Assembly (NCBI RefSeq): GCF_014641735.1 | Contig: NZ_BMIH01000003.1 | Span: 496,001-560,000, forward strand | DNA length: 64,000 nt | Direction: 5' to 3' | From: Sphingomonas metalli | GTDB lineage: Bacteria; Pseudomonadota; Alphaproteobacteria; Sphingomonadales; Sphingomonadaceae | Shown here: one piece after another, positions 1 through 64,000 of the stretch | Layout: each line of letters starts with the position of its first letter | How positions within the stretch are numbered: position 1 is the first letter of the stretch | The notes under the pieces: generated by a model | What the model saw: only the letters and a program-made list of their open reading frames with translations | Databases searched by the model: none | What the model was told of the DNA's origin: nothing | Position numbers and translations under genes: made by a program

Positions 1-73
1 GCGAACGGCCATTCGAGCCGTGCCAACAACCCCGCGCGTGACTTGCGCGGCGTCCATCCCTAGATCGCCCGCC
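1..73 (+). other. Window edge, possible tail of an upstream gene
   Basis: Frame 1 is open from the window edge to a TAG at 61-63, so these bases could be the last 20 codons of an upstream gene. The fragment is too short to recognise. No Shine-Dalgarno sequence is visible before mtaB. Confidence 0.2.
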
Positions 74-1267
74 ATGTCACCTCCGACGCCCGAGGTCGTC
101 AGCCTCGGCTGCCGGCTCAACATCGCCGAAAGCGAGACGATCCGCGCGATGATCGCCGGGCGGGACATGGTCGTCGTGAACAGCTGCGCGGTGACCGGAG
201 AAGCGGTGAAGCAGAGCCGTGCCGCCGTCCGCCGCGCGCGTCGCGAGCATCCCGGTGCCGAGATCGTGGTGACCGGCTGCGCGGCGACGATCGACCCGCA
301 GGGCTTTTCCGCCATGGCCGAGGTCGCCCGGGTCGTCCCGAACGGGGCCAAGCTCGCCCCCGCCAGCTGGCAGGCCGACGCGGTGCCGCCGGTGGCCTTT
401 TCGGGCCATGCCCGCGCCTTTGTCGAGGTGCAGAACGGCTGCGATCATGCCTGTACCTTCTGCATCATTCCGCTTGGGCGCGGCGCGAGCCGGTCGAGCC
501 CTGCCGGCGCGGTCATCGACCGCATCCGTGCGCTGGTGGCGGCCGGCCACCGCGAGGTGGTGCTGACCGGAGTCGATCTGACCAGCTACGGACCCGACCT
601 GCCCGGCGCCCCGACGCTGGGGCAGCTTGTCGAGCGGATCCTGACGCTGGTGCCCCAAATGGAGCGGCTGCGCCTCTCGTCGCTCGACTCGGTCGAGATC
701 GATGAACGGCTGTTCGACCTGATCGCGCACGAGCCGCGCGTGATGCCGCATCTGCATTTGTCGCTGCAGGCGGGCAACGATCTGATCCTCAAGCGCATGA
801 AGCGCCGCCATTCACGGCAACAGTCCGTCGCGCTGGTCGAACGCCTGCTGGCGGCGCGACCGGACCTCGCGATCGGCGCCGACTTGATCGCCGGCTTCCC
901 GACCGAGGACGAGTCGATGTTTGCGGAAACGCTGGCGCTGATCGACGATGCGCACATCGTGCACGCGCATATCTTCCCCTACTCGCCGCGTGCCGGCACC
1001 CCCGCGGCGCGGATGCCGCAGGTCGCCCCGGCGGTCCGGCGCGAGCGCGCGGCACGCCTGCGCGAGGCGGCGGCGCGGCGGCGCCAGGCATGGCTCGCCT
1101 CGATGATCGGCAGCGAGCAGGCGGTGCTCGTCGAACGGCCGGGCACCCGCGGTCATGCCGGCAATTTCGCCGACGTCCATCTTGCCGCGCCGGCGGAACC
1201 CGGCGCGATCGTGCGCGTCCGGATCGACGCGGCCATGCCCCATCATCTCATCGGAACACGGATATGA
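74..1267 (+). CDS. mtaB: tRNA threonylcarbamoyladenosine methylthiotransferase MtaB
   Basis: Radical-SAM methylthiotransferase that converts t6A37 to ms2t6A37 in tRNAs reading ANN codons. The 397-residue protein has the UPF0004 domain first, with cysteines C13 (SLGCRLN), C38 (NSCAVT) and C69 (TGC), which bind the auxiliary cluster. The radical-SAM triad CxxxCxxC follows at C123, C127 and C130, and the C-terminus holds a TRAM-like region. An upstream ATG at 20 would add 18 unconserved-looking residues, so the ATG at 74 (MSPPTPEVVSLGC) is preferred. The stop overlaps the ftsY start by 4 bases, suggesting one operon mtaB-ftsY-yciB. Confidence 0.93.
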   Translation: MSPPTPEVVSLGCRLNIAESETIRAMIAGRDMVVVNSCAVTGEAVKQSRAAVRRARREHPGAEIVVTGCAATIDPQGFSAMAEVARVVPNGAKLAPASWQADAVPPVAFSGHARAFVEVQNGCDHACTFCIIPLGRGASRSSPAGAVIDRIRALVAAGHREVVLTGVDLTSYGPDLPGAPTLGQLVERILTLVPQMERLRLSSLDSVEIDERLFDLIAHEPRVMPHLHLSLQAGNDLILKRMKRRHSRQQSVALVERLLAARPDLAIGADLIAGFPTEDESMFAETLALIDDAHIVHAHIFPYSPRAGTPAARMPQVAPAVRRERAARLREAAARRRQAWLASMIGSEQAVLVERPGTRGHAGNFADVHLAAPAEPGAIVRVRIDAAMPHHLIGTRI

Positions 1268-2199
1268 GTACGACACCATCGTGGCATGAGAAGCTACTCG
1301 GCGGCTTTCGCCGCACTTCGGACCGGCTGATCGGCAATCTGGCGGGGCTCGGCGGCGCGCGGCTGGACGACGACACGCTCGACGAGATCGAGGAGGCCCT
1401 GATCGCCTCCGACCTTGGTCCGGAGACCGCAGGGCATATCCGCACGCGCCTGTCGGAAGGGACGTTCGGTCGCGACATGGAGGAACTGGGCATCCGCCTC
1501 GTCGTCGCGGAGGAGGTGGAAAAGGCGCTGGCCAAGGTCGCGACCCCGCTCGAGATCGATGCCTTCCCCCGGCCGCAGGTGATCCTGGTCATCGGGGTCA
1601 ACGGATCGGGCAAGACGACGACGATCGCCAAGCTCGCGCACCTGTTCATGGAGCAGGACTATGGCGTGATGCTCGCCGCGGGCGACACCTTCCGCGCGGC
1701 GGCGATCGGGCAGCTGCGGACCTGGGCCGAGCGGGTCGGCGTGCCGATCGTCACCGGCAAGGAAGGCGGCGACGCCGCCGGCATCGTCTACGAGGCGGTG
1801 AAGCAGGCTACGGCGACGGGCATCGACGTGCTGATCGTCGATACGGCGGGGCGCCTGCAGAACAAGCGCGAACTGATGGACGAACTCGCCAAGATCCGCC
1901 GCGTGCTCGGCCGCCTCAATCCGGAGGCACCGCATGACGTGGTCCTCGTGCTCGATGCGACGACCGGGCAGAATGCGCTGAACCAGATCGAGGTGTTCAA
2001 GGACGTGGCGGGCGTGACCGGGCTGGTGATGACCAAGCTCGACGGCACCGCGCGCGGCGGCGTGCTGGTCGCGGCCGCGGAGCGCTACGGCCTGCCGATC
2101 CATGCGATCGGGGTCGGCGAGGGCATGACCGACCTACGACCGTTCGACGCCAGCGAAGTGAGCCGGATCATCGCCGGCGTCGAAAGCGCCCGCAAGTGA
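1264..2199 (+). CDS. ftsY: Signal recognition particle receptor FtsY
   Basis: SRP GTPase that docks ribosome-SRP complexes at the inner membrane. At 311 residues it is a short FtsY: the long acidic A-domain of the E. coli protein is missing and the helical N-domain starts almost at once. The NG domain carries the P-loop GVNGSGKTT at about 111-119, DTAGR, and TKLDGTARGG. The start is the ATG inside the mtaB stop; a longer reading from 1090 would lie inside mtaB and is rejected. The partner SRP RNA lies at about 28.2 kb in this window. Confidence 0.96.
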   Translation: MSTTPSWHEKLLGGFRRTSDRLIGNLAGLGGARLDDDTLDEIEEALIASDLGPETAGHIRTRLSEGTFGRDMEELGIRLVVAEEVEKALAKVATPLEIDAFPRPQVILVIGVNGSGKTTTIAKLAHLFMEQDYGVMLAAGDTFRAAAIGQLRTWAERVGVPIVTGKEGGDAAGIVYEAVKQATATGIDVLIVDTAGRLQNKRELMDELAKIRRVLGRLNPEAPHDVVLVLDATTGQNALNQIEVFKDVAGVTGLVMTKLDGTARGGVLVAAAERYGLPIHAIGVGEGMTDLRPFDASEVSRIIAGVESARK

Positions 2200-2879
2200 A
2201 CGCCCCATCCGCAAAGGGCTCGCCCGGTCTGCGCATGGCGGTGGACTACGCTCCGCTGCTGGTCTTCTTCGCGGTCAACTTCTTCGCGCCCGCCGAGCCG
2301 ATGATGCGGCTGGTCGCGGGGTTCAGCGGCATGCTGTCCGACATGGACCGGCTCGGCGCGCTGGTGATCGCGCGGGTGATCTGCGCGACGACGGCCTTCG
2401 TCCTCGCGACGATCGTCGCAATCGTCGTGTCGCGGGTGAAGCTCGGCCACGTGTCGCCCATGTTGTGGATCTCGGGCGTGCTCGTCGTCGTGTTCGGGGG
2501 CCTGACGGTCTATTTCCACGACCCGCGCTTCATCCAGATGAAGCCGACCATCGTCTATGCGACCTTCGCCGGGGTCCTGCTATTCGGCCTGCTGACCGGC
2601 CGGCCGCTCTTGGAAGGGCTGCTCGGCACCGCCTATCCCGGCCTGACGGCGGAGGGGTGGCGGAAGCTGACGCGCAACTGGACGCTGTTCTTCATCGGCA
2701 TGGCGGTGCTGAATGAGCTGGTCTGGCGCTCGGCGACGTGGGACTTCTGGGTCGGGTTCAAGCTGTGGGGCGCGATCCCGCTGACGCTGGGATTCGCGAT
2801 GGCGAATATCCCGATGCTGATGCGGCACGGCCTGACGGCAGCCGACGGTGCGGTGGAGAAGGAATTGCCGCCGGAGTGA
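2196..2879 (+). CDS. yciB: Inner-membrane septation protein YciB/IspZ
   Basis: Small polytopic inner-membrane protein of the YciB/IspZ (septation protein A) family, linked to cell-envelope and division functions, biochemical role unsettled. About six hydrophobic segments are visible, and the family signature NWTLFFIGMAVLNE near residues 167-180 is present. The GTG at 2196 overlaps the ftsY stop (GTGA) and gives 227 residues, somewhat long for the family; an ATG at 2235 gives 214 and starts closer to the conserved region (MAVDYAPLLVFF). Its position after ftsY supports co-transcription. Confidence 0.9.
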   Translation: MNAPSAKGSPGLRMAVDYAPLLVFFAVNFFAPAEPMMRLVAGFSGMLSDMDRLGALVIARVICATTAFVLATIVAIVVSRVKLGHVSPMLWISGVLVVVFGGLTVYFHDPRFIQMKPTIVYATFAGVLLFGLLTGRPLLEGLLGTAYPGLTAEGWRKLTRNWTLFFIGMAVLNELVWRSATWDFWVGFKLWGAIPLTLGFAMANIPMLMRHGLTAADGAVEKELPPE

Positions 2880-2919
2880 AGGCGCGGCCGGCTGTTTTCG
2901 CGCGCCGCTGCAACTTATC

Positions 2920-3014
2920 GTCACCCCGGACCTGTTCCGGGGTCCACGGCGCCGCACACTCGATCGCCTGATCCTTGGCGGCCCCGTGGATGCCGGGACA
3001 AGCCCGGCATGACG
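2920..3014. repeat. Double-hairpin palindromic repeat (REP-like)
   Basis: Two inverted half-elements face each other between yciB and sodB. The left arm (2920-2950) contains CACCCCGGACCTGTTCCGGG and the right arm (about 2985-3014) contains CCGGGACAAGCCCGGCATGA. Each arm folds into its own hairpin, and the arms also pair with each other over roughly 30 bases with several mismatches. Dispersed elements of this type are frequent between sphingomonad genes. Copy number cannot be judged here: no second copy of this subtype was noticed in the window. Confidence 0.7.
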
Positions 3015-3035
3015 GAGCTGTAATAGCTTAGACGT

Positions 3036-3066
3036 AAAATAAGGGGCGGACCGTTCGACCCGCCCC
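3036..3066 (-). terminator. Rho-independent terminator of sodB
   Basis: Read on the minus strand, a 7-bp GC stem (arms 3060-3066 and 3043-3049, GGGGCGG/CCGCCCC) is followed by TTATTTTA. It lies 11 bases past the sodB stop and fits an intrinsic terminator. Confidence 0.72.
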
Positions 3067-3076
3067 CCTCCACCTC

Positions 3077-3688
3077 TTACTTAGCGACCGCGTCGTAGCG
3101 CTGGCCGACCGTGTCCCAGTCGACCACATCCCACCACGCCTTCAGATAGGCGGCGCGGTCGTTCTTGTAGGTGAGGTAATAGGCGTGTTCCCACACGTCA
3201 TTGCCGAGCAGCGGCGTGCCGCGCTCCTGCACCACGTCCATCAGCGGGTTGTCCTGGTTCGGGGTCGACGTGACCTTCAGCTTGCCCGACTCGTCGGCGA
3301 TCAGCCACGCCCAGCCCGAGCCGAACTGGCCCGCGCCCTTGGTGTTGAACTCGTCCTTCAGCTTCTCGAGGCCGCCGAAATCGCGCTCGATCGCCTCGGC
3401 GAGCTTGCCCGAGGGCTGACCGCCACCGGCCTTCATCGACTTCCAGAAGAAGTCGTGGTTCCAATAGCCGCCACCATTGTTGCGGACCAGCGGCGGCTGC
3501 GACGAGATGTTCGAGAGGATTTCCTCGATCGTCTTGCCCTGCAGCGACGGGTCCTTCTCGACGCCCTCGTTCAGCTTGTCGGTATAGGCCTTGTGATGCT
3601 TGTCGTGGTGGAACGTCATCGTCTCCTTGGAGATCGTCGGCTCCAGCGCGTCATAATCATAGGGCAGCGGGGGCAGTTCGAAAGCCAT
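3077..3688 (-). CDS. sodB: Superoxide dismutase, Fe/Mn family
   Basis: Disproportionates superoxide; 203 residues, no signal peptide, so cytoplasmic. Metal ligands are H27, H78, D164 and H168 (DVWEHAYYL). The residues that usually separate the metal types point to manganese: the Fe-type Gln position four before the second His is Gly (G74 in GGGYWNH), and a Gln is present at the Mn-type position (Q145 in TPNQDNPLM). Annotators commonly call such alphaproteobacterial proteins SodB, so the symbol does not imply iron. It stands alone, with its own terminator. Confidence 0.95.
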   Translation of the reverse strand: MAFELPPLPYDYDALEPTISKETMTFHHDKHHKAYTDKLNEGVEKDPSLQGKTIEEILSNISSQPPLVRNNGGGYWNHDFFWKSMKAGGGQPSGKLAEAIERDFGGLEKLKDEFNTKGAGQFGSGWAWLIADESGKLKVTSTPNQDNPLMDVVQERGTPLLGNDVWEHAYYLTYKNDRAAYLKAWWDVVDWDTVGQRYDAVAK

Positions 3689-3754
3689 GGGGCATCTCCT
3701 AATGGGGTCGCGCGGAGAAACGCGCGCCGACCCCGATTGGTCCAGCCGCCCGCG

Positions 3755-4798
3755 TTACGCAACCGTTCCGATCAGGTCGTGCCGCCGCAACGCGTGGCGC
3801 AGCTGATCGTAGGACAGGCCCAGCGCCTCCGCGGTATGCCGCTGGTTGAAGCGATGCTCGGCCAGGCTCCTGGCCAGCAGCTCCCGCTCGAAGCGCGCGA
3901 CGCGCGACTTGAAGTCCGACGGGCCCACCTCGCAGGCCGCGACCTCGTCATGGTCGTCGCCCGCCGCCGGTTCCGGTGCCTCCGGCTGGGCTGCACGGGC
4001 GGCAGCGGGAGACTGGGCCTGCGGACGATAGGGGGAGGCGAAGGGGTCGATCTCGATCCGGTCGATCGGCCCACCCTCTTCCCAGCGGTACACGGCCCGC
4101 TCGACGACGTTGCGCAGCTCGCGGACGTTGCCGGGCCAGCGATAGCCGGTCAGTGCCTCGACGGCATTGGGCCCGAAGCCGTACCAGCGATCGCGCCCGA
4201 GTTCGGCGGCCATGCGGCGGCCGAAATGGTCGGCGAGGATCGGGATGTCGCCCTTGCGGCTGCGCAGCGGCGGCAGCGTCACCACCTCGAAGGACAGCCG
4301 GTCGAGCAGGTCGGCGCGGAATTCGTGCCGGTCGACCTTGTCGGGCAGATGCTCGTTGGTCGCCGCGACGATACGGACGTCGACGCGCACCGGGCGCGAC
4401 GAGCCGATCCGGGTGATCTCGCCATATTCGACCGCCCGCAAAAGGCGCTCCTGCGCGCCCATCGACAGGGTGCCGAGCTCGTCGAGGAACAGCGTGCCGC
4501 CGTCCGCCTCCTCGAAACGGCCGGTGCGCGCCTTGGTCGCGCCGGTGAAGGCGCCCGCCTCGTGGCCGAAAAGCTCCGCCTCGATCAGCGTCTCGGGCAG
4601 GGCGGCGCAGTTCATCACCACTAGGGGCTGATCCCAGCGCGGGGACAGGCGGTGGAGTCGCTCGGCGACGAGTTCCTTGCCCGTCCCGCGCTCGCCGATG
4701 ACGAGGACGGGACGGTCCAGCGCGGCGGCGCGACTGGCGCGTTCGAGGGCATCCAGGAACGCCCCCGACTGACCGATAACCTGGCTCGTCCGTTCCAT
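3755..4798 (-). CDS. pspF: Sigma-54 activator PspF of the phage-shock response
   Basis: Enhancer-binding AAA+ protein that opens sigma-54 promoters. At 347 residues it has no N-terminal receiver, as expected for PspF, which is held off by PspA instead. Visible are the Walker A GERGTGKE, the sigma-54-contacting GAFTGA loop, Walker B-like LFLDELG and an R-finger region, then a Pro/Ala-rich linker (about 255-290) and a Fis-type helix-turn-helix near 320-340 (RHTAEALGLSYDQLRHAL). The start is the ATG at 4798 (MERTSQVIGQ); 50 upstream codons run into the promoter region. It is divergent from pspA, the standard arrangement. Confidence 0.93.
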   Translation of the reverse strand: MERTSQVIGQSGAFLDALERASRAAALDRPVLVIGERGTGKELVAERLHRLSPRWDQPLVVMNCAALPETLIEAELFGHEAGAFTGATKARTGRFEEADGGTLFLDELGTLSMGAQERLLRAVEYGEITRIGSSRPVRVDVRIVAATNEHLPDKVDRHEFRADLLDRLSFEVVTLPPLRSRKGDIPILADHFGRRMAAELGRDRWYGFGPNAVEALTGYRWPGNVRELRNVVERAVYRWEEGGPIDRIEIDPFASPYRPQAQSPAAARAAQPEAPEPAAGDDHDEVAACEVGPSDFKSRVARFERELLARSLAEHRFNQRHTAEALGLSYDQLRHALRRHDLIGTVA

Positions 4799-4859
4799 TC
4801 CCAAGGATTGGCGCAAAATCCCAATGTTGCGCAAGCCGCCAATCGATCGCAGCGACCAT

Positions 4860-4881
4860 TTTCCGTCGAATAGCACGGAAA
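4860..4881. promoter_or_regulatory. Inverted repeat between pspF and the psp promoter
   Basis: Perfect 7-base arms TTTCCGT (4860-4866) and ACGGAAA (4875-4881) separated by 8 bases, about 20 bases upstream of the -24 element. It could be an activator (PspF or IHF-assisted) or repressor site. It is closer to the promoter than typical enhancer sites, so the role is open. Confidence 0.35.
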
Positions 4882-4898
4882 TCCGCCATTTCCGGCAC

Positions 4899-4915
4899 TT
4901 GGCACGCACCGTGCA
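4899..4915 (+). promoter_or_regulatory. Sigma-54 (-24/-12) promoter of the psp operon
   Basis: TTGGCACG at 4899-4906 and TGCA at 4912-4915 match the RpoN consensus TGGCACG-N4-TTGC, with the invariant GG (4901-4902) and GC (4913-4914) ten bases apart. It faces the small ORF at 4966 and pspA, with pspF divergent behind it. The expected start of transcription is near 4926. Confidence 0.88.
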
Positions 4916-4965
4916 AAGCCTTGGACATACCGCCACGGCGGACAACAAGGATCACGGAGGAAATC

Positions 4966-5109
4966 ATGTTCAAGGATCTCGCCACCAAGTTCGCCGCCCT
5001 CGCCCTGACCGTCGTCACCAGCGCCACGCTGGTCATCGGCGCGGTCGGACCGGCGCAGGCGGGTGCGGGCAAGACCGCAGTCGCCATGGCGACCCGGATC
5101 GTGGCATAG
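4966..5109 (+). CDS. 47-residue secreted or membrane peptide leading the psp operon
   Basis: Not a recognised family. A strong Shine-Dalgarno GGAGG (4956-4960) sits 5 bases before the ATG. The peptide begins MFKDLATK, continues with a hydrophobic stretch (about 10-27) and ends a signal-peptide-like part with GPAQA, after which only about 15 residues remain (GAGKTAVAMATRIVA). It is the first gene after the sigma-54 promoter and lies 37 bases before pspA, so it should be induced with the phage-shock genes. It may be a secreted peptide, a membrane-inserted peptide or a leader that tunes pspA translation. Confidence 0.68.
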   Translation: MFKDLATKFAALALTVVTSATLVIGAVGPAQAGAGKTAVAMATRIVA

Positions 5110-5146
5110 TCGCATGGACATCGCTTCCGCCCCTCAGGAGTTCATG

Positions 5147-5818
5147 ATGGGAATCTTCAGCCGAACCCGCGACATCGTCGCCGCCAATTTCGCCGATCTG
5201 CTCGACAAGGCAGAAGACCCGGCGAAGATGATCCGGATGATCATCCTCGAAATGGAGGAGACCCTGGTCGAGGTCCGGGCCTCGGCGGCGCGGACCATCG
5301 CCGACCAGAAGGAGATGCGCCGGCACATCGCCAAGCTGGAGCAGCTTCAGACGAGCTGGACCGAGAAGGCGGAGCTGGCGCTGTCGAAGGATCGCGAGGA
5401 TCTGGCCAAGGCCGCGCTGGTCGAGCGGCAGAAGGCGACCGACATGGCGGACCAGCTGACCGCCGAGGTACAGGTGCTCGACGACGCGCTGCGCGCTTCG
5501 GAGGAGGACATCGCCAAGTTGCAGGCCCGCCTGCGCGAGGCGCGCAACAAGCAGTCCAACATCCAGACCCGCATCGAGAGCGCGAACAACCGCTATCGCC
5601 TGCGCGACATGTACGCCGGGCCGAAAACGCAGGAAGCGTTCAGCCGCTTCGGCGAACTGGAACGCCGGGCCGACGAGGCGGAGGGCCGCGCGGAAGCGCT
5701 GGGCCTGGGCGTCACCAAGTCGCTGGAGGACGAGATCGCCGAGCTGCGGCAGAGCGATCGGGTCGACGCCGAACTGGCCGCGCTGAAGGCGCGCCTGTCC
5801 GGCAAGACGGAGGGCTGA
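5147..5818 (+). CDS. pspA: Phage-shock protein PspA
   Basis: Peripheral inner-membrane, ESCRT-III-like coiled-coil protein that inhibits PspF and, under stress, binds damaged membrane. The 223-residue protein starts MGIFSRTRDIVAANF with the amphipathic helix, then is helical throughout with long heptad-rich segments (about 25-145) and the conserved region around AEDPAKMIRMII. CAGGAG at 5135-5140 sets ATG 5147 rather than the ATG one codon earlier. It is the main effector of the operon. Confidence 0.95.
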   Translation: MGIFSRTRDIVAANFADLLDKAEDPAKMIRMIILEMEETLVEVRASAARTIADQKEMRRHIAKLEQLQTSWTEKAELALSKDREDLAKAALVERQKATDMADQLTAEVQVLDDALRASEEDIAKLQARLREARNKQSNIQTRIESANNRYRLRDMYAGPKTQEAFSRFGELERRADEAEGRAEALGLGVTKSLEDEIAELRQSDRVDAELAALKARLSGKTEG

Positions 5819-5822
5819 TCCG

Positions 5823-6107
5823 ATGGAAGACGTGCTGGTTCCGATCGGGGTCGTCGGCATGCTGTTCATCGGCCTGCCCTGGATCGTCCTTCACTATGTC
5901 ACCAAGTGGCGCGCCGCTCCGAAGATCACCGAGGAGGACGAGCGGATGCTGGACGAGATGTACAATCTCGCCCGCCGCCTGGAGGATCGCCTCAACACCG
6001 TCGAGCGGATCGTCGCCGCCGACAATCCCGACTGGCGCCCCGGGCTGAACGCCCCGCAGACGCCGACCCAATACAGCCTCGACCGCACCCATAGCCGGAG
6101 CAACTGA
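5823..6107 (+). CDS. pspB: Phage-shock protein PspB
   Basis: Small inner-membrane protein that senses envelope stress with PspC and releases PspF from PspA. It is 94 residues, with an N-terminal membrane segment (about 6-27) and a cytoplasmic coiled coil (about 36-65). The C-terminal motif VERIVAADNPDWRPG corresponds to the LESILDAEHPNW end of E. coli PspB; about 20 extra hydrophilic residues follow. It begins 4 bases after the pspA stop. Confidence 0.9.
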   Translation: MEDVLVPIGVVGMLFIGLPWIVLHYVTKWRAAPKITEEDERMLDEMYNLARRLEDRLNTVERIVAADNPDWRPGLNAPQTPTQYSLDRTHSRSN

Positions 6108-6108
6108 G

Positions 6109-6489
6109 ATGGCCGCCCGCACACAATTCTACCTCAACAAGCAGGATGCCCAGTGGAAGGGCGTCTGCGCCGGGATCTCCGACTATACCGGGATCGACGT
6201 CCTCTGGGTCCGACTGGCGGCCGTGCTGCTGACGGTCACCGGCGCTGGCTTTCCCTGGGTGCCGATCAGCTACTTCGTGATCGCCTATTTCGCCAAGACC
6301 AAGCCGATCGGCCTCTACCAGTCCGACGAGGACCAGAAATTCTGGCAGGGCGTGCGCACCAATCCGAAGCGCTCGACCGCCGAGGTCCGCTCCAAGCTGC
6401 GCGACATCGACCGCCGGTTGGCCGACATGGAAACCCACTTCACCAGCCGCAACACCGCGCTGGCTGACGAGATCGACGCGCTGCGCTGA
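6109..6489 (+). CDS. pspC: Phage-shock protein PspC
   Basis: Inner-membrane stress sensor of 126 residues. The PspC domain occupies about 8-65 (WKGVCAGISDYTGID, then two hydrophobic stretches ending YFVIAYFAKTKPIG). A charged coiled coil follows and ends METHFTSRNTALADEIDALR, comparable to the MERYVTSDTFTL end of E. coli PspC. The last residues (EIDALR) recur at the ends of the small proteins encoded next. It starts one base after pspB. Confidence 0.92.
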   Translation: MAARTQFYLNKQDAQWKGVCAGISDYTGIDVLWVRLAAVLLTVTGAGFPWVPISYFVIAYFAKTKPIGLYQSDEDQKFWQGVRTNPKRSTAEVRSKLRDIDRRLADMETHFTSRNTALADEIDALR

Positions 6490-6524
6490 ATCCGCGCCGT
6501 CCAACAGAACAGGGGAGACGAACG

Positions 6525-6809
6525 ATGAGCTGGGGAGGACCGGGTTTCGTCATCGCGATCATCGCGATCTCGACCTTCGGCATTGTCATCAACAACTGGA
6601 TCCGGACCCGGCACGGCTATGCGCCGACCGACAACCGGGGCGGCCAGGACGCCGGTCCCGATGCGGACCGCAAGATCCGGCTACTGACCACCGACAATGA
6701 GAAGCTCGCCGGGCAGGTCGGCCGGCTGGAGGAGCGGATCGCGGTGCTGGAACGCATCGTCACCGACCCCGCCCACCGCACCGCCCGCGAAATCGACAGC
6801 CTGCGCTGA
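6525..6809 (+). CDS. Psp-associated membrane/coiled-coil protein 1
   Basis: Unnamed 94-residue protein. One membrane segment (about 7-26, FVIAIIAISTFGIVINNWI) is followed by a short polar linker and a coiled coil (about 52-94) ending AVLERIVTDPAHRTAREIDSLR. The tail matches those of PspC and the next three proteins. The shared architecture and position after pspC, 35 bases away with GGGGAGACGA before the start, suggest a duplicated PspB/PspC-like partner. A Psp function is inferred from context only. Confidence 0.8.
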   Translation: MSWGGPGFVIAIIAISTFGIVINNWIRTRHGYAPTDNRGGQDAGPDADRKIRLLTTDNEKLAGQVGRLEERIAVLERIVTDPAHRTAREIDSLR

Positions 6810-6832
6810 CGGGCCGACGAAGGAGATCTGGA

Positions 6833-7159
6833 ATGAACCCGGACACACTCGAAATCATCCGCATGCTGTTCCCGCTGATCGCGGTCATCATGCTCTTCGC
6901 GGTCGGCGGCTGGGTGCTGACGACCTGGATGCGGATCAAGAACGGCTATCCGCTCGACGGCGCCTGGGGCCAGGCCATCTACCCCCGCAAGGACGAGGAG
7001 TCGGTCGAACGGATCAAGCTCCTCAGCCAGGAGAACGCCCAGCTGCGGGCCGAACTCGGCTCGGTCAAGGACCGACTGGCCAATGTCGAGCGCATCGTCA
7101 CCGATGGCGGCACCCTGCTGAGCCACGAGATCGATCGCCTGCGCACCGCGTCGAACTGA
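6833..7159 (+). CDS. Psp-associated membrane/coiled-coil protein 2
   Basis: Unnamed 108-residue protein, the longest of the five. The membrane segment is about 9-33 (MLFPLIAVIMLFAVGGWVLTTW), then WMRIKNGYPLDGAW and a coiled coil from about 58, ending VERIVTDGGTLLSHEIDRLR plus TASN. The RIKNGYPLDG stretch resembles RTRHGYAP in protein 1, which supports duplication. AAGGAGAT lies just before the start. Likely part of the psp transcript. Confidence 0.8.
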   Translation: MNPDTLEIIRMLFPLIAVIMLFAVGGWVLTTWMRIKNGYPLDGAWGQAIYPRKDEESVERIKLLSQENAQLRAELGSVKDRLANVERIVTDGGTLLSHEIDRLRTASN

Positions 7160-7170
7160 GGAGCCGGATC

Positions 7171-7461
7171 ATGGACAAGCCCCTTTTCGTCATCGCCTTC
7201 TTCATGATCGTCGTGGGACTGCCGATCATCCTCGGCGTGGGCGGCGACATGTTCAAGCGCTGGCTGAAGCACAAGGAGACGATGTCGGCGGCGCTCAACG
7301 CGCAGACCGCGGAACGGGCGGCGCAATATGCCGCCCAGACCGAGCGGCTGGAGCAGAGGGTGCGGGTGCTGGAGCGGATCGTGACCGACCGTGGGCATGA
7401 CCTTTCCCAGGAAATCGAGCGACTGCGCGGCGACGAGCCATCGACGCCGCGGATCAACTGA
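7171..7461 (+). CDS. Psp-associated membrane/coiled-coil protein 3
   Basis: Unnamed 96-residue protein. The membrane segment is about 5-25 (LFVIAFFMIVVGLPIILGVGG), followed by a basic patch (MFKRWLKHKE) and a Gln/Ala-rich coiled coil. The motif VLERIVTDRGHDLSQEIERLR sits at about 67-87, then nine polar residues. The ATG at 7171, preceded by GAGGAG, is chosen; a longer reading from 6697 would overlap protein 2. It starts 11 bases after the previous stop. Confidence 0.78.
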   Translation: MDKPLFVIAFFMIVVGLPIILGVGGDMFKRWLKHKETMSAALNAQTAERAAQYAAQTERLEQRVRVLERIVTDRGHDLSQEIERLRGDEPSTPRIN

Positions 7462-7495
7462 CAAATATAACAACACATAGAGGGAGTTATAACCG

Positions 7496-7738
7496 ATGGG
7501 CCCGTTCTCGATGGTCGTCATGATCGTGCTGATCGTGACGATCGGGAAGGTGCTGGCACCGCGCTACAGGATGCGCGGCATGCAGCAGGACTATCACCTC
7601 CAGCATGCCGAGGCGCAGCGCGCGCAGGACGAGATCCGCCAGCTCAAGGAGCGGGTCGCGGTGCTGGAACGTGTCGTGACCGACAATCATGGCAGCATCG
7701 ACCTCGATCGCGAGATCGAGCGGCTGCGCGACCGCTGA
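7496..7738 (+). CDS. Psp-associated membrane/coiled-coil protein 4
   Basis: Unnamed 80-residue protein. The membrane segment is about 3-20 (FSMVVMIVLIVTIGKVLA), then basic residues (RYRMRG) and a coiled coil ending VLERVVTDNHGSIDLDREIERLRDR. The motif spacer is a little longer than in its neighbours. The 34-base gap in front is unusually A/T-rich for this region (AAATATAACAACACATAG), and GAGGGAG acts as the ribosome site. It may have its own regulation. Confidence 0.78.
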   Translation: MGPFSMVVMIVLIVTIGKVLAPRYRMRGMQQDYHLQHAEAQRAQDEIRQLKERVAVLERVVTDNHGSIDLDREIERLRDR

Positions 7739-7752
7739 AAGGAGGCGGCAAA

Positions 7753-7986
7753 ATGACCGATCCCTTCGTTACCGTCACCCTCTCGCTATCGGGTCTCGCC
7801 GGACTGGCGATGGTCGTCACCGGCGGCCTTGCCGGCTGGCGCGGCTGGCTCCAGCTCAAGCGCACCGAGCTGGACCGGGTCTCGACCGGCAATGCCGGCG
7901 CCCCCGCCGGCGCCCGCATCGAGATCGCCGACCTCAAGGAGCGCATCCGCAAGCTGGAGGCGATCGCCGCCGGGGTGGAGCTGTAG
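7753..7986 (+). CDS. Psp-associated membrane/coiled-coil protein 5 (degenerate tail)
   Basis: Unnamed 77-residue protein with a membrane segment at about 9-30 (LSLSGLAGLAMVVTGGLAGWRGW), a linker, and a short coiled coil (ADLKERIRKLEAIAAGVEL). It keeps the LKERI-x-x-LE start of the shared motif but lacks the VTD and EI-x-x-LR parts, so it looks truncated or diverged. AAAGGAGG (7738-7745) is its ribosome site. It is the last gene of the array. Confidence 0.72.
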   Translation: MTDPFVTVTLSLSGLAGLAMVVTGGLAGWRGWLQLKRTELDRVSTGNAGAPAGARIEIADLKERIRKLEAIAAGVEL

Positions 7987-8035
7987 GTACCGGGGCATTG
8001 CTCCCCCCCGCCCCAGCCTGTACCGCCGCCGCGCA

Positions 8036-8440
8036 ATGCAGAGCCTGGACGATATCCGCGAGGAATATGACTTCCTCGATCCCGACGACCGCTACCGCCT
8101 GCTGATCGATCTCGGCCGCGCGCTGGAGCCGATGCCGGAGGCGCTGAAGACCGAGGCGACGCTGGTGCGCGGCTGCTCCGCCTCGGTATGGGTCTATCCG
8201 ACCCGCGCGGCGGACGGCACGCTCCACTTCCTCGCCGACTCGAACGCCGCGATCACCAAGGGTATCATCGCGCTGGTGCTGCATGCGGTGCAGGATCGGA
8301 CCGCGGCGGCGATACTGGCGACGGATGTGGCGGCAGCGCTGCAGCCCTTCGACCTGTCGCGCCAGCTCAGTTCCAACCGTACGCAGGGTATTCCGAACAT
8401 GATCGCGCTGATCCGGGAAACCGCGGCGCGTTACGCATAG
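8036..8440 (+). CDS. sufE: SufE-family sulfur acceptor
   Basis: Accepts persulfide sulfur from a cysteine desulfurase for Fe-S cluster assembly. The 134-residue protein begins MQSLDDIREEYDFLD; the sulfur-accepting Cys is C47 in LVRGCSASVWV, matching the GC-x-S-x-VW motif of SufE. The ATG at 8036 is chosen because it starts at the family's usual N-terminus. It is close to the psp array but separated by about 50 bases, and is convergent with the ferredoxin gene. Its desulfurase partner is not adjacent; two NifS/IscS-like genes lie at 29-31 kb. Confidence 0.92.
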   Translation: MQSLDDIREEYDFLDPDDRYRLLIDLGRALEPMPEALKTEATLVRGCSASVWVYPTRAADGTLHFLADSNAAITKGIIALVLHAVQDRTAAAILATDVAAALQPFDLSRQLSSNRTQGIPNMIALIRETAARYA

Positions 8441-8478
8441 GCCAAAGGGCACTACCGCTCGGATTGCCGGCCGGGGAT

Positions 8479-8784
8479 TTACTCAGCCGGCCCGATCCCC
8501 AGTTGCACGGCCAATGCCTCGATCGGCTCGCCCGGCGGCACGACCAGCCACTCGGCCGGGCGGCGGCTGTCCACGACCGTCACCGCATGTTTCGGGCAAA
8601 GCTTCAGGCATCGCGTCTCGACCACGCCGACACGCGCCTTCCGTCCCTTCCCGGACATGCGTCGCAGCGCCTTGACGAGGGTCTGATCCTCGTCCGGGCC
8701 AAAGCTGCGCCCGACCTTCCTGGAGCATTTGCCGCAGACCAGCACGACGTTGGCCCAGCCGCTCTTCTTCGCGATGCGGGTCAC
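8479..8784 (-). CDS. Thioredoxin-like [2Fe-2S] ferredoxin domain protein
   Basis: A 101-residue protein with four cysteines, C17, C20, C59 and C63, in the order CGKCSRK then TRCLKLCPKHAVTVV. The second pair (CxxxC followed by PxxAV) fits thioredoxin-like ferredoxins; the first pair is closer together (CxxC) than the usual C-x(10-12)-C, so cluster binding is likely but not certain. Its start overlaps the J-domain gene's stop by 4 bases, making a two-gene unit that converges on sufE. No redox partner can be named. Confidence 0.75.
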   Translation of the reverse strand: MTRIAKKSGWANVVLVCGKCSRKVGRSFGPDEDQTLVKALRRMSGKGRKARVGVVETRCLKLCPKHAVTVVDSRRPAEWLVVPPGEPIEALAVQLGIGPAE

Positions 8785-9311
8785 GCCGCCCGCCGCTCCT
8801 CGGCGGCGCGCAGCACCTCATAGGCGGCCTGCACCGCCTGGAATTTCACTGCCGCATCGGGATCGTTCGGCCGCACGTCCGGATGATTTTCCTTGGCAAG
8901 CCGCCGCCATGCCATCCGCACCGCCTCGAAGTCGGCATCCACGTCCAGCCCCAATGCGGTCAGCGCCCGCTGTTCGTCGCGCGAGCGGGTGCCGTCGCCG
9001 GAGCCTCCCCAGGCATAGTGGCGCGCCTGTTCATAGCCCCGCGCGCCGCGCGACTCGTCCGCCTCGCGCGCCGCCGCCTCTTCGGCGGACAGGCCCTGAA
9101 AATAGTCCCAGCCGCGATTATACTCGGCGGCGTGGTCCTGGCAGAAATACCAGCGATCGGGATTGTTGGGGGATTTCGGTGCCGGGCAGTCGCCGGGGCG
9201 ACCGCAGCCGTCGCGATCGCAGAGCCGCACGGGCTTCGCCTCGCGCCCCGAGCCATAGCCTCGCCAGCGGGGGAAACCCCAGTCGTTCGAACGTGTCGGC
9301 CGGTACGCCAT
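8781..9311 (-). CDS. J-domain protein with Cys-rich N-terminus
   Basis: Probable DnaK co-chaperone of 176 residues. The J-domain is C-terminal (about 118-176), with the HPD tripeptide in KENHPDVRPNDP, the reverse of the DnaJ order. The N-terminal half has a cysteine/histidine cluster (RLCDRDGCGRPGDC, then WYFCQDH), suggesting a metal site. The ATG at 9311 (MAYRPTRSND) is preferred; 40 further upstream codons look non-coding. Coupled to the ferredoxin gene, so a role in Fe-S protein handling is possible but inferred. Confidence 0.85.
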   Translation of the reverse strand: MAYRPTRSNDWGFPRWRGYGSGREAKPVRLCDRDGCGRPGDCPAPKSPNNPDRWYFCQDHAAEYNRGWDYFQGLSAEEAAAREADESRGARGYEQARHYAWGGSGDGTRSRDEQRALTALGLDVDADFEAVRMAWRRLAKENHPDVRPNDPDAAVKFQAVQAAYEVLRAAEERRAA

Positions 9312-9495
9312 CGCTCCCGACATAAGCCGAGACACGCGTCGCGCAACTGCTCCGCTCGACCCGGACGAACCGGAAGCGATCTGCGTAACGCCCGCACGAC
9401 ACCTCTTTTCTTCGCACGCTGAACATGACACTTACGTCATCTAATCTTCATGGCCGGTTCGGTACGATGAAGCGAATCGAGCATAGGAGCCGCGT

Positions 9496-11076
9496 TTGAC
9501 CGCCCAACGATCGTTCCTCTCCAGCGCCCGGGCGGACATTCCCGCCTCGATCGTGGTCGCGCTGGTCGCGCTCCCCCTGTGCCTGGGCGTGGCCCTGGCG
9601 TCGGGCGCGCCGCTCTTCTCGGGGATCATCGCGGGCGTGGTCGGCGGCATCGTCGTCGGCAGCCTGTCGAAATCGCCGCTGTCGGTCAGCGGCCCCGCGG
9701 CCGGTCTGACGGTCATCGTCCTCGCCGCCATCGAAAGCCTGCCGACCTTCCAGGCCTTCACGCTGGCGGTGATGCTCGCCGGCGTGTTGCAGCTCGCCTT
9801 CTCCTTCACCCGCGCCGGCATCCTGGCCGAGTTCGTGCCCTCCTCCGTCATCACCGGCATGCTGGCCGCGATCGGGCTGATCCTGATCCTGAAGCAGATC
9901 CCGCATGCGGTCGGCTATGACGCCGAGGCGGAGGGGATATTCGAGTTCTCGACGGCCGACGGGCTCAACACGCTGACCCGGTTGACCGAGAGCGTCTCGG
10001 GCCGCCTCACGCCGGGCGCGGTGCTGATCGCCGCCATCAGCCTCGTCTTCCTCTTCTGGTGGGATCATGCGCGCCCCAAACAGGGGCCGCTGCGCTTCCT
10101 TCCCGGCCCGTTGGTCGTGGTGGTGATCGGGGTGGTCGGCAACATGCTGCTCGGCGTCGTCCGCCCGGACTGGCAGCTGACCGCCAAGCACCTCGTTCAG
10201 GTGCCGATCGCGGGGGCCCCGAGCGAGTTCGTCAAGCTCTTCTCGCTGCCCGACTTCAGCGCGATCGGCATGGGTGCGGTGTGGAGCACGGCGGTGACGC
10301 TGGCGATCGTCGCGAGCCTCGAGTCGCTGCTGTCGGTCAAGGCGATCGACGAGATCGATCCGAAGCGCCGCACGACCGACAAGAACTGGGAGCTGATGGC
10401 GCAGGGCGGCGGCAATATCGTGTCGGGGCTGATCGGGGGCCTGCCCGTCACCTCGGTGATCGTCCGCTCGTCCGCCAATGTCGACTCCGGCGCGGACAGC
10501 AAGCTGTCGACGATCCTCCACGGCATCTGGCTGCTCGTCTCGGTCGCGCTGATCCCGGCGGTGCTCAACATGATCCCCCTGTCGGCGCTGGCCGCCGTGC
10601 TAATCGCGACCGGCTACAAGCTCACCAAGCCCAAGCTGTTCGCCGAGCGCTTCAAGCAGGGCTGGTCGCAGTTCGTGCCGCTGGTCGCGACCGTCGTCGC
10701 GATCCTGTTCACCGACCTGCTCGAAGGGATCATGATCGGCATGGCGGTCGGCTTCGTCTTCGTCATCGCGCGCAACTTCCGCACCGCGATCACCGTGGCG
10801 CATGCCGGCGACGACTGGCTGGTCCGGGCCCGCCGCAACCTCTACTTTATCCACAAGTACGAATTGCAGAAGAGCCTGGTGAAGGTGCCCGACGGGGCGA
10901 ACCTGATGATTGACCTCACCTCGACCAACTTCGTCGATCTCGACAATGTCGACATCATCAACGCCTTCATCAAGAACGCCGCGTTCCGCGACATCCGCGT
11001 CATCCTGCGCGGCGACATCGCCGAGAAGACGGCCCCCAAGATCAACGCCCCTCTCGCCGAGGTCCGCTACGCATGA
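9496..11076 (+). CDS. SulP-family anion transporter, probably bicarbonate
   Basis: Inner-membrane transporter of 526 residues with about ten or more hydrophobic segments and a C-terminal cytoplasmic STAS-like domain (about 440-526, LMIDLTSTNFVDLDNVDI). The N-terminal signature around ADIPASIVVALVALPLCLGVALASG is typical of SulP. The start is a TTG at 9496 with AGGAG 6 bases upstream; no ATG lies nearby. The 4-base overlap with a carbonic anhydrase gene points to bicarbonate rather than sulfate as substrate, an inference from context. Confidence 0.88.
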   Translation: MTAQRSFLSSARADIPASIVVALVALPLCLGVALASGAPLFSGIIAGVVGGIVVGSLSKSPLSVSGPAAGLTVIVLAAIESLPTFQAFTLAVMLAGVLQLAFSFTRAGILAEFVPSSVITGMLAAIGLILILKQIPHAVGYDAEAEGIFEFSTADGLNTLTRLTESVSGRLTPGAVLIAAISLVFLFWWDHARPKQGPLRFLPGPLVVVVIGVVGNMLLGVVRPDWQLTAKHLVQVPIAGAPSEFVKLFSLPDFSAIGMGAVWSTAVTLAIVASLESLLSVKAIDEIDPKRRTTDKNWELMAQGGGNIVSGLIGGLPVTSVIVRSSANVDSGADSKLSTILHGIWLLVSVALIPAVLNMIPLSALAAVLIATGYKLTKPKLFAERFKQGWSQFVPLVATVVAILFTDLLEGIMIGMAVGFVFVIARNFRTAITVAHAGDDWLVRARRNLYFIHKYELQKSLVKVPDGANLMIDLTSTNFVDLDNVDIINAFIKNAAFRDIRVILRGDIAEKTAPKINAPLAEVRYA

Positions 11077-11708
11077 AGATCGCCAAGCAACTGCTCCTCG
11101 CCAATCGTGCCTGGGCGGCCGAGCTGACCGACGAGAATGCGGACTTCTTCAGCCGGCAGGTGGCGGGGCAGAAGCCGCAGTTCCTCTGGATCGGCTGTTC
11201 GGACAGCCGCGTCAGTCCCGAACAGAAGACCCAGTCGCTGCCCGGCCTGATGTTCATCCATCGGAACATCGCCAACCTGGTCCATGCCGACGATCTCAAC
11301 CTGCTGTCTGTGCTGCAATATGCGGTCGACGTGCTGGAGGTGCCGAACATCGTGATCTGCGGCCATCACGGCTGCGGCGGGATCAAGGCGACGCTCGCAG
11401 GGAATACGACCGGGCCGGTCGACACCTGGCTGGCGAACGCCCGCGATGTCGCCCATGCCCATGCCGACGAACTGGCCGCGGTGCCCGAGGCCCAGCGGGT
11501 CGACCGGCTGGTCGAGATGAACGTTCGCGACCAGCTCATCAACCTGGCGCGGACGGAGACGGTGCAGAAGGCATTCGCCGCCGGCCGCGAACTGACGCTG
11601 CACGGCTGGGTCTATGATATCCGCGACGGGCTGCTCAAGCCGCTGATGGAGATCGACCGCGACACGCGCCTCGAAGAGGTCGGGCGGCCCGAGGCGGTAC
11701 TGGTCTGA
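11073..11708 (+). CDS. can: Beta-class carbonic anhydrase
   Basis: Interconverts CO2 and bicarbonate in the cytoplasm. The 211-residue protein has all zinc-site residues: C42 and the D44-R46 dyad in GCSDSR, H98 and C101 in GHHGCGG. Length and the MKIAKQLLLANRAWA start are typical. It is translationally coupled to the SulP transporter, so the two probably feed bicarbonate to carboxylases together. Confidence 0.95.
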   Translation: MKIAKQLLLANRAWAAELTDENADFFSRQVAGQKPQFLWIGCSDSRVSPEQKTQSLPGLMFIHRNIANLVHADDLNLLSVLQYAVDVLEVPNIVICGHHGCGGIKATLAGNTTGPVDTWLANARDVAHAHADELAAVPEAQRVDRLVEMNVRDQLINLARTETVQKAFAAGRELTLHGWVYDIRDGLLKPLMEIDRDTRLEEVGRPEAVLV

Positions 11709-11729
11709 GCGAAACCGGCTTTCGGCGGG

Positions 11730-13718
11730 TCAGCCGTTCGGCAGCCGGAACAGGACGCGCTGCTTCGATCCGCCGCAGCCGAGACCGCCATCGGGCCGGA
11801 AGGTCTTCTCGAACCTGGCCTGGGTCGCGACGTCGCTGGCGGCCTTCGAAAAGACGAAGGCCGGGTAGCTCAGCAGCGTACGGACATTGTCCGTGCGGCC
11901 GTCGGCCCGGATGTCGTACTGGACCTGAGTCCAGCCCTCGAAGCCCCATTGCTGCGCCTCCCGCGGAAAGGCGTCCGATCCGGGCAGGTTGAGGAGCTTC
12001 GGCGCGGAATCGAGGACCGCGCACTGATCCGCGCTCAGGCCCGATGCGGCGAAGCTCGTCCGCGCGGCGGCGAGGTCTCCGGCGCGTTGCTCCGCCGAGG
12101 CGATCCGCACCAGCGCACCTACCCGGTACGAGTCGGTCTTCGCCAGGCGGGCGTCGGCTGCGATCGGCCGCAGCCAGTCGAGCATGGCCCGGGTGCGACC
12201 GCTGCCGACGGGCAGATAGTCGGTCCCGATCATCCGGATCGCGGCCTGGGCCTGCGCATCGCCGCTATAGTCGGGCTCGGCGAGCATCCGGGTGAGGAGC
12301 GCGAGCATCTCCCGCATCTTCGACGGATCGACCTGCCCGGTGACCCGCGCCGGCAGATCGAGCGCCAGCCGGACCATGACCGGTGCCTTGCGCTGCACGG
12401 CCACGGCGAGCGCCTGTTGGTACAGGCGGGTGCGCTCTTCCCGGGGAAGCGTCGGATTGTTGGCCAGCGTCCAGGCCGCGCGCAGCGTTTGCAGCGACTG
12501 CGGGTCCTTCGCCGCCGCCTGCGTCAACGCCTGCTGCTCGCCCGGCCGGGTGGCGGCGGTCTGGTCTGCCGGAACCTCGGTGTCGAGGCCCTGATCGGTC
12601 AGCCATCGCGCGATTCCCCCGTCGAGCGTCGCGTATATGGAAGGACGCGAGAAGGCGGTCGAGCACCGCATCTCGACCCGTACATTGTACCGATAGAAGG
12701 CCGGTATGCTGGCCAGCTCTTCCGGCGACCAGTACCAGCTGCGCACCGCCCGGGCGAATTCCAGGGCGACCCTGCCGCCCCCGGCCGCATAGACCGGCTC
12801 GACCATGCCTACGGTGCCGTCGTCGCGGATGCTGAACTGGACCACCGCAACATCGGCAGGCTTCAGCTCCGCCTCGCCGCCGCAGTCGGGGACCGTGACC
12901 TGCTCGCCGGGACCGAAGCCGCCCTTCAGCTGCCGGCCGGCCCCCGTCATCGCCATATATTCCCGCGCCTTGTCGCGCTGCCCGAGCAGGATCAGCGCCA
13001 GCGCCGCGTCGCCCCTGGCTTCGACATCGTCGATGCTCGTCCGCTCGGTCAGGCCGCCCATGGCAGCCACCGATGCCAGGGCGCTGGTCCGCGCCGCGGC
13101 GAAATCGCCCGTGTTGAGCGCCAGCAGCGTCCGCCGCCGCGCGACGACGGCGGAAACCTGCTTGTCGACCTTGCCCAGGCCAGCGACATAGCCGTCCGTC
13201 CGCTGGAGCGCGCGGGCTGCGGCGGCGGGATCGACAAAGGCCTGAACCTGAACCAGCGCCAGCGCGGCGCGCAGCTTGTCGACCGGGTCCTGGGCCGCCG
13301 CCTCGGACTTCTCGAACTCGCTCGCTGCGCCCGCATAGTCGAGGGTCGAGTGCGCGACCGTGCCGAGCAGGAGATAGGCCAATGCCCGATCATGCGCGAG
13401 CGAGGCGTCGCCGGTCGGCAGCGCGCCCAACCCGCGGCGCAGGGCGGCGTCGGCATCCTCGACCTTGCCCGCGCGAAACAGCGCGCCGCCCTTGCGGACC
13501 ATTACGATCGCCTGACTGCGGCTGCCCGGCTTGACCCGCGCCTCGAGCGCCGTCCAGGCGGCCACGGCGGCATCGGCGTCCTTGCCCGCGTCGAGCGCGG
13601 CGGCGGCGTCGAAGGCCTGCTGCACGGTCGGGGCTGCGGACGGCGCCGGCGCCTGCGCGCCCGCCATCGTCGCCGCGACCGCGATCGCCGCGCCCGCCAT
13701 CCATTCGCTCACCCGCAT
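11730..13718 (-). CDS. Periplasmic TPR-like protein with TonB C-terminal domain
   Basis: A 662-residue exported protein of unknown role. A signal peptide ends near MAGAQA (about 22). The N-terminal third is Ala-rich helical and TPR-like, with repeated motifs around ALEARV and DADAALRRGL. A first TonB_C-like beta region lies near 280-370 (VVQFSIRDDGTVG) and a second near 580-655 (EGWTQVQYDIRADGRTDNV). The TonB-type folds suggest peptidoglycan- or partner-binding in the periplasm. It is monocistronic, between carbonic anhydrase and RNase P RNA. Confidence 0.7.
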   Translation of the reverse strand: MRVSEWMAGAAIAVAATMAGAQAPAPSAAPTVQQAFDAAAALDAGKDADAAVAAWTALEARVKPGSRSQAIVMVRKGGALFRAGKVEDADAALRRGLGALPTGDASLAHDRALAYLLLGTVAHSTLDYAGAASEFEKSEAAAQDPVDKLRAALALVQVQAFVDPAAAARALQRTDGYVAGLGKVDKQVSAVVARRRTLLALNTGDFAAARTSALASVAAMGGLTERTSIDDVEARGDAALALILLGQRDKAREYMAMTGAGRQLKGGFGPGEQVTVPDCGGEAELKPADVAVVQFSIRDDGTVGMVEPVYAAGGGRVALEFARAVRSWYWSPEELASIPAFYRYNVRVEMRCSTAFSRPSIYATLDGGIARWLTDQGLDTEVPADQTAATRPGEQQALTQAAAKDPQSLQTLRAAWTLANNPTLPREERTRLYQQALAVAVQRKAPVMVRLALDLPARVTGQVDPSKMREMLALLTRMLAEPDYSGDAQAQAAIRMIGTDYLPVGSGRTRAMLDWLRPIAADARLAKTDSYRVGALVRIASAEQRAGDLAAARTSFAASGLSADQCAVLDSAPKLLNLPGSDAFPREAQQWGFEGWTQVQYDIRADGRTDNVRTLLSYPAFVFSKAASDVATQARFEKTFRPDGGLGCGGSKQRVLFRLPNG

Positions 13719-13770
13719 CGCACGCTCTCCTGGACTCGCCGGTTGCGAACCTAGACGCGGGCGGGGAAAA

Positions 13771-14160
13771 GGCCAGAGGGTCTGTAAGCCGGGTTCTGTC
13801 CCCCTCGTGGCGAGCCACGAGGATGGGCGACCATTCCTCTACGACGACGCTTGCGCGCCGCCTCCAGCAATCAACCCGGGCGGCGGGCGGGAACACGCCC
13901 CGGACCTGCGGACAGGCCCATGCCACCCCTATTCGATCTTGCTCCCGGTGGGGTTTGCCATGCCGCTTCCGTTACCGGCCGCGCGGTGCGCTCTTGCCGC
14001 ACCCTTTCACCGTGGCGAGGCCGAAGCCCGCGCCGTCTGCTCTCTGTGGCACTGTCCCTGGGGTCGCCCCCGCCGGGCGTTACCCGGCACCGTCGTTCCG
14101 CGGAGCCCGGACTTTCCTCGCGCGGGGTTACCCCGCCCGCGGTCGCCCGACCCTCTGGCC
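13771..14160 (-). ncRNA. rnpB: RNase P RNA, bacterial class A
   Basis: Catalytic RNA that matures tRNA 5' ends. On the minus strand the 5' GGCCAGAGGGTC and 3' GACCCTCTGGCC form a perfect P1 helix that fixes both ends. Conserved blocks are present: GAGGAAAGTCCGGGCTCC near the 5' end, ACAGAGAGCA, and the 3' ACAGAACCCGGCTTACAGAC. Length is 390 nt, normal for an alphaproteobacterium. Confidence 0.95.
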
Positions 14161-14170
14161 GGAACCGCCC

Positions 14171-14860
14171 TTACGCATCTCCCTGCGGCTTGGGAAGCAG
14201 CAGCGCGAGGAGGATCATCCGGCACTCGGCATCGATCTCGCCGTCGATCATCTCCGGGCGGAACCGGCGCTGGAAGGCCATGATCGCCGCCATGCGGTCG
14301 CTGACGTCATAGCCGAAGCGCTCGAGGGCGAGGCAGAAGCCGGCCTCCGTCCAGCCCGGGTCCATCAGGTTGCGCGTCGGGCGCGGCAGGGCCAGGCGCA
14401 ACCGGGCGAGCGCGCCCCAGGGGAAGAGCTCGCCCGGATCGCGCTTGCGCGCCGGGGCGACATCGGAGTGACCCACGATGTCGCCGCGGGTGATCCCGTG
14501 CCGGTCCTTGATGTCGGCGACCAGTGCGATCACCGCCTCCATCTGCGCCGCCGGAAAGTCGCGATAGCCCCAGTCGTGACCGGGATTGACGATCTCGATC
14601 CCGATGCTCGCCGAGTTGACGTCATCGATGCTGCGCCAGTGCGACGCGCCGGCGTGCCATGCGCGGTTCGCCTCGTCGACCAGACGATGGATCCGGCCAT
14701 CCTCCTCGACGACATAATGGGCCGAGACCTTGGCGGCCGGGTCGCACAGCCGCGCGATCGCGCCCTCCGCATCGGGCATGCCGGTATAGTGGAGCACGAT
14801 CATCGATATGGGCAGCGTGCGCGCGTCCCAGTTGGGCGACGGGGTGTCGATGAACTTCAT
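14171..14860 (-). CDS. N-acetylmuramoyl-L-alanine amidase, AmpD type
   Basis: Cleaves the bond between MurNAc (or anhydroMurNAc) and the stem peptide. The 229-residue protein has an Amidase_2 domain (about 15-155) with zinc-ligand motifs VLHYTG and GHSDVAPARKRDPG and the WHAGAS segment. A C-terminal peptidoglycan-binding-like helical region follows (about 175-225, AIMAFQRRFRP). No clear signal peptide, so a cytoplasmic recycling role is plausible. ATG 14860 (MKFIDTPSPNWD), preceded by GGAG, is preferred over a TTG at 14881. It ends 10 bases upstream of the RNase P RNA P1 helix. Confidence 0.9.
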   Translation of the reverse strand: MKFIDTPSPNWDARTLPISMIVLHYTGMPDAEGAIARLCDPAAKVSAHYVVEEDGRIHRLVDEANRAWHAGASHWRSIDDVNSASIGIEIVNPGHDWGYRDFPAAQMEAVIALVADIKDRHGITRGDIVGHSDVAPARKRDPGELFPWGALARLRLALPRPTRNLMDPGWTEAGFCLALERFGYDVSDRMAAIMAFQRRFRPEMIDGEIDAECRMILLALLLPKPQGDA

Positions 14861-14929
14861 GTCGCTCCACGACTGACGCAAGTACCCGGCGACGGCAAGG
14901 GCCTGGCGTTCCGGCGAGTGGTCAGCGGG

Positions 14930-15787
14930 TCAGGCGCCGGTCCTGACATAGAGGCCGCGGAGCGTCTTGCTCGGCTCGAACAGGCCGGTCTGGCCGATCA
15001 CCGTCTCGCCGGCCCCCAGGACCAGCAGCCCCCCGGGAGCGAGGGCGCTGGCGAGCCGCGCGAACACCTGCGCCTTCGTCGCAGGCGAGAGGTAGAGGAG
15101 CACGTTACGGCACAGGATGGCATCGAACCGTCCGGCCGGCGGCCCCTCGGCCACGAGGTTGAGGCGACGATACTGGATCATCCGCAACAGTTGGGGCTGG
15201 GCGACCCAGTCCGCCTCGTCGGCGGTGAACCAGCGCATCATGCGACGGATCGGCAGGCCCCGCTGGATCTCGAACTGGTTGTAGCGGGCGGCCCGCGCCC
15301 GTGCCAGCGAGGCCTCGGAAATATCGGTCGCGACGATGTCCGGCGGCGTTTCGCCCGAACTTTCCGCACGCTCGGCGAACATCATCGCCAGCGACAGCGG
15401 CTCCTGCCCGGTGGCGCATCCGGCGCACCAGATCCTCGTCCGGCCGCGACGCCGTTCGACACCGCTCAGCCCCTCGGCGATCAGATCGAAGACGGGCTGG
15501 TCGCGGAAGAAGCTGGTCTCGCCGTTGACCAGCGCATCGACGATCCGGTCGCCGATTGTCTTGTCCTGTCCGTCGAGCAGCTGCACGACGAGCTGATCGA
15601 GCGTCTCGAGCCCACGGGCGCGCAGCAGGGGCTTGAGGGCGGTGTCGAGCCGCCACGACCGATAGGAGGCGAGCTGCTGGCCGGTGCGGACCTCCAGCAG
15701 CGTCGACAGGACCGCCAGGGCGTTGGCCGAGCAGGCCGGTGCGGGCGACGCGTCGGGGCGGCAGGGAGCGGTCGTGCGCACGCTCAT
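14930..15787 (-). CDS. cheR: Chemotaxis methyltransferase CheR
   Basis: SAM-dependent methylation of glutamates in chemoreceptors. The 285 residues include an N-terminal helical CheR domain (about 20-85) and a methyltransferase core with WCAGCATGQEPLSLAMM for SAM binding and LCRNVLLYL. Start overlaps the cheB stop by 4 bases. It is the last gene of the chemotaxis operon; no receptor gene is present in the window. Confidence 0.93.
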   Translation of the reverse strand: MSVRTTAPCRPDASPAPACSANALAVLSTLLEVRTGQQLASYRSWRLDTALKPLLRARGLETLDQLVVQLLDGQDKTIGDRIVDALVNGETSFFRDQPVFDLIAEGLSGVERRRGRTRIWCAGCATGQEPLSLAMMFAERAESSGETPPDIVATDISEASLARARAARYNQFEIQRGLPIRRMMRWFTADEADWVAQPQLLRMIQYRRLNLVAEGPPAGRFDAILCRNVLLYLSPATKAQVFARLASALAPGGLLVLGAGETVIGQTGLFEPSKTLRGLYVRTGA

Positions 15788-16860
15788 GCCCGGCGCCCCG
15801 AGATCATCAGCCGCCCGATGGCCGCCGGCGGCATGATCGCGTCGGCGAGCCCGGCCACGACGACGGCGCCCGGCATGCCCCAGACGGTCGAGCTGGCCTG
15901 ATCCTGCACCACCACGCTTCCTCCCGCTTCGCGAACCAGTCGGGCGCCCTCCGCCCCGTCGCGCCCCATGCCGCTCAGGATGACCGCCAGGACCCGCGGT
16001 CCGTACACCATCGCCGCCGATGCCAGCATCGGATCGACCGAGGGCAGACAGCCGCTCGGCACCCGTTCGTCGGTCAACCGGATCGCCGCGCCGCCGTCGG
16101 GCAGCGCGACGCAGCGGGCATGGGCGTTGCCCGGCGCAATGACGATCCGCCCCGGCCGCAGGCGCATCCGCTCCTCGGCGACGTCGCACGGGCGCCCGGC
16201 GATCGCCGCGAGCTGGGCGGCGAAATAGGGAACGAAGGCGGGGGGCAGATGCTGGGTGATCAGGATCGGCCGGACGAAGGCGGCGGGCAGGTTCTGCAGC
16301 ATCGCGCCCAGCGCGTGGATACCGCCCGTCGACGCGCCGATCGCCACCATGTCGAAGGCGGTGCCATCGGCCGCGACCGGTGCCTGCGCCGGAAGGTTCG
16401 CCCGCCGTATCGGCGGCAGCTCGGGCGCGCGACCGTCCATCAGCCGCGACAGCCGGGCCAGCAGTGCCTGGGCGAACCGCCCGGTCATCGCACCGGCTTC
16501 CGGCTTGGCGATCGTGTCCGCCGCGCCCAGGGCGAGTGCCCGCACGGTCTCCGCGGCGCCGTCATGGGTCGAGGAGGAGACGATGACGATCCGGGCCTTG
16601 CCCCCCAGCCCGATCAGCTCCGGCAGGGCGCTGAGCCCGTCCATGCCGGGCATGGCGAGGTCGAGCAGGATGAAGTCGACCTGCTCGCGGGTCAGGAACT
16701 GCATCGCGGCCAGTGCCGACCCTGCGAGACCCGCGACGACGAAGCGGCCGCTCGTCTCGATCACGCGTGCGATCACCGTGCGCGCGACGACCGAATCGTC
16801 GACGATCAGCACCCGCGGCAGCGGCAGGCCGGGATCGGGAAGGAACGGCGAGGTTGCCAT
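15784..16860 (-). CDS. cheB: Chemotaxis methylesterase/receiver CheB
   Basis: Phosphorylation-activated receptor demethylase and deamidase, 358 residues. Receiver domain first, with D67 as phospho-acceptor (LLDLAMPGMDG); catalytic domain from about 165 with Ser177 (GASTGG), His204 (TQHLPP) and the Asp in GMGRDG. Lies between cheY and cheR; overlaps cheR by 4 bases. Confidence 0.95.
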   Translation of the reverse strand: MATSPFLPDPGLPLPRVLIVDDSVVARTVIARVIETSGRFVVAGLAGSALAAMQFLTREQVDFILLDLAMPGMDGLSALPELIGLGGKARIVIVSSSTHDGAAETVRALALGAADTIAKPEAGAMTGRFAQALLARLSRLMDGRAPELPPIRRANLPAQAPVAADGTAFDMVAIGASTGGIHALGAMLQNLPAAFVRPILITQHLPPAFVPYFAAQLAAIAGRPCDVAEERMRLRPGRIVIAPGNAHARCVALPDGGAAIRLTDERVPSGCLPSVDPMLASAAMVYGPRVLAVILSGMGRDGAEGARLVREAGGSVVVQDQASSTVWGMPGAVVVAGLADAIMPPAAIGRLMISGRRA

Positions 16861-16886
16861 GGTGGCGGAATGCCGCCGACCGGCGT

Positions 16887-17252
16887 TCAGGCGAGGCCGA
16901 CGATCTGGAGCTTGCTCTCCAGCGTGTCCCGGTCGAACGGCTTCATGACATATTCGTCCGCACCCGCCTCGATCGCGGCGCGAATATAGGACATGCCGTT
17001 CTCCGTGGTGCAGAACACGACCTTGGGACGCGACGCGATGTCGGACGCCCGGAGCGCCTGCAGGAACTCCATCCCGCTCATGACGGGCATGTTCCAGTCG
17101 AGCAGGATCACGTCGGGCGCCGACTCCAGGCAGGCATCGAGTGCTTCCCGCCCGTCACAGGCCTCGCGAACCGAAAAGTCCAGCGTTTCGAGGATATGGC
17201 GCGCGACCTTCCGGATCACCTTCGAATCGTCCACCACCAGACACGTCTTCAT
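16887..17252 (-). CDS. cheY: Chemotaxis response regulator CheY
   Basis: Single-domain receiver of 121 residues. Acidic pair D8/D9, phospho-acceptor D52 (LLDWNMPVMSG), conserved Thr in CTTENG and Lys in MKPF are all present. It follows cheW after 102 bases and precedes cheB by 26. As the only CheY in this operon it is the likely CheA output, to flagellar or another target. Confidence 0.93.
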   Translation of the reverse strand: MKTCLVVDDSKVIRKVARHILETLDFSVREACDGREALDACLESAPDVILLDWNMPVMSGMEFLQALRASDIASRPKVVFCTTENGMSYIRAAIEAGADEYVMKPFDRDTLESKLQIVGLA

Positions 17253-17354
17253 CGATCCGCCTTCTCTTTGCTCCGCACCCGACTCCCTAGCGATCCAACG
17301 GTAAGCGCCGTCTTAACTCGCGAGAGCGCCTTGGCTTTTGTACGGTATTGGCCG

Positions 17355-17783
17355 TCAGGCCGCCTGTGCGAGCCCGCTCGGCACGAGGCAGCTCAGGTCC
17401 AGCACCAGCAAGGGCTCGCCCTCGCGCTCGACGATGCCGGTGGCGCAGGCTGTCCACTGCCCCTCCATGCCGAGGCCGGGCGACAGCGGCTGGCGTTCGA
17501 GCGCGAACACGTCGTCGAGCGCATCGATCAGCAGGGCATAGTGATGGCCCTGCACCTCGGCGATCACCGCCCGAGTGACGGGCTCGGTGGGCGGACCGCC
17601 CAGGGAGACCGCCGTGTCGATCACCGTGACGACCCGGCTGCGCAGCGCCGCAAGGCCGCGCACCGCCGCCGGCGCGCGCGGTACCGCGACGATGCCGCTG
17701 ATATCGACCGCCGATTTCACCTCGGTCGCGGGCAGCGCGACCCAGCGGCCTGCGATCGACACGATCAGGAACAGCTCGGTCAT
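17355..17783 (-). CDS. cheW: Chemotaxis coupling protein CheW
   Basis: SH3-like adaptor joining CheA to receptors, 142 residues. The family pattern is visible from the start (LFLIVSIAGRWVALPATEV, then IVAVPRAPAAVRGLAALR and a VIDTAVSLG segment). Overlaps the 3' end of cheA by 4 bases. A single CheW domain, unlike the tandem ones at the CheA C-terminus. Confidence 0.9.
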   Translation of the reverse strand: MTELFLIVSIAGRWVALPATEVKSAVDISGIVAVPRAPAAVRGLAALRSRVVTVIDTAVSLGGPPTEPVTRAVIAEVQGHHYALLIDALDDVFALERQPLSPGLGMEGQWTACATGIVEREGEPLLVLDLSCLVPSGLAQAA

Positions 17784-20074
17784 GCCCGCGCCTCCATGGT
17801 AGCCGCGACCGCGGCGATCAGCGCCGCGCGGTCGTAGCGATAGATGCCCCTCGCCCCCGGCTGGCGGCTGAGCTGCAGGATCGGCGCGCCGGTCGCCGCC
17901 GGCGCCGCTTCGTCGGCGAGGGTCAGCGTCACGCCGGCCACCTCACCCTCACCCAGCCGGGTCGCGCACCGATAGCCTGCGGCTTCGAGGACCGGACGCA
18001 GGAAGGTTTCCATCCAACCGGAACCGTCGCACTGGAGCAGGCAGAGCGGCCGTGCCGCCGGCGGCGCCAGCTCGCCCGCGAACAGCGCGTGCACATCGAT
18101 CAGCTCGACCTGCTCGCCACCGATCATCGCCACCCCGGCGATGCCCGGCCGCCCGCTCGCAGGCGCGATCTCGGCCGGCAACGCGACGATCTCCTGCGCT
18201 TCCTCGACCAGATAGCCATATTCGCTGCACCCGTCGGTGAGCCGCACTACGGCGACCCGGCCGGTCATCGGCAGCTCGCCCACCGCGACGACCGGGATCA
18301 CGGTCTCCTCGAGCGAAAGATGCAGGCGGCCGCCGGTGCGCCGGACCGCCCCGCACGACACCGTCTCGACCCGGTCGACCGCGGCGAGCGGCACCGCGCG
18401 GCGCATGCCGTCCAGATCGTCGAACAACAGGGCGGTGATGCCGGCAATCTGGGCGTCGGCGTGCGTCGCGGCCGCTTGCGCGGCCGGCATGAAGCGCAGA
18501 CCTGCCGCGGCCGCGACGCCGGCGCCGTCGAGCAGCAGTAGCGGCCGCCCGTTGTCGGGCAGCGTCTGCCCGGCATAGAGGCCCGACGCCATGACCGCAG
18601 GCGCCACGGGCTTGACCACCAGCTCCTCGGTATCGAGCACCTCACCGATGCCGAGGGCATAATGACCGTCGCGGGTCGCGACGATGGCGATCGCGGTGAT
18701 CTGCGCATCGGGGATGCCCAGCAGCGTATCGAGCTCGACCATCGGCAGCCGGCGGCCGCGCACGGTCGCGACCATGGCATCGCCCAGGGCGTCGACCCGC
18801 ACCGCATGACCGCGCAGCGCCACGATCTCCTCGATCGACTGGCGCGGCAGGGCGAAGCGCTGCTCGCCGACCGCGACCAGGATGGTCGGAATGATCGACA
18901 GGGTCAGCGGCACCTGCAATTCGATCGTCAGCCCGCGACCCGGCCGGTTGCGCAACGCCACGCGGCCGCCGATCCGCTCGATATTGGCGCGAACCACGTC
19001 CATGCCGACGCCGCGGCCGGAGATGCTCGTCACCGCATCCCGGCTGGACAGACCCGGCTCGAAGATCAGGTCCAGCCGCTCGCCGTCCGACATGCTGCCG
19101 AGCCGGCGCTCGCTATGCAGCCCGGCCAGCCGCGCCTTCTCCACCAGCCGGTCGACGTCGATGCCGCGGCCGTCGTCGCCGATTTCGAGGACGATCTGGT
19201 TGCCCGTCTGCCGCGCCACGACCAGCAGATGGCCCGACTCCACCTTGCCGGCGGCGCGGCGCTCGACCGGGCTTTCGATCCCGTGATCGACGGCGTTGCG
19301 GATGATGTGGACCAGCGGATCGCGCAGCAGCTCGATCATCTCGCGGTCGAGCTCGACATCGGCACCCTCGATGTCGAGAGTCACGATCTTGCCGAGCGAG
19401 GTCGCGGTGTCGCGCACCATCCGCGGCAGCGCCGCGAACAGTGCGCTGATCCGCTGCATGCGGGTACGGGTCACGGTGTCGCGCATCTCGCCGACGGTGA
19501 GCGACAGGCGCTCGAGCGCTCCCTCGACCCGCGGATCGAGTTCGTGCTCGCGCAGCCGACGGGCCAGCTCGTTGCGGGCCAGCACCATTTCCGACATGCC
19601 GATCATCATGCGGTCGAGCAGGTCGACCCCGAGGCGGACGCTGCTGGCGGCGACCCGCGCCTGCGCGGCCGCGGTGTCGCTCGTCCCCGCGGCGGTCGCC
19701 GGGCGCGCGTCCTCGGCCAGGGCGGCGATGAGCAGATCGTCGGCCATGCCGTCGAGCGGCAGCCCCCCGGCGATCGCCTCGGTCAACTCCCCGATGCGAT
19801 CGACGATCGCCAGGACCGCGCTGACCAGCCCGGTGTCGGGCACGCGCCGGCCGTCGCGCACCGCCGCGAGCACGTCCTCGGCCGCATGGGCGAGCCGCCC
19901 GAGCCTGGGCAGATCAAGAAAGCTGCAGCTTCCCTTGACCGTGTGCACGAAGCGGAAGATCGCGTCGAGCCGGGCGCGGTCGGCCGGGCTTGCCTCCCAC
20001 AGCACGATCTCGCCGGAAAGCGCCTCCAGCGTCTCGCGGGTCTCGGCAATGAATTCCTGGAGCAGGTCGTCCAT
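17780..20074 (-). CDS. cheA: Chemotaxis histidine kinase CheA with extended C-terminus
   Basis: Sensor kinase of 764 residues. HPt domain with phospho-His H44 (FVHTVKGSC); no obvious P2 CheY-binding domain; dimerisation from about 145; ATPase with N box HIIRNAVDHGIE and G boxes GDDGRGIDV and GRGVGMDVV. After the usual CheW-like domain (about 390-520) there is a second CheW-like region (about 545-680) and a short tail (about 680-760, CLLQCDGSGWMETFLRPVLE) that looks like a degenerate receiver. Heads the che genes after chpT. Confidence 0.92.
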   Translation of the reverse strand: MDDLLQEFIAETRETLEALSGEIVLWEASPADRARLDAIFRFVHTVKGSCSFLDLPRLGRLAHAAEDVLAAVRDGRRVPDTGLVSAVLAIVDRIGELTEAIAGGLPLDGMADDLLIAALAEDARPATAAGTSDTAAAQARVAASSVRLGVDLLDRMMIGMSEMVLARNELARRLREHELDPRVEGALERLSLTVGEMRDTVTRTRMQRISALFAALPRMVRDTATSLGKIVTLDIEGADVELDREMIELLRDPLVHIIRNAVDHGIESPVERRAAGKVESGHLLVVARQTGNQIVLEIGDDGRGIDVDRLVEKARLAGLHSERRLGSMSDGERLDLIFEPGLSSRDAVTSISGRGVGMDVVRANIERIGGRVALRNRPGRGLTIELQVPLTLSIIPTILVAVGEQRFALPRQSIEEIVALRGHAVRVDALGDAMVATVRGRRLPMVELDTLLGIPDAQITAIAIVATRDGHYALGIGEVLDTEELVVKPVAPAVMASGLYAGQTLPDNGRPLLLLDGAGVAAAAGLRFMPAAQAAATHADAQIAGITALLFDDLDGMRRAVPLAAVDRVETVSCGAVRRTGGRLHLSLEETVIPVVAVGELPMTGRVAVVRLTDGCSEYGYLVEEAQEIVALPAEIAPASGRPGIAGVAMIGGEQVELIDVHALFAGELAPPAARPLCLLQCDGSGWMETFLRPVLEAAGYRCATRLGEGEVAGVTLTLADEAAPAATGAPILQLSRQPGARGIYRYDRAALIAAVAATMEARA

Positions 20075-20156
20075 GGGCCTCCGGGGCGCGTCTGGTCATC
20101 GCCCTTCGGTCAGCGCCATGCCCGGCAAGGAGTTAAGGCCGGCTTTACCCGGCACG

Positions 20157-20813
20157 TTATCCCTGATCGGGAAATCGCATCAGCGCGCCGAGCATCATCA
20201 CGCCCTCCGCCGGCTCGGACACCATCACAGCGCCGCCGGCCTGGGTGGCGAGGGTGTGGACGAGGAAGGCGGCGGCGCCGCGCGCGCCGATCTCGTCGTT
20301 CACCGGCCCCTCGACCAGCATGGTGCGGATCGAGGGATCGAGGAGGATGCGCGGACCCGCGATCCGCACGACGATCTCCAGCGCGCCTTCCGCCCCCGCC
20401 TCGGCGCCGACATCGAGCGAACCGCCGCGGACCAGCGCTTCGTTGGCGATCAGGACCAGGTTCAGCAACGCCTTCACCGACGCCTTCGGCAGCAGCGGCG
20501 CCTCGACCAGCCAGCCGAGCGTCGTGCGCCTCGCGTCGGATAGCAGCCCCTCGATCGCCTGGCGCGCCTCGCCGGGGTCGAGCATTTCGCCAAGGCCGCC
20601 GCCGGCACCGAAGGCGAGACGATAGAATTTAAGCTTGTTGGCCGAGGTGCGCGCACTGTCCGCCAGCAGCGTCATGCACCGTTCGCGCATCGCCGGGTCG
20701 GTCTCGTCGGCGAGCAGCTCCAGCCCGTTGTTGAGCGCGCCCACCGGCGAGAGCAGGTCGTGGCAGAGGCGCGAACAGAGCAGGCTGGCGAAGTCGACCG
20801 GGCTGATCGTCAT
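20157..20813 (-). CDS. chpT: Histidine phosphotransferase ChpT
   Basis: Relays phosphate from CckA to CtrA and CpdR in alphaproteobacterial cell-cycle control. The 218-residue protein starts MTISPVDFASLL; phospho-His is H18 in RLCHDLLSPVGALNNG, and the C-terminal half is a degenerate ATPase-like fold. It overlaps the JAMM peptidase upstream by 4 bases and lies 82 bases from cheA. Linkage of chpT with chemotaxis genes suggests a shared motility programme, an inference. Confidence 0.88.
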   Translation of the reverse strand: MTISPVDFASLLCSRLCHDLLSPVGALNNGLELLADETDPAMRERCMTLLADSARTSANKLKFYRLAFGAGGGLGEMLDPGEARQAIEGLLSDARRTTLGWLVEAPLLPKASVKALLNLVLIANEALVRGGSLDVGAEAGAEGALEIVVRIAGPRILLDPSIRTMLVEGPVNDEIGARGAAAFLVHTLATQAGGAVMVSEPAEGVMMLGALMRFPDQG

Positions 20814-21262
20814 GATATGTCCTTATGGCGAACGCCCGTGATGGCCTCTCCCGTGACGCAGCGCAACGTCACCGGGTCGAACCGGCCGTGCACCGCGCCG
20901 TCCGGCACCGCGCGCCAGGCCGTCACGACGCTGCCCGCCGCGATCAGCCACAGACCGGAATCGGGAGCGGCATCGGCGGCATCGCGCGGCGACGGTGCGG
21001 CATATCCGTTCGGGTGCGAGTGGTAGCAGCCGATCACCCTCGCATCCCCCGCGCGGGCGGCTCGATGCGCCGCCAGCAGCGCGACGGGATTGATCTCGAA
21101 CCGGGTCGCCGGATCGTCCGCGACATTCGCGCACGGCCGTGCCTCGAGGATGGCGTCGTCCGTCCCCAGCAAGAGACCACAGGCCTCGCGTTCCGGATCG
21201 GCGGCCGTTTCGGCTACGATCCGATCCAGCGCCTCCCTTGCAATAACAGCGATCGTCACCAT
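20810..21262 (-). CDS. JAMM/MPN+ (M67) metallopeptidase
   Basis: Probable zinc isopeptidase of the Mov34/MPN family, 150 residues. The full JAMM site is present: E26 (EREACGLLLG) and H81-S-H83-x7-S91-x2-D94 (YHSHPNGYAAPSPRD). Bacterial relatives process small ubiquitin-like sulfur carriers or act on unknown conjugates; no such carrier gene is nearby. ATG 21262 (MVTIAVIARE) has GGAAAG before it. Start lies only 9 bases from the divergent rluD start and it overlaps chpT by 4 bases. Confidence 0.85.
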   Translation of the reverse strand: MVTIAVIAREALDRIVAETAADPEREACGLLLGTDDAILEARPCANVADDPATRFEINPVALLAAHRAARAGDARVIGCYHSHPNGYAAPSPRDAADAAPDSGLWLIAAGSVVTAWRAVPDGAVHGRFDPVTLRCVTGEAITGVRHKDIS

Positions 21263-21271
21263 CTTTCCAAC

Positions 21272-22222
21272 ATGGACCGGGGGGTCTCCATTATCCAGGC
21301 GACGATCGCATCGACAGCGGATGGCTGGCGGCTCGATCGCGCGCTGGCGGACGCGGTGCCGACGCTGTCGCGCGAGCGGCTGAAGGTGCTGATCGCCGGC
21401 GGCCAGGTCGAGCGCGAGGGCGTGCTGGTGCGCGATCCCGCGCGCAAGGTAGCCCTTGGCGAGACCTTCGCCATCGCCCTGCCCGATCCCACGCCCGCGC
21501 ACAACGCGGCACAGGATATCCCGCTCGTCATCGCCTATGAGGACGAGCATCTGATCGTGGTCGACAAGCCCGCCGGGCTGGTCGTTCATCCGGCCGCCGG
21601 CAATCTCGACGGCACGCTGGTCAACGCGCTTCTCCACCATTGCCACGGCTCGCTGTCGGGCATCGGCGGAGTAGCCCGGCCTGGGATCGTCCATCGCATC
21701 GACAAAGACACGTCTGGGCTGATGGTCGCCGCCAAGACCGACCGCACGCATGAGGGGCTGGCGAAGCAGTTCGCCGCCCACTCGATCGACCGCCGCTATC
21801 ATGCGATCGTGGCGGGCGTGCCGCGCCAGTTGGAGGGGAGCGTCGACGCGCCGTTGGCGCGCAGCCCGCAGAACCGCAAGAAGATGGCGATCGTGCAGGG
21901 CGGCAAGCGCGCCGTCACCCATTGGCGGGTGATGGAGCGACTGCGCGAGGCCGCGCTGGTCGAGTGCCGGCTCGAAACGGGCCGCACCCATCAGGTGCGC
22001 GTCCACATGGCCTCGCTGGGCCATGGCCTGCTCGGCGATCCGGTCTATGGCCGCGCGCCCGCCGGTCGCACCCGGCAAGTGCTGGAAAGTCTGGGTTTCC
22101 GGCGGCAGGCCTTGCATGCCGCACGGCTCGGCTTCATCCATCCGATCCGCCAGCAACCCATGTCGTTCGACAGCGTCATGCCGCCCGACATGCAGGAACT
22201 GTTCACCACGCTTCACGTATAG
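21272..22222 (+). CDS. rluD: Large-subunit rRNA pseudouridine synthase RluD family
   Basis: Converts specific 23S rRNA uridines to pseudouridine (positions 1911/1915/1917 in E. coli). The 316 residues contain an S4 RNA-binding domain (about 18-75) and the catalytic domain with HRIDKDTSGL (catalytic D144) and RRYHAIVAG. ATG 21272 starts at the family N-terminus; the longer reading from 20825 is antisense to the peptidase. Followed after 54 bases by rpoH, a common sphingomonad pairing. Confidence 0.93.
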   Translation: MDRGVSIIQATIASTADGWRLDRALADAVPTLSRERLKVLIAGGQVEREGVLVRDPARKVALGETFAIALPDPTPAHNAAQDIPLVIAYEDEHLIVVDKPAGLVVHPAAGNLDGTLVNALLHHCHGSLSGIGGVARPGIVHRIDKDTSGLMVAAKTDRTHEGLAKQFAAHSIDRRYHAIVAGVPRQLEGSVDAPLARSPQNRKKMAIVQGGKRAVTHWRVMERLREAALVECRLETGRTHQVRVHMASLGHGLLGDPVYGRAPAGRTRQVLESLGFRRQALHAARLGFIHPIRQQPMSFDSVMPPDMQELFTTLHV

Positions 22223-22276
22223 AACACAAGAAGGCATGCCGCGGTGCGGCGACGCCTTTCGAGGAAAGGGACGATC

Positions 22277-23182
22277 ATGGCAAAAGGCAGCAACGTTCCG
22301 GCGACGATCCCGGCCCTGGGCGGGGAGCAAAGCCTGAATCGCTACCTCGCCGAAATCCGCAAGTTTCCGCTGCTGGAGCCCGAGCAGGAATATATGCTCG
22401 CCAAGCGGTTTCAGGAACATGGCGATACCGAGGCCGCGGCGCAGCTGGTCACCAGCCATTTGCGGCTCGTGGCCAAGATCGCGATGGGCTATCGCGGCTA
22501 TGGCCTGCCCACGTCCGAGCTGATCTCCGAGGGCAATATCGGCCTTATGCAGGGCGTGAAGAAGTTCGAGCCCGATCGCGGCTTCCGCCTCGCGACCTAT
22601 GCCATGTGGTGGATCCGCGCCTCGATCCAGGAATATATCCTGCGGTCGTGGAGCCTGGTGAAGATGGGCACCACTGCGGCGCAGAAGAAGCTGTTCTTCA
22701 ACCTGCGCCGGATGAAGTCGAAGCTCGACGCGTTCGAGGACGGCGATCTTCGGCCGGAGGACGTGACTAAGATCGCGACCGATCTCGGCGTCGCCGAGGC
22801 GGACGTGGTCAGCATGAACCGCCGCATGGCGATGGGCGGCGACACCTCGCTGAACGTGCCGATGCGCGAGGATGGCGAGGGTCAGTGGCAGGACTGGCTT
22901 GCCGACGACTCGCCGCTCCAGGACTCGGTCGTCGCCGACCAGCAGGAAGCGGACGTCCGCCACGACATGCTGGTCAGCGCGATGGACGACCTCAACGACC
23001 GCGAGAAGCATATCCTGACCGAGCGGCGCCTGACCGACGATCCCAAGACGCTCGAGGAACTGTCCCAGGTCTATGGCGTCAGCCGCGAGCGTGTCCGCCA
23101 GATCGAGGTGCGCGCGTTCGAAAAGCTCCAGAAGGCGATGATGCGACTCGCCGGCGAGAAGCGGCTGCTCGCCGCCGCCTGA
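22277..23182 (+). CDS. rpoH: RNA polymerase heat-shock sigma factor RpoH
   Basis: Sigma-32 that directs transcription of chaperone genes. 301 residues; region 2 with MWWIRASIQEYIL, the RpoH-box-like QKKLFFNLRRMK at about 130-141, and region 4 helix-turn-helix VSRERVRQIEVRAFEKL. ATG 22277, preceded by GAGGAAAGG, is chosen over an upstream one at 22244. Alphaproteobacteria often carry two RpoH paralogues; only one is in this window. Confidence 0.95.
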   Translation: MAKGSNVPATIPALGGEQSLNRYLAEIRKFPLLEPEQEYMLAKRFQEHGDTEAAAQLVTSHLRLVAKIAMGYRGYGLPTSELISEGNIGLMQGVKKFEPDRGFRLATYAMWWIRASIQEYILRSWSLVKMGTTAAQKKLFFNLRRMKSKLDAFEDGDLRPEDVTKIATDLGVAEADVVSMNRRMAMGGDTSLNVPMREDGEGQWQDWLADDSPLQDSVVADQQEADVRHDMLVSAMDDLNDREKHILTERRLTDDPKTLEELSQVYGVSRERVRQIEVRAFEKLQKAMMRLAGEKRLLAAA

Positions 23183-23189
23183 GCCGGAG

Positions 23190-24419
23190 ATGCCCGCCAC
23201 GGTCGTGATCGGCGGCGGAGCGGCGGGCATTGCCGCTGCCCGACGGCTGCACGATGCAGGCGAGGCGGTGGTGCTGATCGAGGCGCGCGATCGCCTCGGC
23301 GGCCGGGCCTGGACCTGGCATCTGGATCTGGCCGACGGCGCCGCTGCGGTCGATGCGGGCTGTGGCTGGCTCCACTCCGCGCGGCGCAATCCGTGGACGA
23401 CAATCGCCGAACGGTCTGGAATTGCAATCGACCGCTCTTCGCCGAATTGGGACGTTCAGTGGCGCGACCTCGGCTATGCTCCCGAGGAGCAGCAGGCGTT
23501 CGGCGCCGCCTGGGACCGATGGGAGCGCGACGCCCATGCGGCCCTTCACGGCCCCGACCGACCTCTCTCGGACTTCATCGCCGACGACGATCCCTGGCGG
23601 CCGGCGATCGATGCGATCTCGGGCTATGCGAACGGTGCGCCCTTGTCGGCCGTGTCCCTCCAGGATTGGGCCGCGTACGAGGATGCCGCGACGGACGACA
23701 ATTGGGCGCTGCCCGGTGGCTATGGCACGCTGATCACCGGGCATGCCGCCGGTGTGCCCTGCCGCCTCGGCGTAACGGTGGAGCAGATCGACCATAGCGG
23801 TCGATCGCTGCGGATCGACACCGATGCCGGCACGATCACCGCGGACCGGGCGATCCTCTGCATCCCGACCAGCGCCTATGCCGCCATCCGCTTCGAACCG
23901 GCGCTTGCCGACAAGCAGGACGCGGCCGCGAACCTGCCGCTGGGCCTGGCCGACAAGGTCTTTCTGGCCGTCGACGATCCCGAATGGCCGGCGCACGCCC
24001 ATCTGATCGGCGATCCCCACAGCGCCTGTACCGCCAGCCATCGGATGTCGCCGTTCGGCCGCCCGGTGATCGAAAGCTTCTTCGGCGGCGCCTGCGCCGA
24101 GGCGATGCCCGATCGCGACGCCGCGACCGCGTTCGCCATCGGGGAACTCGTGGCGCTGCTCGGGTCCGACTGGCGGCGTCGGCTGCATCCGCTGGGTGCC
24201 ACCCGCTGGCGGGACGAGCCCTTCATCCACGGCAGCTACAGCCATGCGCGGATCGGCCAGTCCGCGGCGCGCCGGGTCCTGCGGGAGCCGATCGATGACC
24301 GCCTCTTCTTCGCCGGCGAGGCCTGTTCGCCGCACGACTTCTCGACCGCGCACGGGGCCTATGCGACGGGCATCGCCGCAGCGGAGGCAGTTCTGGCGCA
24401 TCGAGGCGGCGCCCGGTAA
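23190..24419 (+). CDS. Flavin-containing amine oxidoreductase
   Basis: FAD-dependent amine-oxidase-like protein of 409 residues. The N-terminal dinucleotide fold has VVIGGGAAGIAAARRL and EARDRLGGRAW, and the C-terminal FAD segment has FFAGEACSPHDF and AYATGIAAAE. No signal peptide, so cytoplasmic. It begins 7 bases after rpoH and may be co-transcribed with it. The amine substrate is unknown; polyamines are possible but unsupported. Confidence 0.85.
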   Translation: MPATVVIGGGAAGIAAARRLHDAGEAVVLIEARDRLGGRAWTWHLDLADGAAAVDAGCGWLHSARRNPWTTIAERSGIAIDRSSPNWDVQWRDLGYAPEEQQAFGAAWDRWERDAHAALHGPDRPLSDFIADDDPWRPAIDAISGYANGAPLSAVSLQDWAAYEDAATDDNWALPGGYGTLITGHAAGVPCRLGVTVEQIDHSGRSLRIDTDAGTITADRAILCIPTSAYAAIRFEPALADKQDAAANLPLGLADKVFLAVDDPEWPAHAHLIGDPHSACTASHRMSPFGRPVIESFFGGACAEAMPDRDAATAFAIGELVALLGSDWRRRLHPLGATRWRDEPFIHGSYSHARIGQSAARRVLREPIDDRLFFAGEACSPHDFSTAHGAYATGIAAAEAVLAHRGGAR

Positions 24420-24431
24420 GACGGCGGCGCA

Positions 24432-25103
24432 ATGCTGATCCTGCGCTGGTTCCTGAAGGCCGTCCTCGTCTTCGTCGCGGTCACCGTCCTCTGGGTCGGC
24501 CTCTACCGCTTCGTCCCGCCGCCCTTCACCTTCACCATGATGGGAGACCTGCTCGGCGGGCGCAGCGTGACCAAGGACTGGATGCCCCTGTCCGCCATGG
24601 ACCCGAACATGCCCCGCGCCGCCATCGCCGGCGAGGACGCGCGCTTCTGCTCGCATCACGGCTTCGACTGGCGCGGCATCGCCAGCGCCGCCTATAGCAA
24701 TGCGAAGGGCCGCCGGCTGCGGGGCGGCTCGACGATCAGCCAGCAGACCGCGAAGAACGCCTTCCTCTTCCAGCGAGGCGGCTATGTCCGCAAGGCGTTC
24801 GAGGCCTATTTCACCGTGCTGATCGAGGCGCTCTGGCCGAAGCGGCGGATCATGGAAGTCTATCTCAATCTCGCCGAGACGGGGATCGGCACCTATGGCG
24901 CCAATGCCGGTGCGATCCGCTATTTCCGTCATGACGCCAGTCGTCTGACGCCGACGGAAGCGGCGCGGATCGCCGCGGTGCTTCCCCTTCCCAAGAAGCG
25001 CGCGGCGATCGATCCGCACGGATTCGTGCGCAGCCACGGCAACCGGCTGGCGCGCTATGTCGGCGTCGTGCGGCGCGCGGGGCTCGATTCATGCCTGCGC
25101 TGA
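24432..25103 (+). CDS. mtgA: Monofunctional peptidoglycan glycosyltransferase MtgA
   Basis: GT51 enzyme polymerising lipid II into glycan strands at the outer face of the inner membrane. 223 residues with an N-terminal membrane anchor (about 5-24), catalytic Glu in AIAGEDARFCSHHG, GGSTISQQTAKN, and the RKAF/KRRIMEVYLN region. No transpeptidase domain. It overlaps the CAP gene by 13 bases. Confidence 0.94.
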   Translation: MLILRWFLKAVLVFVAVTVLWVGLYRFVPPPFTFTMMGDLLGGRSVTKDWMPLSAMDPNMPRAAIAGEDARFCSHHGFDWRGIASAAYSNAKGRRLRGGSTISQQTAKNAFLFQRGGYVRKAFEAYFTVLIEALWPKRRIMEVYLNLAETGIGTYGANAGAIRYFRHDASRLTPTEAARIAAVLPLPKKRAAIDPHGFVRSHGNRLARYVGVVRRAGLDSCLR

Positions 25104-25693
25104 TCCTCGCGCTCGCCGCCGCCGCGCCGGATACCGTCGAGGTGCTCGACGTGCTCAACGCGGCGCGCGCCCGCCCCTCGGCCTATGCGGACTTCCTGCG
25201 GGAGGTCGGCCGCGACTATGCCGAGGGCGCCTATCGCGAGAATGACGGCTCGCTCCATGCCACGATCGAGGGCGAACGCGCGGTCGAGGAGGCCGCCGAT
25301 GCGCTCGATGCCGGCAAGGCCGTGACGCAGCTGACGCTCGATCCGATCCTGACGGCGGCCGCCCGCGACCATGTCGAGGCGCAGGGCCGGACCGCGTCGA
25401 TCGACCATGCCAGCAGCGCCGGTGCCACCCCCGGCATCCGGGTGCGGCAGCGCGGCGGCGACATCTATGTGGTCGAGGCGGTGAGCTATGGCATGCGCAC
25501 CGCCGAGGGCGTGGTGCGGCAGTGGATCGTCGACGACGGCGTCGCGACGCGCGGGCACCGCAAGACCGTGCTGTCGCCAGCCTATCGCTACGCCGGCATC
25601 TGGTGCGGCCCGCACGCAGGACGCGGCACGATGTGCGTCATCGATCTCGCCGCCACCCTGGGCGGCAGGCCGAACATTCCGCCCCAGCGATAG
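25091..25693 (+). CDS. CAP (SCP/PR1) domain protein
   Basis: A 200-residue CAP-superfamily protein, probably exported: a short hydrophobic start (MPALILALAAAAPDT) acts as a signal peptide. The CAP fold is suggested by LNAARARPSAYADFL, DHVEAQGRTASIDHAS and RGHRKTVLSPAYRYAGIWCG. The core His of the family is seen in HRKTVL. Function of bacterial CAP proteins is mostly unknown. It starts inside mtgA, so the two are co-translated and both likely act at the cell wall. Confidence 0.85.
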   Translation: MPALILALAAAAPDTVEVLDVLNAARARPSAYADFLREVGRDYAEGAYRENDGSLHATIEGERAVEEAADALDAGKAVTQLTLDPILTAAARDHVEAQGRTASIDHASSAGATPGIRVRQRGGDIYVVEAVSYGMRTAEGVVRQWIVDDGVATRGHRKTVLSPAYRYAGIWCGPHAGRGTMCVIDLAATLGGRPNIPPQR

Positions 25694-25726
25694 CGCGCCC
25701 CGCCCTGGTCGAGGCGCGCCCGCGAC

Positions 25727-25972
25727 TCACTTGCCGTCGCCGCCCACCGCGTCACCGACCTTGTCGGCGGCGCCGCCGACGCTCTTCGCCGCCGAGGTGA
25801 TCGCCGCGTCCTTGCGGTTCTCCGCACCCTGTCGGCCGAACAGGTAGAAGCCGCCGACGACGACGGCGATCAGCAGGACGATCGCGATCAGCACGCCGCC
25901 GCCGCCGCCGCGCCGTTCGATGATCGTGGTCTGGGGGTGCCCATCGGTAGTGGTGATACGCTCTTCGACCAT
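25727..25972 (-). CDS. Small single-pass membrane protein
   Basis: Unrecognised 81-residue protein: polar N-terminus, RRGGGGG, one membrane segment (about 28-46, VLIAIVLLIAVVVGGFYLF), then a helical tail KSVGGAADKVGDAVGG. GAGGAGG lies 7 bases before the ATG at 25972. The out-of-frame ATG at 25978 and an upstream in-frame one at 26008 were not used. It stands alone, convergent with the CAP gene. Confidence 0.75.
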   Translation of the reverse strand: MVEERITTTDGHPQTTIIERRGGGGGVLIAIVLLIAVVVGGFYLFGRQGAENRKDAAITSAAKSVGGAADKVGDAVGGDGK

Positions 25973-26073
25973 CGCATTGCCTCCTCTCGATTTTCTCGGG
26001 AGCAGCAACGCCGGTCGGGCGCAAACCGTTCCGGGCGGGCAACGACCCGCCCGTCCCGATCCGGGCCGAACCC

Positions 26074-26397
26074 TCAGAACGGCAGCTTGAAGCCCGGCGG
26101 CAGCGGCAGGCCGCTCGTCATCTTCGACATCTCGGCGCCCGACACCGCGTCGGCCTTGGCGCGCGCGTCGTTGAAGGCGGCGGCGAGCAGATCCTCGAGC
26201 ATCTGCTTCTCCGAAACCTGGAGCAGCGAATCGTCGATCTGAATACCGATGATCCGCCCCTTGGCCGAGGCCTTGACCTTCACCAGCCCGCCGCCCGACG
26301 CGCCCTCGACCTCGAGCGTGTCGAGATTGGCCTGCGCCTTCTCCAGCTCGGCCTGGACGTTCTGCGCCATGGCCAGGATCTCGTCGATATTCTTCAT
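26074..26397 (-). CDS. ybaB: YbaB/EbfC nucleoid-associated protein
   Basis: Small dimeric DNA-binding protein, 107 residues. Family pattern visible: MKNIDEILAMAQNVQAELEKAQ, VKVKASAKGRIIGI, and the C-terminal MTSGLPLPPGFKLPF. The start overlaps the dnaX stop by 4 bases; dnaX-ybaB(-recR) is a conserved bacterial operon, although recR is not here. Upstream start at 26568 would lie inside dnaX. Confidence 0.94.
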   Translation of the reverse strand: MKNIDEILAMAQNVQAELEKAQANLDTLEVEGASGGGLVKVKASAKGRIIGIQIDDSLLQVSEKQMLEDLLAAAFNDARAKADAVSGAEMSKMTSGLPLPPGFKLPF

Positions 26398-28043
26398 GCG
26401 TTGCTCCTCTTGCCGGGCCACTCGATCAGTTCGGCCTCGGGAAATGCCTCGCGCGCCGCGCGGACCAGCGGCGACTCCCAGGCCGCCTGCCGCTTCGCCG
26501 CATCCGCTGCGTCGTCCTGCTCCTTCAGAGTCGGTGTGCCCGGCACATCCTCGAAGGTGATGCGCCATTGCGCCCGGGTCAGACCCTTGAGCGCAACGAC
26601 CAGCTCGCCCACCGTATCCGCCGCCATCGGCCGGCTGCCGCTCAGCACCAGTTCGGGCGCGGCATAGCGCACGACCCGCGCGCCGTTGCGCAGCCGTGCC
26701 GCCAGCGCCAGATGGCCGCCCTGATCGAGCAGGTCGACCATCGCTTCGAACCGATCCGGCAGCGCGTCCGCTGCTACAGGCTGCGCGGATGCGGCGACCG
26801 GAGCGGCCGGCGGCGATGCGGCCCGGGCCGCCGCGACAGGGCCGCCGCCCTCGGCCAGCCGTCGCGCCAGATCGGACGGGTCGGGAAGCTGGGAGGCATG
26901 GACGATGCGGAGCAGCGCCATCTCCGCCGCCTCGATCGGCAAGGCCGCATGCGCGACCTCGTCATGGCCCTTCAGGACGAGCTGCCACAGGCGATGCAGC
27001 ACGGGGAAGGACAGCCGCGCCGCCCAGTCGGCGCGCGCGGCGCGCTCTTCCACCGGCTGGGCCGGATCGTCCGCGGTGCCGACCTTCGCAAGCGTCACGC
27101 CGTGTACCGTCTCGAGCAGCGCGCGCAGCACCGCGACCGGATCGACGCCATAATCATATTGGCGCCGCAGCGAGGCGAGCGCGGCCGGCCCGTCACCGGC
27201 GAGCAGCATCCCGAACAGGTCGCGCACCGCCCCGCGATCGGACAGGCCGAGCATCTGCCGCACCGCCTCGGCCGCGACCCCGCCGCCGTCGAGCCCGGCA
27301 TGGGCGATCGCCTGGTCGAGGATCGAGAGGCCGTCGCGCGCCGATCCTTCCGCCGCCCGCGCGATCAGCGCCAGCGCCTCGGTCTCGGCCGTCACCCCCT
27401 CCAGCTCGCACACCCGCGCGAAATGGTCGGCCAGCCGGTCCGCGGGAATGCGGCGCAGGTCGAAGCGCTGACAACGCGACAGCACCGTGATCGGCACCTT
27501 GTTCACCTCGGTGGTGGCGAACAGGAACTTCACGTGTGCGGGCGGCTCTTCCAGCGTCTTCAACAGGGCGTTGAAGGCGTTCTTGGAGAGCATGTGGACC
27601 TCGTCCACGATATAGATCTTGAAGCGCGCCGATACGGCGGCGTAGCGCGAAGCCTCGATGATCTCGCGGACGTCGTCGACGCCGGTATGGCTGGCGGCGT
27701 CCATCTCGATCACGTCGATATGGCGCCCCTCGGCGATCGCGCGGCACGGCTCGCACCGGCCGCACGGATCGATGGTCGGCCCGCCCTGCCCGTCCGGCCC
27801 GATGCAGTTGAGCGCCTTGGCGATCAGGCGCGCGGTCGAGGTCTTGCCGACCCCGCGCACCCCGGTCATCAGAAAGGCGTGCGCCAGCCGCCCGCGCTCG
27901 ATCGCATTACCGAGGGTGCGGACCATCGGCTCCTGGCCGATCAGCTCGGAAAAGGTACGCGGCCGGTACTTGCGCGCGAGGACGCGATAGCCCTCCGACT
28001 GGGGCGCGGCGGGCGGCGCGCCGAGATCGAGGCCGTCAGCCAC
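26394..28043 (-). CDS. dnaX: DNA polymerase III subunit gamma/tau
   Basis: Clamp-loader ATPase, 549 residues. AAA+ domain with Walker A GVRGVGKTSTARL (about 60-72), a zinc module whose cysteines are in CIGP, DPCGRC and EPC, the DEVHML box and sensor SRCQRFDLR. The C-terminal tau part is shorter than the E. coli version (643). It is expressed with ybaB. Confidence 0.96.
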   Translation of the reverse strand: MADGLDLGAPPAAPQSEGYRVLARKYRPRTFSELIGQEPMVRTLGNAIERGRLAHAFLMTGVRGVGKTSTARLIAKALNCIGPDGQGGPTIDPCGRCEPCRAIAEGRHIDVIEMDAASHTGVDDVREIIEASRYAAVSARFKIYIVDEVHMLSKNAFNALLKTLEEPPAHVKFLFATTEVNKVPITVLSRCQRFDLRRIPADRLADHFARVCELEGVTAETEALALIARAAEGSARDGLSILDQAIAHAGLDGGGVAAEAVRQMLGLSDRGAVRDLFGMLLAGDGPAALASLRRQYDYGVDPVAVLRALLETVHGVTLAKVGTADDPAQPVEERAARADWAARLSFPVLHRLWQLVLKGHDEVAHAALPIEAAEMALLRIVHASQLPDPSDLARRLAEGGGPVAAARAASPPAAPVAASAQPVAADALPDRFEAMVDLLDQGGHLALAARLRNGARVVRYAAPELVLSGSRPMAADTVGELVVALKGLTRAQWRITFEDVPGTPTLKEQDDAADAAKRQAAWESPLVRAAREAFPEAELIEWPGKRSNA

Positions 28044-28204
28044 GGGCGGAACTGTCGAAAGGATGGAGCGTCACGATACACCCAACATAGGTGGTCCGCG
28101 GCGTCGCGTCACGGGTGCGAATCGACCCGGTCTGCGCGCTATCGATCGTGCGGAAGCAAAGGGCGTTCGAAGCCGAGAGCGATGCCGCCCCGGGCCGTTC
28201 GCGG

Positions 28205-28294
28205 TGAGAGCCGGACGACCCGTGGGGAAATCGTTGTGGCTGCTTCCGTCAGGACCTGACCAAGTTGGCGACGACCACGTCCGCCCGACTCTCG
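28205..28294 (-). ncRNA. ffs: Signal recognition particle RNA, small bacterial type (4.5S)
   Basis: On the minus strand the SRP core reads GGTCAGGTCCTGACGGAAGCAGCC, split here as GGTCAGG and GGAAGCAGCC. The flanks GAGAGTCGGGCGGACG and CGTCCGGCTCTC pair to close the hairpin at 28293 and 28206. Alphaproteobacterial 4.5S RNAs have this length. It works with Ffh and the FtsY encoded at 1.3 kb. Confidence 0.88.
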
Positions 28295-28335
28295 CGCGCC
28301 ATATGGCGGAGCCGGGCGGCACGATCAAGCCCGCG

Positions 28336-28629
28336 TCAGCGACGGACCTGGAAGCAGCGGCGGACCGGGCCGTAATAGCTCCGCTGGACGCGGCAAACGG
28401 TACGGTAGCGCGGACGGTAGCGGCCATAGTCGCCGCGCCAGCCGCGATCCCCGCGCCAGCCCCGGCGTTCGCCGCGCCAGCCGCGATCGTCGCGGTAGCC
28501 GCGATCGCCGTGCCAGCCCCGATCGCCATATCCGTATCCATAGCCATAGCCGGGCTGCGCCGCAGCGGGGGCAGCGGCGAAACCGGTGACGGCAAGCAAT
28601 CCGGCACCGATGGCAGCGATGATCTTCAT
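28336..28629 (-). CDS. Exported basic Gly/Arg/Tyr/Trp-repeat protein
   Basis: A 97-residue protein of unknown function. Signal peptide MKIIAAIGAGLLAVTGFAAAPAAAQ, then (GY)4 and repeats of RGWRGDRG/RGWHGDRG type with YRDD and YRPRY, ending in a Cys pair (C in RTVCRVQ and RRCFQVR). Highly basic. ATG 28629 begins the signal peptide. Such repeat proteins recur in sphingomonads and are probably periplasmic. Confidence 0.78.
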   Translation of the reverse strand: MKIIAAIGAGLLAVTGFAAAPAAAQPGYGYGYGYGDRGWHGDRGYRDDRGWRGERRGWRGDRGWRGDYGRYRPRYRTVCRVQRSYYGPVRRCFQVRR

Positions 28630-28732
28630 GACCTTCGACTCCTCTACGCACCCGCAAGAACAGGCGGGATGGCAGAGGCTTAAACGCACGAGCGTGGATC
28701 GGTGCTGAACCGGCCGTTGTAGAACAGACAGG

Positions 28733-29038
28733 TTAGGGAAGCCGGACCGTCAGGCCGTCCAGCGCCTCGGTCAACCGGATCTGGCAAGAGAGCCGGCTCG
28801 TCCGCACCGCGTCGGGCACGAGGTCGAGCATGTCCTCTTCCTCGGCGGTCGGCGGTGGCACCCGGCTCGCATCCGAGGGATCGAGGATCAGGTGACAGGT
28901 CGCACAGGCGAGCGCGCCGTCGCACGTCCCCTCGAGCGGCAGGCCCTCGCCCCGCGCGAGATCGAGCAGGCGCATCCCCCGCTCTCCTTTCGCCGCGAGG
29001 ATCCCGCCGGGCGTGACAAAGTGCACGGTCACCGTCAT
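28733..29038 (-). CDS. fdx: [2Fe-2S] plant-type ferredoxin (adrenodoxin-like)
   Basis: Electron carrier of 101 residues. Cluster ligands follow C-x5-C-x2-C (TCDGALACATCHL) and a distal Cys in SRLSCQIRL, as in Isc-type ferredoxins. Overlaps the upstream cysteine desulfurase stop by 4 bases, so it probably supplies electrons for Fe-S assembly. GTG/ATG alternatives not needed: ATG 29038. Confidence 0.92.
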   Translation of the reverse strand: MTVTVHFVTPGGILAAKGERGMRLLDLARGEGLPLEGTCDGALACATCHLILDPSDASRVPPPTAEEEDMLDLVPDAVRTSRLSCQIRLTEALDGLTVRLP

Positions 29039-30087
29039 TGCCGGTCCGCCGCCGCGACGATCTGCGCAAGGGCCGCCTGCAACTCGTCCTCGCGCGTGTA
29101 GCGTCCCCACCCCAGCCGGATCGAGGCGCGCGCCTCCGCCTCCGACAGGCCGATCGCGCGCAGCACGTGGCTCGCCCGCCCGGACCCGCTGGCGCAGGCC
29201 GAGCCTGCCGAGAAGGCGACGTCGCGGCAATCGCTCATCAACCGCGCGACATCGAGTCCGGGGCGGCGGACGTTGAGATTGCCGCGATAGCGGTCCGTGG
29301 TCGAACCGTTGATGGTCCAGCCCGCCAGCATGTCGGTCGCCACCTGCCACAAGCGCCCGATATGGGCTGCATCCTCGGCGGCCCGCGCCGCCATCGCCGC
29401 GGCGGCCGCGCCGAAGCCCGCGCACAGGGCGGGCGAGAGCGTGCCCGATCGACCCCGTTCCTGATCGCCGCCATGGAGCAGGGGCGTCAGGGTCACGCCG
29501 TCGCGGATCCACAGCGCGCCAATGCCCTTGGGTCCGTAGATCTTGTGCGCGGACAGGGCGACCAGATCGACGGCGTAGGGGATCGGCACGCGGCCGTAGC
29601 CCTGCACCGCGTCGCACAGAAACAGTGCACCCGCCGCGTGCGCCGCCTCGGCCATGCGTGCAACAGGCTGGATGGTCCCGATCTCGTTGTTCACCAGCAT
29701 CGTCGCAACGAGGCCGATTCCGTCCGGAATGTCGGCGTTGCACCGCCCGTCAGAATCGACGGGCAGGACAGTCAGCCCGCGGGCGGCCTCGGCGCGCGCG
29801 GTGTCGAGGACCGCGGCATGCTCGATCGCGGTGGTGGCGATCGCCCCGCGCGTCCCCTTGATCGCCCAGTTGAGCGCCTCGGTCGCACCGCTCGTGAAGA
29901 CGACGCGCCCGCCCCTGGGCAGCAGCGCCGCGATCTGGTCCCGCGCGACCTCGACCGCCGCCCTCGCCTGCCGACCGGCGCGATGGGGCGAGTGCGGGTT
30001 GCCGTGCTGGTCGCGCAGCCAGGGCAGCATCGCGTCCAGCGCTTCCGGCGCGAGCGGAGTCGTTGCCTGATAATCGAGATAGATCAA
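29035..30087 (-). CDS. Cysteine desulfurase, IscS/NifS-like, first copy
   Basis: PLP enzyme releasing sulfur from cysteine for Fe-S clusters and tRNA thiolation. 350 residues with MIYLDYQATTPL, PLP-Lys in LSAHKIYGPKGIG, NNEIGTIQP and catalytic Cys loop SAGSACASGSGRASH. Middle gene of the desulfurase-desulfurase-ferredoxin run, overlapping both neighbours by 4 bases. Slightly shorter than E. coli IscS (404), lacking its C-terminal IscU-binding tail. Confidence 0.93.
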   Translation of the reverse strand: MIYLDYQATTPLAPEALDAMLPWLRDQHGNPHSPHRAGRQARAAVEVARDQIAALLPRGGRVVFTSGATEALNWAIKGTRGAIATTAIEHAAVLDTARAEAARGLTVLPVDSDGRCNADIPDGIGLVATMLVNNEIGTIQPVARMAEAAHAAGALFLCDAVQGYGRVPIPYAVDLVALSAHKIYGPKGIGALWIRDGVTLTPLLHGGDQERGRSGTLSPALCAGFGAAAAAMAARAAEDAAHIGRLWQVATDMLAGWTINGSTTDRYRGNLNVRRPGLDVARLMSDCRDVAFSAGSACASGSGRASHVLRAIGLSEAEARASIRLGWGRYTREDELQAALAQIVAAADRQ

Positions 30088-31166
30088 GCCGCGACGCGCC
30101 GCGCCGAGCGCGCGACCTCGCGCCAGGCGGCGATGAAGGCATCCACCTCCGCCTCGGACGTCGTGCGGCCGAAGCTGACCCGCACCACCTCGCGCCCCGC
30201 ATCCTCGCTCCAGCCGAGCGCGGCGAGGACATGGCTGGGCTTCATGCTCCCGCTGGCGCAGGCGCTTCCCGCCGATACGGCGAAGCCGGCGAGGTCGAGG
30301 CGGATGAGCTGCGCCGTGCCGGCAAGGCCGGGCAGCCGATAGGACCCGATCGCCGGATGGCGCGGCGCGTCCTCCGCCACTACGACCCCGCCCGACCGGC
30401 GGATCGCATCGTCGAGCCGCACGCGCAGGGGTTCCAGCCGGGCGACATCCTCCGCCTCGGCCAGCGCCGCGGCATAGCCCATCGCGCCCGGCACATTCTC
30501 GGTACCCGGCCGATAGCCGCGCTCCTGCCCCCCGGTCGGCGACAGCGTCGCCAGGTCGCGGACCAGCAAGGCGCCGATCCCCGGTGGGCCGCCGCGTTTG
30601 TGGGCTGAGAGCGCGACGAAGTCCACCAGTCCGGCAAGGGCTTCGTCATGGCCCGCCGGCGCCTGAGCGGCATCGACCAGCAACAGACCGCCCGCCGCCC
30701 GGACCTGCGCCGCGATCGGTTCCAGCGGCTGCCGCACGCCGGTTTCGCTGTTGCACCACTGCACGGCGAGCAGCGGCCGTGGCCCCGCCTCCGCCAGCCA
30801 TGTGCGGAGCGCATCTTGGTCCAGGCCACCGTCGGCACCGACCGGAAGCACGCGCGCCGCGCCCGCTGCGCGCAACACGGCATCATGCTCCACCGCACTG
30901 ACCGCCAGGCGAACGCCGATCGCCCGCGCCAAGACCATCGCCAGCGCCTCGCTGGCGCCGCTGGTGAACAGCGTCTCGCCGGCCCAGCCATAGGCGCGCG
31001 CGACCGCGGCGCGCGCACCCTCCAGCGCCGCCCGCGCCGCGCGCCCCTCGCCATGCGGGGAGGAAGGGTTGGCCCAGATCGCCATGCCCTCCGCCATCGC
31101 CGCGCGCGCGGCCGGGATCATCGGGGTGGTGGCGGCATGATCCAGATAGATGCGGGTGTTCGCCAT
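30084..31166 (-). CDS. Cysteine desulfurase, IscS/NifS-like, second copy
   Basis: Paralogue of the adjacent gene, 360 residues: YLDHAATTPMIP, NSETGVRQPL, PLP-Lys in LSAHKRGGPPGIG, QERGYRPGTENVPG and the Cys loop SAGSACASGSMKPSH. The two share architecture but differ in many positions, so the duplication is old. ATG 31166 is chosen; the longer reading to 31856 is antisense to the hydrolase. First gene of the transcript. Confidence 0.93.
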   Translation of the reverse strand: MANTRIYLDHAATTPMIPAARAAMAEGMAIWANPSSPHGEGRAARAALEGARAAVARAYGWAGETLFTSGASEALAMVLARAIGVRLAVSAVEHDAVLRAAGAARVLPVGADGGLDQDALRTWLAEAGPRPLLAVQWCNSETGVRQPLEPIAAQVRAAGGLLLVDAAQAPAGHDEALAGLVDFVALSAHKRGGPPGIGALLVRDLATLSPTGGQERGYRPGTENVPGAMGYAAALAEAEDVARLEPLRVRLDDAIRRSGGVVVAEDAPRHPAIGSYRLPGLAGTAQLIRLDLAGFAVSAGSACASGSMKPSHVLAALGWSEDAGREVVRVSFGRTTSEAEVDAFIAAWREVARSARRVAA

Positions 31167-31195
31167 GGCGCTGCGTCGGGTCCGGGTCGTTTCGA

Positions 31196-31223
31196 TTGCG
31201 GAAAAAGGGCTGACGCCTATATA
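31196..31223 (+). promoter_or_regulatory. Possible sigma-70 promoter for the alpha/beta hydrolase
   Basis: TTGCGG (31196-31201) and TATATA (31218-31223) lie 16 bases apart in the 108-base divergent gap, pointing at the hydrolase. The -10 part is in CCTATATAGC, which is nearly palindromic, so it could also serve the opposite strand. Confidence 0.4.
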
Positions 31224-31274
31224 GCGCCGCATCGAGCGCGCTCCACCCGGAGCCTGTCCATCTGGCGAGTTTCC

Positions 31275-31931
31275 ATGCCCGAAGTCATCTTTCCCGGCCC
31301 CGAAGGCCGTCTGGAGGGGCGTTTCGCCCCCGCCCCCCGCCCCCGCGCGCCTGTCGCGATGATCCTGCATCCGCATCCGTCGGCGGGCGGCACGATGAAC
31401 AACCGCATCGTGCAGGAACTGTACAGGACCTTCCAGCGCCGCGGGTTCGCGACGCTCCGCTTCAACTTCCGCGGCGTCGGCAAGAGCCAGGGCGTGTTCG
31501 ACAACGGGATCGGCGAACTGTCCGATGCCGCCTCGGCCCTCGACTGGGTGCAGAGCTTCCATCCCGAGGCATCGCAGACCTGGATCGCCGGTTCGGGTTT
31601 CGGCGCGTGGATCGGCATGCAGCTGCTGATGCGCCGGCCGGAGATCCGCGGCTTCATCTCGATCGCGCCGCCGGCGAACATGTTCGACTTCACCTTCCTC
31701 GCCCCCTGCCCCTCTTCGGGGATCATCATCCAGGGCGAGAATGACGAGGTGGTGACCCCCTCGGCGGTGCAGAAGCTGGTCGACAAGCTGCGCACCCAGA
31801 AGCACATCACCATCCACCACGACACCATCCCGAAGGCGAACCACTTCTTCGAGCACGAGATGGACGAGCTGATGGGTTCGGTGAATCGCTATCTCGACAT
31901 GCGGCTCGATCCCAAATGCCCGATCAAGTGA
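31275..31931 (+). CDS. Alpha/beta hydrolase-fold protein lacking the nucleophile Ser
   Basis: A 218-residue COG2945-like alpha/beta-fold protein: LHPHPSAGG (HPHP oxyanion region), RFNFRGVGKSQG, acid residue in GENDEVV and His in ANHFFE. At the nucleophile elbow the expected G-x-S-x-G reads GSGFG (residues 106-110), so position 108, normally Ser, is Gly. Unless the nearby S107 substitutes, the protein should be inactive as an esterase. Divergent from the desulfurase genes. Confidence 0.82.
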   Translation: MPEVIFPGPEGRLEGRFAPAPRPRAPVAMILHPHPSAGGTMNNRIVQELYRTFQRRGFATLRFNFRGVGKSQGVFDNGIGELSDAASALDWVQSFHPEASQTWIAGSGFGAWIGMQLLMRRPEIRGFISIAPPANMFDFTFLAPCPSSGIIIQGENDEVVTPSAVQKLVDKLRTQKHITIHHDTIPKANHFFEHEMDELMGSVNRYLDMRLDPKCPIK

Positions 31932-32096
31932 GGCGTGGCTGAGCCGGCTGCGGCTCAGGCGAAACCTCTCCGAAAGTCTTCCGTTCGCCCCGGCAAAGGG
32001 TGGTGACCGACCGACTGCGGCAGAGGTCTCGAACGGGCGCGTGCCGAGCTTTCAGGAGCGGGTCCGGCCGCCGAGGCGACAGGTCAGGCGAACGCC

Positions 32097-32264
32097 TCAC
32101 ATCGTCCACACCAGCACATTCCCCACCAGCACGGCGGCCATCACCAGCATCAGCACGCCCTTGAACCGTTCCCGGCCGCGGCGAATAAGTACGCCGCCGC
32201 CGATGGCGCAGGCGAAGGCGGCCAGCATCGCGAGCGCCGGGGCCGCCTGACCGATCCCGCTCAC
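32097..32264 (-). CDS. 55-residue two-segment membrane protein
   Basis: Unrecognised. GTG start at 32264 overlaps the threonine dehydratase stop (GTGA). Two hydrophobic stretches (about 9-27 and 36-53) flank a basic loop RRGRERFKG. Translational coupling and the lack of stops support it; no other evidence. The 165 bases beyond it to the hydrolase stop hold nothing recognisable. Confidence 0.6.
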   Translation of the reverse strand: MSGIGQAAPALAMLAAFACAIGGGVLIRRGRERFKGVLMLVMAAVLVGNVLVWTM

Positions 32265-33223
32265 GCGGCGAGCGCCCGGGCATAGGCGGCCAGATCGACA
32301 TTGCCGCCGGAGAGGATGACGAGCATCCCGGGCTCCATCGTCACCTTGCGCGCCAGGATCGCCGCCAGTGCCACCGCGCCGCCGGGCTCCACCACCAGCC
32401 GCAGGCGCTCGGCTGCGAAGCGCTGGGCCGCAGCGACTTCGGCCTCGCTCACCGCAACGCCCTCCGCGCCGCGTCGCGCCAGCACGTCGAAGGTCAGCGG
32501 GGATACCCGCTGCGTCTGGAGTGAATCGCAGGCGGTCGGGGGCGGCGAATCGCCGACCGGTTCGATCCAGCCGGCCTCCAGGCTGCGACGCATGTCGTCC
32601 CATCCTTCGGGCTCGACCACTGTCAGGCGCGCGTCGCGCAGCGCGAGCGCCAGCCCTGCGGCAAGGCCCCCACCGCCGCACGGGACGACGACATGGGACG
32701 GCGCGGCAAGGCCCAGCGCCTGCATCTGCGCCGCCGCCTCGATCCCGGCCGAACCCTGGCCCTCGATCACCCAGGGATCGTCGAAGCTCGGCACCAGCGT
32801 ACTGCCCCGCGCTTCGGCCAGCCGGCCGGCGATCGCCTCGCGGCTCTCGGTGGCGCGATCATAATCCACCACCTCCGCCCCCAGCGCCAGCGTCGCCTCG
32901 CGCTTCACCCGCGGCGCATCCGCCGGCATCACGATCGTCGCGGGGATGCCGAGTCGCTTTGCAGCCCAGGCGATGCCCTGCGCGTGGTTGCCGCTGGAGA
33001 AGGCGACGACCCCGCGCCGGCGCTGGTCCTCGTCCAATGCCGTCAGCCGGTGCCAGGCCCCGCGCACCTTGAACGCCCCGACGGGCTGCAACGACTCGAC
33101 CTTAAGAGCAACGACGAAGCCATTGATCTGCAACGGAATTACCGGGGTCGGCGAAAGGATCCTCGCGATCTTTTCGGCGGCATCCCGCACGCCCGCGGCC
33201 GTTGGCTGTCGCAAAATCGTCAC
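32261..33223 (-). CDS. Threonine/serine dehydratase (PLP, fold type II)
   Basis: Deaminates Thr/Ser to 2-oxobutanoate/pyruvate or a related racemase/dehydratase reaction. 320 residues with PLP-Lys in QPVGAFKVRG, the Asn loop SSGNHAQG and Gly-rich phosphate site PCGGGGLAAG. No ACT domain, so catabolic or broad type. The GTG at 33223 is preferred because AGAGG precedes it by 6 bases; an ATG at 33250 would add 9 residues (MAGCEERQF). Divergent from the decarboxylase gene. Confidence 0.88.
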   Translation of the reverse strand: MTILRQPTAAGVRDAAEKIARILSPTPVIPLQINGFVVALKVESLQPVGAFKVRGAWHRLTALDEDQRRRGVVAFSSGNHAQGIAWAAKRLGIPATIVMPADAPRVKREATLALGAEVVDYDRATESREAIAGRLAEARGSTLVPSFDDPWVIEGQGSAGIEAAAQMQALGLAAPSHVVVPCGGGGLAAGLALALRDARLTVVEPEGWDDMRRSLEAGWIEPVGDSPPPTACDSLQTQRVSPLTFDVLARRGAEGVAVSEAEVAAAQRFAAERLRLVVEPGGAVALAAILARKVTMEPGMLVILSGGNVDLAAYARALAA

Positions 33224-33297
33224 AAACTGCCTCTCTTCGCATCCAGCCACTTTACATTGGAGTTCGGCGACCCTAACTCGCGCCTCCGCTGCCCCAT

Positions 33298-33358
33298 GGG
33301 ACTTCCAACCGCAAGGCAGCTTCTGTCGTCGTCATGCCGAAAGGCAATTGGAGGTCCC
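33298..33358 (+). promoter_or_regulatory. RBS-sequestering leader of the decarboxylase, possible speF-like RNA
   Basis: GGGACTTCCAA (33298-33308) pairs with TTGGAGGTCCC (33348-33358) as an 11-bp stem with one G-U pair. The right arm contains the GGAGG (33350-33354) that serves the TTG start. Inside is a smaller GCC-GAAA-GGC hairpin. The known speF RNA element lies upstream of alphaproteobacterial ornithine decarboxylases, so a structured leader is expected; equivalence is not shown. Confidence 0.5.
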
Positions 33359-33363
33359 TTGAG

Positions 33364-34611
33364 TTGCACAAGCATCATAGCGCGCTGGGGCTAGCTGCCC
33401 GCTCGACTGCCCGTACCGTCGCGGGCCTCGACATCGCCAAGCGCAAGCCGGTCGATCCGGTGACGCTCGTCCGCCCGCACGCCGCTGCGCGCGCCGCCCG
33501 ATTCTTCGTCGAGAAGTTTCCGGGTCGCTCGATGTATGCGGTGAAGGCGAACCCGTCGCCCGACCTGCTGCGCGTCCTGTGGGACAATGGCATCACGCAT
33601 TACGATACCGCCTCGATCGCCGAGGTGCGGCTCGTCAAGGCAACCCTGCCCGGGGCGACCTGCTGCTTCATGCATCCGGTCAAGTCGGTCGAGGCGATCG
33701 GCGAGGCGTATTTCGTCCATGGCGTCCGCACCTTCTCGCTCGATAGCCTCGAGGAGCTGGCGAAGATCGTCGCGGCCACGACGCAGGACGATGGCAGTCC
33801 CGCCACCGACCTGACGCTGTGCGTGCGCATGCGCGTGTCGTCCGAATATGCGCAGCTGAGCCTCGGCGCGAAGTTCGGCGTGGGCGTGGAGGAATCGCGC
33901 GAGCTGCTGATCGCGACCCGCCAGGTCGCCGACGCGCTCGGCATCTGCTTCCATGTCGGCAGCCAGACCATGTCGCCCGACGCCTATTCCAACGCGATGG
34001 AGCGGGTGCGCGCCGCCATCGTCGGCGCGGCGGTGACGGTGGACGTGATCGACGTGGGCGGCGGCTTCCCGTCGGCCTATCCCGGCATGACCCCGCCGCC
34101 GCTGGAGCGTTTCTTCGAGACGATCCACCGCGCCTTCGAGAGCCTGCCTGTCTCCTATTCGGCCGAACTCTGGGCCGAGCCGGGCCGCGCCCTGTCGGCG
34201 GAATATGCCAGCGTCGTGGTGCGCGTCGAGCGTCGCCGCGGGGCCGAGCTGTTCATCAACGACGGCGCCTATGGCACGCTATTCGACGCGGCGCATATCG
34301 GCTGGACCTATCCCGTCCAGCTGCTGCGCCAGCCCGATAGCGAGGCGCGGGACATGGACTTCAGCTTCTGGGGTCCGACCTGCGACGACCTCGATCACAT
34401 GAAGGGTCCCTTCCCGCTGCCGGCCGACACCCGGGCCGGCGACTATTTCGAGATCGGGATGCTCGGCGCCTATGGCTCGGCGATGCGGACCGGCTTCAAC
34501 GGGTTCGGCACCGGCGACACGGTGATCGCGACCGACGAGCCGATGCTGTCCGTCTATGGCGAGGACCGGGACGTCGCAGCCGGGCGGACGGGCAACGTCG
34601 TCAAGCTGTAA
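33364..34611 (+). CDS. Ornithine-decarboxylase-like PLP enzyme (type III)
   Basis: Probably decarboxylates ornithine (or lysine) to putrescine. 415 residues; PLP-Lys in MYAVKANPSPD, GGGFPSAYPG for phosphate, WAEPGRAL, and active-site Cys/Asp in GPTCDDLDHM. Alanine-racemase-type barrel plus beta-domain. The TTG at 33364 has GGAGG 9 bases upstream; an ATG at 33334 would put the RBS inside the gene. Followed by a DHS-like gene, so polyamine synthesis is the likely pathway. Confidence 0.88.
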   Translation: MHKHHSALGLAARSTARTVAGLDIAKRKPVDPVTLVRPHAAARAARFFVEKFPGRSMYAVKANPSPDLLRVLWDNGITHYDTASIAEVRLVKATLPGATCCFMHPVKSVEAIGEAYFVHGVRTFSLDSLEELAKIVAATTQDDGSPATDLTLCVRMRVSSEYAQLSLGAKFGVGVEESRELLIATRQVADALGICFHVGSQTMSPDAYSNAMERVRAAIVGAAVTVDVIDVGGGFPSAYPGMTPPPLERFFETIHRAFESLPVSYSAELWAEPGRALSAEYASVVVRVERRRGAELFINDGAYGTLFDAAHIGWTYPVQLLRQPDSEARDMDFSFWGPTCDDLDHMKGPFPLPADTRAGDYFEIGMLGAYGSAMRTGFNGFGTGDTVIATDEPMLSVYGEDRDVAAGRTGNVVKL

Positions 34612-34638
34612 CGCACCATTTCTACTGGATTGCGAGAT

Positions 34639-34662
34639 CCCCTTCCGCTTCGGCGGAAGGGG
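34639..34662. promoter_or_regulatory. UUCG-capped hairpin between the two polyamine genes
   Basis: Perfect 10-bp stem CCCCTTCCGC (34639-34648)/GCGGAAGGGG (34653-34662) with a TTCG loop closed by C-G, an extra-stable tetraloop. No T-run follows immediately, so it is more likely an RNA-stability or partial-termination element than a full terminator. Confidence 0.55.
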
Positions 34663-34726
34663 CCGCTGTGGGTTTCCGCGTCCCCTTTTCCAATGACGAC
34701 GGGTTCTGGATAGCCAAGGGCGAACC

Positions 34727-35809
34727 ATGACCGACACGCTGACCAAGACCGCGAGCGCCAACGCGCCGATCAACGACACCCGCAAGGCCGAACTGCTGTC
34801 GAAGCAGGTCAAGCATATCGACATCAAGAGCTTCGACGCGCGCCCGATCGTCGACGCCATGGCGGACATGAGCTTCACCAGCCGCGATCTCGGCCGCGCG
34901 ACCAAGATCTACAACCAGATGCTGGCCGATCGCGACTGCTCGATCTTCCTCGTCATCGCGGGTTCGACCTCCGCCGGCGGCTGCATGGACCTCTATGCGG
35001 AGCTGGTACGCAACAACATGGTCGACGGCATCGTCGCGACCGGTGCGACCATCGTCGACATGGATTTCTTCGAGGGCCTCGGCCACAAGCACTATCAGGC
35101 GCTCGAGATCCCCGACGACGATACGCTGCGCTCGCTCTATATCGACCGCATCTACGACACCTATATCGACGAGGAAGCGCTACAGCACGTCGACCACACG
35201 ATCTTCGAGATCGCCGAGTCGCTGCCGGCCGGGCCCTACAGCTCGCGCGCCTTCATCCGCGAGATGGGCAAGTATCTGGTCGAGCACGGCAAGAAGGAGA
35301 ACAGCCTCGTCAAGCTCGCCTATGAGCATGACGTGCCGATCTTCTGCCCGGCCTTCGTCGACTCGTCGGCGGGCTTCGGCCTCGTCAAGCACCAGGTCGA
35401 CGCCGCCAAGGCGGGCAAGCCCTATGTGATGATCGACGCGGTGGCCGACTTCCGCGAGCTGACCGAGATCAAGATCGCGGCGGGCACCACGGGCCTGCTG
35501 ATGATCGGCGGCGGCGTGCCGAAGAACTTCATCCAGGACACGGTCGTCTGCGCCGAGATCCTCGGCCATGACGACGTGCAGGTGCACAAATATGCGGTGC
35601 AGATCACCGTCGCCGACGTGCGCGACGGCGCCTGCTCCTCGTCGACGCTGCAGGAGGCGGCGAGCTGGGGCAAGGTGAACACCGGCATCGAACAGATGGT
35701 GTTCGCGGAAGCGGGCTCGGTCATGCCGCTGCTCGCCTCGGACGCCTATCACCGCGGCCTGTGGAAGGACCGCCCGGTCCACCGCTGGGGCAAGCTGTTC
35801 GACAAGTAG
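34727..35809 (+). CDS. Deoxyhypusine-synthase-like protein, candidate homospermidine synthase
   Basis: 360-residue NAD-dependent aminobutyl/aminoalkyl transferase of the deoxyhypusine synthase fold. Visible: GSTSAGGCMD, CPAFVDSSAGFG, IGGGVPKNF, and the catalytic Lys in ASWGKVNTG (K316). Bacteria lack eIF5A, so hypusination is excluded; relatives condense polyamines, for example to homospermidine. Location downstream of the decarboxylase fits that, and sphingomonads of this type contain homospermidine. Substrate is inferred, not shown. Confidence 0.85.
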   Translation: MTDTLTKTASANAPINDTRKAELLSKQVKHIDIKSFDARPIVDAMADMSFTSRDLGRATKIYNQMLADRDCSIFLVIAGSTSAGGCMDLYAELVRNNMVDGIVATGATIVDMDFFEGLGHKHYQALEIPDDDTLRSLYIDRIYDTYIDEEALQHVDHTIFEIAESLPAGPYSSRAFIREMGKYLVEHGKKENSLVKLAYEHDVPIFCPAFVDSSAGFGLVKHQVDAAKAGKPYVMIDAVADFRELTEIKIAAGTTGLLMIGGGVPKNFIQDTVVCAEILGHDDVQVHKYAVQITVADVRDGACSSSTLQEAASWGKVNTGIEQMVFAEAGSVMPLLASDAYHRGLWKDRPVHRWGKLFDK

Positions 35810-35822
35810 GCCGCTGGAAGCC

Positions 35823-35855
35823 CTCGGTTCCGCCGGACCGGGGTCCCTTTTCTTT
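35823..35855 (+). terminator. Candidate intrinsic terminator after the DHS-like gene
   Basis: Stem CTCGGTTCC (35823-35831) with GGACCGGG (35835-35842), one bulged T and one T-G pair, loop GCC, followed at 35848 by TTTTCTTT. It sits 13 bases after the stop codon. Confidence 0.5.
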
Positions 35856-35927
35856 GCCCCGTCGCGTCGGTTGCGCGCGCTGTACGAGTCGTCCATCCCT
35901 GATCGGCATAAGAACGGGGGTGCACTC

Positions 35928-36356
35928 ATGCACAATGCCATTCTGCAACCCATAGTCGTGCTGATCGGCTGGACGCTGGTCATGCTGGCATGGGCGATCG
36001 CCACGCGGCTGCCGGCGATGCGCGCTGCCGGGGTCGACCTTGGCAGGCTGGTCGGCACCACCGCGGCCGACGCCGATCGCGCCCTGCCCAAGGCGGTGCA
36101 GTGGAAGGCGCACAACTACAATCATCTGACCGAACAGCCGACGCTGTTCTACGCCGTCTGCACCGTCATCGCGCTGACCGGCACGGGCAACGGCGTCAAC
36201 GCCTGGATCGCCTGGGTCTATGTGGCGCTGCGAATCGTCCACAGCCTCGTTCAGGCCACGGTGAACCGGGTCCAGCCGCGCTTCATCCTGTTCCTCTTAT
36301 CGACCCTCGCGCTGGTCGCGCTGACGCTCCACGCGGCGATGGCCGTCTTCCGCTAG
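35928..36356 (+). CDS. MAPEG-family membrane protein
   Basis: A 142-residue protein with four hydrophobic segments and the family-like HNYNHLTEQPTLFYAVC and RIVHSLVQATVN. MAPEG members are glutathione-linked enzymes or unknowns. ATG 35928 (MHNAILQPIVV) begins the first membrane segment; the upstream in-frame ATG lacks a ribosome site. Monocistronic. Confidence 0.85.
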   Translation: MHNAILQPIVVLIGWTLVMLAWAIATRLPAMRAAGVDLGRLVGTTAADADRALPKAVQWKAHNYNHLTEQPTLFYAVCTVIALTGTGNGVNAWIAWVYVALRIVHSLVQATVNRVQPRFILFLLSTLALVALTLHAAMAVFR

Positions 36357-36388
36357 AGCTGACAAATTAGGGTCATCCCACGCCCCAA

Positions 36389-36457
36389 CCGTTCGCCCTG
36401 AGCGAAGTCGAAGGGCCTGTGACTCACCAGTGCTTCGACTTCGCTCAGCACGAACGG
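36389..36457. repeat. Sphingomonad-type inverted repeat element
   Basis: Arms 36389-36413 and 36433-36457 are 25 bases each and pair at 23 of 25 positions; the core is CTGAGCGAAGTCGAAG and its complement. Loop of 19 bases. Elements with this CCTGAGCGAAGTCGAAGG core are scattered through sphingomonad genomes. It lies between convergent genes, where a bidirectional terminator would fit. Confidence 0.75.
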
Positions 36458-36491
36458 GTCGGGTGATGGCCGCCGATTCTCGATAGGTATG

Positions 36492-37703
36492 TCAGACCAC
36501 CATTTCCGCCGCCGGCGGATGGCCCAGAAAGGCCGTCGGGCTCGCAGTCGCGCCATAGGCTCCGGCGAGGAACACCGCGATCACGTCGCCCACCTCCGCT
36601 CGCGGCAGTGCCACCCGGTCCCCCAATCGGTCCAGCGGCGTGCAGAGCGGGCCGACCACGCTGACCGTCTCCTCGGCCGGCTCGCCCATCCGGTGCGCCA
36701 CCGCCAGCGGGTAGTTGCGGCGCACGACGGTGCCGAAATTGCCCGAGGCCGCCAACTGGTGGTTGAGCCCGCCGTCGAGGATCAGGAAGGTCTCGCCGCC
36801 GCTGTCCTTGCGGTCGACGATCCGCGCCAGATACACGCCCGCCTCCGCGACAAGCCAGCGCCCCAGCTCGATCGCGAAGCGGCTGTCGCGCAGGATCGCG
36901 GGCCGCTCCGCCAGCGCCGTCGCCAGCCGGGCACCGACCGCCTCGACGTCGAGCGGCATGTCGCCAGCGAAATAGGGCACGCCGAATCCGCCCCCCAGAT
37001 TGACGAGGGGCGGCGCCTGCCCGGCTTCCTCCGCCAGCCGCGCGGCCAGCGCCAGCGTCGCCGCCTGCGTGTCCGCTACGGCTTCGGCGGACAGCGCCTG
37101 ACTGCCCGCATAGACATGAAAGCCGCGCCAGTCGGCGCCGCTCGCGACCAGCCGCCGGACCAGCGCCGGGACCCGCGCCGCATCGATCCCGAAGGGTGAT
37201 GGCCGCCCCCCCATCTTCATCCCCGAACCCTTCAACTCGATATCGGGATTGACCCGCACGGCGAGCCGGGGCCGAATGCCGAGCCGCGCGGCGGTCGCCA
37301 GCGCCCGCGTCGCCTCGCCTTCGGATTCGATATTCAGCGTCACGCCTGCGGCGATCGCCGCCTCCAGCTCGGCATCCCGCTTGCCGGGTCCGGCAAAGCT
37401 GATCGTCGCTGCCTCCCGCACCGCCAGGGCGCGCGACAGTTCGCCGGCCGAGGCGACGTCCAGACCATCGACCAGCGGCGCGACCGCAGCGAGCAGGTCG
37501 GGGTGCGGGTTCGCCTTGATCGCATAGTGAAGGTCGATCCCCGGCATCGCCGCCCGGAACCGCGCGACGCGGCGTGCGACGATCGCGCTGTCATAAACGA
37601 AAGCGGGCGTCTGCTCCGCCCAATCGCTCGCCGGACGGCCGCCGATCGTCAGCATGCCGCGTTGATCGGCGAACTCGGGCGGCAGGGGTCCCATCGGCTT
37701 CAT
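36492..37703 (-). CDS. PLP-dependent decarboxylase, exosortase-A-associated type
   Basis: Type III PLP decarboxylase of 403 residues resembling the TIGR03099 family. PLP-Lys in HYAIKANPHPD, GGGFGVPYF, ELGRWLVAEAG and CTPLDRLGD near the C-terminus. Overlaps the ligase gene by 4 bases, and an acyl-carrier gene sits beyond. In most genomes these proteins accompany exosortase A polysaccharide loci and may supply an amine or acyl group. Diaminopimelate/ornithine-type activity is the alternative. Confidence 0.85.
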   Translation of the reverse strand: MKPMGPLPPEFADQRGMLTIGGRPASDWAEQTPAFVYDSAIVARRVARFRAAMPGIDLHYAIKANPHPDLLAAVAPLVDGLDVASAGELSRALAVREAATISFAGPGKRDAELEAAIAAGVTLNIESEGEATRALATAARLGIRPRLAVRVNPDIELKGSGMKMGGRPSPFGIDAARVPALVRRLVASGADWRGFHVYAGSQALSAEAVADTQAATLALAARLAEEAGQAPPLVNLGGGFGVPYFAGDMPLDVEAVGARLATALAERPAILRDSRFAIELGRWLVAEAGVYLARIVDRKDSGGETFLILDGGLNHQLAASGNFGTVVRRNYPLAVAHRMGEPAEETVSVVGPLCTPLDRLGDRVALPRAEVGDVIAVFLAGAYGATASPTAFLGHPPAAEMVV

Positions 37704-39202
37704 CGCAGCATCTCCGCACGCAGGCCCGCCCGGTCGAGCTTGCCGTTCGCGTTGCGCGGCAGGGCGTCGCGCCAGACATAGCGGGCAGGCTGCATGTAGG
37801 ACGGCAATTCGCGCTTCAGCCGTTCGGCCAGCGCCCCCTCGCCTGCCGGATCGCCGGCGGCCACCACCAGGATCGACTGGCCCAGCCGTTCGTCGGGCAG
37901 GCCGATCGCTACCGCTTCGCGCGTCTCGGGACCCGCCATGACCGCCTCCTCGACCTCCTGCGGACTGATCCGGTGCCCGGCCGACTTGATCATCTCGTCG
38001 TCGCGTCCCACGAAGCGGAGCAGGCCGTGTTCGTCCGCGATCACGGTATCGCCCGACCAGATGGCCATGCCGCCCGAGCTGGAAAAGCGGGGTGCGAGCC
38101 GAAAACGGGCTGCGGTGCGCTCCGCATCCTGCCAATAGCCCTGGGCGACGAGCGGCCCGGCATGGACCAGTTCGCCCGGCTCCCCCGCCGCGGCCCTGCT
38201 GCCGTCCGGCCGCACCACCATCACCTCCGCGAAGGGAATCGCGGAGCCGATCGATTCCGGATGCGCATCGACCAGCGAAGGTTCGAGATAGGTCGAGCGG
38301 AACGCCTCGGTCAGCCCGTACATCGGATAGAGGTCGGCGCTCGGAAACCGGGTGCGCAACACGCGCACCAGCTTCACGGTCAATGCCCCGCCCGAATTGG
38401 TCAGTCGCTTCAGCCGCGCTGCCGTCTCCGCCGGCCATTCCGTTTCCAGCAGGTGGATCCACAAGGGGGGCACACCCGCCAGCGTGGTGATCGCGAAGCG
38501 CTCGACGGCCTTCACCACGTCCCTGGGGGTCAGATAGTCGAGCGGCGTCACCGCGGCCCCGGCCGCCCAACTCGACAGCAACTGGCTCTGCCCATAGTCG
38601 AAGCCGAGCGGCAGCACCGCCAGCACGCGGTCCTCCGGCGCGATCCGCAGATAATGGGCGACCGAAATCGCGCCGAGCCACAGATTGGCATGGCTCAGCA
38701 TCACCCCCTTGGGCTGCCCCGTCGAACCCGAGGTATAGAGGATGGCGACCAGTTCGGCGGGATCGCGGGTCGATGGTGCGAGCCCGGGGCCCCGCATTGC
38801 GACCTCCGTGTCCGCCACGACCCGGCAGGCGGCCGGGACCTCATCGCCCGGCAGCGTCGCCGCCCGCGCGGGCTGGGTCACCAGCAGCCGCGCGCCGCTG
38901 TCCGCCAGGATGTGTGCGATTTGCGCATGGCGCAGCGCCGGATTGGCGGGCACATGGACGAGCCCGGCCCGGGCCGCCGCAAGCGGCAGGATGCAGGCGA
39001 TCCGCGTCTTGGGCAGCCAGCTGGCCACCCGGTCGCCCGGCACCAGCCCCTGCGCCGCCAGCCAGGCCGCTGCCGCCCCGACCGCCGTCTCCAGCCCCGC
39101 GAAGTCCATCACCCCCGCCCTATCGATCAGCGCAGGCGCGGCCGGATCGCCGCGCAGCGCCAGCCTGTCCAGTGTCCGGGGGACGGGGTCGAGCGCGATC
39201 AT
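37700..39202 (-). CDS. AMP-forming acyl-CoA ligase, exosortase-A-associated type
   Basis: ANL-superfamily enzyme of 500 residues: P-loop LYTSGSTGQPKGVM, then GLTEAFRSTY, WSGDTVIADEHG and the C-terminal Lys in PRNANGKLDR. Resembles TIGR03098. It probably activates an acid and loads it on the adjacent acyl-carrier protein. Divergent from the carrier gene, which starts 61 bases away. Confidence 0.88.
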   Translation of the reverse strand: MIALDPVPRTLDRLALRGDPAAPALIDRAGVMDFAGLETAVGAAAAWLAAQGLVPGDRVASWLPKTRIACILPLAAARAGLVHVPANPALRHAQIAHILADSGARLLVTQPARAATLPGDEVPAACRVVADTEVAMRGPGLAPSTRDPAELVAILYTSGSTGQPKGVMLSHANLWLGAISVAHYLRIAPEDRVLAVLPLGFDYGQSQLLSSWAAGAAVTPLDYLTPRDVVKAVERFAITTLAGVPPLWIHLLETEWPAETAARLKRLTNSGGALTVKLVRVLRTRFPSADLYPMYGLTEAFRSTYLEPSLVDAHPESIGSAIPFAEVMVVRPDGSRAAAGEPGELVHAGPLVAQGYWQDAERTAARFRLAPRFSSSGGMAIWSGDTVIADEHGLLRFVGRDDEMIKSAGHRISPQEVEEAVMAGPETREAVAIGLPDERLGQSILVVAAGDPAGEGALAERLKRELPSYMQPARYVWRDALPRNANGKLDRAGLRAEMLR

Positions 39203-39263
39203 CGTACCGCCATAGCAGGGCCGTTGCCGTTTTCACCCATGCGGGCTAGGGCCACCCGCGATA

Positions 39264-39557
39264 ATGACAGGCGGGGGCAACAGCTTGGATCCGGAAGCCG
39301 ACGGCGCCATCGCCGATCAGGTGCGCAAGGTGCTGGTCGAGGAACTCGGGCTCGATCCCGTCCGTGCCGCCGCGTTCGATGCGGACACGCCGCTGTTCGG
39401 CGCGCTGCCCGAACTCGACTCCATGGCGGTCGCCAGCGTGCTCACCGCGCTCGAGGACCAGCTCGGCATCGTCATCGACGACGACGAGGTCGACGGCGAC
39501 ATGCTGGAAACCTTCGGCGCGCTGGTCGCCTTCGCCACCGGCAAGCTCGCCGACTGA
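39264..39557 (+). CDS. Acyl/peptidyl carrier protein
   Basis: 97-residue carrier with the phosphopantetheine Ser53 in ELDSMAVASVL (DSM instead of the common DSL). Four-helix pattern and an acidic C-terminal half (VIDDDEVDGDM) fit. Its place beside the ligase suggests it carries that enzyme's product. ATG 39264. Confidence 0.88.
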   Translation: MTGGGNSLDPEADGAIADQVRKVLVEELGLDPVRAAAFDADTPLFGALPELDSMAVASVLTALEDQLGIVIDDDEVDGDMLETFGALVAFATGKLAD

Positions 39558-39577
39558 TCGCCGCGGGCGGCGACGGA

Positions 39578-40546
39578 TCACTCCGCCGCCTGCGCCATCT
39601 CCTCGAACTCCGCCGCCGCCAGGAAGCGCTCGGCATCCAGCGCGGCCATGCAGCCCGTGCCCGCCGCCGTCACCGCCTGGCGATAGACCTTGTCGGCGAC
39701 ATCGCCACAGGCGAACACGCCGGGCACCGAAGTGCGCGTCGACCCCGTCTCCACCGCGATATAGCCGTCATCGTCGAGCGCCAGATGGCCGCGAAACAGC
39801 TCGGTCGCCGGATGGTGGCCGATCGCGACGAAGCCGCCCTCCACGTCCAGCATCGAATGCGCGCCAGTGACCGTGTCCTCCAGCTCCAGCGCGACCAGAC
39901 CGGCGTTGCCGCCGCCATCGACGAACCGACGGACCTCCTTGTTCCACAGCACCGTGATGGCCGGATGCGCGAACAGTCGCTCCTGCAGGATACGCTCGGC
40001 CCGCAGCGAGTCGCGGCGATGGATCAGGGTCACGTCGGGCGAATGGTTGGTCAGGTAGAGCGCCTCCTCGACCGCGGTGTTGCCGCCACCGATCACCGCC
40101 ACCTTCTTGCCGCGGTAGAAGAAGCCGTCGCAGGTCGCGCAGGCGGACACGCCCTTGCCCTTCATCGCCTCCTCGCTCTCCAGCCCCAGCCATTTGGCCT
40201 GCGCGCCGGTCGCGATCACCAGCACCTCGCCCTCGTACACGTCGCCGCCGTCGCCGATCAGGCGGAACGGGCGCCGGGTCAGGTCGACCTCGACGATCGT
40301 GTCCCACATCAGGGTCGTGCCGACATGTTCGGCCTGCTTCTGCATCTGCTCCATCAGCCAGGGCCCCTGGATGACGTCGGCAAAGCCCGGATAATTCTCG
40401 ACATCGGTGGTCGTGGTCAGCTGGCCGCCGGGCTGGATGCCCTGCACCACGATCGGCTTCATGCCCGCCCGCGCGCCGTAGATGGCGGCCGACAGGCCGG
40501 CGGGACCGGAGCCGAGAACGAGCATGCGGGTGGAATGGGTGGCCAT
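39578..40546 (-). CDS. trxB: Thioredoxin reductase
   Basis: FAD/NADPH enzyme reducing thioredoxin; 322 residues. FAD fold VLGSGPAGLSAAIYGARAG, redox pair C136 and C139 (ACATCDGFF), NADPH fold VIGGGNTAVEEALYL and C-terminal FAD motif VFACGDVAD. Convergent with the carrier gene. Confidence 0.96.
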   Translation of the reverse strand: MATHSTRMLVLGSGPAGLSAAIYGARAGMKPIVVQGIQPGGQLTTTTDVENYPGFADVIQGPWLMEQMQKQAEHVGTTLMWDTIVEVDLTRRPFRLIGDGGDVYEGEVLVIATGAQAKWLGLESEEAMKGKGVSACATCDGFFYRGKKVAVIGGGNTAVEEALYLTNHSPDVTLIHRRDSLRAERILQERLFAHPAITVLWNKEVRRFVDGGGNAGLVALELEDTVTGAHSMLDVEGGFVAIGHHPATELFRGHLALDDDGYIAVETGSTRTSVPGVFACGDVADKVYRQAVTAAGTGCMAALDAERFLAAAEFEEMAQAAE

Positions 40547-40674
40547 GAGATGATCCTGTGTGAACTTATCCGCTCATCTAGTCGCGCCGCGCGCGAATTT
40601 GAACCGGAACCGATGCCCGTTGCGGGCACTCGAAGCCGTCCGCTTCGTTGAGCGATCGAGCGGAGAGGTTTGCG

Positions 40675-42969
40675 ATGCGCGACGACGAGACGGGCGAAGA
40701 GATCATCATCAGGGATTACAAGGGCCCGGCCGGCGGCTGGGGCTCGATGAAGGGCATGGCGCGTGTCCTGCCGGCCGAGCATCCCGGGCCGGAGATGCTC
40801 GATACGCTGCGTCGCCAGAACAAGCCGCACGGCTTCATGTGCGTGTCCTGCGCCTGGGGTAAGCCCGCCAAGCCGCATGCGGCGGAGTTTTGCGAGAACG
40901 GCGCCAAGGCGACCGCCTGGGAAATGTCGAGCGCGCGCGTGACGCCCGACTTCTTCCAGCGCTACACGGTTACCGAGCTGGAGGGATGGCAGGATCACGA
41001 CCTGGAGCAGGCCGGCCGGCTGACCCATCCGATGCGCTACGATCGCGCCACCGACAAATATGTCGCGGCCAGCTGGGACGAGGCGTTCGCCGCGATCGGG
41101 GCGAAGCTCAAGTCCTGCGATCCGAAGAAGGTCGTGCTCTACGCCTCCGGCCGGGCAAGCCTCGAGACGTCCTTCATGTACGCGCTGTTCGCGCGGATGT
41201 GGGGACAGCAGAATCTGCCGGATTCGTCCAACATGTGCCACGAGACGACCTCGGTCGGACTTAAGAACGCGATCGGCTCGCCGGTCGCAACGATCCAGCT
41301 CGAGGATTACGAGAAGTGCGACGCGATCTTCTGCTTCGGCCAAAATGTCGGCGTGAACAGCCCGCGCATGCTCCACACGCTGAAAGATTGCCGCGACCGG
41401 GGTGTCGAGATCGTCACCTTCAATCCGCTGCGCGAGCGCGGCTGGGAGGCGTTCGCCGATCCGCAGAACCCGCTCCAGATGGCAAAGGTGCAGAAGCCGA
41501 CGATCATCTCGACCCAATATCATCAGGTCAAGGCGGGCGGCGACATCGCCGCGCTGCTCGGCATGTGCAAGCTGGTGCTGGAGGCAGACGAACGCGCCAG
41601 GGCAGAGGGCGGCGAGAGGGTCGTCGACCAGCATTTCATCGAGCAGCACACCGTCCGCTTCGAGGAGTTCGCCGCCTTCTGCCGCAAGGCCGAATGGGAC
41701 GACATCGTTCGGGAAAGCGGCCTGACGCGCGACGCGATCGAGGCGGCGGCGCGCGTCTATATGCGGGCCAAGGCGGTGATCGTCGTCTACGGCATGGGTA
41801 TCACCCAGCACCGCTATGGCATGGACAGCCTGTACATGCTGGTGAACTTCCTGATGCTGCGTGGCAATATCGGCCGCGAGGGGGCCGGGCCCGGCCCGGT
41901 GCGCGGGCATAGCAACGTGCAGGGCCAGCGCACCGTCGGCATCACCGAGAAGACCGAGCTTGCGCCGGTCGAGCGGCTTAAAGCGCTTTTCCAGTTCGAT
42001 CCGCCGACCGAGAAGGGCTGGGATACGGTCGAGTCCTGCCGCCAGATCATCGCGGGGACCTGCCAGGGGTTCGTCCAGCTCGGCGGCAACTTCCTCCGTG
42101 CGACGCCAGAACATGCCAAGATGCAGGCGGCCTGGCGCAAGCTGCCGATCACGGTCCATGTCGCGACCAAGCTCAACAAGAGCCACCTCTATCCCGGCGA
42201 GGAAAGCTGGATCCTGCCCTGTCTCGGCCGCTCGGAGCGCGACGAGCAGGCGTCCGGTCCGCAGGCCGTGTCGATGGAGGACTCGTTCAGCCACATCTAC
42301 GGTTCGGTCGGCAAGGGGACGCCGGCGTCCGACGTCCTGCTGTCCGAACCCGCCATCGTCGCCGGTGTCGCTAAGGCGGTGCTGCCGCCCAATCCCAATG
42401 TTCCCTGGGATGCTTGGGTCGGCGACTACAGCCTGGTCCGCAAGGCGATCGAGGATTGCTATCCCGACAAGTTCGCCAATTTCAACGAGCGTCTGTTCGA
42501 ACCCGGCGGCTTCTGGAAGGGCAATCCGGCCTCGCACCGGAAATGGGAGACGGAGAGCGGCAAGGCGGAATTCAACGTGCCGCGTGCGCTCAACGCCGCT
42601 GGCTTTGCCGATGCGGAGGGTCGCTTCCGCCTCATCACCCTGCGCTCCAACGACCAGTTCAATACGACCATCTACGGCTATGACGACCGCTTTCGCGGCA
42701 TTCGCGGAACGCGTATGGTGGTGATGATGAACCGCGCGGACATGGCGAGGCTGGGGGTCGCGGCGGGCGACAAGGTCGCACTCGAAAGCGATGCCGAAGA
42801 TGGCGAGGAGCGCGTGGTCGAAGGGCTGCGCGTGGTCGAGTACAATATTCCCGAAGGCTGTCTCGGCGGCTATTATCCCGAACTCAACTATCTGATCCCG
42901 CTCGAACATCACGCGCTCGACAGTCACGTCCCGGCGGGCAAGTCCGTACCGGTCAGGGTGAGGGCATGA
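40675..42969 (+). CDS. FdhF/YdeP-family molybdopterin oxidoreductase
   Basis: Molybdenum enzyme of 764 residues, related to formate dehydrogenase H and YdeP. N-terminal cluster-type cysteines C-x-x-C in CVSCAWGK plus the Cys in AAEFCENG; active-site Cys in SNMCHETTSVG where FdhF has selenocysteine; MPT region MLRGNIGREGAGPGPVRGHSN. No Tat signal, so cytoplasmic. ATG 40675 has GGAGAGG upstream. Followed by mobA and fdhD with 4-base overlaps, which supply cofactor and sulfuration. Confidence 0.9.
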   Translation: MRDDETGEEIIIRDYKGPAGGWGSMKGMARVLPAEHPGPEMLDTLRRQNKPHGFMCVSCAWGKPAKPHAAEFCENGAKATAWEMSSARVTPDFFQRYTVTELEGWQDHDLEQAGRLTHPMRYDRATDKYVAASWDEAFAAIGAKLKSCDPKKVVLYASGRASLETSFMYALFARMWGQQNLPDSSNMCHETTSVGLKNAIGSPVATIQLEDYEKCDAIFCFGQNVGVNSPRMLHTLKDCRDRGVEIVTFNPLRERGWEAFADPQNPLQMAKVQKPTIISTQYHQVKAGGDIAALLGMCKLVLEADERARAEGGERVVDQHFIEQHTVRFEEFAAFCRKAEWDDIVRESGLTRDAIEAAARVYMRAKAVIVVYGMGITQHRYGMDSLYMLVNFLMLRGNIGREGAGPGPVRGHSNVQGQRTVGITEKTELAPVERLKALFQFDPPTEKGWDTVESCRQIIAGTCQGFVQLGGNFLRATPEHAKMQAAWRKLPITVHVATKLNKSHLYPGEESWILPCLGRSERDEQASGPQAVSMEDSFSHIYGSVGKGTPASDVLLSEPAIVAGVAKAVLPPNPNVPWDAWVGDYSLVRKAIEDCYPDKFANFNERLFEPGGFWKGNPASHRKWETESGKAEFNVPRALNAAGFADAEGRFRLITLRSNDQFNTTIYGYDDRFRGIRGTRMVVMMNRADMARLGVAAGDKVALESDAEDGEERVVEGLRVVEYNIPEGCLGGYYPELNYLIPLEHHALDSHVPAGKSVPVRVRA

Positions 42970-43499
42970 CCGGCATATTGGGCGCTGTACTGGCCGGAGG
43001 ACGATCGAGCCGGTTCGGCTCGGACAAGGCGGCTGCGCGACTGGGTGGCTGGACGCTTGCGGAGCTTTCCAGCGACGTGATCGCACCGCATGTCGACGAG
43101 GTCGTGCTGATCGGCCGGGAACATGGCGTGCCGGATCTGCCGCGGGACGGGCTCGGGCCGCTCGGCGGGATCGCCGCGGCGCTCGATTACGCGGCGACGC
43201 ATGGCTATCGCTGCGTGATGACGATCGGCTGCGACATGCCCGTGGTGCCGCCCGTGGTGATCGAGGCGCTGCTCCGCCGGGCGCCGGCCTATTGCCTCGA
43301 CGCGCCGATCCTTGGCGTCTGGCCGGCCGCGCTCGGCGCGCATCTCCTGTCCTATCTCGAAGTGACGGCCGAACGCTCGGTCATGGGCTGGGCGCGCAGC
43401 ATCGGTGCCTTGCCGGTGGCGGCGGACGGGCCGGTGCCCAACGTCAACACGCCGCAGGACCTTGCCCGCCTCGCGGACAGCCTCCTCGTCGAGTCGTGA
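42966..43499 (+). CDS. mobA: Molybdenum cofactor guanylyltransferase MobA
   Basis: Attaches GMP to molybdopterin to make the bis-MGD cofactor. 177 residues with LAGGRSSRFGSDKA (GTP site) and IGCDMPVVPP. It is between the molybdoenzyme and fdhD, overlapping both by 4 bases, so made with its client. Confidence 0.92.
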   Translation: MTGILGAVLAGGRSSRFGSDKAAARLGGWTLAELSSDVIAPHVDEVVLIGREHGVPDLPRDGLGPLGGIAAALDYAATHGYRCVMTIGCDMPVVPPVVIEALLRRAPAYCLDAPILGVWPAALGAHLLSYLEVTAERSVMGWARSIGALPVAADGPVPNVNTPQDLARLADSLLVES

Positions 43500-44329
43500 C
43501 GGCCCGCGATACGCCCACCGTCATCCTCCGACCCAACGGCGCTGCCGACACCGGTGCGCGGGCACTCGCCGTCGAGGCACCGGTCGCGATCGAGGTCGAC
43601 GGCATCGGCTATGCGGTGATGATGGCCACGCCGGCGGAGCTGACGGATTTCGCGACCGGCTTCATGCTGACCGAGCGGCTGGCGGACACGGCCGCGGATG
43701 TCCGCGACATCGATGTCTTCGAAGGCGAAGCCGGCTGGATCGTGCGGGTCTCGCTCGCCGCCCATTGCCGCGGGCGGATCCACGACCGGGTCCGCCATCG
43801 CTCGAGCGATACGGGATGCGGGCTGTGCGGGCTATCGGGTCTCGAGCAGGTGCGCCGTCCCGTCGCCGGGCGGCCGCCCCGCCCCGTCGCAGCTGCGCCG
43901 GCCCTGTTCGCCGCGGCCGCCGCGTTGCGCGGTTCCCAGCCACTCAACCGCCTGACCGGCGCGGTGCACGCCGCCGCCGCCTGCGACGCCGGCGGCGCGA
44001 TCCTGGCGGTGCGCGAGGATGTCGGCCGCCACAATGCACTCGACAAGCTGGCAGGCGCGCTTGCGCGCACGGGCGACGGGCCGCAGGGCTTCCTCCTCGT
44101 CACCTCGCGCATCAGCTTCGAGATGGTGGACAAGGCGCTGGTGATCGGCGCGCCGCTGCTGGTCGGCGTCTCCGCCCCGACGACGATGGCGGTCGACCAT
44201 GCCCGCGAATACGGCCTGACGCTCGTCGCGCTGGCCCGTGCCGACGCGATGCTGGTGGTCAACGATCCGTGGAACATCTTCAACGCGGTAGCGGAGGAGG
44301 GACTTGAACCCCCGACCCCAGGATTATGA
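43496..44329 (+). CDS. fdhD: Formate dehydrogenase sulfurtransferase FdhD
   Basis: Passes sulfur to the molybdenum cofactor of FDH-type enzymes. 277 residues; the Cys pair in DTGCGLCGL and the VREDVGRHNALDKL block are typical. GTG 43496 overlaps the mobA stop. The last 14 or so codons (ending EEGLEPPTPGL) are antisense to the tRNA-Met gene and are probably a read-through tail, not family sequence. Confidence 0.9.
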   Translation: MTARDTPTVILRPNGAADTGARALAVEAPVAIEVDGIGYAVMMATPAELTDFATGFMLTERLADTAADVRDIDVFEGEAGWIVRVSLAAHCRGRIHDRVRHRSSDTGCGLCGLSGLEQVRRPVAGRPPRPVAAAPALFAAAAALRGSQPLNRLTGAVHAAAACDAGGAILAVREDVGRHNALDKLAGALARTGDGPQGFLLVTSRISFEMVDKALVIGAPLLVGVSAPTTMAVDHAREYGLTLVALARADAMLVVNDPWNIFNAVAEEGLEPPTPGL

Positions 44330-44362
44330 TTCCCGTGCTCTAACCAGCTGAGCTACTCCGCC
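44289..44362 (-). tRNA. tRNA-Met (CAU), elongator-type
   Basis: Minus strand. Acceptor GGCGGAG pairs with CTCCGCT (one G-U), anticodon stem CGGGA/TCCTG encloses the loop ATCATAA with anticodon CAT, T-arm GGGGGTTCAAGTCCC. No encoded CCA (CCG follows discriminator A). tRNA-Ile2 (lysidine) is the alternative but the GGAATCATAATCC pattern is that of elongator Met. Confidence 0.9.
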
Positions 44363-44407
44363 CGACCGCGTTGGAGGGGGGCCTATAGGTGCGGTCCGCC
44401 GCCCGCG

Positions 44408-44935
44408 TCAAGCGAACATATGGCGCGACAGCGGTTCCGACGGACCGCCGCGATACCACCAGGTCCCCAGCCCTGCGACCTCGACCGATCGGGGGCGAAA
44501 CTCGCGCGACAATCCCTCCATCAGCAGCTTCGCGACGGATGGCTGGACCTTGTTCTGGATGGTGACATGCGGCCGCCAGCCGCCGGCGTCCTGCGGCGTG
44601 AGCAACCCGACGAACGCTTCGGCCAGTCGGGCCCGGATCGCGGCCAGCTCGACCGAATCGATCCGGTAAGCGACACCGCGCCCCAGCGACATCAGTCCTG
44701 CCACCCGCGCCAGCGGCGCGCGCACGCCGCGCGTCTCCTCGGCCAGGCGATGCTTCAGCTCGTCGGCCGTCGATGGCGGCAAATGGTGGAACAGGGTGCA
44801 GTGCGCCGCGAGCAGGTTGCGCTCCGGCGGAAAATGGGCCGCGCGCTGCGCGTCGAACCAACCCTGATCCTGTCGCCCGAACAGGGCGGTGACGATGATC
44901 GGCACCGGTCCCGAACCCGGACCTGCGCCGCTCAA
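44408..44935 (-). CDS. 2'-5' RNA ligase / 2H phosphoesterase family protein
   Basis: A 175-residue 2H protein with the two catalytic motifs HCTLFHHL and HVTIQNKV. Activity is RNA ligase or cyclic phosphodiesterase. The TTG at 44935 overlaps the kup stop (TTGA) and is used here; a GTG at 44905 would remove 10 residues. Both have weak ribosome sites. Confidence 0.82.
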
Positions 44936-46869
44936 ATCTCCACCTGGCTGCCGAGTTCGACGACGCGGTTCGAGGGCAGGCGGAAGAACTCCATCGCGCT
45001 TTCGGCGTTGCGCAGCATCCAGGCGAACAGCTTCTCGCGCCACAGCGCCATGCCGGGCCTATCGGACGCGATCAGGGTCTGGCGCGACAGGAAGAAGCTG
45101 GTGTCCATCATCTTGTAGGCGGGCCCGGATCCCTGGGCGAGCTTCAGCGCGGCGGGCACGTTCGGCTCCTCCATAAACCCGAAGCGCAGCACGACGCGGT
45201 AGAAGCCATGGCCGAGATCCTCGCGCTTCACGCGATTGCTCTCGGGCCAAAAGGGCTGGTCGGCGATCGCCACCGTCAACAGCACGATCCGCTCGTGCAG
45301 CACCTTGTTGTGCTTGAGGTTGTGCAGCAGGGCATGCGGCACGCCTTCGGCGGTCGAGGTCATGAACACCGCGGTGCCGGGTACCCGGCTGGCCGAGGTG
45401 GCGGCGCTGGCGATGAACACCTTGATCGGCATCGCCGCCTCGCGCAGCCGGTCGATCATCAGCTTGCGCCCCTTCGACCAGGTGGTCAGCACGGTGAAGA
45501 CGATCGCGCCGACCAGCAGCGGGAACCAGCCGCCATCGGGGATCTTGGTGACGTTCGAGAAGAAATAGGCGCCGTCGATCAACAGGAAGCTGCCCTCGAA
45601 CAGCCCGACCGCCCACCACGACCATTGCCAGACGCGGCGGATCAGGACGCCGACCATCAAGGTGCTGATGAACATCGTACCGGTCACCGCGATGCCATAG
45701 GCCGCGGCCAGGTTGGACGATTCCTTGAACCCGAAGATGAGCAGCAGCACCATCGTCATCAGCGCCCAGTTGACGACGGGGATATAGATCTGCCCCGCCT
45801 CGGCCGCGCTGGTATGCTCGATGCGCAGCCGCGGCATCAGGCCGAGCTGCACCGCCTGCTGCACCACGCTGAACGCGCCGGTGATCACCGCCTGGCTGGC
45901 GATCACCGTCGCCATCGTCGCCAGGATCACCAGCGGCAGGCGCCAGTCCTCCGACGCCATGAGGAAGAAGGGATTCTGCGCCGCCTCCGGCTGATCGAGC
46001 AGCAGCGCGCCCTGCCCCAGATAGTTCACCATCAGCGCCGGGAAGACGAGATAGAGCCACGCCACCTCGATCGGGCGGCGGCCGAAATGGCCCATGTCGG
46101 CATAGAGCGCTTCCGCCCCGGTCACGGCCAGCACGACCGATCCCAGCGCAAGAAAGGCCAGCGTGCCGTCGGCCGCGGCGAAGCGGAAGGCCCAGCGCGG
46201 ATCGATCGCCTGCAGGATGTCGGGCCGGTCGGCGATGTTGATCGCACCGAGCACCGTCAGCACCAAGAAATAGACCAGCATGATCGGGCCGAACAGCTTG
46301 CCGATCCCGCCGGTGCCGCGCGCCTGCAGGTAGAAGAGCGCCACCAGGATCGCGACCGAGATCGGGATGACGAACGCGCCGAAGCCCTGTTCGACCGTCG
46401 CCAGCCCCTCGACCGCGGACAATACCGACACGGCGGGCGTGATCATGCAGTCGCCGAAGAACAGCGCCGTCGCGAGCACGCCCAGGATGACGAGGCTCGG
46501 GCCCCAGCGCCCCTTGGCGCCCCCCGTGCGGCGCTGGATCAGGGCCAGCAGCGCCAGGCTGCCGCCCTCGCCGTTATTGTCCGCCCGCAGCACCAGCAGG
46601 ACGTATTTGAACGTCACGATCAGGAGCAGCGACCAGAAGATCAGGCTGACCACGCCGAATATGTGGAGCTGGTCGACCACCAGCTTGTGGTGTCCGACGA
46701 ACACCTCCTTCATCGCGTAGAGCGGGCTGGTGCCGATATCGCCATAGACGACGCCGATCGCGCCCAGCGCCAATCGCGCGAGCCCCTGTTTGGGATGATG
46801 GGGGAGCGCCGGGTCGTCGGAACCGGTCGCCTCGGGCATCGACGATGCCCGTTCCGTGCTCACGACCAC
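44932..46869 (-). CDS. kup: Low-affinity potassium transporter Kup
   Basis: K+/H+ symporter of 645 residues with about twelve membrane segments and a cytoplasmic C-terminal domain. Family signatures: [38 protein letters not shown]. Start is GTG 46869; GTG 46863 and ATG 46839 are alternatives, none with a strong ribosome site. Confidence 0.94.
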
Positions 46870-47069
46870 GTGATCTCAGCACGATAGGGGCACAGCCGCC
46901 CGCTCACGCCCCTGTCCGTCATGACGCGGCCCGTACACCCGCCGCGCGGCGCGCGCAACGGGCCTTGGCGGGCTCCGCATGCGGTATCAGGACAGGCGTG
47001 GCGCAGGCGCATCGGCATGGAACACAATGGGAACGCAGGGGTTGTCCCGCAAGACCCTTCGAGGAAACC

Positions 47070-47285
47070 ATGATGACCGACAATCCGAAGACCGAACCCT
47101 TTTCCAATGCCGAGAAGGACCCGGACGACTGGACGACCGGCGACGAGCCAATGACCGGTGCGCAGGCCAGCTACCTCAAGACGCTGAGCGAAGAGGCGCA
47201 TGAGCCGTTCGACGACAGTCTGAGCAAAGCGGACGCATCCAAACGGATCGATGCGCTTCAGGCCAAGACCGGACGCGGCGCCTGA
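47070..47285 (+). CDS. DUF3072 protein
   Basis: A 71-residue hydrophilic protein; the domain spans about 28-71 (PMTGAQASYLKTLSEEA, then SKADASKRIDALQ). Function unknown. GAGGA sits before tandem ATGs at 47070 and 47073. Stands alone; the 129 bases after it hold nothing recognisable. Confidence 0.82.
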   Translation: MMTDNPKTEPFSNAEKDPDDWTTGDEPMTGAQASYLKTLSEEAHEPFDDSLSKADASKRIDALQAKTGRGA

Positions 47286-47414
47286 CCGACAGGGCCTGAT
47301 CCGTTCAATTGCGATCGCACTCCGTTCCGGCGACGGTCGTGATCGACGCCGGGAGACAGTCAGCTCGGGTGGATCTGACGATCAAGCATGATCCACTTGG
47401 CCTGGCATCGCAGA

Positions 47415-48038
47415 CTACCGGTCCAGCGTGGCGCGAAGCTGGCGCAGCATGAACAGCCGGCGTGCGATGTCGTCGCGATAGGCGGCGTCGACCGGCGTCA
47501 GCGCCAGCGCGCGCTGCCAGGCCTGCTCGGCGCCGGCGAAGTCGTTCATCCGGACGAGCGCCAGACCGCGGAAGAAGGGCGGTCCGGGGTTGCGGGGATC
47601 GAGCTGAGCGGCCCGGTCGAAGGCGAGCTGCGCCGCCGGCGACAATTGGCGGTCGTGCCGCGCCAGGGCATCGCCCAACGCGGTCCAAAGCTGGACGCTG
47701 CGGCCGTCCCGGCGGATCCCCCCGAGGATCGCCTGGACCTCGTAGCGCGACGAGCCGGACCGGGCGAGTGCATCCGCCGCGGTCAGATAGGCACCGTCGA
47801 TGCCGAACCGCCCGAACATCCGCGCACGCAGGTCGATCAGCCCCTCGTCGGCGACGAGCGCGTCACGCCCCGGCTGCGCGAGGCTGGCGGGCTGGCCGGG
47901 GCTGCCTTGCCATGCATAGCCGGCGGCCGCGAGCATCAGCGCCGCACCGACCATCGACCACAAGGCCCGGGGTACCTTCAGCAGCACCAGCGCTGCAAAG
48001 GCGCAGACCGCCAGCAGGAGCAGGACGATCCAGCCCAT
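47415..48038 (-). CDS. ccmI: Cytochrome c biogenesis TPR protein CcmI/CycH
   Basis: Apocytochrome c chaperone; 207 residues with an N-terminal membrane pair (about 3-45) and TPR-like repeats (about 125-190, WTALGDALARHDRQLS then FFRGLALVRMND). Last gene of the ccm operon; its start shares one base with the ccmH stop. Confidence 0.85.
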   Translation of the reverse strand: MGWIVLLLLAVCAFAALVLLKVPRALWSMVGAALMLAAAGYAWQGSPGQPASLAQPGRDALVADEGLIDLRARMFGRFGIDGAYLTAADALARSGSSRYEVQAILGGIRRDGRSVQLWTALGDALARHDRQLSPAAQLAFDRAAQLDPRNPGPPFFRGLALVRMNDFAGAEQAWQRALALTPVDAAYRDDIARRLFMLRQLRATLDR

Positions 48039-48427
48039 CAGCGCCGCCGTCGGAAGCTGCCGCGGGCCAGCCACGCGCCGACCGCCAGCAGCGCCAGCGG
48101 CGCGAGCCAGAGCGGCCAGGTCACCGCGCCGAGCGGCGGATCGTAGCTGATATAATCGCCATAGCGCGAGATCAGCCATTGCCGGATCGCGGCGGGCGGT
48201 TCGCCGGCACGGATGCGGCTGCGGACCAGCGCGCGCATGTCGCCCGCCATCGTCGCGTCGCTGTCGGCGATCGACTGGCCCTGACAGACGACGCAGCGCA
48301 GCGTCTCCATCAGCGCCTTGGCCTGCGCTTCCTGCCGCGGATCGGACAGCTGGGCGTCCGCCAGCGGCGCGGGCGCGTCGACCTGCGCGGTCAGCAGCAA
48401 CGCGAAGGGGAGCCAGCGTCGCATCAT
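48038..48427 (-). CDS. ccmH: Cytochrome c maturation thiol protein CcmH
   Basis: Thioredoxin-like reductant of the apocytochrome CxxCH motif; 129 residues. Signal peptide, LRCVVCQGQSIADS (family LRCxxC), and a C-terminal membrane helix. Tandem ATGs at 48427/48424; the first overlaps the ccmG stop. Confidence 0.93.
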   Translation of the reverse strand: MMRRWLPFALLLTAQVDAPAPLADAQLSDPRQEAQAKALMETLRCVVCQGQSIADSDATMAGDMRALVRSRIRAGEPPAAIRQWLISRYGDYISYDPPLGAVTWPLWLAPLALLAVGAWLARGSFRRRR

Positions 48428-48951
48428 TGCGCCGCCCGCCAGTCGGCGATGACCGAGTCGACCTGATCGGCGCGGATGTCGCCGACATATTGGCGCACGA
48501 TGCGGCCCTGCGCATCGATCAGGAAGGTCTCGGGCACACCCGAGGACCCGAGCGCCAGCTGCACCGCGCTGCGCTGATCGTCGCCGATCCGTCGATAGGG
48601 ATCGCCGTTGCGCGCGAGGAACGCGGCCACGGCCGGCCCGGTATCGCGGATCGCGATGGCGTCGATGGGCACGCCTGCCGCCCTGAGGCGCATCAGTTGC
48701 GGCGCCTCGGCGATGCAGGGCAGGCACCAGCTGCCGAAGATGTTGAGCAGCCGCGGCCCCTGCCCGGTCATGTCCTCGCGCGACAGGCCGGGTTTGCCCG
48801 GCACGAGCGCCGGCAGCGTGAACGCCGGCAGCGGCTGGCCGACCAGCTGCGATCGCACCGTGCGGTCGGCCGGGCGAAACAACGCCACCGCCACGATCGC
48901 GAACAGCAGGGCGAAGCCGGCGAGCGGCATCCAGAGACGAGGTCGCGTCAT
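48424..48951 (-). CDS. ccmG: Thiol:disulfide interchange protein CcmG/DsbE
   Basis: Membrane-anchored periplasmic thioredoxin of 175 residues; helix at about 8-26 and WCLPC active site in NIFGSWCLPCIAEAP, with a cis-Pro loop GVPETFLID. Overlaps ccmF and ccmH by 4 bases. Confidence 0.94.
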   Translation of the reverse strand: MTRPRLWMPLAGFALLFAIVAVALFRPADRTVRSQLVGQPLPAFTLPALVPGKPGLSREDMTGQGPRLLNIFGSWCLPCIAEAPQLMRLRAAGVPIDAIAIRDTGPAVAAFLARNGDPYRRIGDDQRSAVQLALGSSGVPETFLIDAQGRIVRQYVGDIRADQVDSVIADWRAAQ

Positions 48952-50858
48952 GCCATCGCCTCTCGGCGTCGGCGGACCAGCCGCCCGGCCAGAGCCAGGG
49001 CTCCGCCCAAAGCGACCAGCGCCCCGCCGAGCCAGATGAGGGTCACGAACGGCTTCCACCACAGCCTCAGCTGCCAGCGCCCCTGCCCGTCCGGCTTGCC
49101 GAGCACGGTATAGAGCTGGCCGTCGAGCCGGGTCGCGATCGCGGACTCGCTCGTCGTGGTCGGCGGATCGGTGAAGGTCCGCGACTGGGGTCGAAGGCGA
49201 AGCACCGCGCCATCGCGTTCCGCAGTCAGCTGCGCCTGCAAGGCAGACCAGTTCTCGTCGACGACCGGAGCGATCCCGTCCAGCGTCACGCGGAAGGGGC
49301 CTACCCGCGTCGCCTCGCCGGGCAACAGCGCCACCAGCCGTTCAGACGTGAAGGCGGCATCGCACGCCATGCCGGCGAGCGAGACCCCGATCCCCAGATG
49401 CGCGACGACCATGCCCCAGACGAACAGCGGCGTACGGCGCAGGTTGCGCCGGACCAGCGGCAGCACGCTTGCGACCGCCAGCCCCGCCGCCAGGCTGAGC
49501 CCGAGCAACGGCAGCACTCCGATGGGCATGGCGAACACGACGAGCAGCGCGAAGGCGCCTCCGCTCACCGCCACGGGCACCATCAGCCGCTCGGGCAGCA
49601 GGCCGGCCTCGTCACGCCGCCAGCGCAACAGCGGCCCTATGGCCATCAGCACGATCAGCGCGAGGGCGATCGGCCCCGCGGCCTTGTTGAAGAAGGGCGG
49701 CCCGACCGACAGCTGCACGCCGAAACCCGCCGCCACGATCGGGTAGAGCGTGCCGATCAGCACGACGCCCAGGATCACCGACAGGAGCAGGTTGTTCGCG
49801 ACCAGCCCGCCCTCGCGACTGACCGGATCGAAGATCCGCCCTTGGCGCACCGTGCCGATGCGCAGCCCGAACAGCGCCAGCGCGCCGCCGATATAGAGCG
49901 CGAGCAGGACGAGGATGAATGCCCCTCGTCTGGGATCGACGGCGAAGGCGTGCACGCTGGTGAGGATGCCCGAGCGGACCAGGAAGGTGCCCAGCATCGA
50001 CATGGAAAAGGCGACCACCGCCAGCATCACCGTCCAGGCGCGCAGCCCGTCGCGCGTCGCCAGCACCGTCACCGAATGGAGCAGCGCCGTCGCCGCCAGC
50101 CATGGCATCAGCGAGGCGTTCTCCACCGGATCCCAGAACCACCAGCCGCCCCAGCCGAGTTCGTAATAGGCCCAGTAGCTGCCGGCGGTGATGCCCAGCG
50201 TCAGGAAGATCCAGGCGCCCAGCACCCAGGGCCGCATCGCACTGGCGAAATCGCGGCCGACGTCGCGCGTCACCAGCGCCCCGACCGCGAAGGAGAAGGC
50301 GACCGACAGGCCGACATAGCCGGCATAGAGGGTCGGCGGATGGAAGGCGAGGCCGGGATCCTGCAGCAGCGGGTTGAGCCCCGCCCCGTCCGCCGGCGGC
50401 TCGGCCAGCCGTGCGAAGGGATTGGACGCGAAGAGGAGGAAGGCGTAGAATCCCAGCGCGATCCCCGCCTGCGCACCCAGCGTCGCGACCAGCGTCGGCT
50501 CCGCCAGCCGGCGCTCGGCCAGCGCCACCGCCCCGCCCGCCAGCCCCAGGATGGTGACCCAGAGCAGCATCGAGCCTTCATGGTTTCCCCAGGCGCCGGT
50601 GACCTTGTAGAGCCAGGGCTTGGCCGAATGGCTGTTCTCCGCGACCAGCTTCACCGACATGTCGGACTGCTGGAACAGGAGGATCAGTGCCGCCATCGCC
50701 AGCAGCGCGGTCACGCCCTGGACGATCGCGACCGCGCGGACCGAGCCGCCGACCGCCGCGACGCCCAGCCGCCGCAGGCCGAGCGCGGCAAGGGCGATCT
50801 GGAGCAGCGCCAGGGCGGCGGCGATCCACAGCGCGGCAAGACCCGCCTCGGCGATCAC
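48948..50858 (-). CDS. ccmF: Heme lyase subunit CcmF
   Basis: Polytopic (about 15 segments) holo-cytochrome synthetase component, 636 residues. WWFWDPVENASLMPW is the WWD heme-handling motif; conserved HPPTLYAGYVG also present. Overlaps ccmE and ccmG by 4 bases. Confidence 0.95.
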   Translation of the reverse strand: MIAEAGLAALWIAAALALLQIALAALGLRRLGVAAVGGSVRAVAIVQGVTALLAMAALILLFQQSDMSVKLVAENSHSAKPWLYKVTGAWGNHEGSMLLWVTILGLAGGAVALAERRLAEPTLVATLGAQAGIALGFYAFLLFASNPFARLAEPPADGAGLNPLLQDPGLAFHPPTLYAGYVGLSVAFSFAVGALVTRDVGRDFASAMRPWVLGAWIFLTLGITAGSYWAYYELGWGGWWFWDPVENASLMPWLAATALLHSVTVLATRDGLRAWTVMLAVVAFSMSMLGTFLVRSGILTSVHAFAVDPRRGAFILVLLALYIGGALALFGLRIGTVRQGRIFDPVSREGGLVANNLLLSVILGVVLIGTLYPIVAAGFGVQLSVGPPFFNKAAGPIALALIVLMAIGPLLRWRRDEAGLLPERLMVPVAVSGGAFALLVVFAMPIGVLPLLGLSLAAGLAVASVLPLVRRNLRRTPLFVWGMVVAHLGIGVSLAGMACDAAFTSERLVALLPGEATRVGPFRVTLDGIAPVVDENWSALQAQLTAERDGAVLRLRPQSRTFTDPPTTTSESAIATRLDGQLYTVLGKPDGQGRWQLRLWWKPFVTLIWLGGALVALGGALALAGRLVRRRREAMA

Positions 50859-51289
50859 TGTTCGAGCGACTTCGTCTCGTGCATGGCCCCGGCGACTTCG
50901 GGCGGCATGTATTTCTCGTCGTGCTTGGCGAGCAGGTTGGTGGCGACGAACAGGCCCGAGGGCTGGAACTGCCCCTCCGCGACCACGCCCGACCGCTCGC
51001 GGAACAGGTCCGGGACGATGCCGGCAAAGGTGACGGGCGTCGTGGCGCGGCCGTCCGTGACGGTGAAGCGCACCGTCACGCCGTCGGCGGCGCGGCGCAC
51101 CGATCCCGCCGCGACCATCCCGCCGAGCCGCACCGCGCGCCCGAGCGGCAGGCCCTCGCGCGCGACGTCGGACGGCGCATAGAAGAACGCGGCCTGGTCC
51201 TTGAGCGCCGACAGCGCGAGCAGCGCCGCCGCAGCGACCGCCGCGAGGGCGAGCAGGACGAGGACCAGCCGCTGCCGCTTGGCGGTCAC
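50855..51289 (-). CDS. ccmE: Heme chaperone CcmE
   Basis: Periplasmic heme shuttle, 144 residues with one N-terminal anchor; covalent heme His is H123 and Y127 in LAKHDEKYMPPE. Length and OB-fold pattern typical. Confidence 0.95.
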   Translation of the reverse strand: MTAKRQRLVLVLLALAAVAAAALLALSALKDQAAFFYAPSDVAREGLPLGRAVRLGGMVAAGSVRRAADGVTVRFTVTDGRATTPVTFAGIVPDLFRERSGVVAEGQFQPSGLFVATNLLAKHDEKYMPPEVAGAMHETKSLEQ

Positions 51290-51393
51290 GGCCGCTCCGC
51301 CCGGCGCATCGCGCGCCAGCTGAGAAGGGCCAGCACCCCGAAGCCGGCCAGGGTCACGCCATAGGCGGCCAGGACGAAGGGCCAGGGGTTCAT
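51286..51393 (-). CDS. ccmD: Heme exporter accessory protein CcmD
   Basis: 35-residue single-pass protein, MNPWPFVLAAYGVTLAGF, with a basic tail (RRAERP). Fits CcmD in size, topology and place between ccmC and ccmE, overlapping both by 4 bases. Confidence 0.85.
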   Translation of the reverse strand: MNPWPFVLAAYGVTLAGFGVLALLSWRAMRRAERP

Positions 51394-52136
51394 GCGCGCG
51401 CCATTCGGCGCATCCGCGCCTCGGCCTTGGCGAGCGCCAGCATGGCGCGCATCCGCATCAGCACGATCGCCGCGAACAGCAGCGAGAAGCCGGCCAGCAT
51501 GATGGGGAGTGGCCAGAGGATCGCCGGATCGATCGTCGACCGGGTCAGGCCGATGCTCGGCCCCTGATGCAGCGTGTTCCACCAGACCACCGAATAGCGG
51601 ATGATCGGCAGCAGTACGGTTCCCGCGATGCCGAACACCGCCGGAATGCGTCCGTCCCCGCCCCGCTCCGCATCGGCCCGCGCCAGCGCGATGAAGGCGC
51701 AATAGACGAAGAAGAGGAGCAGCATCGAGGTCAGCCGACCGTCCCACTGCCACCATGTCCCCCAGGTCGGCCGCCCCCAGATCGATCCGGTGACGAGGCA
51801 CAGCGCCGCGAAGGTCGCCCCCGGCAGCGCGATGGCGCGCGCCGCGATCGCCGCCAGCGGATGGCGCCACACCAGCAGCGCGATCGACGCGATGGCGATG
51901 CCGCTCCACCCACCCATAGCGAGCCAGGCCGCGGGGACGTGGATATAGAGGATACGCACGGTCTCGCCCTGCAGATAGTCGGGCGGCGTCCGGGTCAGTC
52001 CCGCCCAGCAGCCCACCAGCACCAGCGCCGCGCCCAGCCAGAACAGCCCGGGGGTCAGCGGCCGGGCGATCTTCAGGAAACGCTGTGGGTTGGCTAGGGC
52101 ATGAAGGCTCGGCACGATGGCGCAGCCATAGGTCAT
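51390..52136 (-). CDS. ccmC: Heme exporter protein CcmC
   Basis: Six-segment protein that loads heme on CcmE; 248 residues with WWQWDGRLTS (WWD) and YIHVPAAWLA. ATG 52136 is the longest start; a GTG at 52115 (before PSLHALANP) is possible. First gene of this operon: ccmA and ccmB, the ABC partners, are absent upstream. Confidence 0.94.
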   Translation of the reverse strand: MTYGCAIVPSLHALANPQRFLKIARPLTPGLFWLGAALVLVGCWAGLTRTPPDYLQGETVRILYIHVPAAWLAMGGWSGIAIASIALLVWRHPLAAIAARAIALPGATFAALCLVTGSIWGRPTWGTWWQWDGRLTSMLLLFFVYCAFIALARADAERGGDGRIPAVFGIAGTVLLPIIRYSVVWWNTLHQGPSIGLTRSTIDPAILWPLPIMLAGFSLLFAAIVLMRMRAMLALAKAEARMRRMARA

Positions 52137-52171
52137 GTCGAACGCTTCGTCACCTGTCGCCGTAGGGGACG

Positions 52172-52190
52172 GCGCGACCGTTGGTCGCGC
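52172..52190. other. GC hairpin between dehydrogenase and ccmC
   Basis: 8-bp stem GCGCGACC/GGTCGCGC with a GTT loop. No T-run on either strand, so its role as terminator is unlikely. It lies 36 bases upstream of the ccmC ATG. Confidence 0.3.
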
Positions 52191-52233
52191 GCCCCCCCAT
52201 TTAAGAGTCCGCGCGGGAGTCGAGCCTCTGCCC

Positions 52234-53298
52234 TCAGCCCCGTCCGATCAGCCGCTGCGCCATCCGGTCCGCGACCGTGGCGGCGGACTCGCCGGTGCGG
52301 GCGCTCTCGTCCCACACCTCGTCGAGACGGCCGGGGATGCGCGCGATGCGCTCCATCACCTCGGCCTCGTCGCCATGGCCGAGATATTCGAGGCCGACAT
52401 TGATGATGCCGCCCGCGTTGATCACATAGTCGGGCGCGTAGACGATGCCGGCATCGTGGATGCGCTGCCCGTCCGCCGGGGTCGCCAGCTGGTTGTTGGC
52501 GCCGCCCGCGACCACCTTCGCCTTCAGCGTCGGGATCGTCTCGGCCGTCAGGATCGCGCCGAGCGCGTTCGGGCTGACCAGATCGACGCCCTGGGTCAGG
52601 ATCTGGTCGGCCGGCACCGCCGTGCCACCCAGCTCGGCCGCGAGCGCCTGTGCCCGTCCCGCATCGACGTCGGCCAGCGTCAGGATCGCGCCGTCCCGGG
52701 CGAGTAGCCGGGCAAGCCCGCCGCCGACCGAACCCACGCCCTGGATCGCAACGCGCACGCCCTTCATGTCGGTCGCACCCAGGCCCCGGGCCGCAGCGGC
52801 CTTGACACCCAGCCACACGCCATGCGCGGTATAGGGTCCGGGATCGCCGCCCGCCGCGCCGCTCGCGACCGGCAGGCCGGAGACGTAGCGCGTCTCTCCC
52901 GCGATCACCTTCATCCGCGCCTCGGACATGCCGACATCCTCGGCGGTCACATAGCGGCCACCCAGCGACTCGACCGCGCGTCCGAACGCCTTGAGCTGCG
53001 CCTCGCTGATCACCGCGCCCGGCTCCGGCGCGAGCACGACGCCCTTGCCGCCGCCCAGTTCCAGCCCGGCCATCGCGTTCTTGAAGCTCATGCCCCGCGA
53101 CAGGCGCAGCGCGTCGGTCAGCGCGCGTTCGTCGGTCGCATAGTGCCAGAAGCGGACACCGCCCGCCGCCGGCCCCAGCTTGGTCGAATGGATGGCGACG
53201 ACCGCCCGCAGCCCCGATTCGGGGTCGGTGAAGAAATGGACCCCTTCATGCTGGTCGAAATCCGGGAATTCCCACACCGCCGCCATCATCGTCTCCAT
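52234..53298 (-). CDS. Leucine/glutamate-type amino acid dehydrogenase
   Basis: NAD(P)-dependent oxidative deaminase of the Glu/Leu/Phe/Val family, 354 residues, the short form typical of leucine or phenylalanine dehydrogenases. Catalytic Lys region GLELGGGKGVV, Rossmann IQGVGSVGGGLARLL, ANNQLATPADG. ATG 53298 (METMMAAVWEF); an upstream start would read through tRNA-His. Substrate not determined. Confidence 0.9.
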   Translation of the reverse strand: METMMAAVWEFPDFDQHEGVHFFTDPESGLRAVVAIHSTKLGPAAGGVRFWHYATDERALTDALRLSRGMSFKNAMAGLELGGGKGVVLAPEPGAVISEAQLKAFGRAVESLGGRYVTAEDVGMSEARMKVIAGETRYVSGLPVASGAAGGDPGPYTAHGVWLGVKAAAARGLGATDMKGVRVAIQGVGSVGGGLARLLARDGAILTLADVDAGRAQALAAELGGTAVPADQILTQGVDLVSPNALGAILTAETIPTLKAKVVAGGANNQLATPADGQRIHDAGIVYAPDYVINAGGIINVGLEYLGHGDEAEVMERIARIPGRLDEVWDESARTGESAATVADRMAQRLIGRG

Positions 53299-53380
53299 CG
53301 CCGCAATTTCGTTGCCGCGACGCGAAATATTATTTTCCGATCGACTTGACCAGAAAGAAAGCGTTGGCGGCGAAGAAAGG

Positions 53381-53458
53381 TGGGGCGACCGACGGGACTT
53401 GAACCCGCAACTTCCGGCATCACAAGCCGGCGCTCTAACCAATTGAACTACGGTCGCC
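53381..53458 (-). tRNA. tRNA-His (GUG)
   Basis: Minus strand. The 8-bp acceptor (G-1 included) GGCGACCG/CGGTCGCC and encoded CCA are characteristic of tRNA-His. Anticodon stem CCGGC/GCCGG encloses TTGTGAT (anticodon GTG); T-arm GCGGGTTCAAGTCCCG. Confidence 0.93.
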
Positions 53459-53505
53459 GCGAAGAGCCGCGCCCCTAGCGTCGGGATGCGGCTGCCGTCA
53501 AGCTA

Positions 53506-54231
53506 TCAGAAGCGACCCTCGATCGAAAGCCCGTAACCGCCATTGGTGCGGTTGAAGCCCGCCGCCTCCAGCCGTTGCGCCGCGACCGGGTCCGCCGGAC
53601 GCAACGACAATTCGGCGCGATAGCGGCCGGCTCCCTCGATCCGCAGCGTCACCGCCTCGGCGCCGGAGGGACTGGTCAGCGGCAGCAACAGCGCACCCGC
53701 ATCGCAGCGCGCCGTTCCGCTGACCGACGGTGGCACGCCGATCCCCGCGAATTCGCCCGCCAGTGCCGCCCTCACCTGCCCCTCGGCGGCAACGCATTGA
53801 TCGTCCTGGAAGCGGACGCTCAGCGTGTCGAGGTCGAGCCCCGTCACCGGCAGCGGATCGAAGGCGTGGCCGGTCGCGATGCGCCCCGTCATCTTCCCCA
53901 CGCCGAAGCCATGGCGGCTGACGAACGCCGTCCCCGACAAGGGAGGCGCGCCCGCCGCGCCGGGTCCCTCCAGCGAGAGGGCGGCGCGGCCGGTCACCAG
54001 GGGCAGCGGCAGCAGGCTCGCGCGCAGGTCGCCGACCGCCAGATCGCCGAACTGCGCCTCGCTCAGCGTCGCGCCCCAGATCGTGCCGGTCACGGCACGG
54101 GCCCGCAGCCCTTCCTCGCCGGCGCCGGCCCAACCCAGCACCAGGCGCATCGGCAGAAAGACGATCAGCGCGACGAGCAGCATCACGCCGAACAGCGCGG
54201 CGGGACCGGTGGACAGGCGGATACGCCTCAT
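53506..54231 (-). CDS. gspN: Type II secretion protein GspN
   Basis: Inner-membrane assembly protein of variable presence, 241 residues. N-terminal membrane helix (about 12-30), then a periplasmic domain with repeated beta strands (GTIWGATLSEAQFG). Overlaps gspM by 4 bases; ends the gsp operon. Confidence 0.85.
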   Translation of the reverse strand: MRRIRLSTGPAALFGVMLLVALIVFLPMRLVLGWAGAGEEGLRARAVTGTIWGATLSEAQFGDLAVGDLRASLLPLPLVTGRAALSLEGPGAAGAPPLSGTAFVSRHGFGVGKMTGRIATGHAFDPLPVTGLDLDTLSVRFQDDQCVAAEGQVRAALAGEFAGIGVPPSVSGTARCDAGALLLPLTSPSGAEAVTLRIEGAGRYRAELSLRPADPVAAQRLEAAGFNRTNGGYGLSIEGRF

Positions 54232-54704
54232 GCCGCGCGGCTTCTCAGGACGAGGCGCGCCGCGACGGTGCGGTCGCCATTGTCGGTCAAGGTGGCCGAT
54301 TCGACGAGGATGCCGTTTCGCTCCAGCCGGGCGAGCCAGGCCGTCAGCGCCGCGCCCCGCGCCGACTGGATCGCGACGCGGACCGCGCCATTGGCGTCCG
54401 GGTCGAGGCTGGCGAGGGGGAAGCCGGCTTCCTCGGCACGCAGCCGCACCGTGTCGGCCAGCGTCCCCGACAGGGGCTGCACGCGTCGGCCCCGGGCGAT
54501 GCGGAGCGCATCGATGCGATCGGCGGTCTCGCCCAGCCGTATCACCGCCGCGGCATGCCGCTCGCGCGCGCTCGACAGCGCATCGCCGAGCGGGCGCAGG
54601 ATCAGTCCCCAGACAATCGTGACGAACAGCAGCGCGAGCATCGCGAGCAGCATCCGCTGCTCCCGGCGCGAGCGCCCCTCGAACCAGCGCCGCAAGCCGC
54701 TCAT
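54228..54704 (-). CDS. gspM: Type II secretion protein GspM
   Basis: Inner-membrane platform protein of 158 residues, binding GspL. Membrane helix at about 17-36 (MLLAMLALLFVTIVWGLIL) and a periplasmic ferredoxin-like domain. The basic N-terminal stretch WFEGRSRREQR is usual. Confidence 0.85.
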   Translation of the reverse strand: MSGLRRWFEGRSRREQRMLLAMLALLFVTIVWGLILRPLGDALSSARERHAAAVIRLGETADRIDALRIARGRRVQPLSGTLADTVRLRAEEAGFPLASLDPDANGAVRVAIQSARGAALTAWLARLERNGILVESATLTDNGDRTVAARLVLRSRAA

Positions 54705-55783
54705 CGCCGGCTCACCGTCAGCTCGCCCGTCACCCGGCCGCCGGCCGACTGGAAGACGCTGGCCTTCACGTCGAACCCGGCGCGCTCCAGCGCGCGCTTC
54801 AGATCGGTCGCCAGCGCCTCCCGCTCCGCGGCCACGGTCAGGCGCAGATTGCCCAGATCGGTGAAGTCGATCGCGGTCACCTCGGTCCCCGGTACGCTGC
54901 GCACCGCGGCAAAGGCCGCGGCGGTGGTGGTGGTGAAGCCCAGCCCCGGCCCGATCAGCCGGCGCTGGCGTTCGCCGAGCTGGCGGTCGGGATCATTGAC
55001 CGTCTCGCCGCGCGGCAGGCCGGTGGCGGCGAGCGCATCGGCCCGTTCCTCGAGCGCGCTCGCGGCAAACTCGTACTTGGCGAGACGGACGAGCGAGATG
55101 GCGAAGGAGGTCAGCAGGATCAGTCCGCCCAGCACCGCCAGCCGGCGGATCAGCCGCCAGTCGATCGCGAAGCGCCGGCGGCGGCGCGCGAAGGGCCCCT
55201 GCCGCAGGTCGAGCGCCGGCGCCGCGGCGGCGGCGATCAGCGCCTCCTCCAACGGTTCGCGGACGAGCGGCGTTACCGGATGACCCTGGGTGACCAGTTC
55301 GGTCAGCCCCTCCTCGTCGGCGAAGCCGCTGTTGCGCCCGCGGATCACCCCCGAGCCCGCCAGCGTCGCGCGGACATAGCCTTCGTCGGGCCGGGGCAGC
55401 AGCATCGGCGCGGGCACCAGCGCGACGGGATCGACATTGGCGGCGGCGAGCATGTCGAGCCAGCCGCGCATCGCGCTCGCGCCGACCACCGCGATCGGCC
55501 GCTCGCCGGCGGCGTCGCCCTCGCTACCGACCGCGACGTGCAGCTCGGCGGGAGGCGCGGCGCTCGCCTCGGCGGCGAGGATGCGCGCCGCCGCCGTCGC
55601 CTGCGCCTGCGACCGGGCGGGCAGCTCCGCCCAATGCAGAGTCACCGCCTCGGCCGGCGCCACCGCGACGACCGGATCGCCGCCGGGCGGCACGCCCTCG
55701 CCGCGTGCCATCAGCCCGGTATCGCCGAAGCGGAGCCAGCGTAGGCCGGCGTCGCCGGCAGGGAGGAACAGCAAGGTCGTCAT
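54701..55783 (-). CDS. gspL: Type II secretion protein GspL
   Basis: Platform protein linking GspE to the membrane, 360 residues: actin-like cytoplasmic domain (about 1-210), a membrane helix at about 228-245 and a periplasmic domain. ATG 55783 has GGAGG; the upstream reading to 55978 belongs to gspK. Overlaps gspM by 4 bases. Confidence 0.88.
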   Translation of the reverse strand: MTTLLFLPAGDAGLRWLRFGDTGLMARGEGVPPGGDPVVAVAPAEAVTLHWAELPARSQAQATAAARILAAEASAAPPAELHVAVGSEGDAAGERPIAVVGASAMRGWLDMLAAANVDPVALVPAPMLLPRPDEGYVRATLAGSGVIRGRNSGFADEEGLTELVTQGHPVTPLVREPLEEALIAAAAAPALDLRQGPFARRRRRFAIDWRLIRRLAVLGGLILLTSFAISLVRLAKYEFAASALEERADALAATGLPRGETVNDPDRQLGERQRRLIGPGLGFTTTTAAAFAAVRSVPGTEVTAIDFTDLGNLRLTVAAEREALATDLKRALERAGFDVKASVFQSAGGRVTGELTVSRR

Positions 55784-56757
55784 GGTTCCTCCCCCCATTG
55801 CCGCGACACGAGCCGGACGGGAAGCCTTGTCGCGTCGATCAGCGCATGTTCCTGGATTTGCGCGCCCGGCAGCGCCACGTCGATGCGCAGCGCGAACCAG
55901 CGCGTGGTGATGGCGGTCTGCGAACCCGCCTCGACCGGCGCTGCGGTCCCGGTCCAGATCGCCGACGGCGTCGACCAACCCGCCAGCGGCCGGCGCAGCA
56001 GCAGCTGGCGGGCGGCCTCGACCGACAGCGTGTCCGGCGCCAGCATCGCCAGCAGCGGCGCCTGTTCGGGCAGCAGCGTATTGATGTTGATCTGCGCCGG
56101 GCTCGCTTGGGGCAAGGTGCAGATCCAGGGCCGCAGCTGCTCGTAGACCCGCGGCGTCATGCCGATCACGGCGCGCATCTCGCTGGGGTCGGCCATCAGC
56201 GTGCCGGCCGTGCGATAGGCGAGCTGCTGGCCGGTATAGCGCGCATCCTCCGCCCCGCCGGCCTGCTGGTCCGAATCGGTGTCGATCCAGTCGGCCGCGC
56301 CCGCGGCGATCTGGTCGGCGACCTGGCCGGGCACGCCGACGAGCCGCATCAGCCGGGTGAACTGCACCCGCGCCCCCGGATTGCTCGCATAGACACCGGG
56401 TGCCACCTGATTGACCAGGCCGTTGAGATTGAAGCAGTTGCCCCCATCGGTCACCCGCGCCGTCGCAAGCCCGCCGCCTTCGAGCGGCATGCCGAACGGC
56501 GCGTCGCTCCAGTTGCCGAGCAGGGTCACGCGCTGGCCTGCATTCTGCAGCAGGTCACCGACCCGGATCGTCGCCAGCGCCTCGGTCGCGACGGCGAACG
56601 CGCGCGCCTGCTCCATCGCGGCGGCATTCCCCGACAGGCGGGTCGAGAGACGCAGCTTCTCCAGCGCGGTGCCCGCCATCACCGCGATCACCGCGACGAG
56701 CATCAGCACCGTCAGCAGGGCCGCGCCGCGCTCATGGCCGGGCGGCTCAGTTCGCAT
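55780..56757 (-). CDS. gspK: Type II secretion minor pseudopilin GspK
   Basis: Tip pseudopilin of 325 residues. Prepilin-like start HERGAALLTVLMLVAVIAVM, lacking the Glu+5 that others have, as is normal for GspK; helical insert and two SAM-like parts follow. ATG 56757 overlaps gspJ by 11 bases. Confidence 0.88.
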   Translation of the reverse strand: MRTEPPGHERGAALLTVLMLVAVIAVMAGTALEKLRLSTRLSGNAAAMEQARAFAVATEALATIRVGDLLQNAGQRVTLLGNWSDAPFGMPLEGGGLATARVTDGGNCFNLNGLVNQVAPGVYASNPGARVQFTRLMRLVGVPGQVADQIAAGAADWIDTDSDQQAGGAEDARYTGQQLAYRTAGTLMADPSEMRAVIGMTPRVYEQLRPWICTLPQASPAQININTLLPEQAPLLAMLAPDTLSVEAARQLLLRRPLAGWSTPSAIWTGTAAPVEAGSQTAITTRWFALRIDVALPGAQIQEHALIDATRLPVRLVSRQWGEEP

Positions 56758-57373
56758 TGCCGGCCTGCAACGGGGCATCGGCGGCATAGCCGGTGCCGAC
56801 CAGCAGCATCGCCCGGTACTGCCGCCCGTCGGCGCGCGCCAACCGCAGTTCGAGCGCCTGCGGCAGCGCGACGCCCAGCGCACCGTCCCACCGGTCGCTC
56901 CACGCGCCCGCGAAACGATAGCGCAGCGTCATCGCCCGCACTTCGGACAGCATCGGGGTAGCCGGCAGGGGCTGCGCTCCGTCCAGCCGTGGCCAGGCGA
57001 TGCGCACCAGATTGCCGTTGTTGATGGCCCACAGGATCTTCTGAGCACTGGCGCGCGGCGCCGCATCGATATTGCTCCAGCCGCCCCGGACCAGCGTCAG
57101 CTGCGTCGTCTCGCCGACAAAGGCAGGCCGCGGCGTGCCGGCCTCGTCACGGGTCTGGCGCGGCAGCGCCTGCGCGAGGTCGGCGGACAGCACCGACAAC
57201 GTCCGCGCCAGCGCCGCGCCGTCGTCCAGTCGCTCACCCGTCGCGGCCTGGGCACGGATGCTGAACGACAGGATGGCGACGCCGGCGGCCGCGATCAGGC
57301 CGAAGATCATCAGCGCGACCATGACCTCGACCAGGGTGAAGCCTGCCTCGGCCGAACGACGCGCCCGGGTCAT
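56747..57373 (-). CDS. gspJ: Type II secretion minor pseudopilin GspJ
   Basis: 208 residues with prepilin cleavage motif EAGFTLVEVMVALMIFG. Pairs with GspI and GspK at the pseudopilus tip. Overlaps gspI by 4 bases. Confidence 0.9.
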   Translation of the reverse strand: MTRARRSAEAGFTLVEVMVALMIFGLIAAAGVAILSFSIRAQAATGERLDDGAALARTLSVLSADLAQALPRQTRDEAGTPRPAFVGETTQLTLVRGGWSNIDAAPRASAQKILWAINNGNLVRIAWPRLDGAQPLPATPMLSEVRAMTLRYRFAGAWSDRWDGALGVALPQALELRLARADGRQYRAMLLVGTGYAADAPLQAGNAN

Positions 57374-57807
57374 CGCCGGCCTCCAGGCGGGGTCGACGTG
57401 GCATTCGGCGTCGGGGTCGCGCCCGGCGGCTGCGGCAGGGCGGCAGGCGGGGTCGGCGGCCGGATCATCGTGACGCTGCCCCGGGTCTGGCCGCGCAGAT
57501 CCTGGACCGCCACGTCGATCCGCACCACCCGGGGATCTCCCGCGGGCGACACGCGCCGCGTCCAGTTCCAGTTGCGCCCGCCATTCGCCTCGCTGCCGGT
57601 CACCAGTCCTGCCGGCGGAGGCTCGGCCCCGGTCAACGCGTCGAGCGCGACGTTGCGCGCGACCAGCCCGGCGACCGTCGTCTCCTCGACCAGCCCGGCG
57701 CCGCGCGCCGTCGCTCCCTCCAGGCGGACGAGTGCCAGGACGGCGAGGCTGAATACCGCCAGCGCCACCATCACTTCGATCAGGGTGAAGCCGTTCCTAT
57801 TGGGCAT
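57370..57807 (-). CDS. gspI: Type II secretion minor pseudopilin GspI
   Basis: 145 residues, cleavage motif NGFTLIEVMVALAVFS. The C-terminus has an unusual Pro/Thr-rich tail (PTPPAALPQPP and further). ATG 57807 (MPNRNGFTLIE) is close to the cleavage site; an upstream one at 57825 is possible. Overlaps gspH by 11 bases. Confidence 0.85.
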   Translation of the reverse strand: MPNRNGFTLIEVMVALAVFSLAVLALVRLEGATARGAGLVEETTVAGLVARNVALDALTGAEPPPAGLVTGSEANGGRNWNWTRRVSPAGDPRVVRIDVAVQDLRGQTRGSVTMIRPPTPPAALPQPPGATPTPNATSTPPGGRR

Positions 57808-58300
57808 CGGCGCGCGCCTCGCCATCGGCGCCGATCCAGACGAGCGCGGCGGCGCTGCCGCGGGTCAGCCGCAACTCGAGCGGCCGGTCGGTCCCGCCGG
57901 TCGGGTCGAAGGTCACGCGGACGCGTCCGCTCGGATCGGCGATCTGCGCCCGCGTCTCGTCCGCCCAGGTCGCGACGCGCAGCGGCTTGTCGACGACGGG
58001 CGTCCAGGCGCCGGCGAGCCGCCGGTCGAACCCATAGCCGCCCGATGTCACCCACAGGCTGACCGGGCGCCCCTCGACAACCGCCATGTCGCGCGCGGCC
58101 CGCGCCCGCGCCGCGAAGCGCAGGCCTTCGTCGAGGACGCGTCCGCGCGGATCGGGCATGGCGAAGGCGGCGACCGCCGCGGCCAGGCCGATGATCGTGA
58201 TCACCACCATCAGCTCGATCAGCGTGAAGCCGCCCTGCCCGGCGCGCGCATCCCGGCCCCGCCTCGCAGGCGCATGGAGGCGAGGCGCGCGCCGCGTCAC
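57797..58300 (-). CDS. gspH: Type II secretion minor pseudopilin GspH
   Basis: 167 residues, cleavage motif GQGGFTLIELMVVITIIG. A GTG at 58300, one base after the gspG stop, is the likely start and gives a rather long basic leader (VTRRAPRLHAPARRGRDARAG); other starts are inside gspG. Confidence 0.82.
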   Translation of the reverse strand: MTRRAPRLHAPARRGRDARAGQGGFTLIELMVVITIIGLAAAVAAFAMPDPRGRVLDEGLRFAARARAARDMAVVEGRPVSLWVTSGGYGFDRRLAGAWTPVVDKPLRVATWADETRAQIADPSGRVRVTFDPTGGTDRPLELRLTRGSAAALVWIGADGEARADAQ

Positions 58301-58301
58301 C

Positions 58302-58745
58302 TTATTGCCAGCTGCCGATATCGGCGTTGATGCCCTCGCCGCCTTCCTTGCCGTCGGCGCCATAGGTCCAGACATCGGCCTCGCCATGCTGGCCGGGCGC
58401 GGCGTAGAGATACGGCCTGCCCCAGGGATCGTCGGGCAGTCGCTTCAGATAGCCGCCGCGCTGGTAGCGGGAAGGATCGGCCAGCCCTTCGGGCGCGCTG
58501 ACCAGCGCCTGCAGGCCCTGCGTCGTGGTCGGATAGTTGACGTTCTGCAGCTTGTAGAGCTCCAGCGCGCCCTCGATCTGGGCGATATCCGCCTTCGCCT
58601 TCTGGATGCGCGCGGTGTCGCCGGAGGGCAGCACGTTGAGCGCGACGATCGTCGCCAGCAGGCCGATGATGACGATCACCACCATCAGCTCGACCAGGGT
58701 GAAGCCGGCTTGGCGACGGCGCTTCTTCTTCGTTTCGTGGACCAT
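58302..58745 (-). CDS. gspG: Type II secretion major pseudopilin GspG
   Basis: 147 residues; cleavage motif QAGFTLVELMVVIVIIG, C-terminal calcium-type loop near YGADGKEGGEG. ATG 58745 (MVHETKKKRRR) has GAGGAAACCC just before it and is preferred over ATG 58760. Builds the pseudopilus. Confidence 0.93.
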   Translation of the reverse strand: MVHETKKKRRRQAGFTLVELMVVIVIIGLLATIVALNVLPSGDTARIQKAKADIAQIEGALELYKLQNVNYPTTTQGLQALVSAPEGLADPSRYQRGGYLKRLPDDPWGRPYLYAAPGQHGEADVWTYGADGKEGGEGINADIGSWQ

Positions 58746-58756
58746 GGGTTTCCTCA

Positions 58757-59980
58757 TCATCCTCCGGCCAGCGTATTGAGCTGGAGGATCGGCAACAGGA
58801 TGGCGAGCACGATGGTGGCGACGATCCCGCCCATCACCACGATGATCGCCGGCTCCAGCAGCGACAGCGCGGTCGCGGTGAACCGGTCGAACTCACGCTC
58901 CAGATAGTCGGCGGCGCGCTCGAGCATCTCGTCCAGCCGCCCCGCCGCCTCGCCGCTGGCGGCAAGATAGGTCAGGAGCGGCGGGAAGACCGCCGCGCGC
59001 CGCATCGCGGCCGACAGGCTGCCTCCGCCGCGGATCGCCTCGACGATCTCGTCGGAGGCGGCGCGCAGCCGGCGGTTGTGGATCGTGCCCGCGGTCAACG
59101 TCAGGCCTTCGAGCAGCGGGAGGCGGCTCGCCACCATCGTGCCGAGCGTCCGCGCCATCCGCGCCGCGTGCAGGTCGCGCAGCAGCCGCCCCGCGAGCGG
59201 CAGGCGCAGCAGCCAGCTGTCGAAGGAGAGGCGGATCGCCGGATCCTTGAGCAGCCGCCAGCCCGCCAGTCCCAGCAGGACGAGGCCGAGGATCAACACC
59301 CACCACCAGCCGACGAGGAAGTCGGACAGGGCGATGACCAGACGCGTCAGCAACGGCAGCTCCTGTCCGACCGTGTCGAACTGCTCGACGACCTGCGGCA
59401 CCACGAACATCATCAGCGCGGTCACCACCCCCATCGCCACGACAGCGAGGATCGCGGGATAGGCGAGTGCGGTCACCAGCTTGCCGCGGATCTCCGCCTG
59501 GCGTTCGAGCAGCGCCGCCAGCCGGTCGAGGATCGTCGGCAGCGTGCCCGAGCTCTCGCCCGCCGCCACCATCGCGCGGTAGAGCGGCGGGAAGCTCTTG
59601 GGCTCGCGCGCCATCGCATCGGCCAGCCGCCGCCCCTCGACCACCCCCGAATGGACGGCGCGCACGATGCCCTGCACCCGCTCCTGCTCGGTCTGGCGGG
59701 TGATGGTGCGCAGGCTCTCCTCGAGCGGCGAGACGCGGTTGAGCGTCGCCAGCTGGCGGGTGAACAGAGTCAGCTGCTTGCCCGACATGCGCGCGCGGCC
59801 CAGCTGCAGCCCGAACAGCGGCCGCGCCCGCGCCACCGGAGGCGCGCCGGGCTCCAGCCGCACGACATAGAGGCGCTGGCGATCGAGCGTGCTGCGCGCC
59901 GCATCGATATCGGCGGCGGCGACATGGCCGCGGCGCTCGTTGCCGCGGGTGTCGATCGCCAGATAGTCGAAATCAGCCAT
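58757..59980 (-). CDS. gspF: Type II secretion inner-membrane protein GspF
   Basis: Polytopic platform protein of 407 residues with two GspF repeats and three membrane segments; FTRQLATLNRVSPLEESL and ESSGTLPTILDRLA are typical. ATG 59980 (MADFDYLAID) overlaps gspE by 8 bases. Confidence 0.94.
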   Translation of the reverse strand: MADFDYLAIDTRGNERRGHVAAADIDAARSTLDRQRLYVVRLEPGAPPVARARPLFGLQLGRARMSGKQLTLFTRQLATLNRVSPLEESLRTITRQTEQERVQGIVRAVHSGVVEGRRLADAMAREPKSFPPLYRAMVAAGESSGTLPTILDRLAALLERQAEIRGKLVTALAYPAILAVVAMGVVTALMMFVVPQVVEQFDTVGQELPLLTRLVIALSDFLVGWWWVLILGLVLLGLAGWRLLKDPAIRLSFDSWLLRLPLAGRLLRDLHAARMARTLGTMVASRLPLLEGLTLTAGTIHNRRLRAASDEIVEAIRGGGSLSAAMRRAAVFPPLLTYLAASGEAAGRLDEMLERAADYLEREFDRFTATALSLLEPAIIVVMGGIVATIVLAILLPILQLNTLAGG

Positions 59981-61622
59981 CGGCCGGCTGGACGAAGCTG
60001 GTCGCCGGCGGCGTCCCTTCCGCCGCGGGCGCCGGCGGATCGATGACCGGCTCGACATCGGCGGCATCGCGCCGGGAGACGCGGATCGCCTCTTCCGGCG
60101 TGGTCAGCCCGGCGACCACCAGATCGCGTGCCGCCGCGGCGAGGTTGGGCGTGCGGGCAAAGGCATGGGCCGCGATCGCCGCCTCGTCGCCGCCCTCGTT
60201 GATCAGGCGGCGGATCGTATCGTCGACCCGTACCGCCTCGAACACGCCCACCCGCCCCTTGAAGCCGGTATGGTTGCACTGCTCGCAGCCGACGGGTTCG
60301 TAGATGGTGGCGCTGGCGGGAACGCCCAGCAGGGTCGCGGGCGTGTCGCCGGTGCGTGCGCGGCCGCGCGTCGCGCTCCGCCCCGCCGCTGGCACGGCGC
60401 GACGGCAGTTCGGGCACAGCCGGCGCACCAGCCGCTGGGCGATCACCGCGCGGAGCGTGGAGGCGAGCAGGAACGGCTCGACCTTCATGTCGCGCATCCG
60501 GGTGATCGCGCCGACCGCGTCGTTGGTATGCACCGTCGACAGGACGAGGTGACCGGTCAGCGAGGCCTGCACGGCGATCTCGGCCGTCTCGCGATCGCGG
60601 ATCTCGCCGACCATCACCACGTCGGGATCCTGGCGCAGGATCGCACGCAACCCGGCGGCGAAGGTCAGCCCGACCTTGGCATTGACCTGGGTCTGGCCGA
60701 CTCCCTCCACCGCATATTCGACCGGATCCTCGACCGTCAGGATGTTGCGGCTGCCGTCGTTGAGCAGGCGCAGCGCGGCGTAGAGACTCGTCGTCTTGCC
60801 CGAACCGGTCGGGCCGGTGACGAGGATGATCCCGTTCGGCTCGGCCAGCGCGCCCTTCAGCAGCGCATACATCGCCGGGGTCATGCCGAGCGCGTCGAGG
60901 TCGATGCCGGCATTCTCCTTGTCGAGGATACGCAGCACCACCCGCTCGCCGGCGCGGCTCGGCAGGGTCGAGACGCGCACGTCGAGCAGCTTGCCGCCCA
61001 GCGTCAGGCCCATGCGTCCGTCCTGCGGCACGCGCCGCTCGGCGATATCCAGCCGTGCCATCACCTTGATGCGGCTGACCACGACAGGCGCGACGTGCGG
61101 CGGCATGCGCAGCGTCTCGCGCAGCACGCCATCGATCCGCATTCGTACGACGAGACCCGTCTCATAGGGCTCGATATGGATATCCGACACGCCGTTGCGC
61201 GCGGCATCGGCGATGATCCCGTTGATCAGCCGGATGGCGGGCGCATCGTCCGCCGTGTCGAGCAGATCCTCCGCGGTCGGGATCCCTTCCGCCAGCTCGT
61301 CCAGCTCGTTGCCCATGCCCACGGCCGCGAGCGCGCGCGCCTGCCCGTCCATCGCATAGGCGTCGGAGAGCAGCCGGTCGAAGCCCGGCTGGTCGACGGG
61401 CTCGATCGCGAAGGGCTGTGCCAGGAAGCGGCGCACCTCGATCAGCACGCGCGGATCGGCGCCTTCGCGCAATGCCACGGTCAGCGGTCCCTCCGGCTCG
61501 CCGGGCCGCACCGCCACACCATATTTGCGCGCGAAGCCATAGGGCAGGACGAGCTGCGGCACGACCGCGCGCTCGCCGTCCGCGGCGGGCGGAACGATTG
61601 GGTCGTCGGTCGCCGGGGTCAT
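59973..61622 (-). CDS. gspE: Type II secretion ATPase GspE
   Basis: Hexameric cytoplasmic motor, 549 residues. Walker A GPTGSGKTTS, Asp box and His box (LVLSTVHTNDA), and the tetracysteine zinc motif (CPNC, CEQC) all present. Overlaps gspD by 4 bases. Confidence 0.96.
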   Translation of the reverse strand: MTPATDDPIVPPAADGERAVVPQLVLPYGFARKYGVAVRPGEPEGPLTVALREGADPRVLIEVRRFLAQPFAIEPVDQPGFDRLLSDAYAMDGQARALAAVGMGNELDELAEGIPTAEDLLDTADDAPAIRLINGIIADAARNGVSDIHIEPYETGLVVRMRIDGVLRETLRMPPHVAPVVVSRIKVMARLDIAERRVPQDGRMGLTLGGKLLDVRVSTLPSRAGERVVLRILDKENAGIDLDALGMTPAMYALLKGALAEPNGIILVTGPTGSGKTTSLYAALRLLNDGSRNILTVEDPVEYAVEGVGQTQVNAKVGLTFAAGLRAILRQDPDVVMVGEIRDRETAEIAVQASLTGHLVLSTVHTNDAVGAITRMRDMKVEPFLLASTLRAVIAQRLVRRLCPNCRRAVPAAGRSATRGRARTGDTPATLLGVPASATIYEPVGCEQCNHTGFKGRVGVFEAVRVDDTIRRLINEGGDEAAIAAHAFARTPNLAAAARDLVVAGLTTPEEAIRVSRRDAADVEPVIDPPAPAAEGTPPATSFVQPADG

Positions 61623-63859
61623 TTGCGGTCCGGCCGGATCGACATGCTCGGCTGCCCCTGGCGGGGCACGGCGATGTTCGGATCCTCGATATTGCCCGGC
61701 AGCGGCGCCGACGGGATCGGCGGCGCGGCATTCATATAGTCGCGGACCAGCTGGTCGATCGACGGCTCCACGCCCGGCTGCGCATAGCCCTGCGTGGCGC
61801 GCAGATAACCGTAGCGTTGCTCGGTCACCCGCCGGCTGTCCTCGGGCGTGCGCAGGATGGTCGGCCGGATGAAGACCATAAGGTTGGTCTTGGTCCGGCT
61901 ACGCGCCTTGGACTTGAAGAGGTTGCCGAGCACGGGAATGTCGCCGAGCAGCGGGATCTTCTCGATCGTCCGCCGCTCCGCATCGTCGAGCAGCCCGCCG
62001 ATCACGGTGATCTGCCCGTCGTCGGGCGTGAAGACGTTTTCGAACGCGCGCTTGTTGAGGATCAGCTCCTGGTTGCTCGCCGAGACCGGCCCGGCGATCG
62101 AGCTAACCTCGAGCCGGACGTGGAGCTTCAGCGATCCGCCTGCATTGACCTGCGGCTTCACGTCGAGCTGGATACCGACATTCTGCCGCTGCACCGTGCG
62201 GAAGCTGTTGTCGAAATTGTTCGACAGCGCCTGTCCCGTCGTCACCGGGATCTCCTGCCCGACCAGGCTATGCGCCTGCTGGTTGTCGAGCGTGATGATG
62301 TGCGGCACCTGCAGCAGGTTGGAGGTGTTGTCGCTCTTCACCGCGTTGATGATCGCACCGAAGATCGTGTCGCCCACCCTGCCGCCCCAGCCGGCGAAGC
62401 CGCCGCTGGTGCCCAGGATCGAGCTGATCGCCGACTGGGTCAGCTGATCGGTCGCCGCATTGGGCGTGGTGGTCGTCGTCCGCGTACCGTCGGTGCCGAT
62501 CACGGTCGTGGTCTGACCGCCGATATAGCGCGCGCCGACGGCACCTGCGATCTGGAGGATGTTGGGCGCGGTGTTGGTATAGGTGGACGCCGCGAAGGCG
62601 CCACCCGACAGGTTGCCCAGCAGGAACTGCGCGCCGAGCCGCTTGACCGTGGAATCCGAGACCTCGGCGATGATCGCCTCGATCAGCACCTGCTCGCGCC
62701 GGGTGTCGAGCTGGCGCGTGACCTCGGCGAGCTGCCGCTGGATGTCGGCGGGCGCCGCGATGACGATTGCGTTCGCGCCGGTGAAGCGCGTCACGACCGC
62801 CTGCGTGCGGCTGCCCACCGACGAGATCGGCGCCTGCTGGCCGTTGGCCAGCGTCGTACCGCCGCCCCCGCCACTGGTCGGCACCGGATTGGACGGCTGG
62901 ATGATCTGCGGCGTGATCTGGCCGCTGCTCGTGCCCGTCGTTCCATTGGTGGTCTGGAAGCTGCCGCGCGACAGCGTGGTCTCCTGCACCGGATCGGGCG
63001 TCTGCCCCACCAGGCGCTGAAGTACCGGCAGCAGCTGCTCGGCATCGGCGTTTTCGAGGAAGACGACCTTGATCTCGGTCCCGCTCTGCGCCTTGCGGTC
63101 GAGATCGACCGCGATCTGCGCCAGCCGCGTGACGCTCGACGGGTCGCCGCGAAGACCGATCGAGTTAGAGCTTTCGATCGGCACGACGGATACGCTACCC
63201 GGTGCCACCGAGGCACCGCCGCCGCCGGTGCTCGAGCCGCCCCCGGCCAGCGCCTGAAGCGCCGTGGCGATCTCGCGCGCGGACGCGTTGCGCAGCGTGA
63301 CGACGCGGGTCGCGGCACCATCCGTATCCACCCGCCGCAGCACCTCGCGGATGCGGCGGATATTGTCGGCGAAGTCGACCACGACGATGCTGTTGCCGCC
63401 GCGATTGGCGGTGACCGACCCTTGCGCGCTGACCAGTGGGCGCACCGTCTCCACCGCGCTCTGCGCGTCGATCGAGCGCAGGCGGACGATCTCGGTGACG
63501 AAGCTGTTGCGCTGGGCCCCGGCGCTGCCGATGCGGCTCGGCTGCGCGGCGGCATTGTCGAGCGGCTGGACGCGCAGCACGCCGTTGCCGGTCGGCACCG
63601 CGACCAGCCCGTTGGCGCGCAGCGTCGACAGGAACACCTCGAAATATTCCGATCGCGACAGCGGCCGGTCGGTGACCACCGTCACCTTCCCCGCCACCCG
63701 CGCATCGACGATGAAGGTGCGGCCCGTCACCCGGGCCGCATCGGCGATGAAGGCCCGGATGTCGGCATCGCGGACGTTGAGCGTCAGCTGCGCGGCGACG
63801 GGCGCTGCCACCGCCAGCGCGGCGGCGAGAACAGGCAGGGAAAGCGAGGAACGGATCAT
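61619..63859 (-). CDS. gspD: Type II secretion outer-membrane secretin GspD
   Basis: Outer-membrane ring protein of 746 residues: signal peptide (AAPVAAQ), N0-N3 domains, Gly/Ser-rich loops (GGGSSTGGGGAS) and the secretin C-domain (LLQVPHIITLDNQQAHSLVGQEIPV). Overlaps gspC by 4 bases. Confidence 0.95.
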   Translation of the reverse strand: MIRSSLSLPVLAAALAVAAPVAAQLTLNVRDADIRAFIADAARVTGRTFIVDARVAGKVTVVTDRPLSRSEYFEVFLSTLRANGLVAVPTGNGVLRVQPLDNAAAQPSRIGSAGAQRNSFVTEIVRLRSIDAQSAVETVRPLVSAQGSVTANRGGNSIVVVDFADNIRRIREVLRRVDTDGAATRVVTLRNASAREIATALQALAGGGSSTGGGGASVAPGSVSVVPIESSNSIGLRGDPSSVTRLAQIAVDLDRKAQSGTEIKVVFLENADAEQLLPVLQRLVGQTPDPVQETTLSRGSFQTTNGTTGTSSGQITPQIIQPSNPVPTSGGGGGTTLANGQQAPISSVGSRTQAVVTRFTGANAIVIAAPADIQRQLAEVTRQLDTRREQVLIEAIIAEVSDSTVKRLGAQFLLGNLSGGAFAASTYTNTAPNILQIAGAVGARYIGGQTTTVIGTDGTRTTTTTPNAATDQLTQSAISSILGTSGGFAGWGGRVGDTIFGAIINAVKSDNTSNLLQVPHIITLDNQQAHSLVGQEIPVTTGQALSNNFDNSFRTVQRQNVGIQLDVKPQVNAGGSLKLHVRLEVSSIAGPVSASNQELILNKRAFENVFTPDDGQITVIGGLLDDAERRTIEKIPLLGDIPVLGNLFKSKARSRTKTNLMVFIRPTILRTPEDSRRVTEQRYGYLRATQGYAQPGVEPSIDQLVRDYMNAAPPIPSAPLPGNIEDPNIAVPRQGQPSMSIRPDRK

Positions 63860-64000
63860 TTCTTGGGGGCCGCTATCGTGATGGCGAGCGGCAGCGTGTC
63901 CTGTCCGCGCTCGACGGTGATGGGAATGTTGCCGCCGCCGGCGAATTCGGCGGCGATACGGTCGATGTCGCCGGGGCCGGTGACCGGCCGCCCGCCGATC
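63856..64000 (-). CDS. gspC: Type II secretion protein GspC, C-terminal fragment
   Basis: Only the last 47 codons are inside the window: the PDZ/HR-type end (GGRPVTGPGDIDRIAAEF, then NIPITVERGQDTLPLAITI). The stop overlaps the gspD start as ATGA. Gene continues past the window edge. Confidence 0.75.
   Translation of the reverse strand, partial: IGGRPVTGPGDIDRIAAEFAGGGNIPITVERGQDTLPLAITIAAPKK

Follow-up and report, generated by a model that had tools for sequence, protein, structure and literature searches.

We found that the psp locus of the sphingomonads contains a tandem array of genes for small membrane/coiled-coil proteins and that this tandem array is restricted to the psp locus of that family. 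Most work on Psp, a textbook response to membrane stress, has dealt with a single PspB and a single PspC; PspA is a bacterial ESCRT-III protein. Here, a bacterial family nearly always has several more proteins of the PspB/PspC build, maintained under selection, and our results suggest that sphingomonads have rebuilt this well-known stress response.

The array lies in a 64,000-nucleotide stretch of Sphingomonas metalli DNA (here, the window). A sequence-only reading of this stretch had proposed five tandem small genes 3′ of pspABC, and all five open reading frames (ORFs) are real and lie on the plus strand at 6525 to 7986 (Table 1). That reading had also described a tail shared by four of the proteins. 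The spacing holds for g1 to g4 (7, 7, 7, and 9 residues, followed by EIxxLR), but the preceding motif of g2 is VERIVTD, not LERIVTD. As it had stated, PspC closes with EIDALR, and VERIVAAD is present in PspB. In a profile search of the window's own genome, the g1 to g4 profiles matched the array alone, and an Rfam scan of positions 3000 to 9500 gave no match above the gathering score. Of the 116 distinct family loci described below, 81 have a homologue of the leader ORF, orfX; none of the 20 from other families does, and none was found on the reverse strand. A miniprotein of ∼40 aa is also present in some sphingomonad psp loci.

Table 1. The psp locus of the window, with coordinates counted from the first letter of the window
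Feature	Position	Strand	Supporting match or remark
pspF, divergent sigma54 activator	3755..4798	-	Pfam Sigma54_activat 2.6e-61 and Fis-type HTH
sigma54-type promoter element TGGCACGCACCGTGC	4900..4914	+	one mismatch versus TGGCACG-N4-TTGC
orfX, 47-aa hydrophobic leader protein	4966..5109	+	first ORF 3′ of the sigma54-type element
pspA	5147..5818	+	TIGR02977 271 bits, above cut-off
pspB	5823..6107	+	PF06667 4.7e-26, above cut-off
pspC	6109..6489	+	TIGR02978 106 bits, above cut-off; PF04024 6.3e-13
g1, 94 aa, TM and coiled coil, tail LERIVTD-x7-EIDSLR	6525..6809	+	
g2, 108 aa, TM, GYPLDxxWGxAIYP linker and coiled coil, tail VERIVTD-x7-EIDRLR	6833..7159	+	
g3, 96 aa, TM and coiled coil, tail LERIVTD-x7-EIERLR	7171..7461	+	
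g4, 80 aa, TM and coiled coil, tail LERVVTD-x9-EIERLR	7496..7738	+	
g5, 77 aa, TM and short coiled coil, ends RIEIADLKERIRKLEAIAAGVEL, last array gene	7753..7986	+	
sufE-like gene, bounds the array, outside it	8036..8440	+	PF02657 3.8e-35

To follow the array across the family, we examined 141 psp loci, made up of the window, 80 named loci (the best 80 of 543 PspA matches, which lean towards Sphingomonas), and 60 others of the order. Removal of five duplicates left 136 distinct loci, of which the window's family accounts for 116 and other families for 20; named loci were assigned to a family by name, a few metagenome-assembled genomes being named only to order or class, and one locus (L051) ends at a contig edge. 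The array proved to be conserved, as all 116 distinct family loci had at least one array gene and 111 had three or more. Most loci had four (52 loci) or five (37 loci) array genes, and the remainder had one (2 loci), two (3 loci), three (11 loci), six (10 loci), or eight (1 locus). With types assigned by best profile, g1 occurred in 96, g2 in 66, g3 in 96, g4 in 98, and g5 in 113 of the 116 loci, and the commonest rows were g1-g3-g4-g5 (27/141) and g1-g2-g3-g4-g5 (23/141). The middle order differs between genera, with a g3-like gene first or g2 in between, so that gene order is partly conserved. We also searched 296 genomes of the order, 213 of them from the window's family; these whole-genome counts record presence only, the linkage of the array to psp having been read in the fetched loci. 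PspA was found in 212 of the 213 family genomes, and PspA and the array co-occurred throughout: both were present in 212 genomes, and neither was present in the remaining one (G266).

In 102 of 121 loci (the five duplicates included), the array was followed by a sufE-like gene at a distance of no more than 400 nt. In 17 of the 20 loci of other families (the short loci L084, L088, and L094 were left out), four had such a gene 178 to 437 nt downstream of pspC, and eight had one at up to 5.5 kb. The array thus fills the pspC-sufE interval.

Each array protein had been described as having one N-terminal membrane segment and a C-terminal coiled coil, and this description holds in all five groups. 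A strong N-terminal hydrophobic stretch (KD ≥ 1.6) was present in 471 of 486 deduplicated members, with the heptads judged by eye, and K/R was richer just after the stretch than before it in 482 of 486. This charge bias across the membrane segment predicts that the coiled coil is cytoplasmic (C-in). AlphaFold2 models, which are single chains of moderate confidence and uninformative on partners, gave one long helix for g4 (residues 3 to 79; pLDDT, 78) and two for g5 (4 to 46 and 52 to 72; pLDDT, 81). The C-terminal third is the most conserved part of g1, g3, g4, and g5 and is level with the middle third in g2 (3.40 versus 3.45 bits), and in none of the five groups is the N-terminal third as conserved as the C-terminal third. 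Within groups, conservation is also seen in the membrane segment of g1 and in the postmembrane linker of g2. We consider the conserved tails a likelier working part than the membrane helices. PspB is itself longer in the window's family (median, 94 versus 76 aa).

All five array groups are under purifying selection. The median dN/dS values of close pairs were 0.35 (g1), 0.34 (g2), 0.35 (g3), 0.44 (g4), and 0.32 (g5), next to 0.19 for pspA, 0.36 for pspB, and 0.30 for pspC, with a pair filter that is biased towards conserved pairs (pspB of equal length and with a dS of 0.15 to 0.9; aligned identity of ≥45%; length difference of ≤25 residues); a dN/dS of ≥1 was found for g4 in 1 of 100 pairs. 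The sequence-only reading had called the fifth gene degenerate, a description that the data contradict. Besides its low dN/dS, g5 has the highest C-terminal conservation of any group (3.87 bits), was found in 204 of the 213 family genomes, and is the last array gene in 113 of the 113 distinct loci that have it; g5 is divergent but conserved. Six of the nine family genomes without g5 have other array members (G053, G155, G186, G233, G238, and G241), two more have array genes at the psp locus (G146, which is locus L111, and G201, which is locus L118), and the ninth, G266, is the genome with neither array nor PspA. These findings bear on neutral proliferation, in which tandem copies would be kept by drift and add little function. 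The variation in copy number (one to eight), in the middle members, and in their order could be produced in this way, but with selection on every group, a near-universal g5 that is always last, and the absence of the array only where PspA is also missing, we regard drift as very improbable.

To place the array proteins among known families, we compared profiles, leaving members of ≤60 bits and identical sequences out of the array groups. The g1 to g4 profiles matched each other with P values of 2.4e-15 to 2.2e-30, and by this measure the four are clear paralogues. The g5 profile matched g3 (P = 2.3e-7), g4 (P = 1.3e-7), g1 (P = 1.3e-4), and g2 (P = 4.7e-4). Against PspB, the best P values were 4.1e-8 (g1), 1.6e-5 (g2), 4.2e-9 (g3), 1.6e-9 (g4), and 3.7e-3 (g5). 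Against the PspC tail of the window's family, they were 8.8e-7, 5.7e-8, 3.4e-6, 2.4e-6, and 0.15, respectively, with alignments that span 36 to 41 columns (g5 excepted); with the PspC tail taken from other families, they were 6.1e-4, 9.1e-5, 1.4e-3, 1.9e-4, and 0.03. PspB and PspC matched each other directly with a best P value of 6.7e-4.

Several controls qualify these matches. FtsB and LapA, unrelated membrane/coiled-coil proteins of the same genus, gave a best P value of 1.1e-3 against the array groups, and reversed PspB and PspC profiles gave 3.3e-4 (g2 against the reversed PspC tail, 3.4e-4). PspB shuffled in heptad blocks, however, still reached 7.6e-8 (g3), and the homologues from a related family, f8 (described below), scored about as well against shuffled PspB (6.8e-7) as against real PspB (5.3e-7). 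Shuffling in blocks of this size preserves any 7-residue motif and so makes a poor null; its outcome weakens the claim on PspB, and as shuffled PspB still scores high, the PspB match is largely one short motif. The shuffled PspC tail reached at best 1.3e-5, with g2, whose match to the real tail is more than two orders of magnitude stronger. Since the PspC-tail match beats both the shuffled and the reversed controls, it involves more than one motif. These comparisons make the coiled coil and tail of the array proteins relatives of the PspC C-terminal tail; their kinship with PspB is carried more by a single motif.

Curated models (Pfam and TIGRFAM-type) recognized PspA, PspB, and PspC of the window above their cut-offs and none of g1 to g5. 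Proteins g1, g3, and g4 scored 11.9 to 15.6 bits against PF06667 (cut-off, 25.6) and 15.7 to 17.0 bits against TIGR02976 (cut-off, 51.7), g2 and g5 had no match to either PspB model, the PspC domain PF04024 had no match in g1 to g5, and the array proteins reached at most 20.1 bits against TIGR02978 (cut-off, 104). PspB or PspC was nevertheless the sole recurring family among the sub-threshold matches of g1 to g4, so the models do not move these proteins to unrelated families, although PspB/PspC was not always best: Pfam E values were lower for ZapB with g2 and for Peptidase_M3_N with g3. The only sub-threshold match of g5 was a weak one to LapA, with none to PspB or PspC. We set aside kinship with FtsL, FtsB, LapA, or ZapB, all of which appeared as sub-threshold hits only, the FtsB and LapA profile controls being negative. 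Among solved structures, the PspB and PspC of the window had no Psp-named relative up to an E value of 1, and the array profile matched 18 chains, none of them Psp-named (best E value, 0.0013, to a potassium channel).

The array proteins thus resemble PspB (PF06667/TIGR02976) in size, N-terminal membrane helix, predicted C-in coiled coil, LExIV/VERIV motif, and place in the psp operon. They differ from it in falling below both curated cut-offs, in sharing their operon with a true PspB, and, for g1 to g4, in the PspC-like EIxxLR ending, which is absent from the PspB of the window. With the PspC C-terminal tail (TIGR02978), they share heptads and the ending E..V/I-T-D/S ... EIxxLR, but they have no PspC domain, and the tail forms a separate gene on its own membrane helix. 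The proposal of a duplicated PspB/PspC-like family tied to pspABC is accordingly borne out by profiles for g1 to g4 but not for g5, which matches neither PspB nor PspC directly.

A weak likeness of this kind could also arise by convergence, the array being a family of its own that resembles PspB and PspC through heptads and the LERIV motif only. The sub-threshold curated scores, the strength of the shuffled PspB control, and the lack of a PspB/PspC match for g5 would fit such an origin. A whole-genome search argues against it. A search with an array profile built without PspB (A1) yielded 44 weak hits (1e-10 < E < 1e-3) from the 80 genomes of the order outside the family, and 43 of these (in 42 genomes) lay on the contig and strand of PspA, 57 to 833 nt behind it; 42 were at 57 to 318 nt, and the one at 833 nt is the PspB duplicate of locus L090. 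The weak hits therefore sit where PspB stands in the loci read. Together with the PspC-tail match of g2, which exceeds its shuffled and reversed controls, and the lack of a match to FtsB and LapA, this makes convergence improbable.

We built a tree of 103 rows and 101 columns from the array genes of 23 of the 141 loci and seven PspB sequences, three of them from other loci; with so few columns, many forks are unresolved. Groups g2 (support, 99/88) and g5 (100/99) formed single clades, and g1, g3, and g4 did not. Mapping all seven labels required nine changes, close to the minimum of six and far from the shuffled mean of 66. The seven PspB rows fell inside g1 (95/85) on a long branch (1.78), a placement that we do not read as descent. 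The sequence-only reading had proposed a multisubunit stress sensor or oligomerization module, with each membrane segment sensing a different state. The separate clades of g2 and g5 and the paralogue-specific N-terminal halves, with the membrane segment of g1 and the linker of g2 conserved within their groups, would suit a multi-input sensor in which each array protein reads its own membrane state through its helix and feeds PspC. Yet the N-terminal third is the less conserved end in every group, nothing ties any helix to a stimulus, and the number of “senses” would vary widely, from one array gene in Zymomonas to eight in one locus; we consider such a sensor unlikely.

Homologues also occur outside the family. 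A strong homologue (E < 1e-10) was found in 56 of the 80 other genomes of the order, usually as one gene (6/8 in family f2, 0/1 in f3, 0/1 in f4, 27/29 in f5, 5/7 in f6, 2/2 in f7, and 16/32 in f8), and three further f4 genomes had none. Only in f8 was the homologue linked to psp as a single copy: in 11 genomes of this family, it and PspA were no more than 3.5 kb apart, and five of the 11 carry another copy at a different place. The remaining homologues were elsewhere in the genome or on another contig, and in two f8 genomes, no PspA was found. As the solitary homologues are mostly away from psp, this protein family can work without it. The unlinked f8 copy was 21 to 33 nt behind rpoD on the same strand in three of three loci (L236 to L238; identified by Pfam for two), and an rpoD-like ORF was present in six of nine f5 loci (8 kb each; identified by blast clusters and, for one, Pfam). 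Protease and flagellin genes were seen near several f5 solitary homologues.

Across the class, a profile search matched 15 of 337 genomes, five of them from the window's family. One genome, G498, had two adjacent matching genes (1.2e-21), and a search of 3.2 kb at that site matched neither PspA nor PspB nor PspC; two others (G560 and G639) had a PspB-like extra gene within the psp locus. Seven genomes gave weak matches (6.6e-5 to 3e-4), and the two of these that were read (L190 and L191) are PspB. From this distribution, with a tree that contains no solitary genes, we infer that a copy of a solitary gene entered the psp operon and multiplied there.

Of the 136 distinct loci, 112 (99 of the 116 from the family) have a sigma54-like element in the 450 nt upstream of pspA, compared to 40 of 920 control windows. 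From pspC onward, the gap between neighboring genes was ≤40 nt in 447 of 502 pairs, and a consensus scan of positions 4800 to 8500 of the window gave no sigma70-like promoter and no terminator-like site on the plus strand. The array genes are codirectional and tightly spaced behind the sigma54 element, which suggests that the array and pspABC form one PspF-driven operon.

How the array proteins might act can be considered in light of PspB and PspC. PspB-PspC cytoplasmic contacts reportedly silence the response, to go by the title of a 2016 paper. In Yersinia, the C-terminal cytoplasmic domain of PspC binds PspA in the on state, freeing PspF (PMC5596341). In E. coli, PspB self-associates, PspA contact requires the PspC leucine zipper, and PspC may have two topologies (PMC3068692). 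The same source maps the PspB-PspC contact to membrane regions and reports that a PspB leucine-zipper mutant still binds PspC, which argues against coiled coils as the main contact.

Since the array proteins appear to be tethered relatives of parts of PspB and the PspC tail, extra partners of PspC and/or PspA are the simplest reading, and we give about an even chance to their being membrane-anchored partners of the PspB/PspC/PspA system. They form an old set of paralogous small proteins, predicted to have the N terminus out, the C terminus in, and a cytoplasmic coiled coil, and PspF and sigma54 would switch on the whole array together with pspABC. The proteins may pair with PspB, with PspC, and with each other via coiled coils and membrane helices and so act on the PspC tail, on PspA, or on both as additional membrane-bound partners. 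One possible role is to set the threshold for the release of PspF from PspA by PspC; another is to hold PspA at the membrane.

Small extra Psp proteins are found elsewhere. The sequence-only reading had credited E. coli with PspB and PspC alone at this position, which is incorrect, as the operon is pspABCDE (PMC9239133); PspD and PspG of E. coli are likewise small additions, likened here by description and not by sequence. Array proteins might then be downstream effectors in the manner of PspD or PspG, made only after induction to protect the membrane and taking no part in signaling. The place of the array downstream in the presumed PspF operon is as expected for effectors, and for PspG both an effector function and contact with PspC are described (PMC3068692), but contacts of a regulatory kind are suggested by the kinship with PspB and the PspC tail, and we find an effector role possible but doubtful.

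The partner reading can be extended, tentatively and with similar doubt, to one in which a lone gene became a Psp-linked adaptor kit that, with PspB and PspC, forms a hetero-oligomeric membrane platform docking and shaping the PspA polymer. The source would be a lone membrane/coiled-coil gene such as that directly behind rpoD in f8, and the kit would comprise up to five adaptor types, orfX, and, in some loci, the ∼40-aa miniprotein. The composition of the platform, and not a single PspB/PspC switch, would then set the response. The array offers a natural experiment on the control of PspA by the tails of PspB and PspC.

We take the protein AOL22920.1 to come from Erythrobacter, a sphingomonad. 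It is the example given by Ravi et al. (2024; PMC11237479) in one clause on “PspB duplicates” in a pspFABC operon. If this origin is right, those duplicates are the same phenomenon as the array: both are extra PspB-type genes in the pspFABC operon, although the clause comes without count, order, phylogeny, or sequence analysis in the sections covered. A 2022 phyletic survey discusses PspA and PspC paralogues, and its main text has no word beginning with “sphingo” (PMC9239133). A literature search that covered few subscription papers gave no account of the array, of how widely it occurs, or of the homology of its tails.

The smallest arrays include that of locus L118, which has one g4-like gene after pspC. 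This locus is Zymomonas mobilis or a near twin, as all six quantitative PCR primers published for ZMO1063 to ZMO1065 (PMC3495753) match it with no mismatch. In Zymomonas, pspABC expression is higher under ethanol (PMC3495753), and ZMO1062 to ZMO1065 rise in xylose media, pspABC being co-induced with an upstream gene (PMC8645129). This co-induction, the compact layout, and the conserved sigma54 element lend indirect support to expression of the array together with pspABC. In the sections covered, both papers report expression for pspABC and the upstream gene only, and we found no mention of ZMO1066 in the literature that our search for it turned up. With its single array gene kept, Z. mobilis provides a one-gene case in a tractable species.

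The stretch between the sigma54-type element and pspA holds a small hydrophobic leader protein, orfX. Of the 116 distinct loci of the window's family, 81 carry a homologue, as does none of the 20 loci of other families; the reverse-strand control produced no hits, and a family search of the protein gave no match. At the same position in other families of the order, we observed a different conserved leader ORF of ∼57 aa with an arginine-rich end (9 of 20 nonfamily loci, 0 of 121 family loci, and 0 in the reverse-strand control). The pre-pspA ORF of L118, the locus of Zymomonas mobilis or a near twin, encodes 172 aa with a signal-like start and is dissimilar to orfX. Both ZMO1062 qPCR primers listed in PMC2651186 were located by eye inside this ORF, and PMC8645129 reports coinduction of ZMO1062 with pspABC.

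Coordinates of features associated with psp loci and their homologues (window or fetched loci, L-numbers)
Feature	Location	Position
orfX, 47-aa hydrophobic leader protein	window 4966-5109	between sigma54 element and pspA
∼57-aa leader ORF	L083, L084, L085, L092, L094-L098	upstream of pspA
Longer PspB	window 5823-6107 + family loci	
Membrane miniprotein, ∼40 aa, ..ERVDRPRRR..QPAE	L032:9018-9137 + 22 further loci	mostly between g3 and g4
Short second PspC-domain protein	L099:1924-2166; L100:2036-2290; L101:2040-2276	
PspB-like additional gene, f21	L188:1474-1698; L189:1477-1698	
Solitary array-family homologue	L236:3996-4268; L237:4012-4284; L238:4005-4277	behind rpoD

The C terminus of PspB is longer in the window's family, giving a median protein length of 94 aa (n = 115) versus 76 aa in other families of the order (n = 17). 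A membrane miniprotein was detected at 23 loci, of which 22 are distinct and none is the window, and in most cases it fills a gap of 160 to 240 nt; the reverse-strand control gave 0 hits. One family locus, L111 (genome G146), has pspC and three array genes, and neither PspB nor g5 was detected there at the thresholds applied.

Three loci of f8, another family of the order, carry a second short PspC-domain protein, lacking the C-terminal tail, between pspC and a single array-type gene. Two genomes of f21, another alphaproteobacterial family, have a PspB-like additional gene within the psp locus, which is a separate, smaller expansion.

Array-family homologues also occur alone. In three genomes of f8, such a gene follows rpoD in the same orientation at a distance of 21 to 33 nt, and an rpoD-like ORF is close to the solitary homologue in 6 of 9 loci of f5, a further family of the order.
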